Assembly: GCA_009838915.1 (NCBI GenBank)
Contig: VXQT01000010.1
Coordinates: 1-64,000 of the forward strand
DNA: 64,000 bases
Source of the DNA: Chloroflexota bacterium
Lineage (GTDB): Bacteria > Chloroflexota > Dehalococcoidia > Bin125
Direction: 5' to 3'
The position numbers and the translations under genes are program-made. Positions 1-64,000 of the stretch are shown one piece after another; position 1 is the first letter of the stretch, and each line of letters opens with the position of its first letter. Under the pieces are notes generated by a model. It was not told the origin of the DNA, made no database searches, and was given only the letters and a program-made list of their open reading frames with translations.

Positions 1-1435
1 TGATGTTTAAACGAGCCCGGATGGGGGCTGTGGTCGGGGCGGCGTGGAGCGCGTCGGGGTCTTCGGCCGACTCTCGCGCGATCGCGATCAGGGCCTCGGC
101 CAGCGCCTCGATCGCCTCGGGCGGCTCCGTCTCCGTCGGCTCGATCATCAGCGCTTCCTCGACGATCAGGGGGAAGTAGACGGTCGGCGGGTGGAAGCCG
201 TGGTCAATCAGGCGCTTGGCGATGTCGTAGGTGCGCACGCCGTGATCGCGGCGCTGGCGGGTGCCGGAGAAGACGACCTCGTGCAGCACGGGCCGGTCGT
301 AGGGCAGGTCGTACCAGCCGTGCAGCAGGACGCGCAGGTAGTTGGCGTTGAGCACCGCCTGCCCCGAGACGGCCCGCAGTCCGTCGAGGCCGAGCGCGCG
401 CATGTAGGCAGTGGCGCGCAGCAGCACTCCGACGTTGCCGTGAAACTGCTGCATGCGGCCGATGCTGCGCTCCGGCGCGGCCAGCCGCACGACGCCGTCG
501 TCGCGTTGCTCCAGGATGGGGGTCGGCAGGTAGGGCGCGAGCTCGTCCGAGCAGCAGACCGGTCCCGCGCCGGGTCCGCCGCCGCCGTGCGGGGTGCTGA
601 AGCTCTTGTGCAGGTTGAGGTGTGCGACATCGAAGCCCAGGTCGCCGTAGCGGATCCGACCCACAATCGCATTCAGGTTCGCGCCGTCGGCGTAGAGGTA
701 GGCGCCGGCGTCGTGGATCAGGTCCGCCACCTCTTCGATGCCCCGCTCCCACAGACCCAGCGTGTTGGGCACGGTGACCATGACGGCTGCCACGGTCTCG
801 TCCAGCTCTCGCTGGATCGAGTCACGGTCGAGTGAGCCATCGGCGGCCGTCGGGATCTGTGTGACCCGGAAGCCGGCCATCGCCGCGGTGGCGGGGTTGG
901 TGCCGTGGGCGGAGTCGGGCACGAGGATGCGTCGGCGCTGCTCCAGCTCGCCGCGGTCCTGGAGCGCGGCCATGATCATCAGCACGCCGGCGAACTCTCC
1001 CTGCGCGCCGGCCGCCGGCGCCAGACTGACGGCGGGCAGCCCGGTGATCTCGGCCAGGCCGTCGCGCAGTTCCAGCAGCGTCCGCAGCGTGCCCTGCATG
1101 TCCTCCTCGGGCGCGAAGGGATGCGCCTCGTCGAAGCCCGGCAGCGACGCGATCAGGTCGTTGACCTTGGGATTGAACTTCATCGTGCAAGAACCGAGCG
1201 GGTAGGTGCCCGAATCGATGCCGTAGTTGCGGCCCGAGAGCGCGGTGTAGTAGCGCACCAGCTCGCCCTGGCTCATCTCCGGCAGGCGCAGCGACTCGCG
1301 CAGTAGGTGGGCGTCGGGCAATGGCGATTCGTCGCCGTTCCAGCACGGGACGTCGACCGCTCGGCGTCCGGGCTCGCCGCGATCGAAGCTCAGCCGAGCG
1401 CCGAAGTCCTCGCCGACCGGCCGATAGTCGGTCAT
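1..1435 (-). CDS. gcvPB: Glycine dehydrogenase (decarboxylating) subunit 2, partial
   Basis: This is the C-terminal half of the split P-protein, which with GcvPA forms the PLP enzyme that decarboxylates glycine and passes the aminomethyl group to lipoyl-GcvH. The start ATG (1435-1433) overlaps the gcvPA stop as ATGA. The reading frame is open to the left edge with no stop, so the last few residues lie outside the window. Visible motifs are YPLGSCTMKFNPK near residues 78-90 and the PLP-lysine motif LNLHKSFSTPHGGGG, whose lysine is about residue 277. The 478 codons present match the usual length less a short tail. It is the last gene of the gcvT-gcvH-gcvPA-gcvPB operon. Confidence 0.95.
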   Translation of the reverse strand, partial: MTDYRPVGEDFGARLSFDRGEPGRRAVDVPCWNGDESPLPDAHLLRESLRLPEMSQGELVRYYTALSGRNYGIDSGTYPLGSCTMKFNPKVNDLIASLPGFDEAHPFAPEEDMQGTLRTLLELRDGLAEITGLPAVSLAPAAGAQGEFAGVLMIMAALQDRGELEQRRRILVPDSAHGTNPATAAMAGFRVTQIPTAADGSLDRDSIQRELDETVAAVMVTVPNTLGLWERGIEEVADLIHDAGAYLYADGANLNAIVGRIRYGDLGFDVAHLNLHKSFSTPHGGGGPGAGPVCCSDELAPYLPTPILEQRDDGVVRLAAPERSIGRMQQFHGNVGVLLRATAYMRALGLDGLRAVSGQAVLNANYLRVLLHGWYDLPYDRPVLHEVVFSGTRQRRDHGVRTYDIAKRLIDHGFHPPTVYFPLIVEEALMIEPTETEPPEAIEALAEALIAIARESAEDPDALHAAPTTAPIRARLNI

Positions 1436-2778
1436 GGCTGCGCCCCGATCTCGGTGAGCGCATCAATCAGCGCGTCGACGTGGGCGTCGGGCGTCGCCTC
1501 GGTCACGCAGAAGAGCAGCGCCTCGTCGGCCTCGGGCTCCGTTCGATCCGACACATCGAGTCCGGGCGTAATGCCGCGGTCCGACAACTGACCGGCGAGT
1601 TGCGCCGCAGGCAGTGGGCCGCAAACCAGGAACTCCTGGAACCACGGCCCGCGTTCCAGCACGTCGTAGCCGGGAATCGCGGCGATGCGGCGCGCGGCGT
1701 CGTGGGCTCGCTGGTAGCAGAGCTCGGCCGACTCGCGCAGGCCTCGTGGTCCCAGCGCCTGGACGGCGATGGTGAAGGCGAGCGCGATCAGGGCCTGTGC
1801 GGTTGAGATGTTCGATGTCGCGCGCTCGCGCCGGATGAATTGCTCGCGCGCCTGCAGGGTGAGCACGTAGCCGGTGCGCGGCTCGCGTGCGTCACGTGAC
1901 TCGACCTCGCGAGTGCGTCCAACGATGCGGCCGGGCATCTGGCGAAGAAACTGCGAGCGCGCGGCGAACAGGCCCAGGGAGGGTCCCCCGTAAGCCGAGG
2001 CGCCGGCGAGATCGCGGCCCTCGCCGGTGACGATGTCGGCGCCCGCGTCGCCGGGCGCGCGCAGCAGACCCAACGCGAACGGATCGGTGGCAACGACCAG
2101 CAGCGCGCCCTGGGAGTGAGCCGCCTCGGCCAGCGGTTCGAGGTCGAGGATCGTGCCGAGGAAGTCAGGCTGCTGGACCACGAGGCAGGCATGCTCCTCG
2201 CTCACGAGTTCGGGCGAGTCAAGCACGTCGACACGCAGTGCGGGGCCGCGCGCGTAGGTCCGGACCACGTCGACGGTGCCGGGATGCATCGGTTCGAGCA
2301 GCGCCACCACGCTGCGCTTTGTGGCGCGAGCGGCCATCAGGCAGGCCTCGGCGGTCGCGCTGGCCACGTCGTAGAGTCCGACGTTGGCCACGTCCATGCC
2401 GGTCAGCTCGCAGACCACCGACTGGAACTCGAAGCCCGATTGCAGCGTGCCCTGGCTGATCTCAGGCTGGTACGGCGTGTAGGCGGTGACGAACTCGGAG
2501 CGGCTCGTGAGATGAGCAACGATCGACGGCACCGAGCGTCGGTACGCGCCTGCGCCGAGAAAGCTGGGGCGTGAGGGCGCGGCGTTGTCGCCGGCCCGTT
2601 CCGATAGCAGCGCGATCAGCTCGGGCTCGGTGAGCGCGGACGGCAGCGACATGCCTGGATCCCGCAACGAAGCGGGCAGGTCGTCGAAGAGCGCGTCGAG
2701 TGACGCGACACCGATTCGCTCCAGCATGAGCGCCCGATCGGCATCGGTCGCGGGGATGTACGGGTGCGGCGAGGACAC
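1432..2778 (-). CDS. gcvPA: Glycine dehydrogenase (decarboxylating) subunit 1
   Basis: This is the N-terminal half of the split glycine decarboxylase (P-protein), 448 aa and full length for the family. It has the typical motifs FLGAGAYRRSVPSIV near residue 74 and TAYTPYQPEISQGTLQ near residue 98. The start is GTG with a clear GGAGG ribosome-binding site about 7 bases upstream, one base after the gcvH stop. The 4-base overlap with gcvPB indicates translational coupling, as expected for two subunits of one enzyme. It acts in the cytoplasm in glycine catabolism and one-carbon supply. Confidence 0.95.
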   Translation of the reverse strand: MSSPHPYIPATDADRALMLERIGVASLDALFDDLPASLRDPGMSLPSALTEPELIALLSERAGDNAAPSRPSFLGAGAYRRSVPSIVAHLTSRSEFVTAYTPYQPEISQGTLQSGFEFQSVVCELTGMDVANVGLYDVASATAEACLMAARATKRSVVALLEPMHPGTVDVVRTYARGPALRVDVLDSPELVSEEHACLVVQQPDFLGTILDLEPLAEAAHSQGALLVVATDPFALGLLRAPGDAGADIVTGEGRDLAGASAYGGPSLGLFAARSQFLRQMPGRIVGRTREVESRDAREPRTGYVLTLQAREQFIRRERATSNISTAQALIALAFTIAVQALGPRGLRESAELCYQRAHDAARRIAAIPGYDVLERGPWFQEFLVCGPLPAAQLAGQLSDRGITPGLDVSDRTEPEADEALLFCVTEATPDAHVDALIDALTEIGAQP

Positions 2779-2779
2779 G

Positions 2780-3181
2780 CTAGTCCTCCGGGAGCTGGGC
2801 GCGATAGGCCTCGGCGTCCATCAGGCCGTCGAGTTCGGCCGCGTTGGAGATGCGCACGCGGACGATCCAGCCGTCGCCGTAGGGCGATTCGTTGACCAGC
2901 TCCGGCCGCTCTTCGAGTTCCGTGTTGGAGGCGATCAGTTCGCCGCTGACCGGCGCGAAGAGCTCGGCGACAGTCTTGGCCGACTCGATCTCGCCGAACG
3001 GTTCGCCGGCGGTCAGCGCCGTGCCGTCTGCCGGGAGTTCCAGGTAGACCACATCGCCGACCTGCTCCTGGGCGAAATCGGTGATGCCGATCGTGACTTC
3101 ATCTGTGTCCGCTTCGCGGCGCAGCCACTCGTGATCCTCGGTGTAGAGCAGATCTTCGGGCGTCTCGTAGTCCATCATCAT
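2780..3181 (-). CDS. gcvH: Glycine cleavage system H protein
   Basis: This is the lipoyl carrier that shuttles the aminomethyl intermediate between the P, T and L proteins. The lipoylation motif GEIESAKTVAELFAPVSGE is present, with the acceptor lysine at about residue 69 when counted from the first of three consecutive ATG codons (3181, 3178, 3175). The first ATG overlaps the gcvT stop as ATGA, so I chose it; either of the others would shorten the protein by only one or two residues. The frame is open much further upstream, but that part lies inside gcvT. The length of 133 aa is normal for GcvH. Confidence 0.94.
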   Translation of the reverse strand: MMMDYETPEDLLYTEDHEWLRREADTDEVTIGITDFAQEQVGDVVYLELPADGTALTAGEPFGEIESAKTVAELFAPVSGELIASNTELEERPELVNESPYGDGWIVRVRISNAAELDGLMDAEAYRAQLPED

Positions 3182-4296
3182 CCCTTCGGCTTGCGATAGA
3201 ACGGTCGCCGCACGACCTCCACTGGCAGCGCGCGGCCGCGCACGTTGACTTCGAGCATGGTTCCGACTTTCGCCAGATCGGTCGGCAGGTAGGCCATGCC
3301 GATCCCGATTCTGAGGCTGGGGCTGTGCCCGCCGCTGGTCAGCGTGGCGACCGGCTGCTCGCCGCCGGGTTCGCGCACGTCGAATCCGGCCCGCAGCACG
3401 CCTCGGCCTCGGGCGGCCAGATGCGCCAGGCGTCGTGTGCGCGGCTGCGCCTTGGCGCCGACCAGTGCCTCGCGGCCGATGAACGGTGCGCCATCGTCCA
3501 GACTCACCGCGAATCCGAGTCCGGCCTCGTACGGATTGGTCGCCGCGTCGATTTCGTTGCCGTGCAGCGGCAGCGCCGCCTCCAGCCGCAATGAGTCCCT
3601 GGCCCCCAGGCCAGCCGGCGTCGCTCCGCCGGCGAACAGTGCGTCCCACAACGACTCAGCGCGCTCGGCCGGCACGATGCACTCGCCTCCGTCTTCTCCC
3701 GTGTATCCGGTGCGGGCGACCAGCAGCGGAGCGTCCTGCCAGCTCAGCTCGGCGCAATCGCGGGGCGCGAGATCGGCGAATCCTTCGCCGAGCACGCTGC
3801 ACAGCAGACCGACCGCAGCAGGACCCTGCACGGCCAGCATCACCGTCTCGGGCGTGACCTCCGAGGCTGCGTCGCCTGCGACGGCACGCAGGCGCTCGAA
3901 GTCGGCGTCGGCGTTGGCCGCGTTGTGAATCACCAGCCAGCGATCGCCGGGGAGGTGATAGATGAAGACATCGTCCTCGATACCGCCCGTCTCGTTGCAG
4001 TAGAGCGAGTAGTGCGCCTTGCCTTCTGGCAGAGTCGTCACATCGAACGTGGTCACAGAGCGCAGCATCTCGGCTGCCTCGGAACCCTCGACCCAGGCGC
4101 GGGCCAGGTGGGAGACGTCGAACACGCCGACTCGCTCGCGCACCCCGCGATGCTCCGCGACGATGCCTTCGTATTGCAGCGGCATTTCCCATCCGGCGAA
4201 GGGCGCGAAGCGAGCGCCCGCAGCGAGGTGGCGCTCGCGCAACGTGAGCGGCGTCAGCACCGCACGACTCCTCCCATTCGGCCCAGTGGCCGACAT
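3178..4296 (-). CDS. gcvT: Aminomethyltransferase (glycine cleavage T protein)
   Basis: This T-protein transfers the methylene group from aminomethyl-lipoyl-GcvH to tetrahydrofolate and releases ammonia. The N-terminal signature FAPFAGWEMPLQYEGIVAEH and the DVSHLARAWVEG stretch are typical of GcvT, as is the C-terminal beta-barrel ending about residue 372. The frame extends to a TTG at 4347, but the ATG at 4296 places the first conserved segment (TPLTLRERHLAAGARFAPF) at the usual distance from the N-terminus, so I prefer it. It heads the gcv operon and a candidate sigma-70 promoter lies about 50 bases upstream. No L-protein gene is in the window. Confidence 0.93.
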   Translation of the reverse strand: MSATGPNGRSRAVLTPLTLRERHLAAGARFAPFAGWEMPLQYEGIVAEHRGVRERVGVFDVSHLARAWVEGSEAAEMLRSVTTFDVTTLPEGKAHYSLYCNETGGIEDDVFIYHLPGDRWLVIHNAANADADFERLRAVAGDAASEVTPETVMLAVQGPAAVGLLCSVLGEGFADLAPRDCAELSWQDAPLLVARTGYTGEDGGECIVPAERAESLWDALFAGGATPAGLGARDSLRLEAALPLHGNEIDAATNPYEAGLGFAVSLDDGAPFIGREALVGAKAQPRTRRLAHLAARGRGVLRAGFDVREPGGEQPVATLTSGGHSPSLRIGIGMAYLPTDLAKVGTMLEVNVRGRALPVEVVRRPFYRKPKG

Positions 4297-4343
4297 CGCG
4301 CCTACTGTAACCAGATGTTCGAGGGACTCACACCACCGACTGA

Positions 4344-4370
4344 ACAATAGGATTCACCGCGTGTTGTCAA
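4344..4370 (-). promoter_or_regulatory. Candidate sigma-70 promoter of the gcv operon
   Basis: Reading the minus strand, a perfect -35 hexamer TTGACA (4370-4365) is followed by 15 bases and TATTGT (4349-4344, four of six matches to TATAAT). This lies 48 bases before the chosen gcvT start. The spacer is short, so this is a plausible but unproven promoter. I see no room for a glycine riboswitch in the short leader. Confidence 0.35.
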
Positions 4371-4442
4371 TAGAAGCCGCCTATAGAACCTGGAGCGCAA
4401 GAGTCCGTCCGGGTTCGCGACGCAACCGCAGAGCGTCTACGT

Positions 4443-5162
4443 TCAGGCGGCGGCTTTGGCTCGCGCTCGTTCTGCCCTGCGAGCTGCCTGAGCCGCCCGT
4501 CGCGCGAGCGTGCGCTCGATGTAAGGCGCGACATCGGGCGTCTTGCAGCCGGTCTCCCCGTGATCGACCTCAACCGGACAGACCTGCGAAGCGGTTGCCA
4601 GCACGGCGGACCGCAGGCCGTCGCCCCGCAGCCCGATCGCGATTAGCGCGCCGTTCATCTCATGCCGCACGCGGTTCGGCCGTGCGTCAATCTCTACATT
4701 GATCTGCTGAACCAACGCCTCCAACTCGTCGGAAGTCCACAGCTCGGGCTGCTCCGCGCTGCAGGCGACGATGAACCAGCCCAGCGAAGCCGGCCACTCC
4801 TGCGGGTGATCGCGGAGTTGGTCACTCACCGTGCGGGCGGCGGGCGACTGTGCGACCAGCTTGCCCAGGCCCTCGACCAGGATGTAGTTGTTCACATCGG
4901 CCAAGCAGTCCAGCGCCAGCTCTTCGGTCACGGCCGACGGATCGGCGATGCGCAATGCCAGCACGCGGGCGTCGTGGTTGCCGCTGTCCCAGAGCTCGAC
5001 GGCAAGGGCGTGGTCGGTCTTGAGCGGCTTGGCGATCCGGCCCAGCTCCTTGTAACTCACGCCGAACATCGGCTGCGCGGCGCCGTGCCGCGCGTAGACC
5101 TTGCGGTTCTGCGCCGTGCCGGCGGCCTCCAGCTCGGCGAGCACTTGCTCCAGCTTTGCCAT
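4443..5162 (-). CDS. DNA alkylation repair (AlkD-like HEAT-repeat) protein
   Basis: This roughly 239-aa protein has the AlkD/DUF1061-type pattern: the segment RKVYARHGAAQPMFGVSYKE, then KTDHALAVELWDSGNHDARVLA, then repeated helical pairs. Family members are HEAT-repeat DNA glycosylases for alkylated purines, or non-enzymatic relatives. The C-terminus is a short Ala/Arg/Lys-rich tail. The frame also has an upstream start at 5201, inside the preceding gene; the ATG at 5162 avoids the overlap and starts at the usual MAKLEQVLAELEA helix. It probably shares a transcript with the amidohydrolase upstream. I am confident of the family but not of the substrate. Confidence 0.8.
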   Translation of the reverse strand: MAKLEQVLAELEAAGTAQNRKVYARHGAAQPMFGVSYKELGRIAKPLKTDHALAVELWDSGNHDARVLALRIADPSAVTEELALDCLADVNNYILVEGLGKLVAQSPAARTVSDQLRDHPQEWPASLGWFIVACSAEQPELWTSDELEALVQQINVEIDARPNRVRHEMNGALIAIGLRGDGLRSAVLATASQVCPVEVDHGETGCKTPDVAPYIERTLARRAAQAARRAERARAKAAA

Positions 5163-5176
5163 CGTGGTCGGCACTT

Positions 5177-6028
5177 CTAGCCGGATGCTCCCGGCGACCA
5201 TCCGTAGATCTGCTCCAGCGAGCCGCCCATGAGTGTCGAGCGTTCCTCATCCGTCAGTGAGTCGGTCACCCGAAACGACTCGACCCCCTGCTCGAACGTT
5301 AGTAGGTTGGTCGCTCGGGTCCAGTCGGTGCCCCACATGCAGCGTTCGAGACCGTAAGCGTCGAAGATCCGGCTCAGCGGTTCCCAGATATCGGGATACG
5401 GAAACGGCTCGTGAGACAGCGTGCAGGCGCCGGAGATCTTGATTGCGACGTGGTCGAACTGCGCAAGCGCCATGACTTGCTCAATGTCCGCCCAGGGTTC
5501 ATCGGGCGGCGGCGGTTGGAACGGCTGCTGCAGACCGACGTGGTCGATGACCAACTGCGCGTTGGGGTGACGGCGGGCATAGGCCGCCAACTCGGGCAGA
5601 TTCTGCCAGCACAGCACGTTGATCGGGATGCCCGCGGCAGCGCCGGCGGCGATGATCGCGTCGACTCCGGGGTGTTCCCCGCCGACCGCCTCGAAGTTGA
5701 GCACCACGCGCGCCCCGACCACGCCCGGTCGTGCCGCCCATGCTTCGACGTCCGCGGCCACCGTCGGCGAGTTAGGGTCGAACGGCGCGATCAGACCGAA
5801 GCGATCGGGATACGCCTCGGCCACGCCCTCGCAATAGCTGGAGTCGTAGCCGTAAATCGTGAACGGTGAGATCAGTAGCGCGCCGTCGACGCCGACGGCG
5901 TCCATCGCCGCAACCATCTCCTCGCCGGTGACCGTGGCCGGGCCGGCCAGCAGGGATCGGTAGTTCGAATCGTCGTTGCGGTCGTAGGCGTGCACCTGGC
6001 AGTCGATCACGGGGGTATCGTTGGGCAT
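5177..6028 (-). CDS. Amidohydrolase family (amidohydrolase-2) protein
   Basis: This 283-aa TIM-barrel metal-dependent hydrolase belongs to the amidohydrolase-2 family (PF04909-like). It has the N-terminal metal motif VIDCQVHAYD, where one of the two usual histidines is Gln as in many members. It also has a central LVIDHVGL, a KISGA strand, and the C-terminal MWGTDWTRA carrying the usual catalytic Asp. Relatives act on carboxylated aromatics, lactones or small cyclic acids; the substrate here cannot be read from sequence. Transcription is away from the Rieske gene, across a 184-base divergent gap with no recognisable operator. Confidence 0.82.
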   Translation of the reverse strand: MPNDTPVIDCQVHAYDRNDDSNYRSLLAGPATVTGEEMVAAMDAVGVDGALLISPFTIYGYDSSYCEGVAEAYPDRFGLIAPFDPNSPTVAADVEAWAARPGVVGARVVLNFEAVGGEHPGVDAIIAAGAAAGIPINVLCWQNLPELAAYARRHPNAQLVIDHVGLQQPFQPPPPDEPWADIEQVMALAQFDHVAIKISGACTLSHEPFPYPDIWEPLSRIFDAYGLERCMWGTDWTRATNLLTFEQGVESFRVTDSLTDEERSTLMGGSLEQIYGWSPGASG

Positions 6029-6212
6029 CGTGATTTCGCTTTCCTACGAGTCGGGGCGCTAGCTGGGATTCTAAGAGAGATATAGATGCGTCCGGGAACG
6101 GCGCCCGGTCCTACCCAACGATTCCCATGAGACGTCGCGTGCAACAGGCTCAACATTGGCGGTCCTCCGACACTAGCCTTGGACCAACAGGATCGACGGA
6201 AGGCGGCCGACC

Positions 6213-7925
6213 ATGAGCGCCAACATGCAGGTGTGCTCACTTGATGAACTGCAACGCGAGGGCGTGCGCGTGGTCTCGACCGGGCAGCGCACGGTAGCCG
6301 TGTTCTGGCACCGCGATCGGGTCTTCGCCGTCGACAACCGCTGTCCGCATTTGGGCTTCCCGCTCAGCCAGGGGACCGTCGCCGACGGCATCCTCACCTG
6401 TCACTGGCATCACGCCAAGTTCGACCTTGCCGGCGGCTGCGCCTTCGACCTCTTCGCCGACGATGTCGCCGCCTTCCGGGCCGAAGTGCGCGACGGCGTC
6501 GTATGGCTCGACCCGGAGCCGCAGGAAGAGGAAGCGATCGCGCACCACACGCGCAAGCTCTCGGAAGGCCTGGAACAAAATCTCTCGCTGGTCATCGCCA
6601 AGTCCGTGATCGGACTCTGCGAGGCGGGACGCGATGATCTCGTGCTGGCCGAGGCGGCGCGTTTCGGAGTCAAGAACCGCGCCGCCGGCTGGTCGAGCGG
6701 GCTTTCGATCCTGACCGCGATGGCCAACGTGCAGCCGCATCTCGAAACCGAAGACCGACCGCGGGCGCTGTATCACGGCGTCGTTCATGTGGCTCGCAAC
6801 GTCCAGGGCCAACCGCCCGACTTCGACATCGCTCCGCTCGACACCGACGAGAACCGGCCCGAACAGTTCCGCACCTGGTTCCGCCGCTTCGCCGAAGTCC
6901 GTTCGCCCAATGCCGCCGAGCGCTGCCTGCGGACAGCCGCCGTCGCCGGCCTGGACGAGGCGCAGCTTGCCGACTTGCTGTTCGCCGCCTCGACCGATCA
7001 CACCTTCATGGATGTCGGTCACACGCTCGATTTCGCCAACAAGGCCTGCGAGCTGCTCGACGTGGTCGGCTGGGAGTCCGCGCCCGACGTGCTCAGCTCT
7101 GTGATTCCGACGATCACGGGCGCCGAACGGATGGAAGAGACCTCATCCTGGCAGCATCCGGTCGACCTGCCCAAGTTGCTTGATGAAGCGGGAGACGCGC
7201 TGGACGAGGCGCTGGCCGTTGGCGGCGAGCGCAACGAGTCCTGGGACGAGCACCGCCCGGTGGCGGAGTCGATCCTTGACGATCCGCCGGACCGTTCGTT
7301 GCGCAGGATCGTCGATGCGGCGCGTGCCGGCGCTCCGCTGGGGGAGTTGAGCGCGACGGTTGCCTACGCGGCAGCGCGACGTCCGATGCACTTCCACATC
7401 TCCAACGAGTTCGGCGACTGGAACACGGTCCACCACACGTTTACGTACACGAACGCCGTCGATCGGGCGATGCAGCGCGCGCCCTCGCGAGAACTGGCGC
7501 GAGGCATCCTCGACGGAGCTGCGTCCGTCTACCTGGAACGGTTCCTCAACATGCCGCGTCAGCCGAGGCCTGAGCCCAACGGCGGCTCGACCTCGACCGA
7601 CGATCTGCTCGGACACTTCGACCGGCAGCAGCAGGTCGACGAGACGGCGCAGTCGGTCGCCGATCTCCTCGCCGGTGGTCGGCAGGACGAGGTCGTGCGC
7701 ACGCTCGGCGCCGCGCTGCTGCGTGAGGACGCCGGCTTCCACTCGTTCCAGATTTACGACGCCGCGCTGCGACTGGTCGATCGCTTCGAGGGCCGACCCG
7801 AAGCCGACGATGTGCTGATCGGCGCAAGCCGATTCCTCACCGCCCACGCCCCAACGGTGCGCTCGATGGGTCAGACCTACGAGACCGCCGCCCGTCTGCA
7901 TCGCGGAGAGGCACTGCACGCGTAG
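6213..7925 (+). CDS. Rieske [2Fe-2S] protein with long helical C-terminal domain
   Basis: The N-terminal ~110 residues form a Rieske ferredoxin-like domain with ligands C44 and H46 (CPHLGFPLSQG) and C63 and H66 (CHWHHAKF). The remaining ~450 residues are an alpha-helical region that I cannot assign. It is rich in conserved-looking His/Asp/Glu segments such as STDHTFMDVGHTLDFANKA and RRPMHFHISNEFGDWN. There is no classical Rieske-oxygenase mononuclear iron motif (D-x2-H-x4-H) that I can point to. It stands alone, so its redox partner is unknown. The start follows a GGAAGGCGG stretch. Confidence 0.8.
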   Translation: MSANMQVCSLDELQREGVRVVSTGQRTVAVFWHRDRVFAVDNRCPHLGFPLSQGTVADGILTCHWHHAKFDLAGGCAFDLFADDVAAFRAEVRDGVVWLDPEPQEEEAIAHHTRKLSEGLEQNLSLVIAKSVIGLCEAGRDDLVLAEAARFGVKNRAAGWSSGLSILTAMANVQPHLETEDRPRALYHGVVHVARNVQGQPPDFDIAPLDTDENRPEQFRTWFRRFAEVRSPNAAERCLRTAAVAGLDEAQLADLLFAASTDHTFMDVGHTLDFANKACELLDVVGWESAPDVLSSVIPTITGAERMEETSSWQHPVDLPKLLDEAGDALDEALAVGGERNESWDEHRPVAESILDDPPDRSLRRIVDAARAGAPLGELSATVAYAAARRPMHFHISNEFGDWNTVHHTFTYTNAVDRAMQRAPSRELARGILDGAASVYLERFLNMPRQPRPEPNGGSTSTDDLLGHFDRQQQVDETAQSVADLLAGGRQDEVVRTLGAALLREDAGFHSFQIYDAALRLVDRFEGRPEADDVLIGASRFLTAHAPTVRSMGQTYETAARLHRGEALHA

Positions 7926-7951
7926 AAGCATTGACGCCCGGGTCGCTCGGA

Positions 7952-8428
7952 TCAGGAGCCACCCTTAGAAACCTGGTTGACCGCCGCCGCCAGTTCGTCG
8001 GGACGGCGACTGCCTATGTAGTGGCGGTTGCCCTGCTTCGTCTCGATGACGACGCCAGTGCGTAGGAAGGGCACTGACATGGCGCGGCCCTTGCGGCCTC
8101 CATCCAATCCTGCTCGCAGGCCCCATCCGCCGTAGGAACCCCAGCGATACTCCTCTGCCCGAGCGGCGTCGATCTCCCAGGTCTTGAGATTGAGCCCCCA
8201 GGGCCCGAATCGGGCTCGCAGTCTGTCACCCTCAACCCTGACATGCAGGACTGCGAACAACCGCAACACCGTGCCCAGCAGCGCTCCCGAGACGATCAAG
8301 CCAATCCCGTCCCCGACCTGATCAGCTCCCAGCAGGAGCCAAACGCCGCCAACTGCGAACGCAGTGGCGAGTGCAACCATGGGAATCACGAACCGGCGCT
8401 GCGCGTACACGTCTTCCCGGTGCAGCAT
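7952..8428 (-). CDS. Small two-TM membrane protein, PH-like
   Basis: This 158-aa protein has two hydrophobic segments near residues 13-33 and 41-60. A soluble C-terminal half follows, with beta-strand-like segments (VEGDRLRARFGPWGLNLKTWEI, and GVVIETKQGNRHYIGSRRPDEL). The pattern resembles bacterial PH-domain or DUF3093-type membrane proteins, which sense or bind unknown ligands. A strong GGAGGAAGAG ribosome-binding site precedes the ATG. It is convergent with the Rieske gene and has no operon partner. The function is unknown. Confidence 0.65.
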   Translation of the reverse strand: MLHREDVYAQRRFVIPMVALATAFAVGGVWLLLGADQVGDGIGLIVSGALLGTVLRLFAVLHVRVEGDRLRARFGPWGLNLKTWEIDAARAEEYRWGSYGGWGLRAGLDGGRKGRAMSVPFLRTGVVIETKQGNRHYIGSRRPDELAAAVNQVSKGGS

Positions 8429-8661
8429 CGTTAAGTCTCTTCCTCCACGAATCGCCGAAGGATGGCGTGCCGAGACAATGGTACGCAGTGGCGACAGTCT
8501 CCGATTGCCGCAAATGAGCAGCCAGTGAATACCCGCTCGACTGTTTAGACTCTCGTGTGTAGTTCGATTCAGGACGCAACGGGCTGGAACAGTGTCCAGC
8601 AGGCTTTGCCGCAGTGTGTACCGACTTGCTCGGAGCGAATGACGGAATCAAGGAGCAGTGA

Positions 8662-9615
8662 ATGGCACTCGACCCGCAGACCACGATGTTCATCCAGATG
8701 ATGGCCGAAGGGGCGGATCCTGACGCCAAGCCGCTGCACGAGATGTCGCCCGAGGAGGCGCGTGGATTCGGCGGCGCGCTCGCCGAGATGGCAGGACCGG
8801 CGCCGCCCATGGCGCGGGTCGAGGAACACACCATCGATGTGGACGACGGCTCCTTCAGCCTCCGCGTCCTGGTCCCGAATGACAGCCCGCCGGGCGTGAT
8901 TGTCTACTACCACGGCGGCGGCTGGGTGATCGGCTCGATCGACGAAACCGACACGATGGCCCGCAAACTCGCCGAGCGCACGTCTTGCGCGGTCGTCAAC
9001 GTCGATTATCGACTCGCTCCTGAGCATCGATACCCGACCGCGGCGGATGACTGTTACGCCGCGCTCGAGTGGACAGCCGCCCATCTGCAGGAGATCGCCG
9101 GCGGTCAAGTACCAGTCTTCGTGGCCGGCGACAGCGCAGGCGGTAACCTCTCCGCCGTCGTCGCTCGTCGCGCACGCGACCGCGGCGGACCGGAGATCGC
9201 GCTGCAAGTCCTGATCTATCCGGTTACAGACGCCGACTTCGACCGACCGTCATACGTCGATCCCGAGAACGAGCTGCTGCTGACCCGCGATGCGATGATC
9301 TGGTTTTGGGATCACTACGTGCCCGACCCGGCGCAGCGTTCGGAACCAGACGCGTCGCCGCTGCAGGCCGACGACCTCTCGGGCCTGCCGCCCGCCGTGG
9401 TGTTGACCGCCGAGCACGACGTTCTGCGCGACGAAGGTGAGGAGTACGCGCGCCGCCTGGAAGAGGCCGGTGTGCCGGTTAACTTCCAGCGGCACAAGGG
9501 CCAGATGCACGCCTTCTTCACCCTGCTGATGTTGCCCGGCAGCGAACGAGGCTTCCAGCACGTGGTCAAGGCGATCCGCGCGGTCGTGGTTCAGCAGCCG
9601 GCCGCGGCGAGGTAG
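8662..9615 (+). CDS. Alpha/beta hydrolase, hormone-sensitive-lipase-type esterase
   Basis: This 317-aa family IV (HSL-like) esterase carries the oxyanion motif HGGGW (residues 84-88) and the nucleophile motif GDSAGG with Ser158. The likely triad partners are Asp253 (EHDVLRDEG) and His283 (GQMHAFF). These enzymes hydrolyse short acyl or aryl esters in the cytoplasm. A GGAGC ribosome-binding site lies just before the ATG. It precedes a Baeyer-Villiger monooxygenase; ester hydrolysis after Baeyer-Villiger oxidation is a classic pairing, so a joint ketone-degradation role is a reasonable inference. Two inverted repeats in the 90-base gap argue that the two genes are separately controlled. Confidence 0.9.
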   Translation: MALDPQTTMFIQMMAEGADPDAKPLHEMSPEEARGFGGALAEMAGPAPPMARVEEHTIDVDDGSFSLRVLVPNDSPPGVIVYYHGGGWVIGSIDETDTMARKLAERTSCAVVNVDYRLAPEHRYPTAADDCYAALEWTAAHLQEIAGGQVPVFVAGDSAGGNLSAVVARRARDRGGPEIALQVLIYPVTDADFDRPSYVDPENELLLTRDAMIWFWDHYVPDPAQRSEPDASPLQADDLSGLPPAVVLTAEHDVLRDEGEEYARRLEEAGVPVNFQRHKGQMHAFFTLLMLPGSERGFQHVVKAIRAVVVQQPAAAR

Positions 9616-9620
9616 TAGAC

Positions 9621-9651
9621 TCGCGCTGATCAGATCGTTTCGTCAGCGCGA
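9621..9651. promoter_or_regulatory. Perfect 9-bp inverted repeat
   Basis: TCGCGCTGA (9621-9629) pairs with TCAGCGCGA (9643-9651) around a 13-base loop, six bases after the esterase stop. There is no T-run on the 3' side, only AAACA, so it is either a weak terminator or an operator half of the regulatory region before the monooxygenase. Confidence 0.4.
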
Positions 9652-9664
9652 AACACGCGAGATT

Positions 9665-9687
9665 CTCGAACCAGGCAACGGTTCGAG
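9665..9687. promoter_or_regulatory. 8-bp inverted repeat, candidate operator
   Basis: CTCGAACC (9665-9672) and GGTTCGAG (9680-9687) form a perfect palindrome with a 7-base centre, 18 bases before the start codon of the Baeyer-Villiger monooxygenase. Length and symmetry suit a dimeric TetR- or MarR-type repressor, or an RNA hairpin over the leader. No regulator gene is adjacent. Confidence 0.4.
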
Positions 9688-9705
9688 GCGGAGAGAAGAA
9701 CGAAG

Positions 9706-11349
9706 ATGTCCCAATCCACCGCAACCAAGCATGTTGACGCCGTCGTGATCGGCGCCGGCTTCGCTGGTCTCTACATGTACAAGAAGCTCCGCGACGATCT
9801 GGGCATGACGGCCCAGGTCTACGAGCGCGGCGACGGCGTGGGCGGGACCTGGTACTGGAACCGTTATCCCGGGGCGCGCTGCGACTCCGAGAGCTACGTC
9901 TACTGCTTCTCCTTCGACGAGGACCTGCTGCAGGAGTGGAGCTGGAGCGGCAAGTACCCGGAACAGCCGGAAATCCTGGAGTACCTCAACCACGTCGCCG
10001 ATCGCTTCGATCTGCGCAGCGGCATCCAGTTCAACACCAGCGTCACCGCCGCCCACTTCGACGACGACAGCGGTATGTGGACCGTCGAAACCGACCAGGG
10101 TGACCGCGTCACCTCCAAGTACGTGATCACCGCGATCGGTTGCATCTCGACCGGTCAGATTCCCAACATCCCGGGACTCGACTCGTTTGAGGGTGAGTGG
10201 CACCACACGGGCGCCTGGCCGCACGAGGGCGTCGAGTTCGAGGGCAAGCGCGTCGCGGTAATCGGCACCGGCTCCAGCGGCGTCCAGTCGATTCCCGTGA
10301 TCGCTCGGGAAAGCGAGCACCTGACCGTCTTCCAGCGCACTCCGCAGTACACGATCCCGGCCCAGCACGGGACGGTGGACCAGGCCTTCCTCAAGGAAGT
10401 CAAGGCCAACTACGCCGAGATCATGCAGCAGGCAAAGACCTCGGCGGCCGGGTTCCCATACGACGCCTCCGAGGTCTCGGCGCTGGAGGTTAGCGACGAG
10501 GAACGGCTCAAGACCTACGAAGAGCTCTGGCAAAAGGGCGGCTTCCACTTCATGCTCGGCTCCTACTCCGACATCGCGCTCGACCGCCGCGCCAATGACA
10601 CCGCGTCGGAGTTCATTCGCGGCAAGATCCGCGAAATCGTCGACGATCCGGAGACTGCCGAGAAGTTGCTGCCGCGCGATCACCCCTTCGCCTCCAAGCG
10701 GGCGCTGATCGACACCAACTACTTCGAGACCTACAACCGCGACAACGTCGATCTCGTCGACATCCGGCACTTCCCGATCGAGGAAATCACATCGACCGGC
10801 CTGCGCACGTCCGACGGGCAGGAGTACGAGGTCGATGTCATCGTCTTCGCCACCGGCTACGACGCGATGACCGGCACCTTCCTGAAGATGGACATTCGCG
10901 GCAGCAATGGCGCTCAGCTGCGGGACAAGTGGAGCGACGGCCCGAGGACATATCTCGGTCTCGCCGCAGCCAGCTTCCCCAACATGTTCATGATCACCGG
11001 TCCGGGCTCACCCTCGGTGCTGAGCAACATGCCCGTCTCGATCGAGCAGCACGTGGAGTGGATCTCGGACTTCATCGAGTACCTGCGCGAGCACGACGTG
11101 GACGTGGTCGATGCCGAGCAACAGGCCGAGGACGAGTGGGTTGACCACGTCAACGAGATCGCCGAGCAGACGATGTACATGCTCGCCGACTCCTGGTATC
11201 TGGGCGCCAACATCCCCGGCAAGCCGAGGGTCTTCATGCCCTACGCCGGAGGCGTCAACGTCTACCGCGAGCGCTGCAACGAAATCGCCGCCGAGGGCTA
11301 CACCGGCTTCACGATGAGCGAGTCGAGGGAGCCGGCGCTCACCGACTAG
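9706..11349 (+). CDS. Baeyer-Villiger-type flavin monooxygenase
   Basis: This 547-aa FAD/NADPH monooxygenase resembles cyclohexanone or phenylacetone monooxygenase. It shows the FAD Rossmann motif VVIGAGFAGLYMY (residues 13-25), the GGTWYWNRYPGARCD segment, and the Baeyer-Villiger fingerprint F-x-G-x3-H-x3-W at residues 161-171. The NADPH Rossmann motif VAVIGTGSSGVQ follows at 183-194. The length equals that of the family. It inserts oxygen next to a carbonyl, giving esters or lactones, so the esterase just upstream could act on its product. Substrate range cannot be judged. The leader holds a candidate operator palindrome. Confidence 0.92.
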   Translation: MSQSTATKHVDAVVIGAGFAGLYMYKKLRDDLGMTAQVYERGDGVGGTWYWNRYPGARCDSESYVYCFSFDEDLLQEWSWSGKYPEQPEILEYLNHVADRFDLRSGIQFNTSVTAAHFDDDSGMWTVETDQGDRVTSKYVITAIGCISTGQIPNIPGLDSFEGEWHHTGAWPHEGVEFEGKRVAVIGTGSSGVQSIPVIARESEHLTVFQRTPQYTIPAQHGTVDQAFLKEVKANYAEIMQQAKTSAAGFPYDASEVSALEVSDEERLKTYEELWQKGGFHFMLGSYSDIALDRRANDTASEFIRGKIREIVDDPETAEKLLPRDHPFASKRALIDTNYFETYNRDNVDLVDIRHFPIEEITSTGLRTSDGQEYEVDVIVFATGYDAMTGTFLKMDIRGSNGAQLRDKWSDGPRTYLGLAAASFPNMFMITGPGSPSVLSNMPVSIEQHVEWISDFIEYLREHDVDVVDAEQQAEDEWVDHVNEIAEQTMYMLADSWYLGANIPGKPRVFMPYAGGVNVYRERCNEIAAEGYTGFTMSESREPALTD

Positions 11350-11397
11350 CGGCCTCGCGTTCAGGGCTTGATCGCTTGTGAACCTTGCCTCGCAGGG

Positions 11398-11423
11398 CGA
11401 AGAGGCCGAGGCTGCGCTCTTCG
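11398..11423. terminator. 7-bp inverted repeat after the monooxygenase
   Basis: CGAAGAG (11398-11404) pairs with CTCTTCG (11417-11423) around a 12-base centre, about 50 bases after the monooxygenase stop. There is no clear T-tract, so a termination role is only possible. Confidence 0.25.
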
Positions 11424-11454
11424 TATCGGAAACCTACGTGTGCTCCTCCCTTGC

Positions 11455-11507
11455 CCCTCTCCCCCCGCTCCGCGGGGGGAGATGCCGAAGGCAGAGGGGG
11501 GTCGGGG
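11455..11507 (+). repeat. GC-rich palindromic repeat, copy 1
   Basis: The copy has a G/C hairpin (CCCCCCGC..GCGGGGGG) flanked by CTCT and AGAT, then GCCGAAGGCAGAGGGGGG. The same unit occurs, in either orientation, near 29881, 51053, 51926 and 57068. Here it fills much of the 216-base gap between the monooxygenase and the CoA-transferase gene. Confidence 0.8.
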
Positions 11508-11565
11508 CGGCCCATGACCCACGATTCGCTCCCTATATTCACAGCATCCAGCGGAGGAACGAACC

Positions 11566-12756
11566 ATGACCCGACCACTACTTGACGGCATTCGCGTGCT
11601 TGATTTCACCCAGTTTCAGCAGGGACCGTCGGCGACCGTGCTGATGTCCGACCTCGGCGCCGAGGTGATCAAGGTAGAACGACTCGAAGTCGGCGATCCG
11701 TCGCGGCACGTGGGCAAGCGGGCCGACGGATTCTGCCAGTACTTCCACACCCACCACCGAGGCAAGCGCAGCATCGCCGTCGACCTGCGCTCGAGCGAGG
11801 GCCGCGACCTGATCTTTGAGTTAGTCAAGCGCGTCGACGTGGTCACCGAGAACTTCAAACCGGGCGTGATGGAACGGCTCGGACTCGGCTGGGACGCCCT
11901 GCGGGCCCAGAATCCGAAGCTGGTCTACGCCAGCGCCAGCGGATTCGGTCCGGAGGGGCCGCGAGCGAAGTCGACCTCATGGGCGTCGGTGGCGGGCGCA
12001 GCCGGCGGCGGGATGTGGGCCAACGGGGTCAAGGGGGACAAGCCCTACGGCAACGTCGCCGCGCCCGATCCCGACCAGACCGGCGGGATGATCTTCGCCT
12101 TCGCGATCGCCAGCGCGCTGGTCGCGCGGGAGCGCACCGGCGAGGGACAGTTCGTCCAGACTTCGCTCTACGGCAGCCAGATCTGGGGTCGCGCGCCGGC
12201 GATCAATGCGCTGGCCAACGGCAGCATCGTGCCCTCGGCGCGCAACATGCCGATCTCGAACATGTTCACACTGCAGGCCCAGGGAGCGGATGGCGAGTGG
12301 CTGTTCGTCGGCTACATCACCGACCGCTGGGTGCCGATGTGCCGCGCGCTCGAGCGCGAGGACCTGGTCACCGACGACCGATTCGCCACGCTTGCCGATC
12401 GCAACGCCAACCTGGATGAGCTGCGCGAGGAAGTGGCGCACGTGATCGCTACACGCCCCGCCGCCGAGTGGCCGCCGCGCTTCGACGCCGAGGACGTGCC
12501 CAGCACACTGATCCAGGACTACCCGATGATCGCGCGCGACGAACAGGCCGCCGCAAACGAGTACATCGTCGACTTCGATGACGAACGCTATGGCACGCTG
12601 CGCACGGTCGGCTCGCCGATCCGCGCCAACGGGGAGCAGGGCAGGGTCAGGTCGCTTGGCCCTGAACTGGGACAGGACACGGACGCGCTGCTCAAGGAGA
12701 TCGGCTGCGCGCCCGACGCGATCGCCGAGCTTCGAGCGGCCGGCGTAGTCGGCTAG
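11566..12756 (+). CDS. CaiB/BaiF family CoA-transferase
   Basis: This 396-aa type III CoA-transferase has the N-terminal signature GIRVLDFTQFQQGPSATVLM, then DLGAEVIKVE and RGKRSIAVDLRSSEGR. The active-site Asp in this family usually lies near residue 170; here PDPDQTGGMIFAF around residue 165-175 carries the corresponding Asp. The enzyme moves CoA between acyl-CoA and a free carboxylic acid. The start follows a GCGGAGGAACGAACC ribosome-binding site. It is the first of three CaiB-like genes in the window; the acid substrate is unknown. Confidence 0.9.
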   Translation: MTRPLLDGIRVLDFTQFQQGPSATVLMSDLGAEVIKVERLEVGDPSRHVGKRADGFCQYFHTHHRGKRSIAVDLRSSEGRDLIFELVKRVDVVTENFKPGVMERLGLGWDALRAQNPKLVYASASGFGPEGPRAKSTSWASVAGAAGGGMWANGVKGDKPYGNVAAPDPDQTGGMIFAFAIASALVARERTGEGQFVQTSLYGSQIWGRAPAINALANGSIVPSARNMPISNMFTLQAQGADGEWLFVGYITDRWVPMCRALEREDLVTDDRFATLADRNANLDELREEVAHVIATRPAAEWPPRFDAEDVPSTLIQDYPMIARDEQAAANEYIVDFDDERYGTLRTVGSPIRANGEQGRVRSLGPELGQDTDALLKEIGCAPDAIAELRAAGVVG

Positions 12757-12763
12757 CCAACGG

Positions 12764-13243
12764 TTAGCAGGGAGTTGAGGTCGGCACTTCGTCGATGATC
12801 CCGTTTGCCAGTTGCAGTTCGCGCACGTAGCAGATCACCTGGTGAATCTCATCGATTTCGAGACCCGATACGGCGGGCATGTTGCCGAAATCCCAGTGAT
12901 GCGCCCGCACGCCTCGGGCAACTGCGATCACGAAGCTGGCATTCGAGTGATGCCCAGGCTCGTAGATGGAGTGGACGAGTGGGGGGCCCTGTCCTGTGCC
13001 CATTGCGTCCTCGCCGTGGCACTGGATGCAGTTGGCCGCGAACAGCTTCTCGCCCGCGAGTCCGGCCTCTGAGTGCTCGCCCGCCACTACCGCCGAGGGC
13101 GCGGAGTCATGGTCCTCGTGGGTTTGGGCGACTTCGTACTCATCCTCGCCCTCGCCGCCACACGCTGCCGTCAATAAGAGAGCCCCGACCAGCAGCGCTG
13201 CCAATGCGGACAATTGCAACGTCCAGCTGTGATTGAGCACCAT
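12764..13243 (-). CDS. Cytochrome c-type lipoprotein
   Basis: An N-terminal signal peptide ends in a lipobox (LLTAAC) with the lipidated Cys about residue 28. A low-complexity acidic/His linker follows, then a small class I cytochrome c domain with one haem motif, CIQCH. The distal Met is probably in GNMPAVSGLE. It should be anchored on the outer face of the membrane and carry single electrons. I chose the ATG at 13243; a GTG lies 12 bases upstream. It is convergent with the CoA-transferase gene and has no oxidase neighbour, so its partner is unknown. Confidence 0.82.
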   Translation of the reverse strand: MVLNHSWTLQLSALAALLVGALLLTAACGGEGEDEYEVAQTHEDHDSAPSAVVAGEHSEAGLAGEKLFAANCIQCHGEDAMGTGQGPPLVHSIYEPGHHSNASFVIAVARGVRAHHWDFGNMPAVSGLEIDEIHQVICYVRELQLANGIIDEVPTSTPC

Positions 13244-13298
13244 GGCACGTACCACCTGGAGACCACGGTAGCCAACTTCACCGCCAGGCGATGCGTGC

Positions 13299-14186
13299 TT
13301 AGAGCGCGGCCAACCGATCCTCCACCTGCGCCAGCAGGCGCGCGGCGTTCGCTCCGAGCCAGCCCTCCTTGACGTGATCCTTGAGCGGGAGGTCCTGCAG
13401 TTCGCGGACTGCGCGGTCGAAGGGGATCATGTTGTCGGTGGCGAAGAGGATCCGGTCGCTGAGCAGGGAGGTGTTGCCGTAGTGCATCAGCGTCTCCCAG
13501 CCGGTGCCGGGCGTGCCGATGTACTTGGGCGCGACGGCGCCGATCTCGATGTAGACGTTGCGGTGCTTCCAGGCGACCGCGACCAGTTCATTGACCCACG
13601 GCCAGCCTCCGTGATTGGCGACGATGGTCAGATCGGGGAAGTCGCAGGCGATCTCGTCCAGGACGATAGGTCGGCCGTAGGCGATCGAGCGGTCGTTGGA
13701 GAAGTTGATCGAGGAGTGGATCGTGACCGGGACGCCCAGCTCCTGGCACTTGGAGTAGAGCGGGTAGAAGCGCTTGTCGTTGGCCATCACCCGGTACGAG
13801 AAGGGCTGTAGATTGACGCCCTTCGCGCCGCGCTCGCGCACTTCCTCCTCGACCACCGCCGCCATGTTGTCGCCGGCGGCGGGATTGACGGTCACATAGC
13901 CGGTCAGCACGTCTGGGTAGCCGGCGACGATGCGGTGCACGGCGTCGTTCATGGCGCGGTAGTCGCCGGCCGCCCATTCGGCCTGGAGCACCGCCCGGTC
14001 GACGCCCGCTTCCGACATCGCCGCGATCATCGCCGCGGCGTCGGGGCCGCCGCCGCGTTCTCGCGTGTAGATGCGGTTGTAGTTGGCCAGGTAGTCGCTG
14101 TCGCTGAAGCGCTGGTCGCCTTCGCCTGAAGGATCGGCGTACTCGCGCGGCGGCAGGGTGATCCTGAAGTCGATGATCTCCGGCAT
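13299..14186 (-). CDS. Amidohydrolase family (amidohydrolase-2) protein
   Basis: This 295-aa amidohydrolase-2-type TIM-barrel hydrolase has a typical central IVANHGGWPWVNELVAVA segment and a C-terminal FATDN motif. The N-terminal metal motif is atypical: IDFRITLPPREYAD lacks the usual H-x-H, so metal binding may differ. It follows the CaiB gene by 16 bases on the same strand with its own AAGGAG ribosome-binding site, so the two are co-transcribed. The pairing suggests ring or amide hydrolysis linked to CoA activation of the acid product, which is inference. Confidence 0.8.
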   Translation of the reverse strand: MPEIIDFRITLPPREYADPSGEGDQRFSDSDYLANYNRIYTRERGGGPDAAAMIAAMSEAGVDRAVLQAEWAAGDYRAMNDAVHRIVAGYPDVLTGYVTVNPAAGDNMAAVVEEEVRERGAKGVNLQPFSYRVMANDKRFYPLYSKCQELGVPVTIHSSINFSNDRSIAYGRPIVLDEIACDFPDLTIVANHGGWPWVNELVAVAWKHRNVYIEIGAVAPKYIGTPGTGWETLMHYGNTSLLSDRILFATDNMIPFDRAVRELQDLPLKDHVKEGWLGANAARLLAQVEDRLAAL

Positions 14187-14202
14187 CTGATCTCCTTCGC
14201 CT

Positions 14203-15420
14203 CTAGGGAATCGCGCCCGACTGCTTCATTGCGGCAATCTGATCCCAGTCGTAACCCAGTTCTTCCAGCACGAGCTCGGTATGCTCGCCCAGCTCCGGGG
14301 CGCTGGAGTAGTTCTCGTTCGACGCAAGTTCAAGCTGGAAGGGAACGCCGAGCACCCTGAAGTCGCCCGCGGTCTTGTGCTGCATCGTCCGGACGTAACC
14401 GTTGGCTGAGGCCTGGGGATCGTTGGCGATCTCCACCGAGTCGGCGGCGGGCGCCCAGGGGAAGTCGTTGGCGTCGAAGATTGCGGCCCAGTGGTCGCGG
14501 GGATGCTCGGCAATGCGCCGTTCGATCGTCTCGACCGCTTCGCGGATGTGGCCGCGCCGGTCGCTTGCGACCGCGAACCGTGCGTCCTCCTTCAGCATCG
14601 GCAGGCCGATGGCGTCGGCAAAGGGACCCCAGAAGCGTTCTTCCTGGATCATCGCGAGCTGCATCCACTTGCCGTCGGCGGCGCGGTAGGAGTTGTACAG
14701 CGGATTGAATGCGCCGTAGCGATCGCTGCGCGGGAAGTTCTCGCCGGTGGCCAACGCTCCCTGGATCGCGAACCCGTTCGCCCAGATCCCGCCGCCGTAG
14801 AGCGAGCAAGTGACGAATTGACCCTCGCCAGTCTGTTCGCGCTGGTAGAGCGCCGCGAATATTGCAGCGGTGATGTTCATCGCGCTGGGTAGGTCGCCCA
14901 TCGCGCCGACGAGGCGCACCGGCTCGCTGTCCGGCGGTCCGAGCGTCTCCATGAAGCCGCCCCGCGCCCAGTAAGCCAGCTCGTCAAAGGCCGGGCGGTC
15001 AATGTCGGGACCCTCGGTGCCGTAGCCGGTGGCGTGCGCGTAGATCAGGCGGGGATGATCGGCCCCGAGCGATTCATAGTCGATCCCCAGCCGTTCCAAG
15101 GCGCCGCGGCGCAGATTGACGAGGAAGACATCGGCGTCCTCGAGCAGCTTGTGCAGGATCTCGTTGCCCTCGGGCGTGCGCACATTGAGCGCGACGCTGC
15201 GCTTGTTGCGGTTGGCGATCTCGAAGACCCAATCGACGCCGTCGTGCAGGCGGTGGATCAGGCCGCGCATCGGGTCGCCCTCGTGGGGTTCGACCTTGAC
15301 CACGTCGGCGCCCATCTCCCCAAGCACGCAGGCGCTCATCGGGCCAAAGAGCCAGGTCGCCATCTCGACGACCTTGAGTCCCTTGAGCAGCGGCGTTGCG
15401 GTCGGTGATTCGGCAGCCAC
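14203..15420 (-). CDS. CaiB/BaiF family CoA-transferase
   Basis: This type III CoA-transferase of about 405 aa shows LKGLKVVEMATWLFGPMSA, EMGADVVKVEPHEGDP and NKRSVALNVRTPEGNE. A possible ATG lies at 15435, but the GTG at 15420 sits 5 bases after a GGAAGGAG ribosome-binding site and puts the conserved LLKGLKVVE at the expected place, so I prefer it. It is first in a two-gene operon with the amidohydrolase. It probably transfers CoA to a carboxylic acid; the substrate is unknown. Confidence 0.9.
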   Translation of the reverse strand: MAAESPTATPLLKGLKVVEMATWLFGPMSACVLGEMGADVVKVEPHEGDPMRGLIHRLHDGVDWVFEIANRNKRSVALNVRTPEGNEILHKLLEDADVFLVNLRRGALERLGIDYESLGADHPRLIYAHATGYGTEGPDIDRPAFDELAYWARGGFMETLGPPDSEPVRLVGAMGDLPSAMNITAAIFAALYQREQTGEGQFVTCSLYGGGIWANGFAIQGALATGENFPRSDRYGAFNPLYNSYRAADGKWMQLAMIQEERFWGPFADAIGLPMLKEDARFAVASDRRGHIREAVETIERRIAEHPRDHWAAIFDANDFPWAPAADSVEIANDPQASANGYVRTMQHKTAGDFRVLGVPFQLELASNENYSSAPELGEHTELVLEELGYDWDQIAAMKQSGAIP

Positions 15421-15512
15421 ACGCACTCCTTCCATCAGCTGCTGTCGGCGCCCATAGGCTAGTCGAGCGCGATACCCTCAGAGTGGCTTCACGAGCGGAC
15501 AGCGAGCGGACC

Positions 15513-15773
15513 ATGCCCCTCACCATCGAGAACGAAGAGACCTGCCAACTTCTCTCGGAGCTTGGAGAACTCACCGGTGCCTCCCCCGAAGAGGCATTGG
15601 CGACTGCAGTGAGTCTCGCGGTTGAGCGAGAGCGCGAGATTCAGGCAAAGATTGGCCGGGTCAGAACTATCGCCTCGAAAGCTCGAGCCCTCGCAGAGGC
15701 AAGAGGCACCCAGCTCATGACCAGTAAAGAGATGAACGAGTTCTTGTACGACGAGGACGGGCAACCACATTGA
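15513..15773 (+). CDS. vapB: VapB-type antitoxin (PSK transcription factor family)
   Basis: This 86-aa protein has the Rv0623/VapB pattern: a short N-terminal strand MPLTIENEETCQLL for DNA binding, then LTGASPEEALATAVSLAVERE. The C-terminal part should wrap the toxin. The frame is open upstream from 15396, but only this ATG gives a family-like protein. The stop TGA overlaps the start of the PIN-domain toxin. Such antitoxins normally autorepress the operon; the 77-base gap before it shows no clear palindrome. Confidence 0.85.
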   Translation: MPLTIENEETCQLLSELGELTGASPEEALATAVSLAVEREREIQAKIGRVRTIASKARALAEARGTQLMTSKEMNEFLYDEDGQPH

Positions 15774-16171
15774 TCGTCGATACATCTGTGATCGTGGCAA
15801 TCTTACTGGGAGAGCCGGAAGCGGAGGAGTTCTCCAGAGCCCTGTTGACCGCGTCTGGCTGCCGCATGTCAGTGATGTCGCTGCTGGAAACAACCATCGC
15901 GCTCAACAATCGGGGCGGCCCGGCTGCCGAGGACCTGCTGGAGCCTCTGCTCGCCGAGGTGAACGTTGAGCTCGAGCCCGTGACACTCGATCAGATCCAG
16001 GTCGCTCGCCAGGCTTGGCGGCGCTTCGGAAAGAAGAATCACGAAGCGAACCTCAACTTCGGTGACTGCGTCGTCTATGGTCTCGCGGCGACGACTGGCG
16101 AACCACTCCTCTTCAAGGGAGATGACTTTGCGTTGACCGACATCGAACCAGCCTGGCAACGAGGCCTCTGA
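15770..16171 (+). CDS. vapC: VapC-type PIN-domain ribonuclease toxin
   Basis: This 133-aa PIN-domain endoribonuclease has the acidic residues expected for Mg binding: Asp4 in MIVDTSVIVAILLGE, the Glu in MSLLETTIAL near residue 40, Asp98 in NFGDCVVYGLA, and Asp in GDDFALTD near 117. It starts with TTG, overlapping the vapB stop as TTGA, which suggests translational coupling that keeps toxin output below antitoxin output. VapC toxins cleave tRNA or rRNA. The domain is complete, so the module is probably active. Confidence 0.9.
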   Translation: MIVDTSVIVAILLGEPEAEEFSRALLTASGCRMSVMSLLETTIALNNRGGPAAEDLLEPLLAEVNVELEPVTLDQIQVARQAWRRFGKKNHEANLNFGDCVVYGLAATTGEPLLFKGDDFALTDIEPAWQRGL

Positions 16172-16205
16172 TGAAACGATCCGTTGAGCGGTCGAAGCCA
16201 CAGCG

Positions 16206-16868
16206 ATGAGCGCCGACCCGCTGGATCGCTTTTCGAAGCGCTACCCGCGCCTCTATCACATGGCGGAGGCGGGGAGCTGGACGAGCGTTCGTGAGCACGG
16301 CCTGCTGAGTACGACGGCATTGCTGGACCTGTTCGAGATTGATCGTCCGGAGCGGCGGGAGATTGAAACGCAATGGCGACCGGAGGGCGTTCCGATCAGC
16401 CATCCGATTCATGGAACGGCCGTGATCCGAGACCAGTGGCCGATGCCGCCCGAGCATTTGGCGAATGGCTTGGACGACATTTCTCCTCGGCAGTGGTATG
16501 AGTTTCTCAACCGCCGGACGTTCCTATGGCTCGCGGAGCAGCGCCTGAAGCGGATGCTCAACGCCGCGCCCTACCGGGATGCGGCCCACGACGTGCTGAC
16601 GCTGGATACCCGGTCGTTCGTCGGCGAGTACCTGGAGCGAATCACGGTGTGCCCAATCAACTCCGGCTTCGCCATGCCGATGTTCGGCAAGGTGACCAAG
16701 CGATCGTTCGAGTCATTTCAGTCCATCGAACAGCGCGCGTCGACCGGTGGTCTGGGCGGTCTGGCTGAATTGACGGTTGAGTATGCCGCGCCGGACGCCT
16801 GGCGCTTCGTGACGTCGGTCGAGTCGTGGCGCGGCAAGGCCCGCCAGCGGATCATCTGGCAACGGTGA
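16206..16868 (+). CDS. Uncharacterised protein, DUF7002-like
   Basis: This 220-aa protein starts LYHMAEAGSWTSVREHGLLS and continues TTALLDLFEID. It also has a central RRTFLWLAEQRLKRML and a final VESWRGKARQRIIW. I do not recognise a characterised enzyme. The opening H..(x)n..HGLLS layout recalls ADP-ribosyltransferase-fold proteins such as DarT and KptA, and DUF7002 proteins look like this. It follows the VapBC pair by 34 bases on the same strand, so it may be co-transcribed. No signal peptide or membrane segment is visible. Confidence 0.6.
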   Translation: MSADPLDRFSKRYPRLYHMAEAGSWTSVREHGLLSTTALLDLFEIDRPERREIETQWRPEGVPISHPIHGTAVIRDQWPMPPEHLANGLDDISPRQWYEFLNRRTFLWLAEQRLKRMLNAAPYRDAAHDVLTLDTRSFVGEYLERITVCPINSGFAMPMFGKVTKRSFESFQSIEQRASTGGLGGLAELTVEYAAPDAWRFVTSVESWRGKARQRIIWQR

Positions 16869-16881
16869 GCGACGTGAGCGC

Positions 16882-17310
16882 TCAGCCGAAGGCATCTTCG
16901 ATCTGGCGGATGTGCTCCTCGCGGTGCGGCGCGCGTTGGATGGCGTAGGACTTGCCGGATCCTGCGAGTGCTCCGACTTGATCAGGGGTTAGCGTCTCGA
17001 CGACCGCGTCGAGTTGCCGTGCCGCGTCAACTGCCGCTCGCCCGATGGTGTCCGGACTGAACGCGTCGGCGATCGCTTCGAGCGCAGCGTTCGTGGCCAG
17101 GTCCTCGGAGGGAAACGGTTCACCGCTGGCGACGCGTTCGAGCGCCGCGACCTGTCGCGCGTCCCAGAAGGCCAGGTGCGCCAGCGCGAACCCGATCGTC
17201 CAGCCGCCACCCAGCGGGCGCTTCACGTCTTCGGCGCCAAGTCTCGCGACCAGCGCCGACAGTCGCTCGGTCGAGTCTGAGTTGTCTGCCGCGATGTTGT
17301 TGGTCGCCAC
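16882..17310 (-). CDS. DinB-superfamily (four-helix) protein
   Basis: This 142-aa helical protein resembles the DinB/YfiT/maleylpyruvate-isomerase N-terminal fold. The likely metal ligands are the His in ALAHLAFWD near residue 46 and the HREEH motif near the C-terminus. Members bind Ni or Zn and many are thiol-dependent transferases, but most are uncharacterised. The start is GTG behind a strong GGAGGAGG ribosome-binding site, shifting the usual helix 1 right to the N-terminus. It is convergent with the preceding unknown gene. Confidence 0.7.
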   Translation of the reverse strand: MATNNIAADNSDSTERLSALVARLGAEDVKRPLGGGWTIGFALAHLAFWDARQVAALERVASGEPFPSEDLATNAALEAIADAFSPDTIGRAAVDAARQLDAVVETLTPDQVGALAGSGKSYAIQRAPHREEHIRQIEDAFG

Positions 17311-17334
17311 GACGCCTCCTCCGCTTCTGTGACC

Positions 17335-17928
17335 TCAGGTGCGTTCAACCCTAGTCGCGTTCGACCTTCCGTCCTGTCGACGAACGTACAGCCGCGTTCC
17401 GACAACACCGAGCAAGATCGCGCCAACTGCGACGACAACTGCGATCGCAGCCGCCCGGTCCTGGGTCGATTCGGCCTTGACGAGACCGCCGCTGCCGGTG
17501 TTGGGGAAGTCGGCAATGCCGCCGGTCTGTGCTCCGGCCCCGAACGCTGCCAAGTCCTCTCCTGCCAGGTCGATCGGCGCGGTACGGCCGCAGCGCGCGA
17601 CATCAACGCCGTTCCAGGAGTAGACGACGTACTCAACCCGCTCCTCGAAGGGATAGCCGCAGGCCGCCGTGTCCTGCTGCGTGGTCAATGAAATCGTCTC
17701 CGCCCGCTGACCCCTCCAGACCGTGGCGACATCGAAGTCGACCCTGAGCAGACCAGGTTCATCGGATGGCCTGACCGACGTCACCGTGCCGCGGAACACC
17801 AGCTCCGACTCGGCGAGCGCCTCCAACGGCGTGCCGGGAGGCGCGCACGAGCAGGCGTTGGTGCTCGTCGGCGATGCGGCGAACCAGAGCCCAATCATCG
17901 ACACGACCAGCAAGACTCGTAGACCCAC
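17335..17928 (-). CDS. Secreted, C-terminally anchored protein with TIMP/NTR-like N-domain
   Basis: This 197-aa protein has a signal peptide of about 25 residues, after which the mature chain begins CSCAPPGTPLEALAESELVFRG. That CxC start followed by V(F)RGTVTSV is the layout of NTR/TIMP-like bacterial domains. It then has a Gly/Thr linker, a single membrane helix (AAIAVVVAVGAILLGVVG) and a basic tail. It should sit outside the cell held by the C-terminal helix. The start codon is GTG. The role is unknown. It lies 25 bases upstream of the DinB-fold gene on the same strand. Confidence 0.65.
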   Translation of the reverse strand: MGLRVLLVVSMIGLWFAASPTSTNACSCAPPGTPLEALAESELVFRGTVTSVRPSDEPGLLRVDFDVATVWRGQRAETISLTTQQDTAACGYPFEERVEYVVYSWNGVDVARCGRTAPIDLAGEDLAAFGAGAQTGGIADFPNTGSGGLVKAESTQDRAAAIAVVVAVGAILLGVVGTRLYVRRQDGRSNATRVERT

Positions 17929-18061
17929 CAGGAACCCTCAACGACCGCCAACCCTCCCGCGCCAACCAGCTCACTGTATGGCGAGTATCCGGAGTCGGGG
18001 CCAATCTCGCCGACGATTTCAGCGTGGGAAGGGTAGACGCTGGACACCACTTGAGTGGGTC

Positions 18062-19669
18062 CTAGACCGAGTACAAGAGCTCCCCGTCCACATACGTCTG
18101 CTGCACTGAAATCTCGCGGATGAACTCGGCGTCGACCAGGGTCGGATCGTGACTCAGCACCACCAAATCCGCACGCTTACCAACCTCGATTGAACCGACC
18201 TCGTGGTCACGGAACATGGCGACGGCAGAGTTGATGGTCTGGGTTCTGAGGGCTTCGAGGGGTGAGAGGGTTTCCTCTTCGGCGATCAGGTCGCCGTCAC
18301 GGGAGCGGCGAGCGGCGAGGCCGTAGAGGCCGATCAGCGGCTCGACCGGGGCGCAGGGGAAGTCGGAGCCGGACGCGACCGTGACGCCCGCGTCGAGGAA
18401 GGAGCGGTAGGGCAGTGGCGGGATCGTCAGGCCGGCCTCGGCGATGAAGTCGACGAAGCCCTGGCCGACCGAGTAGAGGAAGGCGGGCTGGTGCGAAATG
18501 ATCACGCCCAGCGAGGCGGCGCGCTCCATCTGGCCGGGGTCGGCGAAGAAGAAGTGCTCGATCCGGTAGCGGGCGTCGCTGCGCGGGATTTCGCGCTGGA
18601 CCCGTTCATAGGTGTTGAGCGCCTGCTCGATGGCGCGGTTGCCGAGGCAATGGATCGCGGTCTGCAGGCCGTGTGAAGCGGCGTTGAGCACGAGCTGATC
18701 GACCTCGTCCTGGTTGTAGTAGGGCTCGCCGACGTCCTCGAACGTGCCGTCGGCGTGGCACTTACGCAGCGCGTTGGAGGGATAGACGGGGTCCATGAAC
18801 AGCTTGACGATCCCGCCGCGCAGGCGGTCGGAGACATCGTCCTGCAGGAAGGCGCCACCGGCGGCGGCCTCGGGCGCGGCGAAGAAGCCGTTGCCGCCGC
18901 GCATCTGGTGAATCACGATCGGCAGCTTGCCGCGCTCGTCGGCGAGGCAGTACATCTCGGCGCTCTCCGGCATCACGACCGCGTCGCCGACGCTGGTGAC
19001 GCCGTGCGAGAGATGCCGCAGCGCGTTCTGTTCAACCAGGTCGGCGATGATCTCCGGTCCGAGCGTGTCGATGTGCGAACGCATCGACGCGTGATGGACG
19101 AGATCGGAGGCCCGCTCGTAGAGCATCCCGGTCGCTTCGCCGCTCTCGTCGCGCAGGATTTGACCGCCGCGAGGATCGGGCGTCTCGAAGTTGATTCCGG
19201 CGATCGACATCGCCGCCGAGTTCGCGTAGCTGGCGTGGTAGGAGTAGTCCATCACGCAGACCGGATTGTCGGGCGCGACGTCGTCGAGCTCGTCGCGCGT
19301 GAGCCAGCCGCCGTTGGCGTGTCGGGCGCTGTATCCGAGTCCCCAGACCCACTGTCCGGCAGGCGCGGCCTCGGCCGCGGCGGCGATGGCGTCAAGGACG
19401 GCCGGTTTGCCGGCAAGCGGCGGAATGCGGCAGTCCACCGAGACCGGCTCGAACGTCGTCATCGAGAAGTGATTGTGCGGGTCGCAGAAGCCGGGAATCA
19501 GGGCGCGGCCCCGAAGGTCGATGCGGGTGGCGTCTGGGCCGACTGACTGCCGAACCTCACCGCTGTCGCCAACCGCGATGATCTTGCCGTCTCGCACGGC
19601 GACTGCGGACGCGACCCGATCGAGACCGTCCATGGTCAACACACGTCCACCGGTGAAGAGCAGTTCCAT
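18062..19669 (-). CDS. Amidohydrolase family 3 protein
   Basis: This amidohydrolase-3 (PF07969-type) metal-dependent hydrolase of about 535 aa has the N-terminal beta-sandwich MELLFTGGRVLTMDG, the metal motif GFCDPHNHFSM, and the later segments AIHCLGNRAIEQ and IEHFFFADP. The C-terminal SGSDFPCAP and GKRADLVVLSHDP complete the family pattern. I chose the ATG at 19669 because GGAGGA lies 10 bases upstream; an earlier start at 19726 adds a non-conserved segment. A close paralog at 22975-24584 is frameshifted. Relatives are exoenzymes or N-acyl/urea-type hydrolases; the substrate is unknown. Confidence 0.88.
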   Translation of the reverse strand: MELLFTGGRVLTMDGLDRVASAVAVRDGKIIAVGDSGEVRQSVGPDATRIDLRGRALIPGFCDPHNHFSMTTFEPVSVDCRIPPLAGKPAVLDAIAAAAEAAPAGQWVWGLGYSARHANGGWLTRDELDDVAPDNPVCVMDYSYHASYANSAAMSIAGINFETPDPRGGQILRDESGEATGMLYERASDLVHHASMRSHIDTLGPEIIADLVEQNALRHLSHGVTSVGDAVVMPESAEMYCLADERGKLPIVIHQMRGGNGFFAAPEAAAGGAFLQDDVSDRLRGGIVKLFMDPVYPSNALRKCHADGTFEDVGEPYYNQDEVDQLVLNAASHGLQTAIHCLGNRAIEQALNTYERVQREIPRSDARYRIEHFFFADPGQMERAASLGVIISHQPAFLYSVGQGFVDFIAEAGLTIPPLPYRSFLDAGVTVASGSDFPCAPVEPLIGLYGLAARRSRDGDLIAEEETLSPLEALRTQTINSAVAMFRDHEVGSIEVGKRADLVVLSHDPTLVDAEFIREISVQQTYVDGELLYSV

Positions 19670-19778
19670 GTGGGCGTCCTCCGGCTCCGGCCTGGTGCAG
19701 GCTGAGGCTAGCGCTTCGATCGACAAGTCGATTGATGGCCTTAGCCTGAGGCGGTCGCACGGATTGGGCTAGGCGAAG

Positions 19779-21521
19779 ATGGCGGCCAACGAACACATTC
19801 GTTACGAACCCGATGAGCCGGTTCCTCCGCTGCTGACGCTCAACGTGGCGTTCCAGGGCATGGTCCTGATCGTGTCGAACACGGTCACGTTCGTCGTGAT
19901 CTTCTCGGCGGCGTTCAACGACGACGGCGGCTACATGACCTGGGCCATCGTCGGCGCGCTGATCGTGGCAGGCATCTCCACCGCGCTGCACGCATCGAAA
20001 ATCGGCCGACTGGGACCGGGACACGTCCTGTTGATGGGCTCGGGCGTTCCGTTTCTGGCGGCCTGCGTGCTGGCGGTGGAGCAGGGCGGGCTCGCGCTGA
20101 TGTCGAGCCTGGTGATCGCCTCTTCGCTGGTCCAGTTCCTGGTCGCAGCGCGACTTGCCCAGTTGCGCCGGTTGATCACGCCGGTTGTGTCGGGTGTCGC
20201 GTTCATGATGATCGCGCTCTCAGCGATGCCGATCGCCCTCGGCCGACTGACTGATGTGCCGGACGGCGCCGCCGACGCAGCGGGTCCCGGAGTGGGCCTG
20301 GCCACCCTGGCCATCACGGCCCTGTTGATGTTGCTCGGCAGCGGACTCTGGCGTCTCTGGGCATTGCCGATCGCCCTGGTCGCAGGCTGCGCCATCGCGG
20401 TGCCGCTGGGCGTCTACGACATCCAGCGAGTGCTCGACGCGCCCTGGTTCGATTTACCGGAGGTCCCCGGCTGGCCCGGATTCGGTTCGGTCCTGGACGA
20501 GGACTTCTGGGCGCTGCTGCTGGTCTTCCTGGTCGTTAGCGCCGTGGTCGCGGTCCGCTCCAGCAGCGAAGGGGCAGCTATCCAGCAGGCGTCCAGACGC
20601 GAGCCGCGCAGCATCGACTTCCGCGGCGTGCAGCGGACACTGAATGTGGGCGGGATCGCGATTTTCCTTTCGGGAATCGCCGGCACGCCGCCGACGATTG
20701 CCTACTTGCCCTCCACCATCTCTTTGTTCCAGTTCACCGGCGTTGCCGCCCGGCGGGTCGGCATCGTCATCGGTGTGATGCTGATCGTGGCCGCGCTGCT
20801 GCCCAAGATCGTGGCCATGCTGCTTACGATTCCACGACCGGTCAGCGGGGCGCTGCTCTTGGTGATCATGGGGTTGCTGTTCGTCGAGGGCATGCGCACG
20901 GTCCTGCGAGACGGACTCAACCGGCAACGGGCCGGTATCGTCGGGATCTCGCTCTCGATCGCAGTCGGCCTGCAGAGCCAGAACATCCTGGCCGACGTGA
21001 TTGGCGGCACCTGGGGAGCGACGCTGGGTAACGGCGTGGTCTTCGGTGTGACGGTAGCGGTGTTGCTGACCGTGGTGCTCGAGCTGGCCGGTTCCCGTCC
21101 CCGTCCTCGGCGGTTGGAGACTGAGCTGGACGTGTCGGCGTTGCCGGGCATCGAAGCATTTCTTCGGCAGCTCGGCGCCGATCTGCGCTGGAACCAGGCG
21201 TCAATCGACCGATTACATGCGGCGGGCGAGGAGACACTCTCGGCCATGCTGAATCTGCGCGATGACTACGAGTCAGACCAACCGCCGCGCCTGGCGCTGA
21301 TCGCGCGGCCCGCCGGAGGCTCGGTCGAGCTGGAGTTCCTGGCCCTGTTCTCGGAAGAGAACCTGGAGGACCGAGTCGCATACCTGAGCGAGCAGGCAGA
21401 AGAGCCGGAGGTCGGAGACATCTCATTCCGCCTGCTGCGCTTCTACGCCTCGTCCGTCCGACACCGCAAGTACTACGGTATTGATATCGTGACGGTCGAG
21501 GTTGAGGGCTCACGGGCATAA
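19779..21521 (+). CDS. NCS2-type (xanthine/uracil) permease with C-terminal cytosolic domain
   Basis: Residues 1 to about 440 contain many hydrophobic helices with the layout of nucleobase-cation symporter-2 permeases (GHVLLMGSGVPFLAACVLAV; VSGVAFMMIALSAMP; GTPPTIAYLPSTISLFQFTGV). The last ~140 residues are soluble: LETELDVSALPGIEAFLRQL, then IDRLHAAGEETLSAMLNL, then beta strands. The AAGEETLSAML helix resembles the N-box helix of GHKL/anti-sigma-type ATPase folds, so this may be a regulatory domain; that is inference. Typical NCS2 proteins are about 450 aa, so the extra domain is unusual. The gene is divergent from the amidohydrolase with 109 bases between. Confidence 0.78.
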   Translation: MAANEHIRYEPDEPVPPLLTLNVAFQGMVLIVSNTVTFVVIFSAAFNDDGGYMTWAIVGALIVAGISTALHASKIGRLGPGHVLLMGSGVPFLAACVLAVEQGGLALMSSLVIASSLVQFLVAARLAQLRRLITPVVSGVAFMMIALSAMPIALGRLTDVPDGAADAAGPGVGLATLAITALLMLLGSGLWRLWALPIALVAGCAIAVPLGVYDIQRVLDAPWFDLPEVPGWPGFGSVLDEDFWALLLVFLVVSAVVAVRSSSEGAAIQQASRREPRSIDFRGVQRTLNVGGIAIFLSGIAGTPPTIAYLPSTISLFQFTGVAARRVGIVIGVMLIVAALLPKIVAMLLTIPRPVSGALLLVIMGLLFVEGMRTVLRDGLNRQRAGIVGISLSIAVGLQSQNILADVIGGTWGATLGNGVVFGVTVAVLLTVVLELAGSRPRPRRLETELDVSALPGIEAFLRQLGADLRWNQASIDRLHAAGEETLSAMLNLRDDYESDQPPRLALIARPAGGSVELEFLALFSEENLEDRVAYLSEQAEEPEVGDISFRLLRFYASSVRHRKYYGIDIVTVEVEGSRA

Positions 21522-21590
21522 GCCTCGTCAGCCTGGCCCGCCGATTGCGAGAAACAGATCCCCTGATTGTTGAAGAGAGGACTTGCCGAC

Positions 21591-21884
21591 ATGAGCAGTT
21601 ACCTGGTGATCGACACCGAGGTGATCGACGAGGACGCATTCTCGGAGTTCGTCGCGAAGATCTACGACGCTGTCACCGCTCATAGCGGCACGTTCCTCGT
21701 GCGGGGCAGCGACCTTGACGTAGTCGAGGGCGATTGGACGCCCCAACGGCTGGTGATCATGAGTTTCGACAGCGACGACGGCGCGGGCACATTCGTCCGC
21801 TCGTCCGAGTACACATCGCTCGAGGAGCTTCGCCTGCGAGCAGTGCACTCGAAGGTTGTGGTGGCCGCGGGCTACAAGGGTTGA
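21591..21884 (+). CDS. DUF1330 family protein
   Basis: This 97-aa ferredoxin-like-fold protein of the DUF1330 type has YLVIDTEVIDEDAFSEFV at the start, then GTFLVRGSDLDVVEGDW and RLVIMSFDS. Members are small dimeric alpha/beta barrels of unknown function. A good GAGAGGA ribosome-binding site precedes this ATG, so I reject the earlier ATG at 21567. It lies 69 bases after the permease and just before the methyltransferase on the same strand, so the three may be co-transcribed. Confidence 0.82.
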   Translation: MSSYLVIDTEVIDEDAFSEFVAKIYDAVTAHSGTFLVRGSDLDVVEGDWTPQRLVIMSFDSDDGAGTFVRSSEYTSLEELRLRAVHSKVVVAAGYKG

Positions 21885-21903
21885 GTCGGCTCGCCGACTC
21901 CGC

Positions 21904-22965
21904 ATGAGCGCTGAGAGGCCAGGTGACGCCGTGCCGACCGAAGTAGACGAACAACGAAGTGGGAACCCTCGCGAAGCTCTGCGCGACTACCACCAGATTC
22001 AACAACTGAGCGAATCGCAGGAGGATGCCGCCCGCATCGAGGAGCAGCCGAAACTGGTCAGCCGCTTCTACGATGCCGTCACGCGCTTTTACGTCTTCGG
22101 CTGGGGCACGACCTTCCACTTCTCGCCGAGGCGGCCCGGGGAGAGCCTGGTCGAGTCCCAGCGGCGGCATGACGAGGAAATCGGAGAGATTCTGCAGCTC
22201 AAGCCGGGGATGGAAGTGGCGGACCTGGGGTGCGGCGTCGGCGGTCCGATGATCACGATCGGGCGAGCGAGTGGGGCCAACATCACCGGGATCAACTTCA
22301 GTCCCGAACAGATCTCGCGAGGCGAGCGGCTGGTAGCGAAAGCGGGTCTGAGCGACACCTGCCGCTTCCTCTACGCCAACTTCATGGACGTGCCGCTGGA
22401 GGACGAGACATTCGATGCGGTGTACTCCTTTGAGGCCGTCTGCCACGCGCCAAACAATCTGCTGCTCTTCCAGGAGCTCTACCGCCTGGTGAAGCCGGGT
22501 GGCGAGATTGCGATCGTTGATTGGTGCTTCACCGACAAGTACGAGCCCGACAACCCGCGTCACCAGCAGATTCGCCGGGACATCGAAACCAACAACGCAG
22601 TGCCGGATCTGCTTACCACGGAACGGCAGGTGGAGACCGTTCAAGAGGCCGGCTTCGAGATTATCCAGGCGATCGATCAACAGGCCGAGTACGGCAACCC
22701 GGACACGCCCTGGTACATGGCGCTGCAGGGACGCGATTTCTCGTTCACGTCGTGGGCGCGGACTCCGATTGGCCGCGGCTTCACCGCGACGGTGACGAAG
22801 TTCCTGGAGTTCGTTCGGCTTGCCCCCTCGGGGACGAGTGAGACCGCTTCCTTCCTCAATGTCGCGGCCGATGCATTGGTCGAGGGCGGCGAACTGGAGA
22901 TCTTCACGCCCAGCTTCCTGGTGCACGCCCGCAAACCGGCGTCCCAAGAAGATTCGTCGAGTTGA
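21904..22965 (+). CDS. Sterol C-24 methyltransferase-like SAM enzyme
   Basis: This 353-aa class I SAM methyltransferase carries the conserved blocks of sterol 24-C-methyltransferases (Erg6/SMT). They are YVFGWGTTFHFSPR (residues 63-76, cf. the aromatic sterol-binding block), the SAM motif DLGCGVGGP (107-115), NITGINFSPEQ, and YSFEAVCHAPN (174-184). Plant and fungal SMTs and their bacterial homologs share these. It may alkylate a sterol or another terpenoid or tocopherol-like substrate. No squalene epoxidase or cyclase is nearby, so endogenous sterol synthesis is not supported. The start at 21904 gives the most family-like N-terminus. Confidence 0.8.
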   Translation: MSAERPGDAVPTEVDEQRSGNPREALRDYHQIQQLSESQEDAARIEEQPKLVSRFYDAVTRFYVFGWGTTFHFSPRRPGESLVESQRRHDEEIGEILQLKPGMEVADLGCGVGGPMITIGRASGANITGINFSPEQISRGERLVAKAGLSDTCRFLYANFMDVPLEDETFDAVYSFEAVCHAPNNLLLFQELYRLVKPGGEIAIVDWCFTDKYEPDNPRHQQIRRDIETNNAVPDLLTTERQVETVQEAGFEIIQAIDQQAEYGNPDTPWYMALQGRDFSFTSWARTPIGRGFTATVTKFLEFVRLAPSGTSETASFLNVAADALVEGGELEIFTPSFLVHARKPASQEDSSS

Positions 22966-22974
22966 TTTCGCTGC

Positions 22975-24584
22975 CTAGACCGAATACTCGAGATCGCCGT
23001 CCACATAGGTCTGCTGCACGACGATGTCTCGAACGTTGTTCGGGTCAACCAGGGTCGGATCGTGACTGAGGACAACGAGATCGGCGCGTTTGCCGATCTC
23101 GATTGACCCGACTTCGTGCTCGCGGAACATAGCAGTGGCCGAGTTGAGCGTGTAGGTGCGGATCGCTTCCAGAGGCGAGATGGCCTGGTCGGCGGCGATC
23201 ACGGTGCCGTCATGTGAGGTACGCGACAGCAGGCCGTACAGACCCAACAGCGGCGGGACGGGCGCGCAGGGGAAGTCCGATCCTGAGGCAACAAAGACAC
23301 CGGCGTCGAGCATGTCCCGGTAGGGAATCGGGACCGCGTCAATGCCTGCCTCGTTGCTGCGCGTCTCAAAGTAGTCGCCGATCAGGTGTAGGAACGGCGG
23401 TTGGTGCGAGACAATCACGCCCAGCGACCGGGCGCGCTCGATCTGCTCGCTGGTGGCAAAGCTGAAGTGTTCGATCCGGTAGCGCGGGTCGTCACGCGGG
23501 ATTTCTCGCTGGGCTCGCTCGAACGCATTCAGGCCTTGCTCGACGGCGCGGTTGCCGATGCAGTGAATGGCTACCTGCAGTCCGTGCGAGGCGGCGTCGA
23601 GCACGAGGTGATCGACTTCTTCCTGGCCGTAGTACGGCTCGCCCACCGGCTCCTTGGTCCCGTCTTCGTGGCAGACCTCCATGGCAGGACTGGGCCAGAC
23701 CGGGTCCATAAAGATCTTGACGATGCCGCCGCGTAGCCGGTCGGAGACGTCGTCCTCCATGAATGCGCCACCGGCCGCCTCCTCAGGCGCGGCGAAGAAT
23801 CCGGGGCCGCCGCGCATCTGGTGAATCACGTCGGCAGACGGCCGCGCTCGTCGGCGAGCCGATAGATCTCGGCGCTCTCGGGCATGACCAGCGCATCTCC
23901 TACGGTCGTGATCCCGTGCGACAAGTGCCGCCGGGCATTCTGCTCGATCAACCCAGCGACCGCATCCTCGCCGAACGTGTCGATGTAGGAACGCATCGAC
24001 GCGTGATGGACAGGGTCCATCGCCCGTTCCCAGAGCGTGCCGTTCGGTTCGCCTGAGGCGTCCTTGCGGATCTCGCCGCCGGGCGGGTTGGGCGTGTGGC
24101 GGTCGATGCCGACCATCGCCAGTGCGGCCGAGTTGGCGTAGCAGGCGTGGTAGGAGGAGTCCATCACGCACACAGGGTTGTTGGGCGCGACCTCGTCGAG
24201 CTCCGACCGCAGCAGGCCGTCTTCCTCGCCGATCAGGCGCGCCGCGTAGCCAAGACCCCAGATCCACTGACCCTCGGGCGCGCCGGCAGCGGCAGCCGCG
24301 ATGGCGTCCAGCACCGCCGGTCGCCCGGAGAGCGGCGGCACACGGCAATCGACCGAGCGCGGTTCGAACGTGGTCATCGAGAAGTGGTTGTGCGGGTCGC
24401 AGAACCCGGGAATCAGCGCGCGGCCGTTCAGATCGACGTGGGTGGCGTCGGTTCCGACCGCGTTGCGCGCCTCGGCGCTGTCACCCACGGCGACGATCCG
24501 CCCGTCGCGAATCGCGACGCCTGATGCAATCCGGTCCATCGCGTCGATAGTCAACACGCGTCCGCCGGTGAACAGCAACTCCAT
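22975..24584 (-). pseudogene. Amidohydrolase family 3 paralog with a frameshift
   Basis: The minus strand encodes a close paralog of the 18062-19669 enzyme: MELLFTGGRVLTIDAMDRIA at the start, GFCDPHNHFSMTTFEP, then to the right of the break VIHQMRGGPGFFAAPEEAAG and SGSDFPCAPVPPL. The frame breaks at 23830/23831. There the paralog has CACGATCGGCAG in the plus strand and this copy has CACGTCGGCAG, one base fewer. The first part ends at a TGA at 23826 and the second part continues in another frame to 22975. Both parts are otherwise intact, so this is either a recent pseudogene or an assembly/sequencing error. Confidence 0.85.
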
Positions 24585-24700
24585 GGTCAGCCCCTCTCCA
24601 GGCCGCGCAGGCCGTCTGCGCGCGAATCGAGGCTAGCGAATCCACGCTGGCCCGGCGGAGTGGCCTACCGAGACTCCCGTCCGCAGAGCGCGCCTATCCT

Positions 24701-27700
24701 GTGCTGGTGACCTTCTCATGGGAACTCTGGCGATTTACCGAGGGCGTGCGCTGGCGCGTTGGGCTCTCGGTGATCGTGGGCCTCCTGGCGGTGTCGGCCG
24801 GAGTGGCGCGACTCGCGTTGCTGGGTTGGATCGGCGCGCGCATCTTCGAGGGCGACGGCTTCGGCGACCTGGTGCCGCTGATCATTGCGGCGGCCGCGTC
24901 GATTGCGGCCCGATCGCTCTTCCTCTATGCGAAGGAGGAGATCGCCAACGGCACCGCGCTCCAGGTCCAGTACAAGCTCCGACAACGGCTCTTCGATCAA
25001 GTGGTGCGGCTGGGGCCGTCGCACTTCGACCGCCAGCGCACCGGCGACATCACGGTCGGCGTGGTCGAGGGCGTGGAACAGCTTGAGACATTCTTCGGCC
25101 AGTATCTGCCGCAACTGATCGTGGCCTCGCTGGCGCCGATCGGCATCTTCGTCTTCATGGGCTTCCTCGATCTGCCGGTCGCGGCGATCTACTTCGGCTT
25201 CGCCCTGGTCACGCTGACGCTGCCGTCGCTGCTCAAGCAGAAGAACGCCGAGGCGTCGCTGCGTCGGCGCGACGCCTACGGCTCGTTCGCAGCCGACTTC
25301 CTCGACTCGATCCAGGGACTGGCCACGCTCAAGGCGTTCGGACAGAGCGGCCGCCGCGGGTCGGAGCTGGCCGAGCGCGCCCAGGAGGTCTTCCGCTCGA
25401 CGATGGGCGTGCTCTTCCACAACGCCGTGGCTCAGGGCCTGACGATTCTGGCGATCACCGTGGGCGCGGCCGTAGCCCTCTACGTCGGCGCGCTGCGGGT
25501 CGAAAGCGGCGCGATGGAGCTGGCCGAGCTGCTGGTCGTGCTGATGCTGGGCGTGGAAGTCTTCCGACCGCTGCGCGAACTGAGCCAGCTCTTCCACCAG
25601 GGACTGCTCGGCGTCGCCGCGGCGCAGAGCGTGCTCGACGTCGACCAGGCTGCGCCGCTGACGCCGGATGTCGAGGCGGAACCGGCGCCCGCGCTCGAGC
25701 CGCGCATCGAGTTCGATGGAGTTACGTTCAGCTATCCCACGGGCAGGCGGCCCGCGCTCAACGATGTGTCGTTCACGGTCGAGCCAGGTCAGCGCGTCGG
25801 CGTCGTCGGCCGCTCGGGCTCCGGCAAGTCGACCCTGGTCTGGCTGCTGCAACGCCTGTACACGCCGCAGGCAGGGACGATCCGGATCGGTGGACGCGAC
25901 ATCAACTCGCTGCGCTTCGACGACATCCGCGCGCAGATGGCGGTGGTGCTGCAGGACACCTACCTGTTCCACGGCAGCGTGCTGGCCAACCTGCGATTCG
26001 CCAGACCGGACGCGACCGAGGACCAGATCCGCGACGCCGCGCAGGCGGCCAACGCCCACGAGTTCATCAGCGCGCTGCCCGAGGGCTACGCCACGGTGAT
26101 CGGCGAGCGAGGGCATCGACTCTCGGGCGGCGAGCGCCAGCGGATCGCCATTGCGCGGGCCCTGCTGCGCGACGCGCCGATGCTGATCCTGGATGAAGCG
26201 CTCTCGAGCGTGGACGCCGAGAACGAAGCCACGATCCAGGCGGCGCTGGACCGCCTGATGGAGGGTCGCACCACGCTGATCATGGCGCATCGCCTATCGA
26301 GCGTGCGCGACTGCGACGACATCCTCGTGCTCGACGAGGGTCGGCTGGTGGAGCGCGGCGACCACGAGACACTACTGGCCGAGGGCGGCGTCTACGACTG
26401 GCTGATGCAGGGCCAGATGACCGACCCCTCCCTGGACGGCGACCCTGGTATGGCGACGCCGGAGCCCGCCGCAGTCGCTGCCGCCTCCGGCTCGCTGGCG
26501 ATGGGCGACTACGACGGCGGCGCGACGGAGGCGATTATCCGCGCCGAAGGCATGGGCTGGCGCGAGACGTCGTCGAGGTTGCTGGCGTTGGCCGCGCCCT
26601 ACTGGTTCAAGACCACGCTCTCGTTCCTGACCGGCATCGCCCACTTCTTCGGGGCCATCGCCGTCGGCGTGATCGGCGCGCTGATGGTCGCCAATGTGCG
26701 CGACGGCGACTCGATCGACCTGCTCGCCGCGCTGCTGATCGTGGTCGCAGTGCTGACCGGCCTGTTCCGCTTCCTCGAGAACTGGGTCTCTCACGACATG
26801 GCCTTCCGCCTGCTGGCCGACATGCGCATCGACCTGTTCCGCAAGCTCGATCAACTCGCGCCCGCCTACCTGCTGCGTCGGCGCACGGGCGACCTCGTCT
26901 CGATGGCGACCCAGGACGTGGAGACGGTGGAGTACTTCTTCGCCCACACGATCGCCAACGCCGTGGTCAGCGTGGTGATTCCCGGCGCGGCGCTGATCAC
27001 GCTGTTCGTGGTCGACTGGCGACTTGGGCTCGGGCTGGCCCCACTCCTGCTGATCGCCGCCCTCAGTCCACTGTTCACCCGCCGCATCGTCGATCGACTG
27101 GGCTCGCGCTCGCGCGATCACCTCGGCGCGCTCAACGCGCACATGGTCGACACACTGCAGGGTCTGCGCGAAGTCACGGCCTTCCAGCGCGAGCGTGAGC
27201 GCAAGACCGAGTTCGAGGGCCTGATGAGCGACTACGTTCCGGTGCGAGCCGGGTTCAATCGACAGATTTCCGCCCAGCGCACGCTGCTCGAAGGTCTGAC
27301 CGGTTACGGCGGCCTGGCGGTGCTGACGATTGGCGGCGCGCTCACGGTGCGTGGGGACATCGACGCGACGCTTGCGCCCCTGTTGACGCTGCTGGCGATG
27401 GGCGCGTTCATGCCGGTGGCCGAGCTGGCCCAGGTCGGCCGCCGCCTCGGAGACACGCTGGGCGCCACCCGTCGGCTGACCGCAGTGCACGGCGAGACCG
27501 TGACCGTGGTCGACGGCCCGGGCGTTCGAAGCAATGGTCGCTCCACCCCTGCGGGCGGGGTCTCGGAAGGCGCGTTCGCCGGGGTCGACTTCACCTATGA
27601 GGACACGCCGCGGGCGGCGCTTGATCGCGTGTCGTTCGATCTCAAGCCCGGCGGCACGGTCGCGCTGGTCGGACCGTCGGGCGCGGGCAAGACCACGGCG

Positions 27701-28300
27701 GCGCACCTGATGCTGCGCTTCTGGGACCCGCAAGACGGCAGGATCACGCTGGAGGACTCGGACCTGCGCGCATATCGGCTGGACGAGTTGCGCGGACAGG
27801 TGGCGCTCGTCGCCCAGGACACCTACCTGTTCAACGCGTCGATCCGCGACAACCTGCTCGTTGCCAAGCCCGATGCGGACGAGGCGGACCTGAAGCTGGC
27901 GATCGAGCGGGCCGGCCTGGCCGACTTCGTCGAGTCGCTGCCCGACGGCCTGGACACGCCCGTCGGCGAGCGGGGCGCGCAACTCTCGGGCGGCCAGCGC
28001 CAGCGCATCGCCATCTGCCGGGCCCTGCTCAAGGACGCTCCGGTGCTGATCCTCGACGAAGCGACCTCCCACCTGGACGGCCTTAACGAGCGGCTGGTCA
28101 GGGACGCCCTGGACGAGCTGATGGAAGATCGCACCACGCTGGTCATCGCGCATCGGCTCTCGACCGTCCGCGACGCCGACCAGATCGTCGTGCTCGACGA
28201 GGGCAAGGTGGTCGAGATCGGAGACCATGAGGAGCTTGCCTCGCAGGACGGACTCTACTCGCGACTCGTCAGGCGCCAGTTGACGTCAGCAAGGCGCTAG
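24701..28300 (+). CDS. Fused double ABC exporter (TM-NBD-TM-NBD)
   Basis: This 1,199-aa protein contains two type-I exporter half-transporters in tandem. The first membrane region covers about residues 15-300, with Walker A GRSGSGKST at about 370-378 and signature LSGGERQR near 474. The second membrane region starts near residue 640, with Walker A GPSGAGKTT near 991 and signature LSGGQRQR near 1095. Such fusions export lipids, peptides, drugs or thiols; the first half's TLKAFGQSGRRG and EVFRPLRELSQLFHQG recall CydD-like proteins. The start codon is GTG. The bridging region (residues ~575-625) is low-complexity. The substrate is unknown. Confidence 0.9.
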   Translation: MLVTFSWELWRFTEGVRWRVGLSVIVGLLAVSAGVARLALLGWIGARIFEGDGFGDLVPLIIAAAASIAARSLFLYAKEEIANGTALQVQYKLRQRLFDQVVRLGPSHFDRQRTGDITVGVVEGVEQLETFFGQYLPQLIVASLAPIGIFVFMGFLDLPVAAIYFGFALVTLTLPSLLKQKNAEASLRRRDAYGSFAADFLDSIQGLATLKAFGQSGRRGSELAERAQEVFRSTMGVLFHNAVAQGLTILAITVGAAVALYVGALRVESGAMELAELLVVLMLGVEVFRPLRELSQLFHQGLLGVAAAQSVLDVDQAAPLTPDVEAEPAPALEPRIEFDGVTFSYPTGRRPALNDVSFTVEPGQRVGVVGRSGSGKSTLVWLLQRLYTPQAGTIRIGGRDINSLRFDDIRAQMAVVLQDTYLFHGSVLANLRFARPDATEDQIRDAAQAANAHEFISALPEGYATVIGERGHRLSGGERQRIAIARALLRDAPMLILDEALSSVDAENEATIQAALDRLMEGRTTLIMAHRLSSVRDCDDILVLDEGRLVERGDHETLLAEGGVYDWLMQGQMTDPSLDGDPGMATPEPAAVAAASGSLAMGDYDGGATEAIIRAEGMGWRETSSRLLALAAPYWFKTTLSFLTGIAHFFGAIAVGVIGALMVANVRDGDSIDLLAALLIVVAVLTGLFRFLENWVSHDMAFRLLADMRIDLFRKLDQLAPAYLLRRRTGDLVSMATQDVETVEYFFAHTIANAVVSVVIPGAALITLFVVDWRLGLGLAPLLLIAALSPLFTRRIVDRLGSRSRDHLGALNAHMVDTLQGLREVTAFQRERERKTEFEGLMSDYVPVRAGFNRQISAQRTLLEGLTGYGGLAVLTIGGALTVRGDIDATLAPLLTLLAMGAFMPVAELAQVGRRLGDTLGATRRLTAVHGETVTVVDGPGVRSNGRSTPAGGVSEGAFAGVDFTYEDTPRAALDRVSFDLKPGGTVALVGPSGAGKTTAAHLMLRFWDPQDGRITLEDSDLRAYRLDELRGQVALVAQDTYLFNASIRDNLLVAKPDADEADLKLAIERAGLADFVESLPDGLDTPVGERGAQLSGGQRQRIAICRALLKDAPVLILDEATSHLDGLNERLVRDALDELMEDRTTLVIAHRLSTVRDADQIVVLDEGKVVEIGDHEELASQDGLYSRLVRRQLTSARR

Positions 28301-28343
28301 GGTCGTGGCACAGAAGCACCGGCGCCAGCGGCTCGTGCAGCGG

Positions 28344-29129
28344 CTAGCCGTATGCCTCGGTCAGCAGATCTTCGAGGATGGCGTTGAACTCGCTGGGCAG
28401 TTCCCAATAGACCGAGTGTCCGCCCCTGGGCACCTCGACGTACTTGCTGTTGGGCAGCAGCTTCGACGCCTGTTCGACGACCGGCGGCGGGACGAGACGA
28501 TCTTCGGCGCCGACGAGGAAGACGACGGGAATGGACAGGTTGGCCATCTCCTCATTGGTGGCGGCGCCGTCGGTCGAACTCAGCGTGCCGCCCACGTTCA
28601 GCGGCGGGTTGAGCGCCCGGATCGTGTTGTAGAGGAACAGTCCCTCAGGGGAACGTTGTTCGTACTCCGGACCGACCATGATGTTGGCGCCGCGGTCGTC
28701 GAGCGCGTTGCGGGCGGTCGCGAGCTGGGTCTGCAGCTCGGCCAGGATGTCCTCGTTTCCGACACCGATCACCGTGTCGGCCATCAGGACGCCGGCGGCC
28801 CGGTCGGGGTTGCGCGCCGCGAAGGGCAACACGGTGAATCCGCCCAGCGACTGTCCGACCAACACCGCGCGCTCGATGCCGAGTCCGTCCATGAGCTCGC
28901 CCAGATCGCGCGCATAGGCCGAGGGGCCTTCATTACTGTGATCGAGGGTGAAGCCAAAGCCGCGCGTGGAGAAGGTGACGCAGCGGTAGCGGTCCATGAA
29001 GTGCGGAATCTGGTTCCACCAACTCAGGTGATTGCCGCCGCCGCCGTGTACGAACACGATCGTTTCGGGCCCCTCACCGAACTCGTCGTAGCTCAGGGTC
29101 GCGCCGGTCACCTCGAGCGTCTTGGGCAT
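28344..29129 (-). CDS. Alpha/beta hydrolase
   Basis: This 261-aa alpha/beta hydrolase of the epoxide-hydrolase/lactonase-like group has the oxyanion segment VFVHGGGGNHLSWW and the nucleophile elbow VGQSLGG with Ser94. Asp is in VGAEDRLVPP and His in PRGGHSVYWE. The length and triad order are normal. It is convergent with the ABC exporter and lies 48 bases after dnaE2 on the same strand, but the content suggests no shared role. The substrate is unknown. Confidence 0.87.
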   Translation of the reverse strand: MPKTLEVTGATLSYDEFGEGPETIVFVHGGGGNHLSWWNQIPHFMDRYRCVTFSTRGFGFTLDHSNEGPSAYARDLGELMDGLGIERAVLVGQSLGGFTVLPFAARNPDRAAGVLMADTVIGVGNEDILAELQTQLATARNALDDRGANIMVGPEYEQRSPEGLFLYNTIRALNPPLNVGGTLSSTDGAATNEEMANLSIPVVFLVGAEDRLVPPPVVEQASKLLPNSKYVEVPRGGHSVYWELPSEFNAILEDLLTEAYG

Positions 29130-29177
29130 GGCGTTGCTCCGGTTCGTGTGTGTGCGAGCGGGCTGTACCAGCGGAGG

Positions 29178-32100
29178 CTAGTGCCAGTCGTGGGCGCTGG
29201 GCATGCGGATGTCGGCGCCGATCGCGTCGATCCGCTCGGCCACGATGTTGGTTGTCCCGTCCCAGCGGTCGATCCGTCCCTGCAGCAGGATCAGCTGATT
29301 CGAGAGCGCCCGGCGGCACCTGGCGAAGACCTTGGGCCAGACGATCGACTGCACGTCGCCGGTCTCGTCCTCGATTGTGACGAAGACCGTGCCGTCCTGG
29401 CCGCGCGGGTGCTGACGCGCGATCGGCCAGCCGGCGACGCGGATCCGCGCACCGTCCTCGCAGTCGTAGACCGCAGCCGTCGTCAGCACGCCCGTATCCA
29501 GCGTCGGGCGGATGAACTCCATCACGTGGCCTGAGGGATAGATGCCCAGCGTCTTGTACTCGCCGACCATCTTCTCGTAGTCGCTGAAGTCGTCGAAGCG
29601 CGGCGGTGCTTCCGCGCCGTGGACCGGAAAGGCGCGCTGACCCGAACGCGCCGGTCGGATCGACAGCCCCGCCTCCCAGAACGCCTCGCGTCGATTGGGC
29701 GTGACGGCGTCGAACGCCCCTGCCTCGATCAACGATCGCACCGACTGTGGCTTCAGCCCCGTCCGACGGACCAGTTCGCCCGCGTCGGCGTAGGGCCCGC
29801 GCGCCTCGCGCTCTGCAACGATCAGCTTGGCCGACTCGGGTCCGATGTCCTTGATCATGCCCAGGCCGAGACGGGCGGTCTGCCCCCCTCTGCCTTCGGC
29901 ATCTCCCCCCGCGGAGCGGGGGGAGAGGGACGGGGTGGCTACGGCATCGCCACCCGCTCCGGGGGGGGAGAGCGTATCCGGCACCGCTCGCACCTCGCTG
30001 CGGTTGACGCAGGGGTTGAGGAAGTGGACGCCGAACTTGCGGGCGTCCTCTTTCAGCGTCTCGACCGGGTAGAAGCCCATCGGCTGGTTGTTGATCAGCG
30101 TGACGAAGAATTCGAGCGGGTGATAGCGCTTGAGCCAGGCGGCCTGGTAGGCGGTGATCGCGAAGGCATGCGAGTGCGACTCGGGGAACATGTAGTGCCC
30201 GTTGATCTTGCCGAAGATCGTCTCGGCCGCGTCGTCGGGCACGCCGTTGGCCCGGGCGCCCTCGAAGAAGCGTTCGCGGTGCATCGCAATCAGGTGTTCG
30301 TTGTTGGCCCGAGCGAAGGCGCGGCGCACCTCGTCGGCCTCGGCCGCCGACATCCCGGCCACGTCCATGATCAACTGCACCACCTGCTCCTGCCAGACGA
30401 TCACGCCGTAGCCGCGCTCCAGCGCTCGCGCCTCCAGCGGATGGTCGTACTCCCACTCGACGCCGTGGCGGTAGCGGTCGACGAACTGGCTGACCGCGCT
30501 GCCCTGCGTGCCCACCCCGGGCCGAATCAGGGCGACCTGGTAGGCGAGATCGAGCAGCTTGCGCGAGCGCAGCCGCTGACCCATCTTGAGCTGCGCCGGC
30601 GACTGCAGCAGGAAGATGCCCTTCGATTTCCCCGCATTGATCATGTCGTAGACGCCGTCGTCCTCGGGGCTGAGCTGACTCAGGTCGGGACGCTCGCCCG
30701 AGCGCTGCTCGACCAGGTCCAGCGCCTCCTCGAGCTGGTCGAGTACAGGAAGCGAGAGCAGATCGATCTTGGCGAAGTTGGCGTCGGCGACGCTGTCCTT
30801 GTTCCAGTCCATGATGAAGCGGCCGTCCATGGCGCCGGCCCGCACCGGCACCATCTCGGGGATCGGCGAGTCGGAGAGGATCATCCCGCCCACGTGCTGA
30901 CCGAGCCCGCGCGGCGCGTTCATCAGTTGCGGCGCGAGCGCAATCAGGTCGCGCCAGCCGTGCGCCTCGACCCGGTCGCGGAAGGCCGGCAACTGCTCCA
31001 TCTCCTCCCGCAGCCGCGCCCCGTCGTGCGAGTGAATCTGCTTCGACAAGAGGCGCAGGTCGTCCGGCGGCAATCCCAGCGCCTTGCCCAGGTCCTGGAT
31101 GATGCCCTTGACCGAATAGGTCGAGATCGCGCCGGTCAGCACCGCGTAGTCGCGGCCGAAGTATTCGTGCACCCGCTCGATCAACTCGTCGCGCAGCCCG
31201 CGCGGGAAGTCGAGGTCGATGTCCGGCAGCGAGGTCATGTCGTCGGGCAGGAAGCGCTCCAGCGTCAGCTCCCACTTGAGCGGATCGACGTGGCTGATCC
31301 CGATCAGGTAGCCGACCAGCAGCGCCACCGACGATCCGCGTCCGCGGCCCGGCGGACGCTTCTCCAAGGGCGTCTCGGGCTCGGCCAGGCCGCGCTCCTC
31401 CATGATCCGCTGGGCCAGCCGCACGATCTCGCGATAGAGGAGCAGGAAACCGGCCAGCTTATGTCGACCGATCAGGTTGAACTCTTCGTCCAACCGCTGC
31501 CCGACCTCCGGCGTGACCGAGCCGTAGCGCCGCGCCGCGGCCTCCTCGCAGAGACGGCGCAGATAGCTCTCCGGCGTGTAGCCCTCGGGCACGATTGGCT
31601 CGGGCAGCGTGTAGCCGAGGTCGACGCTGAGATTGAAGGCGCACTGCTCGGCGACCCGCCGCGTGTTGCAGACGGCCTCGGGGAACTCCGAGAACAGCTC
31701 CGCCATCTGCGCCGCCGACTTGAGGTGCAGATGGTGATTGGGCTGGATCTGCCGCAGCGCCTGGTCGATGGTCACGTTGCGCTTGGCCGCGACCAGCGCA
31801 TGCTGCAGCCGGTAGCGCTCAGGCGAGTGGTAGTGGACATCGTTGGACGCGACCAGCGGCGCGCCGACCTCACGCGTCAGCCCGACCAGCTCGCGGTTGC
31901 GCTCGGTGTCGCCGCGCAGGAAGTTCTGCTGCAACTCGACGTAGACCGAGTCCGCGCCGTACCAGTCGCGGTAGCGGCCCAGCAGCTCGCGAGCCTCGGC
32001 CCGCTCGCCGGCCAGCGTCAGCCGCGACAGCGCCCCATGCCGCCCGCCGGCCAGCAGCACCAATCCCTCGGCGTGCTCGGACAGATGGGCAGGATCCAGC

Positions 32101-32408
32101 CGAGGCTCCCGGCGGTCGACCGTGTTGGCCAGCGTGAACAGCCGTGACAGGTTGGCGTAGCCCTCGCGCGACTTGACCAGCAGCGCGACGCGGGAGTCGT
32201 CCTGCAGCGTGATCTCGCCGCCGGTGATCGGCTGGATCTCGAGGCTGTTCGCCAGCCGGGCGAACTCCAGCGCCCCGCACAGGTTGGTGTCGGTCTGGGC
32301 CAACGCCGACATCCCCAATGTCCGAGCCTGGGCCAACAGCTCATGCCCGTGCGAGGCCCCCAGCCCGAAGGAATGAAAACTCTTCGCGTGCAACTCGACG
32401 TAGGTCAT
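29178..32408 (-). CDS. dnaE2: Error-prone DNA polymerase III alpha subunit
   Basis: This 1,076-aa C-family polymerase of the DnaE2 (ImuC) type performs SOS translesion synthesis with ImuB. The palm-domain motif SLPDIDLDFPRG is near residues 393-404, and the helix-hairpin-helix and OB regions are at the C-terminus (VQSIVWPKVFARC). The PHP domain looks degenerate: the usual H-x-H near residue 7 is HAK and the LTDH motif reads QTDT, so no proofreading is likely. About residues 805-843 are encoded by copies of the GC-rich palindromic repeat (29881-29975) inserted in frame just before RLGLGMIKDIGPES. It lies 24 bases after imuB in one operon. Confidence 0.93.
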   Translation of the reverse strand: MTYVELHAKSFHSFGLGASHGHELLAQARTLGMSALAQTDTNLCGALEFARLANSLEIQPITGGEITLQDDSRVALLVKSREGYANLSRLFTLANTVDRREPRLDPAHLSEHAEGLVLLAGGRHGALSRLTLAGERAEARELLGRYRDWYGADSVYVELQQNFLRGDTERNRELVGLTREVGAPLVASNDVHYHSPERYRLQHALVAAKRNVTIDQALRQIQPNHHLHLKSAAQMAELFSEFPEAVCNTRRVAEQCAFNLSVDLGYTLPEPIVPEGYTPESYLRRLCEEAAARRYGSVTPEVGQRLDEEFNLIGRHKLAGFLLLYREIVRLAQRIMEERGLAEPETPLEKRPPGRGRGSSVALLVGYLIGISHVDPLKWELTLERFLPDDMTSLPDIDLDFPRGLRDELIERVHEYFGRDYAVLTGAISTYSVKGIIQDLGKALGLPPDDLRLLSKQIHSHDGARLREEMEQLPAFRDRVEAHGWRDLIALAPQLMNAPRGLGQHVGGMILSDSPIPEMVPVRAGAMDGRFIMDWNKDSVADANFAKIDLLSLPVLDQLEEALDLVEQRSGERPDLSQLSPEDDGVYDMINAGKSKGIFLLQSPAQLKMGQRLRSRKLLDLAYQVALIRPGVGTQGSAVSQFVDRYRHGVEWEYDHPLEARALERGYGVIVWQEQVVQLIMDVAGMSAAEADEVRRAFARANNEHLIAMHRERFFEGARANGVPDDAAETIFGKINGHYMFPESHSHAFAITAYQAAWLKRYHPLEFFVTLINNQPMGFYPVETLKEDARKFGVHFLNPCVNRSEVRAVPDTLSPPGAGGDAVATPSLSPRSAGGDAEGRGGQTARLGLGMIKDIGPESAKLIVAEREARGPYADAGELVRRTGLKPQSVRSLIEAGAFDAVTPNRREAFWEAGLSIRPARSGQRAFPVHGAEAPPRFDDFSDYEKMVGEYKTLGIYPSGHVMEFIRPTLDTGVLTTAAVYDCEDGARIRVAGWPIARQHPRGQDGTVFVTIEDETGDVQSIVWPKVFARCRRALSNQLILLQGRIDRWDGTTNIVAERIDAIGADIRMPSAHDWH
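29881..29937 (-). repeat. GC-rich palindromic repeat, copy 2, inside dnaE2
   Basis: This copy is in the opposite orientation to copy 1: CCCCCCTCTGCCTTCGGCAT followed by the CCCCCCGC..GCGGGGGG hairpin and GAG. It is read through in frame in dnaE2 as SLSPRSAGGDAEGRGG, residues with no counterpart in ordinary DnaE2 at this place. Confidence 0.85.
29941..29975 (-). repeat. Partial GC-rich repeat, copy 3, inside dnaE2
   Basis: The bases CACCCGCTCCGGGGGGGGAG repeat part of the hairpin arm next to copy 2 and encode LSPPGAGGDA in dnaE2. This suggests a second partial insertion or a local duplication. Confidence 0.6.
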
Positions 32409-32432
32409 GTCAACGGCGTCCCAGCCCCCGCT

Positions 32433-33932
32433 TCAAGCCGTTTGCTGATACCAGCGAGCTTCGCGCTGGTCCCGGAAGATCGTCACCTGCTGACCGTCCG
32501 CCTGGCTGATCCGGTAGTAGCTGCGATGCATCGGCGTCGGACGCCACCAGAGGTCGAAGCTCCAGCGGTCCTCGATGCTCGATACCTCCTGCCACTCGGC
32601 GCCGATTCGCACGGCGCGCGGCTCCTGCGCGGGGCCTTCGCGCACTTCGACGACAGATGGAGCAGAGACGGGTCGCATATCGGCCGAGGCGGCGGGATCG
32701 ATCGAGACCTGTACGGTGCGCATTTCGGGGGCCGGATGCCAGGGCGCGACCTCGACCATGCGGTGCAGCGCGTGCCTGCCCTTGAGCCGCGCCTGGAGCT
32801 GGCGCTCGGTCTCCAGCAGCCGCCGCTCGCGGTCGGCGCGCAGGTCGGGGAAGAGCGAGAGCTGGACGCCCGATGCGCCGCTCAGGTTGGCCAGCGTGAC
32901 GGTCATCGCCTCGACCGGCGCCTGCGGATGCTCGATCTCCAGCCGCGCCTTGACGATCTCCGCCGCCCGCTGCCAGCTACCCACACGGCTCTTGAAGTGG
33001 AACTCCTTCATCCAGGTCGACGCTTCGGTGGGCGCGTCCTCGAGCTTGCAGACGAGCGTCGCCGAGCCGGCGTAGCGGCCCTGCATCCGCGGCTGCGCGA
33101 AGACGCGCGTAAGCAGCGTGTCGACCGCCACGCGCAGCAACTCGAGCGAGGCCGAGGCGGCCGGCAGCGTGACCGTCTCCGTGATCGACTCCTCCGCCAC
33201 GCGGGGCCGCAGCGGCCGCGCGTCGATCCCGCGGCACAACTCCCAGGCGCGCCGGCCCTCGTGCCCGAAGCGGTCCAGCAGCGCGTGCATCTCCTGACCC
33301 GCGACCTCACCCATCGTGTGCAGCCCCAGCCGATGCAGGTCGTCGACCAGCTCGGACGGCACAAGCGCCGGGGGCAGCAGGTTGATTGAATGCGGCGCGA
33401 GGAAGGCCGCCGCCGCTCTTGTGTCGCGGCCGACCCGGCTGACGCCCGGCGAGCCCCGCGTGCGAGCCGCCGCCAGGGCGGGAAACTTGCCCGCGCCGAT
33501 CCCGATCCGCGGCTCGAAGTGCGAGGGCACGGCGTGCAGCAGCGCGTCGAGCATCGGCGTCTCGCCGCCGTACATCGCCTCGAGCCCGTCCAGCCCGACG
33601 TAGGCGACGCCCAGCTGGCCGTCGGCTTCCGCCCCCTCGACGCGGTCGCTGACCTCGTCGAGCGCGGCCAGCAGACGCTCGAACTCGCGCGCGTAGTGCG
33701 GCTCGTCCGCCTCCAGCACGACGGCGTCGGGCTGCAGCGACAGCGCCTGTTCGAGCGTCATCCCGACCTCGACCGCCTCAGCCGCCGGCAGGCAGTCGAT
33801 CACCACCGGCCGCGACCCTGAGCGCTCGACGATCACCCCCGCGCGCCCCCACAGCTCCGCCCGCCGCGCCAACTCAACGCGGGCCCGCAGGTGAGTCACC
33901 AAGACGCAGCCAATGGTCGCAGCGTCGCCCAT
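32433..33932 (-). CDS. imuB: ImuB-type Y-family DNA polymerase-like protein
   Basis: This 499-aa member of the ImuB branch of Y-family polymerases recruits DnaE2 to the beta clamp; ImuB is normally catalytically inactive. It shows the N-terminal CVLVTHLRARVE, the central VGLDGLEAMYGG where active enzymes have acidic S-x-DE, and GIGAGKFPALAAAR. The C-terminal domain ends WWRPTPMHRSYYRIS, typical of ImuB. The ATG follows a GGAGAGG ribosome-binding site, and the leader has an SOS-type promoter. The usual third partner, imuA, is not next to it. Confidence 0.92.
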   Translation of the reverse strand: MGDAATIGCVLVTHLRARVELARRAELWGRAGVIVERSGSRPVVIDCLPAAEAVEVGMTLEQALSLQPDAVVLEADEPHYAREFERLLAALDEVSDRVEGAEADGQLGVAYVGLDGLEAMYGGETPMLDALLHAVPSHFEPRIGIGAGKFPALAAARTRGSPGVSRVGRDTRAAAAFLAPHSINLLPPALVPSELVDDLHRLGLHTMGEVAGQEMHALLDRFGHEGRRAWELCRGIDARPLRPRVAEESITETVTLPAASASLELLRVAVDTLLTRVFAQPRMQGRYAGSATLVCKLEDAPTEASTWMKEFHFKSRVGSWQRAAEIVKARLEIEHPQAPVEAMTVTLANLSGASGVQLSLFPDLRADRERRLLETERQLQARLKGRHALHRMVEVAPWHPAPEMRTVQVSIDPAASADMRPVSAPSVVEVREGPAQEPRAVRIGAEWQEVSSIEDRWSFDLWWRPTPMHRSYYRISQADGQQVTIFRDQREARWYQQTA

Positions 33933-33964
33933 ATCCGGTCAGCCTCTCCAGGGCTCGGAGAGTC

Positions 33965-33993
33965 AGCATAGAGAACGTTCGTTCTGTTCTCAA
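33965..33993 (-). promoter_or_regulatory. SOS promoter with LexA box upstream of imuB-dnaE2
   Basis: On the minus strand TTGAGA (33993-33988) and TATGCT (33970-33965) are separated by 17 bases, a good sigma-70 layout. The spacer contains GAAC-N4-GTTC (33984-33973), the core of the Gram-positive-type LexA operator. It ends about 41 bases before the imuB start. The combination strongly suggests LexA repression of the translesion operon. Confidence 0.7.
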
Positions 33994-34032
33994 GGAAGAC
34001 CGGCGGTGATCGGAGGAGCGCACATAACGCCC

Positions 34033-34086
34033 TCTCTCTGCGCTTCCTCCTCCGGGGGAAGCTGCCGAAGGCTGAAGGGGGTCCGG
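34033..34086 (+). repeat. GC-rich palindromic repeat, variant copy 4
   Basis: This is the variant unit GCTTCCTCCTCCGGGGGAAG followed by CTGCCGAAGGCTGAAGGGGGTCC. It has the same architecture as copy 1, but with a CTTCC/GGAAG arm. It lies between imuB and mntA and accounts for most of the otherwise empty 222-base gap. Confidence 0.65.
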
Positions 34087-34154
34087 TCGCGCAGCGCCAA
34101 CCACCGCCCCCTTCGTTACGCTGAGGGCAACCGACAGGCAACGGGAGCAGCGTC

Positions 34155-34469
34155 GTGGGCATGATCCCTCTGGTCGCCGAACACACCGAGGAAATCGCCG
34201 AACTCTGCCGCAAGCATCAGGTCCAGCGCCTCGACCTGTTCGGCTCCGCCGCGACCGGAGACTTCCACTCCGAGTCCAGCGACCTCGATTTCCTCGTCAC
34301 GTTCCTGCCCGAGGCCAACGCCACCTACGTCGGCGTCTTCCACCGCCTCTACACGGATCTCTGCGACCTTTTCGATCAACCGGTGGACCTGGTGATCGAG
34401 TCCGACTTCCGGAATCCCTACTTCCGCGACGCAGTCGAGCAGTCAAGAACGCCGATCTATGTCGAGTAG
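34155..34469 (+). CDS. mntA: MntA-type nucleotidyltransferase antitoxin
   Basis: This 104-aa minimal nucleotidyltransferase of the MNT type has the motif LFGSAATGDFHSESSDLDFL: GS, eleven residues, then D-x-D, with a third acidic residue in VDLVIE. In the HepT/MntA toxin-antitoxin systems this enzyme AMPylates a tyrosine of the HEPN toxin. It starts with GTG after a CGGGAG ribosome-binding site; an ATG two codons on is an alternative. It overlaps hepT by 11 bases. Confidence 0.88.
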   Translation: MGMIPLVAEHTEEIAELCRKHQVQRLDLFGSAATGDFHSESSDLDFLVTFLPEANATYVGVFHRLYTDLCDLFDQPVDLVIESDFRNPYFRDAVEQSRTPIYVE

Positions 34470-34803
34470 AACAAAGGGGTATCTGTACGACATTCTCGCC
34501 ACCGGACGCCTGATCGTGGAATCCACAACCGACAAGACGTTCGACGAGTATCAAGCGGATGTAGGTCTCCAACACCAGATTGAACGAGAGTTGACAATCA
34601 TTGGAGAGGCGCTAGCTCGTATCAAAGCTATCGACGAAAGTCTGGCTGCCAGGATTACTGGCTGCGATGGCTTCATTGGCCTGCGCAACATCCTTAATCA
34701 CCAGTATCCCAACATCAATCATGAAACGATCTGGCGGACCATCCGAACCGAGATACCAACGCTTATCCGGGAGAGCGAGCAGCTCTTGTCCGATGATCTC
34801 TAG
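34459..34803 (+). CDS. hepT: HepT-type HEPN ribonuclease toxin
   Basis: This 114-aa HEPN-domain (DUF86) protein has the catalytic and modification motif R-x4-H-x-Y, seen as RNILNHQY near residues 76-83. Arg and His form the RNase site, and the Tyr is the residue AMPylated by MntA in characterised systems. Base composition is less GC-rich than its neighbours by eye, which fits a mobile toxin-antitoxin module. It overlaps mntA and converges with yqeC (ends at 34803, yqeC ends at 34800). Confidence 0.88.
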   Translation: MSSRTKGYLYDILATGRLIVESTTDKTFDEYQADVGLQHQIERELTIIGEALARIKAIDESLAARITGCDGFIGLRNILNHQYPNINHETIWRTIRTEIPTLIRESEQLLSDDL

Positions 34804-35603
34804 GTGACGATCTCCAGCACCCCCGACCCCGCGTCCCACAGCACTACCCGACCATCCACGCAATCCGCCAGAGCCCTCGACGCCTCCGGGTTTCTCGACA
34901 CGCCTGACACCAGGACGACGAACTCCGCTGACTCGGGCACACCCTTCCTACCGCCGTCCGGCGACATCAGGACCTTGGCCGCCAGCTCGGGGGTGACCTC
35001 GTCGCCGAGTTGTGCGCCGGCGATCTGGGCGGCGATCTCGGGGCGGTGGACGGATCGGTCGTCCAAGGGGCGGCCCAAGACGGCGGCGCCGATTACGGCG
35101 GCGACGACGTTGACGCTGTCGGGGATCACCGGTTCGTGGACGCCGGGGGCCTTGAAGGGGCGGCCTCGTGAGCCGTCGGCTTCGACGCCGACGAGGCTGG
35201 CCAGGCCGGCGTCCACGGCGTTGCGCGGCCAGGAGGGGTCGACGCCCAGGACGCGCTCGCGGTCGCCTCGGCCCGAGCCGACGACGGCCGAGGCGCGGCC
35301 GCGCGAGCGGATGTCGTCGAGCGCGCCGGCGCGGAAGGCGTCGTCGCGGCCGATCGCCAGGGGCAGCGTCCGTCCCTCAGCGGGGATGGTCATCTTCGTC
35401 GTGGTCGTGAGCACGGTCAGACCGTCGCCGCCGGCGGCTTCCCACTCGGCGGCGAGCGCAAAGAGGACGGTCGTTTTGCCGCCCCCGCCGACCGTGGCGA
35501 ATACGGCCGGGCGGGTAATCCCCAATGCCTCGTGCAGCGGAAGGTTCCCGCCTGCGCGGGAATGACGGGATAGAGATCGGGAAGGAGGCTTAGAGTCGGC
35601 CAT
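34800..35603 (-). CDS. yqeC: YqeC-type selenium/molybdenum hydroxylase accessory protein
   Basis: This 267-aa P-loop protein of the YqeC family (selenium cofactor biosynthesis/accessory for selenium-dependent molybdenum hydroxylases) has ATVGGGGKTTVLFALA, TVLTTTTKM and VEADGSRGRPFKAP. The first ~22 residues (SRHSRAGGNLP) are encoded by a dispersed TTCCCGC..GCGGGAA repeat, so the native N-terminus is blurred. It is divergent from mobA with 22 bases between, which supports a molybdoenzyme-maturation role. No hydroxylase subunit gene is in the window. Confidence 0.85.
   Translation of the reverse strand: MADSKPPSRSLSRHSRAGGNLPLHEALGITRPAVFATVGGGGKTTVLFALAAEWEAAGGDGLTVLTTTTKMTIPAEGRTLPLAIGRDDAFRAGALDDIRSRGRASAVVGSGRGDRERVLGVDPSWPRNAVDAGLASLVGVEADGSRGRPFKAPGVHEPVIPDSVNVVAAVIGAAVLGRPLDDRSVHRPEIAAQIAGAQLGDEVTPELAAKVLMSPDGGRKGVPESAEFVVLVSGVSRNPEASRALADCVDGRVVLWDAGSGVLEIVT
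35541..35570 (-). repeat. TTCCCGC-type palindromic repeat, copy A, inside yqeC
   Basis: GGTTCCCGCCTGCGCGGGAATGACGGG has the hairpin TTCCCGC / GCGGGAA and is the source of the SRHSRAGGNLP segment at the YqeC N-terminus. The same unit occurs at 59258-59285. Confidence 0.8.
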
Positions 35604-35625
35604 GGGCGCAGCGTAAACTCAAGCC

Positions 35626-36330
35626 ATGAGTGAAGCCTGTTCCGTGATCATCCTGGCCGGTGGGTTCGGCCGCCGTCTGGGCCGCGACAAGGCCACGGCG
35701 ATGGCCGGCGGACGTCCCCTGCTGCACTGGAGCGCCATCGCCGCCTCCCGGGTCACCGACGACATCGTCGTCGCTCGACGACCCGACCAGCAGTTGCCGC
35801 CGCTGGACGGAGTCGAATGGCGGCAGGCCGTTGACGACCGCCACGACCGCGGCCCGTTGGCCGGACTTGAGGCGTCGCTGCCGTTGATCAGGCACGACCT
35901 GGCCGTGGCCGTCGCCTGCGACATGCCGCTGCTCCGACCCGAGCTGCTGCGCGCGGTCGCCGACGCGTGCAGCGGCGTCGAGATCGCGATGCCTTATCTC
36001 GACGGGGTGGCCCAACCGTTGTTGGCCGCCTATCGAGGCTCGGTCGCGCCGCACGCGGCACGGCTGCTCGACGACGGCGACGGTCGAGTGCGCGCGCTGC
36101 TGCCGCTGGTGAGGCACAGGCTGCTTGGCGAAGCCGATCTGCGACGTATCGATCCCGAGTTGGAGTCGTTCACTAACGTGAATCGGCCCGAGGATCTTGC
36201 GCAAGTCGAAGTAGCTCTGGCAGGACTGTTAGCTGATAGCGACTGCCGGCGCCCCCCTTCAGTCCCTACGGGACAGCTTCCCCCCAGGGGGAAGCGGGAG
36301 AACGGGGTGGCACATGAGGCAAGTACCTGA
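35626..36330 (+). CDS. mobA: Molybdenum cofactor guanylyltransferase
   Basis: This MobA-type nucleotidyltransferase of 234 aa attaches GMP (or another nucleotide) to molybdopterin. The N-terminal motif VIILAGGFGRRLGRDKA is the nucleotide-binding loop; RGPLAGLEA and VACDMPLL carry the Mg-binding Asp. The family part ends at FTNVNRPEDLAQVEVALAG. The last ~28 residues come from a repeat copy (36251-36313) read through to a later stop, so this tail is unlikely to be functional. It is divergent from yqeC. Confidence 0.9.
   Translation: MSEACSVIILAGGFGRRLGRDKATAMAGGRPLLHWSAIAASRVTDDIVVARRPDQQLPPLDGVEWRQAVDDRHDRGPLAGLEASLPLIRHDLAVAVACDMPLLRPELLRAVADACSGVEIAMPYLDGVAQPLLAAYRGSVAPHAARLLDDGDGRVRALLPLVRHRLLGEADLRRIDPELESFTNVNRPEDLAQVEVALAGLLADSDCRRPPSVPTGQLPPRGKRENGVAHEAST
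36251..36313 (-). repeat. GC-rich palindromic repeat, variant copy 5, at the mobA 3' end
   Basis: CCCCCCTTCAGTCCCTACGGGACAGCTTCCCCCCAGGGGGAAGC is the variant type in the reverse orientation of copy 4. It forms the last coding part of mobA, extending the protein past its normal end. Confidence 0.65.
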
Positions 36331-36342
36331 GGGGAGAATTCG

Positions 36343-36654
36343 ATGGCGATGTACCGCAGAGTCCTGACCGGCCGGGTCGCGCCCGGCAAGCACGGAGAGT
36401 TCCTGCGCGCCGTCGAGGCGGCGCTCGACTACCAGGCGGCGCGCGGGATCGAGGCGCAGTTCTCGGTCTGGGACGCGATCACCGGCGCCGCCTCGACTGT
36501 CGAAATCGTGGCCGAGTTCGAGGACCTGAAGGAACTCGAACAGTTTGAGGAACTGGCAGCCCAGGATCAGCAGTTCGCCCATCTGCGGCGCGCCGTGCGC
36601 GAGGCGATGGTCTTCGACTCGGCCGAGATCAACATCTACCGCAACCTGGTCTGA
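36343..36654 (+). CDS. Small dimeric alpha/beta-barrel-like protein, unknown
   Basis: This 103-aa soluble protein has a beta-alpha-beta pattern: YRRVLTGRVAPGKHGEFLRAVEAA, then TVEIVAEFEDLKELEQFEELAAQ, ending in MVFDSAEINIYRNLV. The length and pattern recall NIPSNAP/ABM-type ferredoxin-like barrels. I cannot name a function. A GGGGAG ribosome-binding site precedes the ATG. It starts the 36343-39249 run of same-strand genes. Confidence 0.65.
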   Translation: MAMYRRVLTGRVAPGKHGEFLRAVEAALDYQAARGIEAQFSVWDAITGAASTVEIVAEFEDLKELEQFEELAAQDQQFAHLRRAVREAMVFDSAEINIYRNLV

Positions 36655-36685
36655 GCAGTCTGCTCCGAACGAAAGCGGGAGTCCC

Positions 36686-36958
36686 ATGGTCAGAGTCGAC
36701 CCCGAGCGCCAGTCCGAGTACCGCGACGCGTGGGAGGCCTGGCAGAAGCAGCTCACCCGCATGCACGAGGTCTTCCTCGACGGCGAGCCGCTGGAGCCGC
36801 CGAAACTCAAGGGCTTGCTCAACCGCGAAGCGCGGGCCAAAGAGCGGTACGACGCGGCGCGGGAGGCGCTGCTGGGAATCGGCGGCCTGCCCGCCGCTCC
36901 CGGCGGCGTTGGACGCATCCCCGCAGCGTCCATAGACTCAGGATCTGATGACGGATGA
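36686..36958 (+). CDS. Small hypothetical protein
   Basis: This 90-aa charged protein begins MVRVDPERQSEYRDAWEAW, is helical through about residue 65, and ends with a Gly/Pro-rich tail. I recognise no family. The start at 36686 follows an AAGCGGGAG ribosome-binding site. The final 11 bases overlap the next gene, so the pair appears translationally coupled. Confidence 0.55.
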   Translation: MVRVDPERQSEYRDAWEAWQKQLTRMHEVFLDGEPLEPPKLKGLLNREARAKERYDAAREALLGIGGLPAAPGGVGRIPAASIDSGSDDG

Positions 36959-37394
36959 CTACGGCGTCGACCTGGAGGAGATCCTGCGCGTGATCGATCG
37001 CGCCTCGGTGCTGATCGTGCGCTTTGAGATTCTCGAACCGCGATTGCTCGTCGACTTCCGCACCGACCCGCCGGACATGCCGATCATCCGCCTGGTTGAC
37101 CGGGTCAACTCGGCCGAGGAGCGGTTCCGCCACCTCAAATCGCTGCGCCCGCGGATGCCGCTGCCCGACCGCATTCTCTCCTTCCCCTGGCCGCGCGCGA
37201 TTCGGGCGTTTGAGGAGTCGGGCATCTGGGAGAAGATCGAGGCGCGGCTGCTGAGCCTGGGATCCGAGGCCGACGACATCAACGCCATCCAACAGCAGCT
37301 CCACGATGGAGAACGCGCCGTCACCGTGGCCGCGATCACGGGCGGCGAGGGCTTCCGAACCATCTGGGAGCGAGCGAACGGACCTGCCGAGTGA
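36948..37394 (+). CDS. Hypothetical protein, threonine-aldolase operon
   Basis: This 148-aa soluble protein opens MTDDYGVDLEEILRVIDRAS and has LVDFRTDPPDMPIIRLV, then FPWPRAIRAFEESGIW near residue 80. I do not recognise the family, but the start is fixed by the 11-base overlap with the upstream gene and its stop overlaps the next start as GTGA. Such tight packing argues that it is a real gene co-expressed with the aldolase. Confidence 0.65.
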   Translation: MTDDYGVDLEEILRVIDRASVLIVRFEILEPRLLVDFRTDPPDMPIIRLVDRVNSAEERFRHLKSLRPRMPLPDRILSFPWPRAIRAFEESGIWEKIEARLLSLGSEADDINAIQQQLHDGERAVTVAAITGGEGFRTIWERANGPAE

Positions 37395-38464
37395 CACGCA
37401 ACCAGAGCACCGAGCTTCCTCTGATCGACATGCGCTCGGACACGGTGACCAGGCCGACGCCGGCGATGCGCCGGGCGATGTTCGAAGCGGACGTCGGCGA
37501 CGACGTCTTCGGCGAGGATCCGACGATCACGAAGCTGGAGGAGACCGCAGCCGCCCGCACCGGCAAGGAGGCGGCGCTGTTCGTCTCCAGCGGCACGATG
37601 GCAAACCTGGTCTCGCTGCTCACCCACACGACCGCCGGCGACGAACTGCTGGTCGGCGATCGGGCGCACATCGTGCGCGCCGAGGCGGGCGGCGTCTCGC
37701 GGCTCGGCGGCGTGCTCGCAACGACACTGCCCAATCAGCCCGACGGCGGCTTCGACCCTGAGTTGATCCCCGGCGCGGTGCGTCCCGACGACATGCACCA
37801 ACCGCGCACCACCCTGCTCGCGCTGGAGAACACGCACAACTTCTGCGGCGGCTCGGTCGTCTCGCTGGAGCGGACCGAGGAGATTGCGGGCGTCGCCCGC
37901 GAGCACGGCTTGCGCGTCCACCTCGACGGCGCGCGCATCTTCAATGCGGCGGTCGCCTCGGGCCACAGCGTGGCCGAGCTCGCCGCGCCGGCCGACAGCG
38001 TTGCCTTCTGTCTCTCCAAGGGACTGGGCGCGCCCGTCGGCTCGCTGATCTGCGGCGACGAGGCGTTCATCCGCGAGGCAAGGCGCACGCGCAAGCTGGT
38101 CGGCGGTGGCATGCGGCAGGCCGGCATCCTGGCGGCGGCGGGGCTGGTGGCGCTGGATCAGATGGTCGACCGGCTGGCGGACGACCACGCCAACGCGCGT
38201 CAGCTCGCTCGCGGACTGGCGGAGCTGGGCTTCGACATCAATCCCGAAGACGTGCAAACCAACATCGTCATCGTTCAGCTCGACTCATCTCATGACCCCG
38301 CGCCATCGCCCAAGCTGCAGGCGGCGCTCAAGGAGCTTGGCATCCTGGTGACTACGCCCGACCGGACGAAGATCCGACTCGTCACCCACGCCGACCTCTC
38401 CTCCGATGAATGTGCCGCAGCGCTGCTCCGCATGGCCGAAGCCGAGATCGGCCCCGCGTTGTGA
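37391..38464 (+). CDS. ltaE: Low-specificity L-threonine aldolase
   Basis: This 357-aa fold-type I PLP enzyme cleaves L-threonine or allo-threonine to glycine and acetaldehyde. It has the N-terminal DMRSDTVTRPTPAMRRAM, VGDDVFGEDPT, LENTHNFCGG and HLDGARIFNA. The PLP lysine is in FCLSKGLGAPVGS (Lys210). The start is GTG overlapping the previous stop. Glycine produced here could feed the gcv operon at 1-4296. Confidence 0.93.
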   Translation: MTRNQSTELPLIDMRSDTVTRPTPAMRRAMFEADVGDDVFGEDPTITKLEETAAARTGKEAALFVSSGTMANLVSLLTHTTAGDELLVGDRAHIVRAEAGGVSRLGGVLATTLPNQPDGGFDPELIPGAVRPDDMHQPRTTLLALENTHNFCGGSVVSLERTEEIAGVAREHGLRVHLDGARIFNAAVASGHSVAELAAPADSVAFCLSKGLGAPVGSLICGDEAFIREARRTRKLVGGGMRQAGILAAAGLVALDQMVDRLADDHANARQLARGLAELGFDINPEDVQTNIVIVQLDSSHDPAPSPKLQAALKELGILVTTPDRTKIRLVTHADLSSDECAAALLRMAEAEIGPAL

Positions 38465-39249
38465 TGCCTGGGGCCCGACCTGTGGCGGCGGCCCTCGTGG
38501 TCGCCTGCGCGCTGCTGGTCGCCGCCTGCGGCTTCGAGTCCGACTTCGACGATCCCGAGAGTCCCGTCTCGCAGATTCCCTGGCCCGACTTTGAGCGCCT
38601 GCACTACGACTGGCTCGACCAGACCGACGAGAAGCTGGGCACCGTGGTCATGGAGACGGTGCGGGAGGACGATCGATACCGGCTCTCACTGATGTTCAGC
38701 CGTGAGACTGCGGATGGTCCCGTCGCGGATCTTGTCACGGTCTGGGTGGATGCCGAAACGATGGCGCCTATCCGCTATGAGCGCAGCGCCGACGCGCCGG
38801 ATGAGTCGCTTCAGGCTGAGGCAGACTACCGACTGAACCGGGACGGAACGATCTCGGCAGACGTGTCAGTTGTTCGGACCGACAAGGAAGAGGATGACGA
38901 AGAGAAACGGACTAAGAGAATCACCGAGACGGTGGACGCCGGGGTGTACGCATTCGACAACGACTCTTCGGCCTGGCTCTGGCGGTCGCTCGCATTCATG
39001 CAGGACCTGGAGCTGACCTACCGGTCCGTCAATGTTGTCCACCAGCGCAGTCAGCTCGTGCAGGTAGCGGTTCGAGGACAGGACACGCTTCGGGGACCGG
39101 ACGGCGATGTGGTCGTCTGGCAGGTCGTGGCGACGCCTGGCGTCGAGGTGTCGCGAGCGTGGTACGAGATCGATCCGCCGCATCGGCTGATCCGCTGGGA
39201 CCAGCAGCCGCGGCGGTTCGTACTCACCAGGGTCGAGACAGAACCCTAA
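38464..39249 (+). CDS. Lipoprotein of unknown function
   Basis: This 261-aa protein has a signal peptide with lipobox LLVAAC (lipidated Cys about residue 20). The mature part looks like a beta-sheet outer-surface domain, with repeated edge strands RYRLSLMFSRET, LVTVWVDAETMAPIRYERS and VWQVVATPGVEVSRAWYEI. The last resembles DUF3108-type lipid-binding folds. It overlaps the aldolase stop as TGATG. The function is unknown. Confidence 0.7.
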   Translation: MPGARPVAAALVVACALLVAACGFESDFDDPESPVSQIPWPDFERLHYDWLDQTDEKLGTVVMETVREDDRYRLSLMFSRETADGPVADLVTVWVDAETMAPIRYERSADAPDESLQAEADYRLNRDGTISADVSVVRTDKEEDDEEKRTKRITETVDAGVYAFDNDSSAWLWRSLAFMQDLELTYRSVNVVHQRSQLVQVAVRGQDTLRGPDGDVVVWQVVATPGVEVSRAWYEIDPPHRLIRWDQQPRRFVLTRVETEP

Positions 39250-39252
39250 GCG

Positions 39253-40344
39253 CTACTCATCGCGCGGACGCGCCCAGACCGGCCGGTCTACGCCTTCGGG
39301 CGGCGCGAATGAGGCGTCTTCATCGGAGGGCGCTTCCGCGTCGGGGATGTCCGGCGCCCAGTCCTCGTCCGATTCGCGCTCGCCTTCGACATCGTCGGCA
39401 TCCGGCTCCGCGGGCAGGTCGGCGCCGAACACGTGACGCGCCTGGGCCTCGCTGATCTCCGGATGCGCGGCGCGCTCGGCTGCGATTCGTTCCTCGACCG
39501 TGGGAGCGAAGTCCGCACCATGCGAGCTGACCGCCGACACTTCCTCGCGGACGTCGCTGGGCAACTCGGCCGCGAACCGCGAACGTTCATCGCGCACGGT
39601 GTAGCGGAACAGCTCTTGCTCATCGGGTTCGAGCAGCCGTCCGTCGCGCATCTCTTCTACGCGCGGTACCAGCTCCATGACGGTGCGGTCGTGCGTTGTC
39701 GTGATGATCGTGACGCCCTGTTCAACAACCAGGTCATGAAGTAGTCGGAAGATCGAGACGGCGGTCGTTGAGTCGAGTTCGCCGGTAGGTTCGTCGGCGA
39801 GGATCAACGCCGGAGAGTTGGCCAGGGCCCGGGCGATGGCAACGCGCTGTTGTTCGCCGCCCGAGAGTTCGTAGGGACGATGTCGCGCGCGGCCGCCGAG
39901 TCCCACCGCCTCCAGCAGTTCCTCGGCGCGGCGGCGTCGCTCGCGAATGCCGGCCCCGGCGATGCGCAGCGACAGTTCGACGTTCTCGTACGCAGAGAGC
40001 AGCGGCAGCAGACCGAACGACTGGAAGACAAAGCCGACCCGGTGTCGGCGCAGCTGCGTAAGCTGACGCTCCGAGTACTCGGTGATGTTCTCGCCATCGA
40101 TGGTGACGTGACCGGAGGTGGGTGAGTCCAGTCCGGCGATGAGGTTGAGCAGCGTCGTCTTGCCGGAGCCGGAGCGGCCAATCAGCGCGACGAACTCTCC
40201 TTGCGCGACCTGGAGCGAGACGTCTCGCACCGCCCAGATGTCCTCGCCGCCGACCACGAACTTGCGGCTGACGCCCTGCACGTCAACCACGAGGTCTCGA
40301 TCCTGGGCGGCGGCAGGGCCGCCGGCGGTCTGTGCGGTGGTCAT
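39253..40344 (-). CDS. ABC transporter ATP-binding protein (MacB/LolD type)
   Basis: This 363-aa ATPase has Walker [14 protein letters not shown] near residue 57, signature ELSGGEQQR, Walker [13 protein letters not shown] and the H-loop TTTHDRTV. The type is that of MacB/LolD/FtsE exporters. The C-terminal ~130 residues are an acidic, Pro-rich extension with no known domain. It overlaps its neighbour by one base. No permease gene is near. Confidence 0.9.
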
Positions 40345-41288
40345 CAGCGCTCCGCCTCTTCGTCGCCCGCATCGGCCTCGTGCGCCGGCGTGATGATGAT
40401 CCGCCCTTCGCGCGAGTCCACGTAGGCGCGACGGCCCAGGGCGACCTGGTCCAGCAGCGGCTTGGGAATCTGCAGTCGTCCGGCGCCGTCTACGACCGCG
40501 AACTCTTCATGCACGACTTCGGAGATTTCGGTACCGGCTCGCTCGACGCGCCGCACCGTCTCGGTCGCAATCGTGCCGTCGCGGATCGCCACGACGCGAT
40601 CGACGCGGGCCGCGATGGCGGGGTCGTGGGTCACGATGATGATCGTCAGCCCGAACTGATTGGAGAGGCTGCGGAAGAGATGGAAAATCTCTTCCGAAGT
40701 GTGCGTGTCCAACTCGCCGGTCGGCTCGTCGGCCAGGAGCAGCGGTGGATCGTTGGACAGCGCCACGCCGATCGAGACGCGCTGCTGCTCTCCGCCGGAG
40801 AGCTGATCGGGACGCTGCTTGCGCTTGTCCATCAGTCCGACCGCCTGGAGCAGCTGCATCGAGCGTTCGCGCGCGTGTTTGCGGGAACGGCCGGCGAGAA
40901 TCATCGGCACTTCGATGTTTTGTTGGGCGGAGAGATATGGAATCAGGTTGCGGCCCGTCTGCTGCCAGACGAAGCCGACCTCTTCGCGCCGATAGTCGAC
41001 CAGCTCCTGCTCCGTTAGGGCGAGCAGGTCGGCCTGGTTGACGTAGGCCTGACCTGCCGAAGGGATGTCCAGCCCTGCGAGCACGTTGAGCAGCGTGGAC
41101 TTGCCCGAGCCGGAGGCGCCGACAATCGCCAGTACCTCGCCACGACCGACGGTCAGGTCGAGGCCGCGTAGGGCGACGACTTCGAGGTCGGCGATCTTGT
41201 AGATCTTGAACAGGTCTCGGCAGACCACATGCTGGTCGGACTGCATTTCATCCGGGCGCATCGGCGGTCGCGCTGCGCTAGTCGTCAT
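40344..41288 (-). CDS. ABC transporter ATP-binding protein with AbrB-like C-terminal segment
   Basis: This 314-aa ATPase has Walker A GASGSGKST, the motif [28 protein letters not shown] and VTHDPAI, of the same MacB/LolD type as the next gene. The last ~65 residues contain EFAVVDGAGRLQIPKPLLDQ followed by EGRIIITP, which matches the swapped-hairpin (AbrB/MazE) pattern. Such a fused segment is unusual for an ATPase. It is the first of two ATPases in one transcript; permease partners must lie elsewhere. Confidence 0.88.
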   Translation of the reverse strand: MTTSAARPPMRPDEMQSDQHVVCRDLFKIYKIADLEVVALRGLDLTVGRGEVLAIVGASGSGKSTLLNVLAGLDIPSAGQAYVNQADLLALTEQELVDYRREEVGFVWQQTGRNLIPYLSAQQNIEVPMILAGRSRKHARERSMQLLQAVGLMDKRKQRPDQLSGGEQQRVSIGVALSNDPPLLLADEPTGELDTHTSEEIFHLFRSLSNQFGLTIIIVTHDPAIAARVDRVVAIRDGTIATETVRRVERAGTEISEVVHEEFAVVDGAGRLQIPKPLLDQVALGRRAYVDSREGRIIITPAHEADAGDEEAER

Positions 41289-41367
41289 TGTTCATCCCAG
41301 GATTGGCAAGCACTCGGGCACACAACAGGTGCAGGATACCCCGAGTTCCCCTGAAGGGTGGCAGAGC

Positions 41368-41940
41368 CTAAACCGGGCCGATGCACCTGGAGATGTTCTC
41401 GAAGAACTCGGTCGGTGAGCATCGGTCGAACCACTGCCCGGTATGCAGCGTGTACTCGTGGAAGATCTTGAGGGCGGCGAGGAACAGCAGCCAGCGGGCG
41501 GCCTCGGCCCCGCGCAGCGGCGCGGGCGTTCCGTCTTCCTGCGCTGCCCAGCCGGGGCGCAGGCGAGCGGGCCAATGCGGTCGAGCGGCGACGAACAGGA
41601 ACCAGAACTCAAACACATGCGGGAAGTAGATCAGGATGTCACGCCCGGCGCCCGCAGTGAAGGCAATGAACCCGATCAGCCGCCAGCCGAACAATCCCAG
41701 GGCGATACGCCGCTCCCAACCCGTCCAGCGCAGGCTGACCAGGAAGAAGAGCCAGATGTAGACCTGATCAACCCACTTGTCCCACTCCTGATAGTTGGGC
41801 AGGCCGCCCAGGTCGATCGCCTGGCGGATGAAGAGGTCGGAGAGATCGGTGAAGACCGCGATCAGTCCGCCGACAAAGGCCCAGCGCAACACCGGGAGCG
41901 ATCCTGCGATGCGGATCAGTGCGATGACCAGCGCTTCCAT
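41368..41940 (-). CDS. Integral membrane protein of unknown function
   Basis: This 190-aa protein has about four to five hydrophobic segments (LRWAFVGGLIAVFTDL, VYIWLFFLVSLRW, GWRLIGFIAFTAGAG, YFPHVFEFWFLFVAA, WLLFLAALKIFHEY). I do not recognise the family. It lies on the same strand as the ABC ATPases, 79 bases upstream of them. Two Cys near the C-terminus (DRCSPTEFFENISRCIG) could form a disulfide or bind a metal. Confidence 0.6.
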   Translation of the reverse strand: MEALVIALIRIAGSLPVLRWAFVGGLIAVFTDLSDLFIRQAIDLGGLPNYQEWDKWVDQVYIWLFFLVSLRWTGWERRIALGLFGWRLIGFIAFTAGAGRDILIYFPHVFEFWFLFVAARPHWPARLRPGWAAQEDGTPAPLRGAEAARWLLFLAALKIFHEYTLHTGQWFDRCSPTEFFENISRCIGPV

Positions 41941-41970
41941 GAGTGGAGGGTAGGGGGAGCGGAAGGGAGA

Positions 41971-42660
41971 TTAGTCGCTGCCGTCGTCGAGGCCGTGCTG
42001 ACGCTCGAACCGACCGGTGACCAGGAAGACGGTTCGCTCGCAGATGTTGAGCGCGCGGTCACCCATCCGCTCGAGGTTGTGAGAGGTCCAGATCACGTGC
42101 GTGATCGCGTCGGACTCCTCGGGATTGCCCTCGGCTCCGGCAAGGCGTTCAATCAGGCGCTCATGGATGTCGCCGTAGAGCTCGTCCACATCGTCGTCTC
42201 GCTCGACCGTGAGACGCGCGAGGTGCTGATCGCGCTCAAGGAACGAACGCGTGGCCGATTGCAGCATCTCGCGGACCAGGTCTGCCATGCGCCACAGATC
42301 CGGCTCGGTCGCGGCCACCGGATTGTCCTCGAGGAACAGGGCGATGCGGGCGATGCCCTCGGCGTGTCCGGCGATGCGCTCGAGGTTGAGTGTGATCGGG
42401 ACGATCGACATCAACTCGCGCAAGTCGCCGGCGACCGGCTGCTGCAGCGCGATGATGCTGGTCACCGCTTCCTCGATGGCATAGCGCACCTGTTTGGCTT
42501 CTTCGTCGGCTTCGCAGACGCGGCGGGCGAGGACCAAGTCGCGGCGCAGCAGGGCCTGCATCGAGTCGACGATGGAGCGATCCGCGCGGGCATGCTGGAG
42601 GCGCAGCCGGTCGAGGATGTCGGCGCGATCAGCGGAATACGTCAGCCGAACGGTTGACAC
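41971..42660 (-). CDS. phoU: Phosphate-signalling protein PhoU
   Basis: This 229-aa all-helical protein has two PhoU repeats, each with acidic E/D-x3-D-type metal-binding helices: LNLERIAGHAEGIARI and TSHNLERMGDRALNICERTV. It restrains PhoR signalling when phosphate is ample. The start is GTG behind a GGGGGAG-rich leader. It closes the phoB-phoR-pstSCAB-phoU cluster. Confidence 0.93.
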   Translation of the reverse strand: MSTVRLTYSADRADILDRLRLQHARADRSIVDSMQALLRRDLVLARRVCEADEEAKQVRYAIEEAVTSIIALQQPVAGDLRELMSIVPITLNLERIAGHAEGIARIALFLEDNPVAATEPDLWRMADLVREMLQSATRSFLERDQHLARLTVERDDDVDELYGDIHERLIERLAGAEGNPEESDAITHVIWTSHNLERMGDRALNICERTVFLVTGRFERQHGLDDGSD

Positions 42661-42720
42661 ACTCCCCCTCGTCTCCGGCGGATCTTGTGATTGCGCGCAG
42701 CGGGACCGCCTGAAATCAGG

Positions 42721-43671
42721 CTAGCCGTACCTGCCGGTAATGTAGTCTTCCGTGCGCTGATCGAGCGGATTCGTGAAGATTTCCTGGGTCGGTCCAAACT
42801 CGACCAGGCGGCCGACACGCTCCTCGCCGGCGAGCAGGAACGCGGTGTAGTCGGAGACGCGGCCGGCCTGCTGCATGTTGTGGGTGACCACGACAATCGT
42901 GTAGTGCTCGGCCAGTTCCCGCATGAGATCTTCGATCTTCAGTGTGGCGACCGGATCGAGCGCCGAGGCGGGTTCGTCCATCAGGATGATCTCGGGCTGG
43001 ACGGCGATTGCGCGGGCAATGCAGAGCCGCTGCTGCTGGCCGCCGGAGAGAGCGAGACCCGACTTGTCCAGCTCGTCCTTGACCTCGTCCCAGAGCGCCG
43101 CCCGGCGCAGCGAGTCTTCAACCAGGCGATCCATGTCGCCCGAGTAGCCGTTGATCCGCGCGCCGAAGGCGACGTTCTCGTAGATCGACTTGGGAAACGG
43201 ATTCGGCTTCTGGAAGACCATGCCGATTCGCCGACGCACGTCGACGGCGTCGACGGTCGGGTCGAGCAGGTTGCGGCCTTCAAATTCGATCTCACCCGCG
43301 ATTCGGGCGCCGGGGATCAGGTCATTCATCCGGTTGCAGCAACGCAGCAGCGTCGATTTGCCGCAGCCCGAGGGTCCGATCAACGCCGTGACCCGGTTGC
43401 GTGGGATGGGCATCGTCATTCGGTCGATGGCCTGGAACGATCCGTAGAACGCGGACACGCCGCGCAGCTTCAGCGCCATGTCGACTTCTTCAGTGAAGTC
43501 GTGTCGTACTGCCTCGAGGTTTGGATCGAGGTGCACGCCGGCACTTGCCGCGTCGTCTTGCTTCATCGTTGGCGGCGGCGGGGGCGCCGCGCGCTCGGAG
43601 CCGATAGCGTCCGGCGCCTCGGTCGCCGGCGGTGCGCTCGAACGCATCAGGCCAAAGAAGTTGCGTGACAT
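42721..43671 (-). CDS. pstB: Phosphate ABC transporter ATP-binding protein
   Basis: This 316-aa PstB shows Walker [20 protein letters not shown], the PstB-specific [18 protein letters not shown], signature [10 protein letters not shown] and Walker [13 protein letters not shown]. About 65 extra residues precede the conserved [13 protein letters not shown]; the long start at 43671 has a good AAGGAAG ribosome-binding site, so the extension may be real, though a shorter start is possible. It energises PstSCA import of inorganic phosphate. Confidence 0.95.
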
Positions 43672-43701
43672 GTGCGGCTTCCTTTGCCAGCCTCAGTGTA
43701 T

Positions 43702-45078
43702 CTACCAGTCGGTCCGGGTCCGCTGTCGCATGATGATTGCCGTGGCGTTCATCACGAGCAGCACGAGCATTAGCACGATGATGCCGGAGGCCGCAATCTC
43801 GTGAAATCCCGACTGCGGTTTCTGCACCCAGTTGAAGATCTGGATCGGCATCACGGTGAAGTCGTCCGTGGGCGAGTCGGCCAGGAAGGCAATGAACGTG
43901 AGCGCGCCAATCGCAATCAGGGGCGCGGTCTCGCCAATCGCTCGCGACATTGCCAGGATGTTGCCGGTCAGCATCCCGCCGAATGCGTAGGGCAGCACGT
44001 GAAAGCGGATCACCTGCCAGCGCGTCGCGCCGACGGCGTAGGCGGCCTCGCGCATTGAGGGCGGCACGGTGCGCAGCGCCTCCTGCGCCGAAACGACGAT
44101 GATCGGCATCACCAGCAGCGCCATCGTGCAGGCGCCGGCCAGCACCGAGCGTTCAAATTCGAGCACGCGCACAAAGACCTGCAGGCCGAGCAGGCCGTAG
44201 ATGATCGAGGGCACTCCGGCGAGGTTGGAGATGTTGACCTGGATCATCCGCGAGAACCAGTTGCGCCGCGCGTACTCCTCGAGGTAAATGGCCGCACCGA
44301 CGCCGAGTGGGAATGCCACGGCGGCGGTGATCACCATCATGTAGAGCGTCCCGGTGATCGCCGAGAACAGCCCGGCCTGGGCCGGCACGCGGGATGGATA
44401 CGAGGAGAGGAACAGGGGGTCGAGGAAGAGATAGACAACCCAGGCGACGACGGCGACAGCCGGTAGCAGGAGCGACGGACGGCGCAGGCGGTGTGACCAT
44501 AGCCATCCGGCCGCGAGGATGCCGAGCGGCAGGATCAGGCCGGCGGTGATCAAACGGACGAACTGGAAACCACTCGCCTCGCCGAAGAGCTGGAAGATGG
44601 TGCCGGAGGCGTCATCCACACCGATCGCCTTCGCGTACTCGATGTAGTAGGCCGACTCGAAGCGCACGTAGAGGATGTGCACGAAGATCGCCACGGGCAA
44701 CGTCGTGAGGACCCCGATGGAACGTTCGATCCAGCGGGAGCGCGCGAATTGATCGGACAACACGCTGCGGACGACGCGCAGGCCGAAGAAGGGCAGGAGG
44801 ATCGCAACCGGCAACGCCCAGCTCAACCAGATCATGCCGTCGGGCATGGGTAGATCAATCAGCGTGCCGCCCCGCACCTCCTGGGAAGTCGCTGAGCCAT
44901 CGGTGAACAGGCGTGCAGCGCCGTCGACCGCGATCTCGACGATCAGCGCCCCCAGCATCAGCATCGACACGGTGATCGCGAGCAGTGCCACGACCATGAA
45001 GCCGACCGAGAATCCACGCCGGATGCGGATGCGCGGCGCAAAGGCGGTCAGCTGGGCGGACGGCATCGCGGCGCTCAT
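43702..45078 (-). CDS. pstA: Phosphate ABC transporter permease PstA
   Basis: This inner-membrane permease has its typical domain in the C-terminal half: AIYLEEYARRNWFSRMIQV, NLAGVPSIIYGLLGL and GATRWQVIRFHVLPYA. At 458 aa it is well beyond the ~290 of many PstA; the N-terminal ~200 residues form extra membrane and periplasmic segments, as in some long PstA. The ATG at 45078 overlaps the pstC stop as ATGA, so I prefer it to the upstream start. Confidence 0.93.
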   Translation of the reverse strand: MSAAMPSAQLTAFAPRIRIRRGFSVGFMVVALLAITVSMLMLGALIVEIAVDGAARLFTDGSATSQEVRGGTLIDLPMPDGMIWLSWALPVAILLPFFGLRVVRSVLSDQFARSRWIERSIGVLTTLPVAIFVHILYVRFESAYYIEYAKAIGVDDASGTIFQLFGEASGFQFVRLITAGLILPLGILAAGWLWSHRLRRPSLLLPAVAVVAWVVYLFLDPLFLSSYPSRVPAQAGLFSAITGTLYMMVITAAVAFPLGVGAAIYLEEYARRNWFSRMIQVNISNLAGVPSIIYGLLGLQVFVRVLEFERSVLAGACTMALLVMPIIVVSAQEALRTVPPSMREAAYAVGATRWQVIRFHVLPYAFGGMLTGNILAMSRAIGETAPLIAIGALTFIAFLADSPTDDFTVMPIQIFNWVQKPQSGFHEIAASGIIVLMLVLLVMNATAIIMRQRTRTDW

Positions 45079-46064
45079 TCGTATTCCTCGCGGAATCGTT
45101 GGGAGACCCACTGCGCGACGATGTTCATCCCCAGAGTGAGCACGAACAGCGTCATCGCGACAGCGAAGAGCACCTTGAACTCAATCGAGGTCGTGGGCGT
45201 GTCGCCCAGCGAGAGCTGGACGATCATTGCGGTCATGGTTTGCACCGCTTCGAGCGGGTCGACGCCGAACTGCGGATTGCCACCGCCGGCGATGGTCACG
45301 GCCATGGTCTCGCCGACGGCGCGGGAGAAGGCGAGGATGATCGAGGCCACGACGCCGGAGAACGCGGCCGGCAGCACCACGCGAAGTGAGACCTCCATGC
45401 GGGTCGAACCGAGCGCGTACGCGCCCTCGCGCAGCGAACGCGGCACGGCGCGCATCGCGTCCTCGGAGAGTGAGGCGATGATCGGCACAATCATGAGTCC
45501 CACGACGATGCCGGCAGAGAGCGCGTTGTAGATGCCCACGTCCTGGCCGAAGATGTTCCGGATCACGGGCGAGATCGAAAGCAGCGCGAAGTAGCCAAAG
45601 ACGACCGTGGGCACGCCGGCCAGCACCTCGAGGATCGGCTTCACGGCCGCGCGTACTCGCGGGGGCGCGTACTCGCTGAGGAAGACGGCGGCCATCAGGC
45701 CCAGGGGAATCGCGACGGCGAGGCCGATCAACGCGATCATGCCCGTGCCCCAGACCAGCGCCCAGACGCCGAACTGCTTCTCGGCGAAGAGCGCCGACCA
45801 CTTGGTCGAGCCGAAGAAGTCGATCAGCGGGACTTGGCGAAAGAACTCCACGGTCTCGAAGATCAGGACCAGCACGATCCCGATCGTGACGAAGGCGGAG
45901 AGCGTCGCGGTGACGAACAGTGCGCCGTGTACCAGGCGGCCGACGGGCGTCTCTCGTCCGCTGCCGGGCCGCGAGGGCTGCAATCGGTCGCGCCAGAGTT
46001 CGGCCAGCAGCGAGCGGACGGTGTCTCGCTCCGGGCCGTCCATTCGGGGCGCTTGTGCTGCCAT
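45075..46064 (-). CDS. pstC: Phosphate ABC transporter permease PstC
   Basis: This 329-aa permease has LAGVPTVVFGYFALL, LREGAYALGSTRMEVSLRVV and AVGETMAVTIAGG, all typical of PstC. A GGGAGAGG ribosome-binding site lies just before the ATG. It pairs with PstA as the membrane channel for phosphate. The 127-base gap from pstS contains a TTAAC-type sequence. Confidence 0.95.
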   Translation of the reverse strand: MAAQAPRMDGPERDTVRSLLAELWRDRLQPSRPGSGRETPVGRLVHGALFVTATLSAFVTIGIVLVLIFETVEFFRQVPLIDFFGSTKWSALFAEKQFGVWALVWGTGMIALIGLAVAIPLGLMAAVFLSEYAPPRVRAAVKPILEVLAGVPTVVFGYFALLSISPVIRNIFGQDVGIYNALSAGIVVGLMIVPIIASLSEDAMRAVPRSLREGAYALGSTRMEVSLRVVLPAAFSGVVASIILAFSRAVGETMAVTIAGGGNPQFGVDPLEAVQTMTAMIVQLSLGDTPTTSIEFKVLFAVAMTLFVLTLGMNIVAQWVSQRFREEYE

Positions 46065-46148
46065 GCCAGGCCTCTCCCGGCTCGCTCAGTGGGGCAGTGC
46101 CGGCCAAGTCGAACGCGTCGTACGCAAGTTAGGCGCTGAGCCGCCTAC

Positions 46149-46168
46149 GCCTGTTAACAATTGGTAAG
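46149..46168 (-). promoter_or_regulatory. Possible Pho-box element upstream of pstC
   Basis: Reading the minus strand, TTACCAATTGTTAACAGG carries two TTA-C-type half-sites (TTACCA, TTAACA) about 10 bases apart, similar to the units before pstS. It lies in the pstS-pstC gap. A hairpin AGGCG..CGCCT sits nearby. The role is uncertain; it could give a second Pho-controlled start. Confidence 0.3.
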
Positions 46169-46191
46169 TGGCTGAGCGCGTGTTGCCGGTG

Positions 46192-47352
46192 TCATTTGCT
46201 CCCCGCACTGAACGTCTCTGCGAGGCTCTCACCCTCGCCCGCCTCGGCCATGGCCGAACCCGTCACGCCACTCCGCACCCGCTCGAGCACTGCGGCGTAG
46301 ATCTCTTCGGGCAGTTGCACGTAGCCAACCTCGGGTGTGTCCACGAGCCAGGCGCCGTCGGTCAGGTAGAACTCGACGAACGCCGCCACTTCCTCACGTT
46401 CCAGAGAGGCGAGCGACACGTAGACAAGCAACGGCCGCGAGAGCGGGTTGTAGGTGCCGTCGTTGATCGTCTCATTCGACGGCGTGATCGCCCGGCCGCC
46501 GTCGTTGACGACCGGGACGGCCTTGAGCGCGTCCGCGTTGTTCGAGTAGTAGCTGAAGCCGAAGTAGCCGATCCCGCCGCGGTCGGACGAGACGCCCTGG
46601 ACCAGCACGTTGTCGTCCTCGGAGAACGTCGTGTTGTCCGAGCGGTGGACCCCGCTGTCGCCGTTGATCGCCTCGGTGAAGTAGTCGAACGTGCCGCTGT
46701 CGGCGCCGGGGGCATAGAGCGCGATCTCGATGTCGGGGAAGCCGTCACGGACGTCCGCCCAGGTGACGGCGTAGTCGTCCGGGCGGAAGATGTGGTTGAT
46801 TTCATCCACGGTGAGGTGATCGACCCAGTCGTTGTCGGGGTTGACGACGACGGTCAGACCGTCGAAGGCAACCGGGACTTCGACGAAGTCGATACCCGAT
46901 TCGGCGCAGAGCTCGACCTCGGAGTCCTTGATCGGACGAGAGGCGTTGGAGATGTCCGTCTCGCCTGCGCAAAAGCGCTTGAAGCCGCCGCCAGTGCCGG
47001 AAACGCCAACGGTCACCCGCACGCTCCGGTCGGTCAGGATGCCGAACTCCTCCGCTATCGCCTCGGTGATGGGGAAGACCGTCGAAGAACCGTCGACCTG
47101 GATCTCCCCGGTCGGCGTGTTGAGTTGCTGAGGCACAGAGGACGACTGCTCAGCCTGACTGGATTCCCGGTCCTGCGGAACGGTCGATTGGCTAGCCGCG
47201 CTCACGCTCTGCTGCTCGTCTACAGGGGGTTGCTCGTCGGCGCGAAGCGAGACCCAGACAGCGACAGCCAGCAGGCCTGCCAGCACGAGCGGCAGGCCCC
47301 ATGCGGTTACTCGCTTGTAGACAGCCTTCACCGGATCCTGTGTCCTTCCCAC
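46192..47352 (-). CDS. pstS: Phosphate-binding protein PstS
   Basis: This 386-aa PstS-type phosphate-binding protein has the family motifs [48 protein letters not shown] and [10 protein letters not shown]. The N-terminal segment is a long uncleaved-looking hydrophobic helix ([17 protein letters not shown]) with no lipobox, then a Gln/Ser-rich linker, so it is probably held by a signal anchor. The start here is GTG; a second GTG 21 bases on is an alternative. Direct repeats typical of PhoB/PhoP control lie just upstream. Confidence 0.95.
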
Positions 47353-47383
47353 CGCCCAGCTTTGGGGAGTGAGCCCGGCGTGC

Positions 47384-47423
47384 GTTAACGATGCGGCTAA
47401 CGGTTCGTTAACGACCGGTTATG
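47384..47423 (-). promoter_or_regulatory. Pho-box-like direct repeats upstream of pstS
   Basis: On the minus strand GTTAAC (47412-47407), GTTAGC (47401-47396) and GTTAAC (47389-47384) recur at 11- and 12-base spacing, with a weaker CATAAC one turn before (47423-47418). This is the spacing of PhoB/PhoP tandem operators. It ends 31 bases before the pstS start and matches the neighbouring phoB-phoR genes. Confidence 0.65.
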
Positions 47424-47491
47424 GACTGCCTGTTGCCGTCAGGCATGTTCGAATGGCCCCAGGGCAGCAGAACGATCGATCTGAACATGTC

Positions 47492-48760
47492 CTAGCTCTG
47501 TTGCGCGAGCGGCACGCTGAAGCCGAACGTCGATCCCTCTCCCGGTGCGCTCTGCAGCGACACGGCCCCGCCGTGTACCTCCGCGATATGCCGGACCACG
47601 GCGAGCCCAAGTCCGGTGCCGCCGCCCGACTGGCGAGCGCGATCGATCCGGTAGAAGCGCTGGAAGATGCGCGACTGTTCGGCGGGTTCGATCCCAATCC
47701 CGGTGTCGCGCACGCGGATCCAGACCATCGGCGCCGGATCGGCCTCGTCGCCCGGTTCCGTCAGCACCTCGACCGCGCCGCCGGCATCAGTGAACTTGAC
47801 CGCGTTGTGCAGCAGGTTCAGGAGGGCGCGCTCGACCAACTCGGGATCGGCCATCAGCATCGTCTCGGCCCCGCTCTTGAGCCCGGCGTAGCTCAGCGAC
47901 AGCCCTTCGCGTTCGGCCTGGGGTCGAATGCTCTCGACCGCGCCCGCCAGCAGCGACTCCATGCCGACGACGACCATCTCCGGCTCGGTCAGGCCGGACT
48001 CCAGGCGCGCCAGGGCGAGCATCTCCTCGACGAGTTGTCCCATCCTCGCCGCCTCGTTCTGGATGATCTCCCGAAAGCGATGCGAATCCTCGGGCGTGCG
48101 GGCAACTTCCAGCGTCTCGGCGGCGGCAGAGATCGAGGCGAGCGGCGTACGCAGCTCATGCGATGCGTTGATAAAGAAATCGCGGCGGGCCACCTCGGCC
48201 TCGTACAGGTCGGAGAGGTCGTGCATGGCCAGCACCACCGACCAAGGACCCGCTCCGGCAACGTCGGCGAGCGGCGCAACGACCGTCCGAAAGCGTCGTT
48301 CCGCCCGCAACACGACCAGCACCGCCGGAGTTCCTTCTTCGATGGCAAGCCGGACCGCTCCATAGAGGTCGGGATCTTCCACCGCTTCCAGCAATGGCGC
48401 CCCGAGGGGCTCGCGATCACCGGAGCGCAGCGTCAGTTCCGCCGCCGGATTCAGATACTGGATGCGCGCATCGCGGTCGACCGCAATCACCATGTCGCCG
48501 GTCGATGCCAGCGCACGGGTGAGTTGGCCTCGTTCCGCCGTGCGCTCCGTCAGGGTCTCTCCGAGTTCCTCGATGGTCAGCAGCTGCCCGGCGCACTGTT
48601 CGCGTAGTTCGACCAGTCCGCGCCGAGCCAGGTAGAAGCTGAACGCGCACAAGGCCGCGCCAACGGCAAGCGCAAGCGCGCCGCCGCCTACGGACACGTC
48701 GGCCGCGAAGAGTCCGACTCCGAGGAGTAGTGCGATGACACCGAGTCCGACGGTACGCAC
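47492..48760 (-). CDS. phoR: Phosphate regulon sensor histidine kinase
   Basis: This 422-aa sensor has two N-terminal membrane helices (about residues 5-20 and 24-44) with almost no extracellular loop, as in PhoR. A PAS-like domain follows (residues ~80-185), then HisKA with INASHELRTPLASI (phosphorylated His201), and HATPase motifs NLLHNAVKF, VRDTGIGI and GGGTGLGLAVV. It starts 2 bases after phoB and should phosphorylate PhoB under phosphate limitation, with PhoU and the Pst system as inputs. Confidence 0.93.
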   Translation of the reverse strand: MRTVGLGVIALLLGVGLFAADVSVGGGALALAVGAALCAFSFYLARRGLVELREQCAGQLLTIEELGETLTERTAERGQLTRALASTGDMVIAVDRDARIQYLNPAAELTLRSGDREPLGAPLLEAVEDPDLYGAVRLAIEEGTPAVLVVLRAERRFRTVVAPLADVAGAGPWSVVLAMHDLSDLYEAEVARRDFFINASHELRTPLASISAAAETLEVARTPEDSHRFREIIQNEAARMGQLVEEMLALARLESGLTEPEMVVVGMESLLAGAVESIRPQAEREGLSLSYAGLKSGAETMLMADPELVERALLNLLHNAVKFTDAGGAVEVLTEPGDEADPAPMVWIRVRDTGIGIEPAEQSRIFQRFYRIDRARQSGGGTGLGLAVVRHIAEVHGGAVSLQSAPGEGSTFGFSVPLAQQS

Positions 48761-48762
48761 GC

Positions 48763-49443
48763 TTAGCGCTCGAATCGATACCCCGCTCCCCGCACCGTGA
48801 TCAAGTGGCGCGGCGGGCCGTCCGGCTGTTCAATCTTCATGCGCAGCCAGCGCACGTGGACATCGACGGTTCGAGTACCGCCGGCGAAGGAGATGTCCCA
48901 GACGTCGTTGAGTAACTGATCGCGAGTAAAGGCGCGACCGTCGCGCTGGGCGAGATAGGCGAGCAGCTCATACTCCTTGGGCCGCAGCGCAATCGGCTCG
49001 CCGTGCCGGGACAGCAGGCGGCGATTCAGATCGAGCGTGAACTCTCCGAACGTCAACACGCGGTCCTCGACCGATACCTCCTGCTTGCGGCGCAGATGCG
49101 CCCGCACCCTGGCCTTGAGCTCGGCCAGCGAGAACGGCTTGGTGATGTAGTCGTCAGCGCCCAGGTCCAGTCCCTTGACCCGGTCCGCCTCCGAGGTGCG
49201 CGCCGTCAGCAGCAGTACCGGCGCCTGCGAGTGTTCACGGATACCGCGCAGCACCTCGAGCCCGTCCATGCGCGGCAGCATCAGGTCGAGCAGCACCAGG
49301 TCAGGCTGAAGCGCTCGCGCCATCGAGAGGCCCTCGAGGCCGTCCTCGGCGGTGCGGACCCGGTAGCCCTCCATCTCGAGATTGAATCGCAGCGTTTCGG
49401 CCAGCGGTCTCTCGTCCTCCACGACCAGCAACGTACGCGGCAC
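48763..49443 (-). CDS. phoB: Phosphate regulon response regulator (PhoB/PhoP type)
   Basis: This OmpR-family regulator of 226 aa has a receiver with LLVVEDERPLAE, the phosphorylated Asp53 in LLDLMLPRMDG, TAR and GADDYITKPF. It ends with a winged-helix DNA-binding domain (LRPKEYELLAYLAQRDGRAFT, VRGAGYRFER). The start is GTG at 49443, after GGAGGAGG; the longer frame upstream encodes non-conserved sequence. It is first in the phosphate cluster and should bind the repeats before pstS. Confidence 0.94.
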   Translation of the reverse strand: MPRTLLVVEDERPLAETLRFNLEMEGYRVRTAEDGLEGLSMARALQPDLVLLDLMLPRMDGLEVLRGIREHSQAPVLLLTARTSEADRVKGLDLGADDYITKPFSLAELKARVRAHLRRKQEVSVEDRVLTFGEFTLDLNRRLLSRHGEPIALRPKEYELLAYLAQRDGRAFTRDQLLNDVWDISFAGGTRTVDVHVRWLRMKIEQPDGPPRHLITVRGAGYRFER

Positions 49444-49576
49444 CGGGGCCTCCTCCACTGGAACACAGTCTATCGAGCACGTTGATCCATCGGTTGCACT
49501 CCAGTTGACCGCGACGTTCGCTAGCCTGCCTGCCAGACAGACCACAACCAGTGCACAACACGGCAGGAGCAAGATC

Positions 49577-50488
49577 ATGCGATTCGGATTCTGGCCGGGC
49601 GCCTCCAACCCCTGGGCCGAAGTGCTGACCGTCGCCCGGCACGCCGAGCGGACCGGCTGGGACCGCATCTGGTTCGCCGACCACTTCATGCCCAACAAAC
49701 CCGTGGGCGAAGACGCCTCCGACGAGATCATGCACGAGTCGTGGACCACGCTTGCCGCGTTCGCCTCGCGGATTCCGAGGGTCAGGCTGGGCCACATGGT
49801 CTCGGGCAACACCTATCGGCATCCGACCGTGACGGCCAAGATGGCGGCGCAGATCGACATCATCTCCGGCGGCCGCTTCATCCTCGGCCTGGGCGCGGCC
49901 TGGCAGGAGAACGAGCACCACGCCTATGGCATCCACTTCGGCACGCTCAAGGAGCGCATGGACCGCTTCGAGGAGGCCTGCCACCTAATCACCGAGATGT
50001 TCCGCTACGAGAAGACCAACTTCACCGGCGAGCACTACCAGCTGATCGACGCGCCGATGGAGCCGAAACCGATCCAGACGCCGCTGCCCCTGATGATCGG
50101 CGGCGGCGGCGAGAAGCGCACCCTGCGGATCACGGCCCAGTACGCCAATGAGTGGAACGTCTGGGGCACGCCCGAGGTGCTGATCCAGAAGCAGTCGGTG
50201 CTCGACGCGCACTGCGCCGACGTCGGCCGCGACCCGGCCGAAATCGAGCGCTCCGCCTGCATGCTGCTGATGATGACCGACAACGAGGATGTGCTCGGTC
50301 CGATCCGCGCCAGCGGCCGGCCGGTGCTGGGCGGCTCCAACGACGAAGTCAAGCGAACCGTGCAGGCCTACATCGACGCCGGCGTCGACGAGCTGATCCT
50401 GCCCGACTTCACCCTCGGCTCCAACGCCTTCCAGCGCACCGAGCAGATGGACCGCTTCATCGAAGAGATCGCGCCCGAGTTCCGCTAG
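49577..50488 (+). CDS. LLM-class flavin-dependent oxidoreductase
   Basis: This 303-aa bacterial-luciferase-like TIM barrel (F420- or FMN-dependent) has MRFGFWPGASNPWAEVL, DRIWFADHFMPN, RVRLGHMVSGNTYRHP and FILGLGAAWQENEHHAYG. The LLM superfamily oxidises or monooxygenates small organics; F420-type members share these segments. The ATG at 49577 follows an AGGAG ribosome-binding site, and the frame upstream overlaps the divergent phoB. The substrate is unknown. Confidence 0.88.
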   Translation: MRFGFWPGASNPWAEVLTVARHAERTGWDRIWFADHFMPNKPVGEDASDEIMHESWTTLAAFASRIPRVRLGHMVSGNTYRHPTVTAKMAAQIDIISGGRFILGLGAAWQENEHHAYGIHFGTLKERMDRFEEACHLITEMFRYEKTNFTGEHYQLIDAPMEPKPIQTPLPLMIGGGGEKRTLRITAQYANEWNVWGTPEVLIQKQSVLDAHCADVGRDPAEIERSACMLLMMTDNEDVLGPIRASGRPVLGGSNDEVKRTVQAYIDAGVDELILPDFTLGSNAFQRTEQMDRFIEEIAPEFR

Positions 50489-50508
50489 GCCGCTGCTAGG
50501 CTCGGCCC

Positions 50509-51045
50509 ATGACGGATGACCCGATTCAACGCCTGCGCCAAGAGTTTCTCGATGGTGCGCAAACGCTTGCCTGGGACGAGATCTGGCTGCGCATGGCGAG
50601 TGCCCGCTTCGCGCTGATCGACGAGCTGCAGGGTGTCAGCCAGGAGCAGGCGGACTGGACGCCCGCGGGCGGGACGGATGCGGCGGACGAGTCGACCTGG
50701 TCCATCGCCGAAATCATGCGCCACGTGATCACGGCGTCGCCGAACATCGCCGAAATCATCGCGGCGACGGCCAACGGGCAGACGGTGGTCAAGGGTCCGC
50801 CCGGTCAGATCACGGCGCCGGCGTCGGATGTGGACGACCTGCGGCTGCAGGTGACGTCGGTGAGCGAGCGCCTGCTCAGCGTCGCCAACGCATTCCCGGA
50901 GGAGATTGACCGCGAGGCCACCGTCCCGCACGCGTTCTTCGGGGAACTCCCCTCAATGGCCTGGCCCCTCTTCCAGGCCTTCCACGACGGTGACCACACG
51001 CGACAGATCGAGGCGCTGAAGGCGCACCGGGACTATCCGGCGTAG
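50509..51045 (+). CDS. DinB-superfamily protein
   Basis: This 178-aa helical bundle of the DinB/DfsB type has conserved His in EIMRHVITASPN near residue 70 and AFHDGDHTRQIEALK near residue 165, which would complete the metal site. Members are metal-dependent hydrolase- or thiol-transferase-like proteins of mostly unknown role. It follows the LLM gene by 20 bases on the same strand and is probably co-transcribed. Confidence 0.78.
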   Translation: MTDDPIQRLRQEFLDGAQTLAWDEIWLRMASARFALIDELQGVSQEQADWTPAGGTDAADESTWSIAEIMRHVITASPNIAEIIAATANGQTVVKGPPGQITAPASDVDDLRLQVTSVSERLLSVANAFPEEIDREATVPHAFFGELPSMAWPLFQAFHDGDHTRQIEALKAHRDYPA

Positions 51046-51052
51046 CGAGGCG

Positions 51053-51124
51053 TGCCCCCCTCTGCCCCCCGCCTTCGCGGGGGCAGGCTTTCGGCATCTC
51101 CCCCCGCTGCGCGGGGGGAGAGAT
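51053..51124 (-). repeat. GC-rich palindromic repeat, copy 6
   Basis: CCCCCCTCTG then an extra hairpin CCCCCGCCTTCGCGGGGG and CAGGCTTTCGGCATCT, then the main CCCCCCGC..GCGGGGGG hairpin. This copy carries an added internal hairpin. It fills the gap between the DinB and DUF429 genes. Confidence 0.8.
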
Positions 51125-51894
51125 CAGAGCGCAGGCTGCTCATCAAGTGGGCGCGGCACGACGATGTAGCCGTTCTGGTCCCCAATCCTTTCCCAGCGCT
51201 CAGGCTCTTTCCAGATCAAGTAGGCAGCGAGGGCGCAGGTGAGGCCGTCGAGCGTGTCGTCGAGGCGCTTGTATGCCTTGCCTATCAGCGACTGCGTGAT
51301 GGCCGGGTCGAGGCTCTGCTGAACTACAGGATGATCCAAGATGCCAGGTGCTTCACGCTCAATCAAAGTGGCCATATGCCGTTGGTAGCTCCGCATTGCA
51401 GCCTGACAAAATGCCCAAGTCCGCTTGTCGTTCTTCTTGTAAGGAATTCGCTCTGCCAGTCGAAAGAGGCGAACGTGAATCGTATGGGGATAGACCTCCA
51501 TTGCTGAGCGCTCAATCACCTCAGTGTTCCTCAGGGAAGGCGGCTCGCAATCGAATCCGCGCGCCTTCAGTGCCGTCCCCAGATCAACGCCAGCCCGCTC
51601 ACCGCGTTGGAGAGCAGCCTTGGCTGGTCGAGCTGCGATCTTGAACGGATGAAAGCGATGCTTGCGACCGATCTCGGAGTCGACCCAGCGTTCCTTAGTG
51701 CAGAGCAACGGCGCATCAATCGTTACGACTGCAGGACTCGCGCTTGCCACCTCATCGGCAAGAGTCTCCGTTTCGCAGGCTCGTGCCTCGATACGGGCAC
51801 AGCGCAGATTCTCCCGCGAGTCGCCCTCGAGCCAGCAGATGCCGCTCTCGTTCTTTGCGGACCAGGCGAGGTCGAGGCCGATGAAGGTGGGCAT
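51124..51894 (-). CDS. DUF429 domain protein
   Basis: This 256-aa protein has the RNase-H-like DUF429 pattern: MPTFIGLDLAWSAKNESGIC, then VVTIDAPLLCTKERWVDSEI with a second acidic residue, HRFHPFKIAARPA and LDDTLDGLTCALAAYLI, carrying the final Asp. Acidic residues suggest a metal-dependent nuclease-like fold, but the function is unknown. The start at 51894 is where the family begins; the longer upstream frame reads through a repeat copy. Base composition is lower in GC here than in neighbours. Confidence 0.8.
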   Translation of the reverse strand: MPTFIGLDLAWSAKNESGICWLEGDSRENLRCARIEARACETETLADEVASASPAVVTIDAPLLCTKERWVDSEIGRKHRFHPFKIAARPAKAALQRGERAGVDLGTALKARGFDCEPPSLRNTEVIERSAMEVYPHTIHVRLFRLAERIPYKKNDKRTWAFCQAAMRSYQRHMATLIEREAPGILDHPVVQQSLDPAITQSLIGKAYKRLDDTLDGLTCALAAYLIWKEPERWERIGDQNGYIVVPRPLDEQPAL

Positions 51895-51925
51895 GGTTAC
51901 AGCAGCTCGGCGGCGTGTCGCAGGG

Positions 51926-51980
51926 GTGCCCCCCTCTGTCGCTCCGCGACATCTCCCCCCGCTGCGCGGGGGGAGAGAAG
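51926..51980 (-). repeat. GC-rich palindromic repeat, copy 7
   Basis: GCCCCCCTCTGTCGCTCCGCGACATCT plus the CCCCCCGC..GCGGGGGG hairpin. The middle CGCTCCGCG replaces the usual CCTTCGG loop. It lies upstream of the DUF429 start. Confidence 0.8.
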
Positions 51981-52015
51981 GGGCGAGTCCCTGCGTGAAG
52001 CAAGTACAGGGAGGG

Positions 52016-52906
52016 TTAGCGGTTGCGCGGGGCCTGGGAGTAGTCGCCGAAGGGGCCGTCTCGCCAGGCGAGGGCTCCCTTGAGGCCTTCGTCACGCATT
52101 CGGCGCGACCACTCGTAGTGCTGGCTGGTGAAGGTGCCGACGGCGTCGAGGTCGGTGCTGCTGCGCAGCGACGAGTAGATGCCCATGTTCTCGTAGAAGC
52201 GGTTCATGTGGACCTTGAGCTGGGCCAGGTGGTCGGCGGGCAGATTCGCCACGCGCTCGGCCAGAGCCATCGTCTTCTCCTCCAGCTCATCGCGCGGGAC
52301 GGCGTAGTTGATCAGGTTGAGCTCGGCCGCCTCGGTCGCGCGGATCGGGTCGCCGGTGTAGAAGAGCTCCTTGGCTTTGCGCATGTTGGTCAGCAGCGGC
52401 AGGATCGCCGAGGTGCGCGAACCGGCGAAGCGCAGACCGGGGTGGCCGATCTGCGTATCCTCGGCGGCGACCACGAGGTCGGCCATCATCGACAGCTCGA
52501 AGCCGCCGGCGATCGCGTAGCCATGAAGTTGAGCGATCGTCACTTTCTGCATGTTCCAGAAGTAGAGCCAGATGTCGGTCACGCGGGCCATGCCGCCGCG
52601 GATGCCCATGATCAGGCGATTGCCGTCGTCGTCGACGGTGCGGAAGCGGCGGTGAATCGCGTCGGCGCCGTAGCCACCGGCCGGAGTCAGGTCGTAGCCG
52701 GCCGAGAAGGTGCGGCCGGCGCCCTTGACGATGATCACGCGCACGTCGTCGTCGGCCTCGAAGTGCTCGCAGGCGTCGCGGAAGTCGTAGATCAACTCCT
52801 GCGAGAGGGCGTTCATCTTCTCGGGACGGTTGAGCGTGAGCACGCCGATCCGGTCATCGGCGCCGGTGCGCTCGAGCAGGACGTTTTCGAAGGTGGGAAG
52901 GGACAT
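52016..52906 (-). CDS. Enoyl-CoA hydratase/isomerase family protein
   Basis: This 296-aa crotonase-fold enzyme has IGVLTLNRPEKMNALSQEL, the oxyanion segment GAGRTFSAGYDLTP and AQLHGYAIAGGFELSMMADL. Members hydrate or isomerise enoyl-CoA or process related acyl-CoA esters. The ATG at 52906 follows a GGAG ribosome-binding site; the longer upstream frame is not conserved. It stands alone and may act on CoA esters made by the CaiB-type genes. Confidence 0.88.
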   Translation of the reverse strand: MSLPTFENVLLERTGADDRIGVLTLNRPEKMNALSQELIYDFRDACEHFEADDDVRVIIVKGAGRTFSAGYDLTPAGGYGADAIHRRFRTVDDDGNRLIMGIRGGMARVTDIWLYFWNMQKVTIAQLHGYAIAGGFELSMMADLVVAAEDTQIGHPGLRFAGSRTSAILPLLTNMRKAKELFYTGDPIRATEAAELNLINYAVPRDELEEKTMALAERVANLPADHLAQLKVHMNRFYENMGIYSSLRSSTDLDAVGTFTSQHYEWSRRMRDEGLKGALAWRDGPFGDYSQAPRNR

Positions 52907-53001
52907 GGAGGTTCTCCAGGGCATGCTGGGTAGTGGAACCCAGAGTAGCCGACGACCGTTGCTAGGCTTCCCATGAGATTGATTGCGGAGCAAGGTGCAA
53001 C

Positions 53002-54807
53002 ATGAAACTGATCCTGTCCACGCTCGTCGTTGCCAGCCTGTTGCTGCTGGCTTGCAGCGACGACATTCCCTCCGCGTCGGAAGAGTCGACCGAAGCGCGC
53101 GCGGACACCGTTTCGGCCCTTGTCGCCAACGCCGATGCCTTTGAGTACGAGATCGGCGAGTACGGCGGCGAGCTGACGTTTGCCACAATCTCAGAGCCGT
53201 TGACACTCAACCTTGCACTGGCCAACGACGCCGGTTCCGCTGGCGTGCTGGGCTTTCTCTTCGAGGGCTTGACGGATATCTCCTGGCTCAGCGGTGAGCC
53301 GCAGCCGAACCTGGCCCACACCTGGGATGTCTCGGACGACGGCCTGACCTGGACCTTCTATCTGCGGCGCGATGTCCGCTGGCACGACGGTGAGCCGTTC
53401 ACTGCGGCCGATGTCGAGTTCACGTTCAACGAGATCATCTACAACGAGGACATTCCGACATCGACTCGTGCTGCGTTCACCTTCCGCCTGCTCGACGAGG
53501 ACGGCGCCTGGCAGTCGGCGCCGATGACGGTGGAGGCGATCGACGAGTACACCGTGCAGTGCGTCCTGCCGGTCTCCTTCGCGCCCTTCCTGCGTTCAAT
53601 GGCGACCGCGATCTACCCGCAGCACATTCTGCAGCCGTATGTCGATGCCGGAACGTTCAACGATGCCTGGGGCATCGAGACCGATCCCTCGGAGATTGTC
53701 GGCACCGGGCCATTCCTGATCGATCAGTACATCGCCGAAGAGCGAGTGGTCTTCACCCGCAACACCGACTACTGGATGTCCGATGCGGACGGCAATCAGC
53801 TTCCCTATCTCGACCGAGTCGTGCAGGTGATCGTCCCCGAGCTGGAGGACGAGCTGGAGGCGTTCCGTTCGGGCTTGGCCGACAGCCACGGGGTGCTGGG
53901 CAGAGAGTTTGCAGAACTGGAGCCACTCGCCGAAGACGAGAACTTCACCATCCATCGTCGCGGACCGACGTTCGGCTCGACGTTCCTGACCTTCAATCAG
54001 AATCAGCGCGTGGATCCTGAGACCGGTGCAGGGTTCGTGAGCGAGGAGAAGCTGTCCTGGTTCAGCAACCTCGACTTTCGGCGGGCCGTGGCTCACGTGG
54101 TGGACAAGGACGCGATTATCGATCGGGTCCAGCATGGTTTCGGTTACCCGCAGTGGTCGTCGATTAGCCCGGCCAGTGGCGACTTCCACAACCCTGACGT
54201 CGCGACCTACGAGTACGACCTGGACCGGGCAAATGCCATACTCGACGAGCTCGGATGGACCGACCGCAATGGCGATGGCATTCGCGAAGACGATCGCGGC
54301 AATGAGATCCGCTTCACTCTGGCGACGAACACCCAGAACAGCGTCCGCGAGCAGGTCTCCGAGAGCATCCACGAGGGTCTGCGTGAGCTCGGTCTCGACG
54401 TTGAGTTCGAACTGATCGAGTTCGGTGAGCTGGTCAGCCAGTTGACGAGTTCCTACGACTGGGACGCGATTGTGATCGGCTTCACAGGCGGGATCGATCC
54501 CTTTGGCGGGATCGTGATCTGGCACAGTTCGGAAAACCTGCACCTCTGGCATCCAAACCAACCCGAGCCGGCGACCGCATGGGAAGCGGAGTTGAACGAC
54601 CTCTACGTGCGAGCCAGCCAGGAACTCGACCGCGAGTTGCGATTCTCGCTCTATCACCGCGCCCAGGAACTCGTAGCGGACAACCTGCCGGTGATTTACA
54701 CATCACACCCCGAGCGCCTGACCGCCGTACGCAACGTCTTCGGAAACACCACGCCGACGCTCTACGGCCTGTGGGACATCCGCTATCTGTACCGGACTGA
54801 CGAGTAG
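53002..54807 (+). CDS. Peptide/nickel-type ABC transporter substrate-binding lipoprotein
   Basis: This 601-aa family 5 extracellular solute-binding protein has lipobox LLLLAC with Cys about 18. The mature segments GFLFEGLTDISW, YLRRDVRWHDGEPFTAADVE and FNNE-type NYNPDVATYEYDLDRANAILDELGW-like stretches mark the DppA/OppA class. It captures peptides or similar solutes outside the membrane. No permease or ATPase is adjacent, so it is an orphan receptor. Confidence 0.88.
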   Translation: MKLILSTLVVASLLLLACSDDIPSASEESTEARADTVSALVANADAFEYEIGEYGGELTFATISEPLTLNLALANDAGSAGVLGFLFEGLTDISWLSGEPQPNLAHTWDVSDDGLTWTFYLRRDVRWHDGEPFTAADVEFTFNEIIYNEDIPTSTRAAFTFRLLDEDGAWQSAPMTVEAIDEYTVQCVLPVSFAPFLRSMATAIYPQHILQPYVDAGTFNDAWGIETDPSEIVGTGPFLIDQYIAEERVVFTRNTDYWMSDADGNQLPYLDRVVQVIVPELEDELEAFRSGLADSHGVLGREFAELEPLAEDENFTIHRRGPTFGSTFLTFNQNQRVDPETGAGFVSEEKLSWFSNLDFRRAVAHVVDKDAIIDRVQHGFGYPQWSSISPASGDFHNPDVATYEYDLDRANAILDELGWTDRNGDGIREDDRGNEIRFTLATNTQNSVREQVSESIHEGLRELGLDVEFELIEFGELVSQLTSSYDWDAIVIGFTGGIDPFGGIVIWHSSENLHLWHPNQPEPATAWEAELNDLYVRASQELDRELRFSLYHRAQELVADNLPVIYTSHPERLTAVRNVFGNTTPTLYGLWDIRYLYRTDE

Positions 54808-54886
54808 AGCTGCAGACAACTCAGTGGAGCTTGAAGCAGCTCTAGCCTCGTGGTCGTTCATTCGGGCAGATCAGGCGGCTTTGACC

Positions 54887-55837
54887 TCAGTCTGCTGTCA
54901 GACAGGACGCGTAGGTTCCTGAATCGATAGACAGCACCTGTATCTTCTCGATCAGCTCGTCGAAGGCGGCGTGGATTCTACGCGCCTGAGACTCGTCGGC
55001 CGTCTCGCTCACATACCTGCGGCTCTCCTCGCCGGGACACGACCACGGATCGAAGTCACCACCCCCTGTGAGTTCTACTGTGATCGCGATTCCGGCCGAA
55101 ATGTCGCCCTCCGTGTACCGGAGATAGGCCCCCACCCAGCTGTAGGAAAAGTCGTCGCCATCCCCTTCTTCGCCCGTGTACACCGAGAACTCAAGCGTCA
55201 GGCCATTGGGCACTGTCAGGACGAGGGACGTGCCTAAGTAATTGAGTAGGTATCGTTCGCCGGCGCTGAGAGTTGGTCCTGCATGTTCAATCGACAGAGT
55301 CACATACATGCCCGCTGTGGCACTACCGGTCCGCCCCCCGCTGTCGGTAATCGTCGCGACAATCGTCTTTGAGCCAGAGTCGACCAGGAAATCTCCCGTG
55401 TACTGGCGAAACGGTCCATCGTGGTCGGCTTCATACGACACCACCCCGGTTCGAAGCGCGCAGCTAACCGACGCGCTGCCGAACTCCCTGGGGCGCGCGT
55501 ACTCCTGAGTCGCGTCACGCGTCTCTCCGTCAATCTCCACCTGGTACGGCGGAGTACCGCCCTCGACGTGCCAGCGCACTGCCACCTCGGCCACGTCTCT
55601 CAGTGCGGGAGCCTCCTCTGACGAAGAGATTGGACGGCCTCTCTCGGTGTCGCAGGTGTCCGGCGCCGACAGCGTGAGTTTCAGCGGCTGGTTTGCCACT
55701 GTGCCCTGATCCTGCCGTGCGATGACTTCTGACTGTTGGCGCATGTCATCATCACAGCCGACGATGGCAACCACCGCTGCCACAAGCACGAGCAACGCTG
55801 CGTTGCGCAGCCGCCTTCCGCGCAGTCTCGCTTGCAT
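54887..55837 (-). CDS. Lipoprotein of unknown function
   Basis: This 316-aa protein has a signal peptide ending VAIVGC (lipidated Cys about residue 28). The mature part looks like an Ig-like beta domain: VAVRWHVEGGTPPYQVEIDG, then DFLVDSGSKTIVATITDSGG, followed by a carboxy-terminal acidic domain with several Cys (CDTERG, SCALR, WSCPGEESRR, YASCL). It probably sits on the outer membrane face. I recognise no family. Confidence 0.65.
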   Translation of the reverse strand: MQARLRGRRLRNAALLVLVAAVVAIVGCDDDMRQQSEVIARQDQGTVANQPLKLTLSAPDTCDTERGRPISSSEEAPALRDVAEVAVRWHVEGGTPPYQVEIDGETRDATQEYARPREFGSASVSCALRTGVVSYEADHDGPFRQYTGDFLVDSGSKTIVATITDSGGRTGSATAGMYVTLSIEHAGPTLSAGERYLLNYLGTSLVLTVPNGLTLEFSVYTGEEGDGDDFSYSWVGAYLRYTEGDISAGIAITVELTGGGDFDPWSCPGEESRRYVSETADESQARRIHAAFDELIEKIQVLSIDSGTYASCLTAD

Positions 55838-55989
55838 CGCGTCCCTCGGTTCCGCACTCGGCGCAAGCAGCGTCCGCCGGTGCCAGCCTAGTCAGCTTGC
55901 GGTCGCGTTTGCGGCTGGGTAGCCTGCGCGTGCATTGCATCGCGTCGGCGCCGCATCAGTTTCGGTGCCGCATGATCCGGGAGTATGGC

Positions 55990-57057
55990 ATGGTCACCGC
56001 CGACAAGCTTGACGAACTGCAGATGGAGCCGGAGGCGCCGGAACTGGACCTCTCCTGGTTGAACCTGGATACGGAGTGGGGTGTCTCGGCTGAACTTGGG
56101 CGCAAGGGGCTGACCCTGCAGCAGATCAACAAGTCGATCTACGGCGAGATTCCGGCCACCTCGGTTGACAGCTCGGCCCGACCGCGCGGCGCCGCGCCGC
56201 CCGAGGGCGCGACCCCGCGCATGACCCCGTGGGTGCTGGGCGACGCGACCGAGACCTTCTCCGACTCGGCCGCGCTGCTCTACGACGAAGCGGTCTCGCG
56301 CCAGTGGTCGTCGGCCACCGACATTCCCTGGGACACGCTGGACGAACTGCCCGAGGACATCGAGCGCGCGATGGTGCAGCTCTGCACTTCGCTGACCGAG
56401 GTCGAGTTCATCGCCGGCGACGTGCCCGGCAAGTGGCTGCCGCGGATTGCGGCCGACCACTATGAGTCGGGCCTCTTCCTGATGTCGCAGGTGATGGACG
56501 AAGCTCGCCACACCGATGTCTTCCGCAAGCGCGCGCTGGCCAACGGCGGCGGCTTGCTGCTGCAGGGCGGCGGCGGCGGGCTGCGTCAGATTCTCGAGGC
56601 CGAGGACTTCACCCAGATGTCCTCAATGCTGCACATTCTCGGCGAGGGCTTTGTCCAGTCGCTGTTCCGCCTGGGCGAGCTGATCGCGCACAACGAGGCC
56701 GAGAAGCGGATCTTCCGCCTGGCCGCGCAGGACGAGTCGCGTCACGTGGCCTACGGCGTCACGCATCTCAAGTACACGCTGGAGCACGAGCCCGAGAAGG
56801 CCGAGGAAGTCCACTGGACGCTCGACATGTTCGAGGACACGCTGGTCGACCCCGACCAGGCCAACCCGGGTCTTGCCGGAGCGCTGGTCTACCTGCTCGG
56901 CGACGGCGACGTCGACGAGGGCTGGCGGCTGTTCTGGCACGTGCGACGCAAGCAGGTGCTCGAGTACCTGCACCGCCTCGACGTGGCCGGCCTCGGCGGC
57001 CGCCTCGAGACCGGGCGTCTGCACCCGGCCCTCGCGGGCGCGCTCGACGAAAACTAG
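55990..57057 (+). CDS. Ferritin-like diiron protein, intact metal ligands
   Basis: This 355-aa ferritin-like fold resembles R2-type or AurF-type diiron oxidases but I do not recognise the family. The ligand set is E137 in TSLTEVEF, E171 and H174 in MDEARHTDVF, E219 in ILGEGF, and E249 and H252 in QDESRHVAYG. A conserved RKRALANGGG follows the second helix. The ATG at 55990 has GGGAG six bases upstream. The paralog at 57144-58238 lies 86 bases downstream in the same direction. It probably binds O2 and oxidises a small substrate. Confidence 0.8.
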   Translation: MVTADKLDELQMEPEAPELDLSWLNLDTEWGVSAELGRKGLTLQQINKSIYGEIPATSVDSSARPRGAAPPEGATPRMTPWVLGDATETFSDSAALLYDEAVSRQWSSATDIPWDTLDELPEDIERAMVQLCTSLTEVEFIAGDVPGKWLPRIAADHYESGLFLMSQVMDEARHTDVFRKRALANGGGLLLQGGGGGLRQILEAEDFTQMSSMLHILGEGFVQSLFRLGELIAHNEAEKRIFRLAAQDESRHVAYGVTHLKYTLEHEPEKAEEVHWTLDMFEDTLVDPDQANPGLAGALVYLLGDGDVDEGWRLFWHVRRKQVLEYLHRLDVAGLGGRLETGRLHPALAGALDEN

Positions 57058-57067
57058 TTCATCGGTT

Positions 57068-57118
57068 CCCTCTCCCCCCGCTCTGCGGGGGGAGATGCCG
57101 GAGGCAGAGGGGGGTCCG
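57068..57118 (+). repeat. GC-rich palindromic repeat, copy 8
   Basis: CCTCTCCCCCCGCTCTGCGG then GGGGAGATGCCGGAGGCAGAGGGGGGTCC, very close to copy 1. It occupies the gap between the two ferritin-like genes. Confidence 0.82.
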
Positions 57119-57143
57119 AGGGGACTCGCCGAGGAGCATCATC

Positions 57144-58238
57144 ATGCCCGACAACGACGTGATCGCCGCCGCGAAGGAACGGCTTGAGCAGTCGGGGTTG
57201 CCCTCGACCTGGCTCGACATTCCCGTGCACTGGGGGGTCAAGGCGAAAGAGCAGGCGACGCCGGAGAACGGCGGCCTGCGCTTCCAGATGCTCAATGTCG
57301 ATGTTTATGGCGAAGTCCCCGACGTCTGGGAGAACAACACCGAGATCCCGCGCGGCGCGGTGCCGGACACGCGCACCGAGCAGATGGGCTACTCGATCTT
57401 CAACAAGGCCGAGGTCTGGTCCGATCTTTGCGCCGAGCTCTATGAGGACGCCATCGCCGACCGTTGGAACTCGTCCGCCGACATCCCCTGGGACTCGCTG
57501 GAGCCGATCGGGGCTGACCTGGAACGCGCCGTCTGCCAGATTGCGACGATGATGTCGGAGTACGGTTGGACCAAGGCACAGACCACCGGCCGCTGGCTGC
57601 AGGAGATTTCCTACGGCTACATCGAGGTCAAGCTGTTCCTGGGCACCGTGGTCTTCGACGCGGCGCGGCTGTTCGAGGTCTGGCGCAAGCGCGCGCTGGC
57701 CAACGGCGGCGGCATGGGCCGCGGCGGACGCAACTGGAAGTTCCTGCCGCTGACCCAGAGCTACACGTTCTCGGAGTTCGTGGTCGCCTCGATCATGCAC
57801 GACTCGATGCTGCTCACGCTGCTGCGGCACGGCGAGCAGCTCGCCCAGACCGAGGCCGAGCGCCAAATCTATCGGCTCTGCGAGCAGGACATCGAGCGCC
57901 ACCTGGCGTACTTCGTCGATCACATGCGCTACCTGATGCTCAAGGAGCCGGTGCGCCGCGAGGAAATCCACCGCTACATGAACAAGGCCGAGTGGTACCT
58001 GGCCAAGGATGGCGACGACACGCTCTACAGCGCGCTCGCCGTGATCATGGGCGACGGCCGCGAAGGCGCAGAGGAAGCAATGGCCGATGTCGCCGAGCTG
58101 CGCCGCGAGCAGATCGAGACGTATCTCGGATATCTGAGGCAGTGCCACCTCGCCGATCGCGAGGATCGGCTGAACGAAGAGCTGCGCAAGTGGGCCGGGA
58201 TGGTCGAGCTGGAGGAAGAGGAGAAGATCCCGGTCTAG
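57144..58238 (+). CDS. Ferritin-like paralog with degenerate diiron site
   Basis: This 364-aa homolog of the preceding protein shares the segments SADIPWDSLE and WRKRALANGGG with it. Several metal ligands are lost: the E/H pair of DEARH becomes FDAARL (Ala173, Leu176), the E of QDESRH becomes Ile250 (H253 kept), and E219 becomes Asp220 in MHDS. It should not hold a normal diiron centre. The C-terminus is longer and rich in Glu (VELEEEEKIPV). It is probably a non-catalytic partner subunit; that is inference. Confidence 0.8.
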   Translation: MPDNDVIAAAKERLEQSGLPSTWLDIPVHWGVKAKEQATPENGGLRFQMLNVDVYGEVPDVWENNTEIPRGAVPDTRTEQMGYSIFNKAEVWSDLCAELYEDAIADRWNSSADIPWDSLEPIGADLERAVCQIATMMSEYGWTKAQTTGRWLQEISYGYIEVKLFLGTVVFDAARLFEVWRKRALANGGGMGRGGRNWKFLPLTQSYTFSEFVVASIMHDSMLLTLLRHGEQLAQTEAERQIYRLCEQDIERHLAYFVDHMRYLMLKEPVRREEIHRYMNKAEWYLAKDGDDTLYSALAVIMGDGREGAEEAMADVAELRREQIETYLGYLRQCHLADREDRLNEELRKWAGMVELEEEEKIPV

Positions 58239-58251
58239 CCCCCGCTCGGCG

Positions 58252-59202
58252 CTAGGCGAGGCAGCGCAGCGGTTGGCCGCCGTTGAACTCGAGCATCTGG
58301 CCGAAGGCGGTCTGCATGTTGATCTCGGCGCCCAACTCCTCGCCGCGCAGTTCGCTGTAGGCGCGGTGCAGGTTGCCGACGATGCGCTCCGTATCTGTCC
58401 ATGCTCCGAAGCGGCCGAGATCGAGGTCGCGCGCGGCGCTCAGCGGATCGACTCCGCCGTCGTAGGCCGCTTTGGCTGAGTCCTGGACGAACTCCAGGTA
58501 GGCGTCGACCTCGTCCAGCACCGAGGCGTCCGAGACGGGACCGTGCCCGGGGATCACCGATTTGATCGGCAGTTCCTTCAGGCGTTCCAGCGCCGAGCGC
58601 CAGCCAGCGACCGAGCCCATGAGGGCGAACGGCGTGCCCTGGTTGAAGACAATGTCTCCGGCAATCAGCACCTGGCGGTCGGGAATCCAGACCACCACAT
58701 CGGTGTTGGTGTGCGCGGGCGAGACGTAGATCAGCTCCAGCTCCAGGTCGCCGGCGTAGAGCGTCATCGCGTCGTCGAAGACGACACTCGGGGCGACCGG
58801 CGTAACGTCGCCCCACTCGACGGCGGGGAACATTACCGACACCCGTTCGAGTTGACCCGGAGCTTCGCGCAGGATCTGGTCGCGGCAGTTTCGATGGCCG
58901 ATGATCACCGCGTCGTCGGAGAAGAGGCAGTTGCCGTAGGTGTGATCCATGTGCGCGTGCGTGTTGACCAGGGTTCGCACCGGATTCGTCGCGATGCGCT
59001 CAATCGCCTCGCGGAAGAGGCGCGTACGGCGCTCGTTGGCGCAGGCGTCGATCGCGATGACCTGGTCGCCGACGTCGACGAACGCAGGGTTGTTCAAGCA
59101 CCAAGAACCGTCGTGCTGGATGTAGGCGAAGATGCCCTCAGAAACCTCGACCACTTCAGGATCGGGCAGGATGTCTGTGTCGGATGTGTGCTCGGTGCTC
59201 AC
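58252..59202 (-). CDS. MBL-fold metallo-hydrolase
   Basis: This metallo-beta-lactamase-fold hydrolase of about 316 aa has the metal motif NTHAHMDHTYGN (H-x-H-x-D-H), then VSPAHTNTDVVVWIP, IAGDIVFNQGTP and VIPGHGPVSD. Members hydrolyse lactones, thioesters or other small molecules. The chosen GTG at 59202 begins a normal N-terminus; the upstream ATG at 59262 sits in a repeat copy and is doubtful. The substrate is unknown. Confidence 0.85.
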   Translation of the reverse strand: MSTEHTSDTDILPDPEVVEVSEGIFAYIQHDGSWCLNNPAFVDVGDQVIAIDACANERRTRLFREAIERIATNPVRTLVNTHAHMDHTYGNCLFSDDAVIIGHRNCRDQILREAPGQLERVSVMFPAVEWGDVTPVAPSVVFDDAMTLYAGDLELELIYVSPAHTNTDVVVWIPDRQVLIAGDIVFNQGTPFALMGSVAGWRSALERLKELPIKSVIPGHGPVSDASVLDEVDAYLEFVQDSAKAAYDGGVDPLSAARDLDLGRFGAWTDTERIVGNLHRAYSELRGEELGAEINMQTAFGQMLEFNGGQPLRCLA

Positions 59203-59257
59203 GTGATTCTGCTCGTTTCGTGATCGCTCTCTGTTCCAGGTTCGTCTTGCCGGGAGC

Positions 59258-59285
59258 AACATTCCCGCCTTCGCGGGAATGACGG
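59258..59285 (-). repeat. TTCCCGC-type palindromic repeat, copy B
   Basis: CATTCCCGCCTTCGCGGGAATGACGG is the same TTCCCGC..GCGGGAA hairpin as at 35541-35570. It lies between the MBL gene and the SDR gene. Confidence 0.8.
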
Positions 59286-59286
59286 C

Positions 59287-60108
59287 TTAGGCGTTGGTGA
59301 AGAACTCGAAGTCATCCATGATCCGCTGATAGCGTCGTTCGACGTGCGGCCGCAGCTCGGGATGCGAGAAGATCAGCCATCGGTTGGCTTTGATCCCCGT
59401 GATCACGATGCGGCCGACATCCTCAGGGTCCATCTGCTGCGACATCGCGCCGGGACTGAAGCCTCGCGCTGCTCCTTCGGTCGCGCCGCCGTACTGGTCA
59501 GGCCGGTTGCGTCCGGCCTCGCCGATCAGCGTGTCGACACCTCCGGGGCAGAGCGCGGAAACGCCGATGCCCTCCGCGGCCAGTTCGGCGCGCAGCGACT
59601 CCGAGTAGGCGAACGCGGCGTGCTTGCTGGCGCTGTAGACGCCGAGCGGAATCACCTCATTCAGCCGTAGACCGGCCATCGAGACCGTGTTGACGATGTG
59701 CGCGTCGCCGTCCTGTGCTCGCATGCGCGGCAGGAAGGTCTGGACGCCATTGACGATGCCGTAGAGATTGACGGAGAAGGTCCAGTCCCAGTCGGCCTGG
59801 CTCGCCTCGCTGACGATGCCGCCGGTCAGCACACCGGCATTGTTGACGAGCAGGTTCAGCTCGCCGAACTCGGCGTAGATCTGCTCGGCCAGCCACTCGT
59901 AGGCGACCGTGTCGGTCACATCGATGTCAACAGGCAGCGCCTGGACTTCCCTGGCCTCGACTTCGGCCGCGACCTCCTGAGCAGTGCCTTCCTGGACATC
60001 GGCCAGGATGACGTGCATGCCCTCGTCGGCGCAGGCCAGCGCGATACCGCGTCCTATGCCCGATCCGGCGCCCGTGATCAGCGCCACTTTGCCGCTCAGA
60101 TTGTCCAT
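59287..60108 (-). CDS. Short-chain dehydrogenase/reductase
   Basis: This 273-aa SDR has the classic cofactor motif ALITGAGSGIGRGIALA near residue 8 and LLVNNAGVLTGG. The catalytic Tyr and Lys are in GVYSASKHAAFAYS (Y-x3-K); Ser lies in NTVSMAGLR. It reduces or oxidises a hydroxyl/keto group with NAD(P). The ATG at 60108 has GGGAGG six bases upstream. It is divergent from the CaiB-type gene with 58 bases between. Confidence 0.92.
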   Translation of the reverse strand: MDNLSGKVALITGAGSGIGRGIALACADEGMHVILADVQEGTAQEVAAEVEAREVQALPVDIDVTDTVAYEWLAEQIYAEFGELNLLVNNAGVLTGGIVSEASQADWDWTFSVNLYGIVNGVQTFLPRMRAQDGDAHIVNTVSMAGLRLNEVIPLGVYSASKHAAFAYSESLRAELAAEGIGVSALCPGGVDTLIGEAGRNRPDQYGGATEGAARGFSPGAMSQQMDPEDVGRIVITGIKANRWLIFSHPELRPHVERRYQRIMDDFEFFTNA

Positions 60109-60166
60109 ACGCACCTCCCGATTCGTCCGGCCGGAATGCCCTGAGGCTAGCGTTACCCTCTCAGCC

Positions 60167-61408
60167 ATGACCAGCCGATCGGCCTCCGAGCTCGGCGCTG
60201 TCGCTCAGTCGGCGGCGCTTTCCGGCATGACAGTGCTCGAGGACGGCGGCGGCATCGCGGCGTCGTATGCGGGCAAGCTGCTGGCCGATCTGGGCGCCGA
60301 TGTGATTAAGGTCGAGCGTCCCGGCGGCGACGAGGTGCGGCGCAGGCCTCCCTTTCCTTCGGACGCGCCCGGCCGTGAGCGCAGCGGACTGCACCTGTTC
60401 CTCGACACCAACAAGCGCAGCTTGACGCTCGACCTGGAGTCTGTGTCTGGTCGCCGAATGTACCGCGAACTGGCGCATCGTTGCGGGACCGTGATCACGT
60501 CGCGGCATGTTGCCGAGCAACGAATGCTGGGCTTGACCTGGGAAGATCTGTCGACCGAGTCTCCCGAACTCAACCAGGTCTCGATCACCGTCTTTGGAAT
60601 CGACACGCAACGCGAGGGCTGGCACTCGGAGTCGCTGATCGCATCGTTGGCGAGCGGGATCTCCTACCGAATCGGCGATCCGGATCGCGCGCCGCTCGGT
60701 CTGCCATACGATGCGCCGCAATACCAGGGCGGCATCCACGCAGCGATCGCCGCGCTATTGGCTCGCCGGGCGACGCGCGAGAGCGGCCTCGGTCAGCACG
60801 CCTGGCTGTCGATTGTGGACATCATCAGCAACGTGATGGCCGGCGCAGGGGTCGCCGCGTTCGTTTTCACCGGTCAATCGCGGGGACGCGCCGGGACGCA
60901 CATGAACGCCTTCTATCCCTGGCAGGTGACGCCGGTTGCGGACGGCTACTACGAAGTGATCACGATGGTCGACCGGCAGTGGAATCGATTCATGGAGTTG
61001 ATGGGCGACCCCGATTGGCAGCACGACGAGCGGCTGCAGAACCGCTGGCTCGCATTCCAGCACGCCGACGAGATTGACGCCTTCTGGCACCCGTGGATGG
61101 CGGAACGGACCAAGGCCGAGTTGATGGAGCTGTTCGGCGAGAACCACATCTCGTTCCAGCCCGTCCACACGATCGGTGAAGTAGCAGAGTCGGAGCATCT
61201 CCAGGCGCGTAGATTCTGGGCGGAAGTCGAGCATCCTGGGTTCGATGAGCCAGTCAGGCTCCCGGGCGCGCCGTACAAGCTGAGCGAGAGTCCGTGGGCG
61301 ATCCGCCGTCGCGCCCCGTTGCTCGGAGAACACACGGCAGAGGTGTTGTCGGAGGTTGGGATTGAGGCGCCGGAAATGGCTCGGTTACGGCGGTCTGGGA
61401 TCATCTGA
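60167..61408 (+). CDS. CaiB/BaiF family CoA-transferase
   Basis: This 413-aa type III CoA-transferase shows LEDGGGIAASYAGKLLADLG, ADVIKVERPGGDEVR and TNKRSLTLDLESVSGR. It is more distant from the two other CaiB-like genes in the window. The start at 60167 begins MTSRSASELG; the longer frame upstream overlaps the divergent SDR. It closes on the M28-like gene, which is convergent. Confidence 0.87.
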   Translation: MTSRSASELGAVAQSAALSGMTVLEDGGGIAASYAGKLLADLGADVIKVERPGGDEVRRRPPFPSDAPGRERSGLHLFLDTNKRSLTLDLESVSGRRMYRELAHRCGTVITSRHVAEQRMLGLTWEDLSTESPELNQVSITVFGIDTQREGWHSESLIASLASGISYRIGDPDRAPLGLPYDAPQYQGGIHAAIAALLARRATRESGLGQHAWLSIVDIISNVMAGAGVAAFVFTGQSRGRAGTHMNAFYPWQVTPVADGYYEVITMVDRQWNRFMELMGDPDWQHDERLQNRWLAFQHADEIDAFWHPWMAERTKAELMELFGENHISFQPVHTIGEVAESEHLQARRFWAEVEHPGFDEPVRLPGAPYKLSESPWAIRRRAPLLGEHTAEVLSEVGIEAPEMARLRRSGII

Positions 61409-62539
61409 CTACTGGAGCATGTGGCGAACAATCCGCTCGGCCGCGTCGGTGTGCCTGGCCAGCGATTCGGGATCGATGCAACGGTCGTAGACGTCCTGCG
61501 GGCTATGGAAGTACGGGTGTCCGCCGAGGAACGAGACGAAGCGACCGCCGATCTCGCCGATGTTGCGCGCTTCGCCGAAACCGGAGTTGCCGACCGGGAA
61601 CGCTTCGCGCTCGATGGCCAGTTCGTTCAGCGAGCGTCGGGCGACTTCGAACAGTTCGTCGTCGGAAGCAGCGAAGCGGGCCTGACCGTTCCGCGACCCG
61701 ATCGACGCGCCCAGGTGCATCCAGGCGTGAACGTCGTGCGCGGCGTCGCCCAGCTCTCGGATGTAGTGGTCGAGGCCGAGGTGATGCAGCTCGTGGCCAC
61801 TGGAGGCGACCAGGTTGAGCGCGCGGCGCCCGGGATTGGCGGCGGTGCGGCCCGCAACCTCGAGCCAGACGGCGATCCCGCCGCCGCGCTCGGCCGCGCA
61901 GGTGAACCAACCCGACTTGGGAGTCATCAGCACGACCGGCTCGGCGTCAGGATCCGTGCCGGGAATTCCGGCGACGACGTTGTCAGCCGGCGCGTCGACC
62001 CGGCCGCCGTCGACGATCATCGTGATCTCGGAACCGACGGCGTCGAGCAACGGCCCGGCGTGATTCGGCGCGACCTGCAGCACAGGCAGCTCAATCGGAT
62101 CGAGCGGACGCTCGGCGTTGCGCAGCACGATCTCGCCGTCGGGATCGCCCATGACGAGGATGACGCCCTCCGCGCCGTCTTGGCGTGCCAGCTCGAACGA
62201 GCTGTAGATGCCGGCCGCCATGCGCTCCTGATCGTCGTGCGCGAACTCCCAGACCACGATGCCCGGCCCGTGGTCGCGGCGCAGGACGCCCGAGACTCCG
62301 CGATGGTCGGTGAAGGCACAGTCGTAGGTCGGGACGGCAGGGATGTCCCAGCCGCCGAAGCGGATCGAGGCGTCGTGAATCTCGACGCGCGGGAACCGCC
62401 AAGTCTGCCAGTCGGCCTCGACGCCGACCTGCCGCAGTTCCTCCATCATCCACCACGTCGTCGTGTGGTCGGCCTCGCGGCCCGTGCGGTGGATGCCCAT
62501 CTCCTCGTAGGCGCGGATGCGGCGCTCGGCGTCGTTCAT
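61409..62539 (-). CDS. M28-type peptidase-like protein, atypical metal site
   Basis: This 376-aa protein has the layout of M28 zinc aminopeptidases, with a PA-like insertion (GVILVMGDPDGEIVL, residues ~120-190). The zinc motifs are altered: the usual H-x-D near residue 220 reads VVLMTPKSGWFTC. The E-E motif reads SSGHELHHLGLDHY, though HSPQDVYD near the end is kept. It may bind a different metal or be non-catalytic. It is convergent with the CaiB-type gene and lies 11 bases after the SsuD-like gene, so it is co-transcribed with it. Confidence 0.7.
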   Translation of the reverse strand: MNDAERRIRAYEEMGIHRTGREADHTTTWWMMEELRQVGVEADWQTWRFPRVEIHDASIRFGGWDIPAVPTYDCAFTDHRGVSGVLRRDHGPGIVVWEFAHDDQERMAAGIYSSFELARQDGAEGVILVMGDPDGEIVLRNAERPLDPIELPVLQVAPNHAGPLLDAVGSEITMIVDGGRVDAPADNVVAGIPGTDPDAEPVVLMTPKSGWFTCAAERGGGIAVWLEVAGRTAANPGRRALNLVASSGHELHHLGLDHYIRELGDAAHDVHAWMHLGASIGSRNGQARFAASDDELFEVARRSLNELAIEREAFPVGNSGFGEARNIGEIGGRFVSFLGGHPYFHSPQDVYDRCIDPESLARHTDAAERIVRHMLQ

Positions 62540-62550
62540 GCTCTGCCCAC

Positions 62551-63657
62551 TCAGTCCGCGACCGCCGCCGTCTGGTGTTCGGCCTCGCGGCGGGCGACCT
62601 CGGCCTTGACCATGGGAATCAGCTCGCGGCCGTAGTCAATCGCGTCGGGCAACGGCTCGAAGCCTCGGATCAGGATCGTCGAGACTCCCAGGTCGATGTA
62701 CTTGAGCAGCACCTCGGCGACCTGCTCGGGCGTGCCGACCAGCGCCGTGCTGTTGCCCGCCGCGCCGGTCGCGCCGGCGATCGGCATCCACAGCCGCTCG
62801 TCGTGGACCTCGCCCTGGGCGGCGAATTCGAGCAGCCGCTGCGAGCCGCGCGACTGCGGACGGAAATCGAGCGGCTGCTTGGCCAGCTTCTGCACCTGCG
62901 CGAGGTAGTTGCGGGCCTTCTCCCAGGCCTGCTCCTCCGTCGGGGCGATGATCGGACGGAACGAGACCGAGAGCCGCGGTGTGCGACCGTGCCGCGCCGC
63001 GCCCTCGTGGACGCGCTCGATCGTCGAAGCGATCGACGCGCGCGGCTCGCCCCACATCATGTAGACGTCGGCGTGCTTGACGCCGATCTCGAAGGCGATG
63101 TCCGATGCGCCGCCGAAGTAGAGCGGGATGCCGTCCGGCTGGACCGGCGCGACCTCGGGGTTCTGGCCGACGACCTGGTAGAACTCGCCGTCGAAATCGA
63201 ACGGCTCGCGCCCGTGGGCGTCGTGCTCCAGCGTGCGGCGCAGGATGGTCAGGTACTCGTCCGTGCGGCGGTAGCGCTCGTCGTGACCCTTCCAGTCGCC
63301 GTCGCGCTGCTGCTCGGCGTCGTGCCCGCCGGTGATGATGTGGACCGAGACGCGCCCGCCGGTGAAGAAGTCGAGCGTCGCGAACTTGCGCGCGGCCAGC
63401 GTCGGCGCGACGAAGCCCGGCCGGTGCGCAATCAGGAACTTGATCCGCTCCGAGCAGGCCGCCGCCGCCTGCGCGACATGCAACCCGTCGGCCGAGCCGG
63501 AGGTGTAGCCGACCAGCACGCCGTCGAAGTCGGAGTCCTCGTGCGCCCTCGTGAATCGACAGAGGTAGTCGTGGTCAATCCCGCCGCCGATGATGTGCAT
63601 CGCCGCATTCGACTCCGACGGCTTGACGCCAATCATCCCCAGGAACTCAACAGGCAT
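62551..63657 (-). CDS. SsuD-like LLM-class monooxygenase
   Basis: This 368-aa flavin-dependent monooxygenase resembles alkanesulfonate monooxygenase SsuD. Its segments are FLGMIGVKPSESNA, FLIAHRPGFVAPTLAARK, ATLDFFTGGRVSVHIITGG (FMNH2-binding region), EPFDFDGEFYQVVG and PLYFGGASDIAFEIG. It uses FMNH2 from a separate reductase, which is not nearby. The ATG at 63657 has GAGG upstream. Desulfonation is likely but other C-S or C-N cleavages are possible. Confidence 0.88.
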   Translation of the reverse strand: MPVEFLGMIGVKPSESNAAMHIIGGGIDHDYLCRFTRAHEDSDFDGVLVGYTSGSADGLHVAQAAAACSERIKFLIAHRPGFVAPTLAARKFATLDFFTGGRVSVHIITGGHDAEQQRDGDWKGHDERYRRTDEYLTILRRTLEHDAHGREPFDFDGEFYQVVGQNPEVAPVQPDGIPLYFGGASDIAFEIGVKHADVYMMWGEPRASIASTIERVHEGAARHGRTPRLSVSFRPIIAPTEEQAWEKARNYLAQVQKLAKQPLDFRPQSRGSQRLLEFAAQGEVHDERLWMPIAGATGAAGNSTALVGTPEQVAEVLLKYIDLGVSTILIRGFEPLPDAIDYGRELIPMVKAEVARREAEHQTAAVAD

Positions 63658-63700
63658 AGCACACCTCACTCCGCTCAAAGGATCAGGATAGGGGAGTCAA

Positions 63701-63967
63701 TCAGGCCGCCGGCTTCCAGCGATCGAAGTCAGGCGGCAGGATGGCGAGCAGGGCGTCAAGCTCCATGCCGTAGACGTCGTAGGTGCGCTCGAGTTGGCCC
63801 AACACGCGCAGTAGATGTCTCAGTGTTCCACGGCCAGTCTTGTTGACCGCGCCGCGCTTGAGCCGATCGCCGTCCGTGAACAACGCCCAGATCAGTCGGG
63901 CGACAGCGACCGAGTTGAAGACCCGCCTTGACTCAGTTGCATGGCGAGTGATCTCCCCAATCTCCAT
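63701..63967 (-). CDS. Small hypothetical protein
   Basis: This 88-aa protein has a basic middle (DGDRLKRGAVNKTGRGTLRH) and predicted helices; no cysteines, signal or motif. It may be a small regulator, but I see no support for that. It starts at ATG 63967 and ends 43 bases before the SsuD-like gene; the remaining 33 bases to the right edge hold nothing I recognise. Confidence 0.45.
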   Translation of the reverse strand: MEIGEITRHATESRRVFNSVAVARLIWALFTDGDRLKRGAVNKTGRGTLRHLLRVLGQLERTYDVYGMELDALLAILPPDFDRWKPAA

Positions 63968-64000
63968 GATGTCGCGATCTAGGCTGAAACTAGCATCTTC

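Follow-up and report, generated by a model that had tools for sequence, protein, structure and literature searches.

Soluble methane and toluene monooxygenase hydroxylases are built around a helical pair of one live and one dead subunit (alpha and beta), served by a small effector. In the phenylacetyl-CoA epoxidase system PaaA/PaaC/PaaB, the catalytic PaaA is accompanied by PaaC, a protein of the same fold that is thought to be structural, and the small PaaB bridges both (PMC4498308). R2lox has been reported to bind fatty acids and was proposed to be an alkane hydroxylase (PMC10867098). We describe here two adjacent homologous genes, A and B, which together with a small protein, C, would reproduce the Paa anatomy of a catalytic dimetal subunit, a metal-free partner of the same fold and a small protein. 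A/B/C represents an unannotated, widespread candidate oxygenase system in the Dehalococcoidia, including the cultured thermophile Tepidiforma flava. In the open-access literature, SAR202 was not found joined with ferritin-like proteins, nor with monooxygenase and diiron, subscription papers and preprints being outside the scope of that search; the SAR202 and Tepidiforma genome papers that were consulted do not mention ferritin-like proteins, and likewise not diiron where that word was searched.

An intact and a degenerate dimetal-carboxylate homolog lie in tandem

The window, meaning the whole stretch of 64,000 nucleotides of Chloroflexota DNA that was analyzed, contains A and B head to tail on the same strand (35% protein identity, E 5e-55), at the coordinates where an earlier note on this DNA had placed two adjacent homologous reading frames:

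55990-57057, plus strand: gene A, 355 aa, ATG start; predicted catalytic R2-lineage dimetal-carboxylate subunit
Gene A ligands: E139, E171, H174, E219, E249, H252; complete R2-type set E, E-x2-H, E, E-x2-H
57058-57143: A-B spacer, 86 bp; contains a G+C-rich inverted-repeat element (57072-57094)
57144-58238, plus strand: gene B, 364 aa, ATG start; degenerate paralog (pseudo-subunit)

The motifs TEVEF, MDEARH, GEGFVQ and DESRH of the A protein are matched in B by SEYGW, FDAARL, HDSM and DIERH, so that the six ligand positions of window B read G-A-L-D-I-H; four carboxylate ligands and one histidine are replaced, and the histidine of the last E-x2-H is kept. The note had correctly listed FDAARL, the aspartate in the third helix and the isoleucine in the last E-x2-H, but its list was incomplete, omitting the change of the first glutamate to glycine. 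The first-helix ligand of A is the invariant E139, and position 137 varies between E, Q and N. The segment WRKRALANGGG, which had been described as shared, begins with tryptophan only in B; A has FRKRALANGGG, and RKRALANGGG is common to both. The DNA coding for this stretch is the same in A (56524-56553) and B (57686-57715) over about 30 bases, in contrast to the 35% identity of the proteins, which could reflect codon bias or gene conversion.

The short G+C-rich inverted-repeat element (CCCCCCGCTCTGCGGGGGGAG-like) has 11 matches on both strands of the window, where 0.01 would be expected. It occupies five sites (11459-11481, 29903-29970, 51098-51120, 51953-51975 and 57072-57094), the last of which is located between A and B.

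The loss of the metal site in B is a property of the family

The complete diiron-type ligand set that the note had read in the first protein is a constant feature of its relatives, as EEHEEH is found at the six ligand positions in all 99 distinct A proteins. Conversely, none of the 76 distinct B proteins carries a glutamate at any of the four glutamate positions. This count leaves out the B protein of locus L043, which was missed by the simple gene caller; with it included, no B examined retains E139, E219 or E249, and this one alone retains E171. No B regains its ligands, an outcome that would have spoken against a subunit pair. Membership in the R2 lineage of the ferritin-like dimetal-carboxylate superfamily, judged by the four-helix bundle together with the ligands, is accordingly met by A only, and the ligand criterion is not met by B.

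Both genes are under purifying selection, with dN/dS between close relatives of 0.03-0.07 for A and 0.05-0.10 for B. That B is a decaying pseudogene is ruled out by this low ratio and by reading frames that remain intact across the class. A chance motif can likewise be dismissed, given that the ligand split is seen throughout the 99 A and 76 B proteins and that selection on B is purifying.

A and B co-occur in a fixed order across the Dehalococcoidia

Scanning named genomes yielded 472 relatives; the top 80 of them come almost all from Dehalococcoidia/Chloroflexota, including cultured T. flava. The family is present in 96 of 393 sampled genomes of the class Dehalococcoidia (48 of 229 genera) and in all 14 other genomes of the genus from which the window derives. 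The window's own genome has three A-B pairs, in the window, on contig 9 and on contig 38. Outside the class, matches came from four sampled genomes of the phylum; in two of these A and B are adjacent and C is present, and the other two gave nothing beyond a distant or partial match, without C. A plasmid search returned one weak ferritin-like match in Xenorhabdus and no A/B system.

Downstream sequence of 1.5 kb or more was available for 88 distinct A genes. In at least 66 of them B comes next on the same strand, and in none does B lie upstream of A; fewer than 400 bp separate the two genes in 64 of 65 linked pairs. Where the two genes are not linked, as in G018, G019, G035 and G043, both are still present in the genome, on separate contigs. 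A single match occurs only in G049 and G072 (of the 96 class genomes), and in each case the contig ends close by, on the flank where B would be expected. The adjacency and co-occurrence that had been proposed as a check are thus borne out, and A without B, which as the prevailing arrangement would have argued against a pair, was not seen in genomes. In T. flava, a single A-B pair is intact and C occurs once; a second A, beside an intact B, has breaks in its reading frame. In places A is expanded without B, as in an A-A-B-C operon in G088 (L189) and four A matches in G160, so the ratio of A to B is not always 1:1. These expansions hint at different A subunits sharing one B and C.

In a phylogenetic tree, A and B separate with a support of 0.999, except for the divergent G048 lineage, and one old duplication explains both genes. 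Over 63 pairs, the tree distances of A and B correlate with r=0.87, and over 24 non-redundant pairs with r=0.82, which none of 5000 permutations reached; B evolves about twice as fast as A. As the correlation, although it includes paralogous pairs from within genomes, was not corrected for shared species history, it supports contact between the proteins but does not prove it. The proposal that this is a catalytic/degenerate subunit pair of an undescribed family is supported on several counts: the two genes co-occur, their order is fixed, they have evolved in a correlated manner, and every B has lost ligands.

A solitary distant A-type protein with all six ligands is encoded at L193:8917-10086 in genome G468, where B and C were not found; its N-terminus has a TusA-like match below cut-off (E 3e-4).

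A third protein tracks the pair

Protein C, about 145 aa in length, is encoded downstream of B in 22 of 66 A-B loci. In the window's genome it is single and unlinked (G000:C17:1237-1659, L196; 141 aa), so the absence of an effector that had been noted holds for the window but not for the genome if this conserved protein is counted. Across the 393 class genomes, 92 have A/B and C, 4 have A/B only, none has C only and 297 have neither (P 9e-86); by genus, the corresponding numbers are 46/2/0/181 (P 2e-46). Three of the four A/B genomes without a detected C are MAGs of 86-89% completeness. C constitutes a new protein family by itself, whose presence tracks A/B almost perfectly and for which searches of Pfam, NCBIfam and PDB profiles found no convincing family match. 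A resemblance to sterol-carrier-type domains was considered but is unsupported by these searches. C is usually present in one copy per genome, even though A-B pairs number up to three, which leaves it uncertain whether it is a fixed stoichiometric subunit. At four loci (L047, L051, L186, L206), B adjoins C while A is located elsewhere.

Profiles and predicted folds place A and B near VlmB, ADO and R2lox

Pfam and NCBIfam gave no match above cut-off for A, B or C, and PDB searches with single A or B sequences gave no matches. The closest NCBIfam model to A is R2lox, with E 2.6e-6 and 26.9 bits against an equivalog cut-off of 194, which does not meet the criterion. A profile built from 15 A proteins found a VlmB homolog as the best PDB match (E 9e-5), with R2lox at E 5e-4. 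The AlphaFold models have a pLDDT of 68.8 for A, whose model is of low confidence with about the first 90 residues poorly predicted, and of 82.6 for B. For both models, the nearest fold is VlmB, followed by aldehyde-deformylating oxygenase (ADO) and R2lox. Aligned with VlmB (8wvr) by VIA-align, the A model scores Z 23.0 (rmsd 2.8 over 255 residues), from which its scores for ADO and R2lox differ by no more than 1 Z unit (R2lox Z about 22), and the B model scores Z 24.3 (rmsd 2.7 over 253 residues). As the B model still matches VlmB, the dimetal-protein fold has apparently been kept and the site lost.

R2lox and A have the fold and the full ligand set in common; in contrast, A remains below the R2lox cut-off, is accompanied by a dead partner and lacks the Tyr-Val pair of the ether cross-link, the Val72 position being Ala in 98 of 99 A proteins and the Tyr162 position Leu or Met in 96 of 99. 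The position of the R2 radical tyrosine (ligand His + 4) is Phe in 99/99. These positions were placed by their spacing from the ligands, with residue numbers from PMC10867098 and general knowledge. Without the cross-link and radical residues, A is neither a typical R2lox nor a ribonucleotide reductase subunit. The azoxy synthase VlmB, or 'Protein 60' (PDB 8wvr, 6d9f), is the best structural match of both proteins and the best PDB profile match of A; however, A is only 18% identical to it, the organisms differ, and the VlmB records that were consulted describe neither a pseudo-subunit nor a C protein. The AurF N-oxygenase family (PF11583) has no match in P0001, and distant A-type relatives reach 17.1-18.7 bits against a cut-off of 29.6, so that this criterion is not met either.

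With respect to the multicomponent enzymes, the Pfam family PaaA_PaaC has no match to A or B up to E 1, nor to other A members up to E 0.5, and PaaC appears only at rank 42 among the fold matches of B. Unlike in the Paa system, no PaaE-type reductase is linked to A-B, and C has no Pfam match, PaaB included. The soluble methane monooxygenase hydroxylase is also among the fold matches of B, but neither A nor B matches the Pfam bacterial multicomponent monooxygenase hydroxylase family, reductase and effector genes are unlinked, and A and B are shorter (355/364 aa) than the subunits of the soluble methane and toluene enzymes. The combination of a Paa-like anatomy with a sequence and fold nearer to VlmB, ADO and R2lox, together with the failed Paa and BMM tests, points to a new family whose mode of action would resemble that of a multicomponent dimetal oxygenase.

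A further R2-like protein of the same genome (G000:C28:203986-204534; L039:6927-7754), with DEARH and DEVRH motifs, is about 24% identical to A.

A heteromeric oxygenase is the favored interpretation

We propose, with a probability of roughly 0.72, that A and B, together with C, form a heteromeric O2-activating dimetal oxidase or oxygenase of the R2/R2lox/VlmB lineage, the complex itself, the metal, the use of O2 and the role of C all being inferred. A would hold the sole dimetal site (Fe/Fe or Mn/Fe) and perform the chemistry. B would derive from one old duplication of A, having lost the metal ligands and kept the fold, and would most likely pack against A as a structural half or scaffold, as A-B or as a dimer of A-B. 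C would most likely be a shared adaptor or effector.

That the closest folds, R2lox, VlmB and ADO, are not known to be pseudo-subunit heteromers leaves room for A to be a stand-alone homodimeric R2lox/VlmB-like oxidase, with B a co-transcribed but neofunctionalized paralog outside any complex with it, such as a helical protein that binds lipid or CoA. The A genes unlinked to B and the genomes with expanded A are in keeping with this; the invariant A-then-B order, the correlated divergence and the fact that practically all genomes with A also have B, unlinked cases included, make it unlikely. Alternatively, B and C might be assembly or metal-loading factors outside the working enzyme, B a decoy or chaperone paralog and C a maturation protein for all A copies. 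The usual single C, even with three A-B pairs, and the loci where B has remained beside C with A located elsewhere would suit such roles, but B has been duplicated along with A in the window's genome, as better fits a dedicated partner than a general chaperone, and we consider this explanation rather improbable.

Some distant similarity also connects A to the ribonucleotide reductase radical subunit R2, of which B would then be a regulatory homolog: the R2 family PF00268 gives similarity in 9 of 15 A members (best E 4e-4), and R2 folds are among the structure matches of the A model. However, the relatives with scores given reach only 12.9-14.7 bits against a cut-off of 33.6, window A has no match, the radical tyrosine is replaced throughout, no R1 gene adjoins the pair, and genomes have up to three pairs; the chance that this reading is correct is negligible.

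A live/dead dimetal oxygenase may have been invented independently on the R2lox/VlmB branch rather than the BMM/Paa branch, with C shared in trans by several pairs, as a core oxidative system of aerobic Dehalococcoidia that possibly acts on recalcitrant organic matter; we regard this wider proposal as evenly poised. In line with the proposed use of O2, a haem-copper terminal oxidase is found in 94 of 96 A/B genomes versus 222 of 393 overall (P 1e-25), and T. flava is strictly aerobic (PMC10284905). The oxidation of difficult carbon by Dehalococcoidia is a matter of debate, in which flavin monooxygenases have so far been given the credit. The pair also offers a clean case for asking why a dead twin has arisen repeatedly among O2-activating dimetal enzymes: the two proteins share a fold and go back to a single duplication, their relatives number in the hundreds, and orphan arrangements can be compared with linked ones.

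Further genes in the neighborhood of the pair

No reductase or ferredoxin gene consistently linked to A-B was found among the neighbors. In several lineages, a zinc-ribbon protein, D (PF09723), with a conserved LDPKY...MVD C-terminal tail, adjoins C or lies between B and C (L176, L180, L191, L192, L202, L203, L206). The strong form of D (E < 1e-30) occurs in 14 of 294 genomes; each of these also has A/B and C, and D is located beside C. D is a possible rubredoxin-like electron carrier and thus a candidate electron donor, without activity data. As a universal component it was rejected, the strong form being confined to these 14 genomes and generic relatives occurring everywhere.

Recurring neighbors of A-B include CoA-transferases, short-chain dehydrogenases, an enoyl-CoA hydratase and flavin monooxygenases. 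A conserved operon with substrate-specific neighbors was considered; without a background rate for these genomes, no substrate was inferred.

In Tepidiforma-type genomes, a DtxR/IdeR-type metal-dependent repressor with a FeoA domain is encoded a short distance upstream of the pair on the other strand, at L041:4277-4999 and eight related loci, which suggests metal-responsive control.
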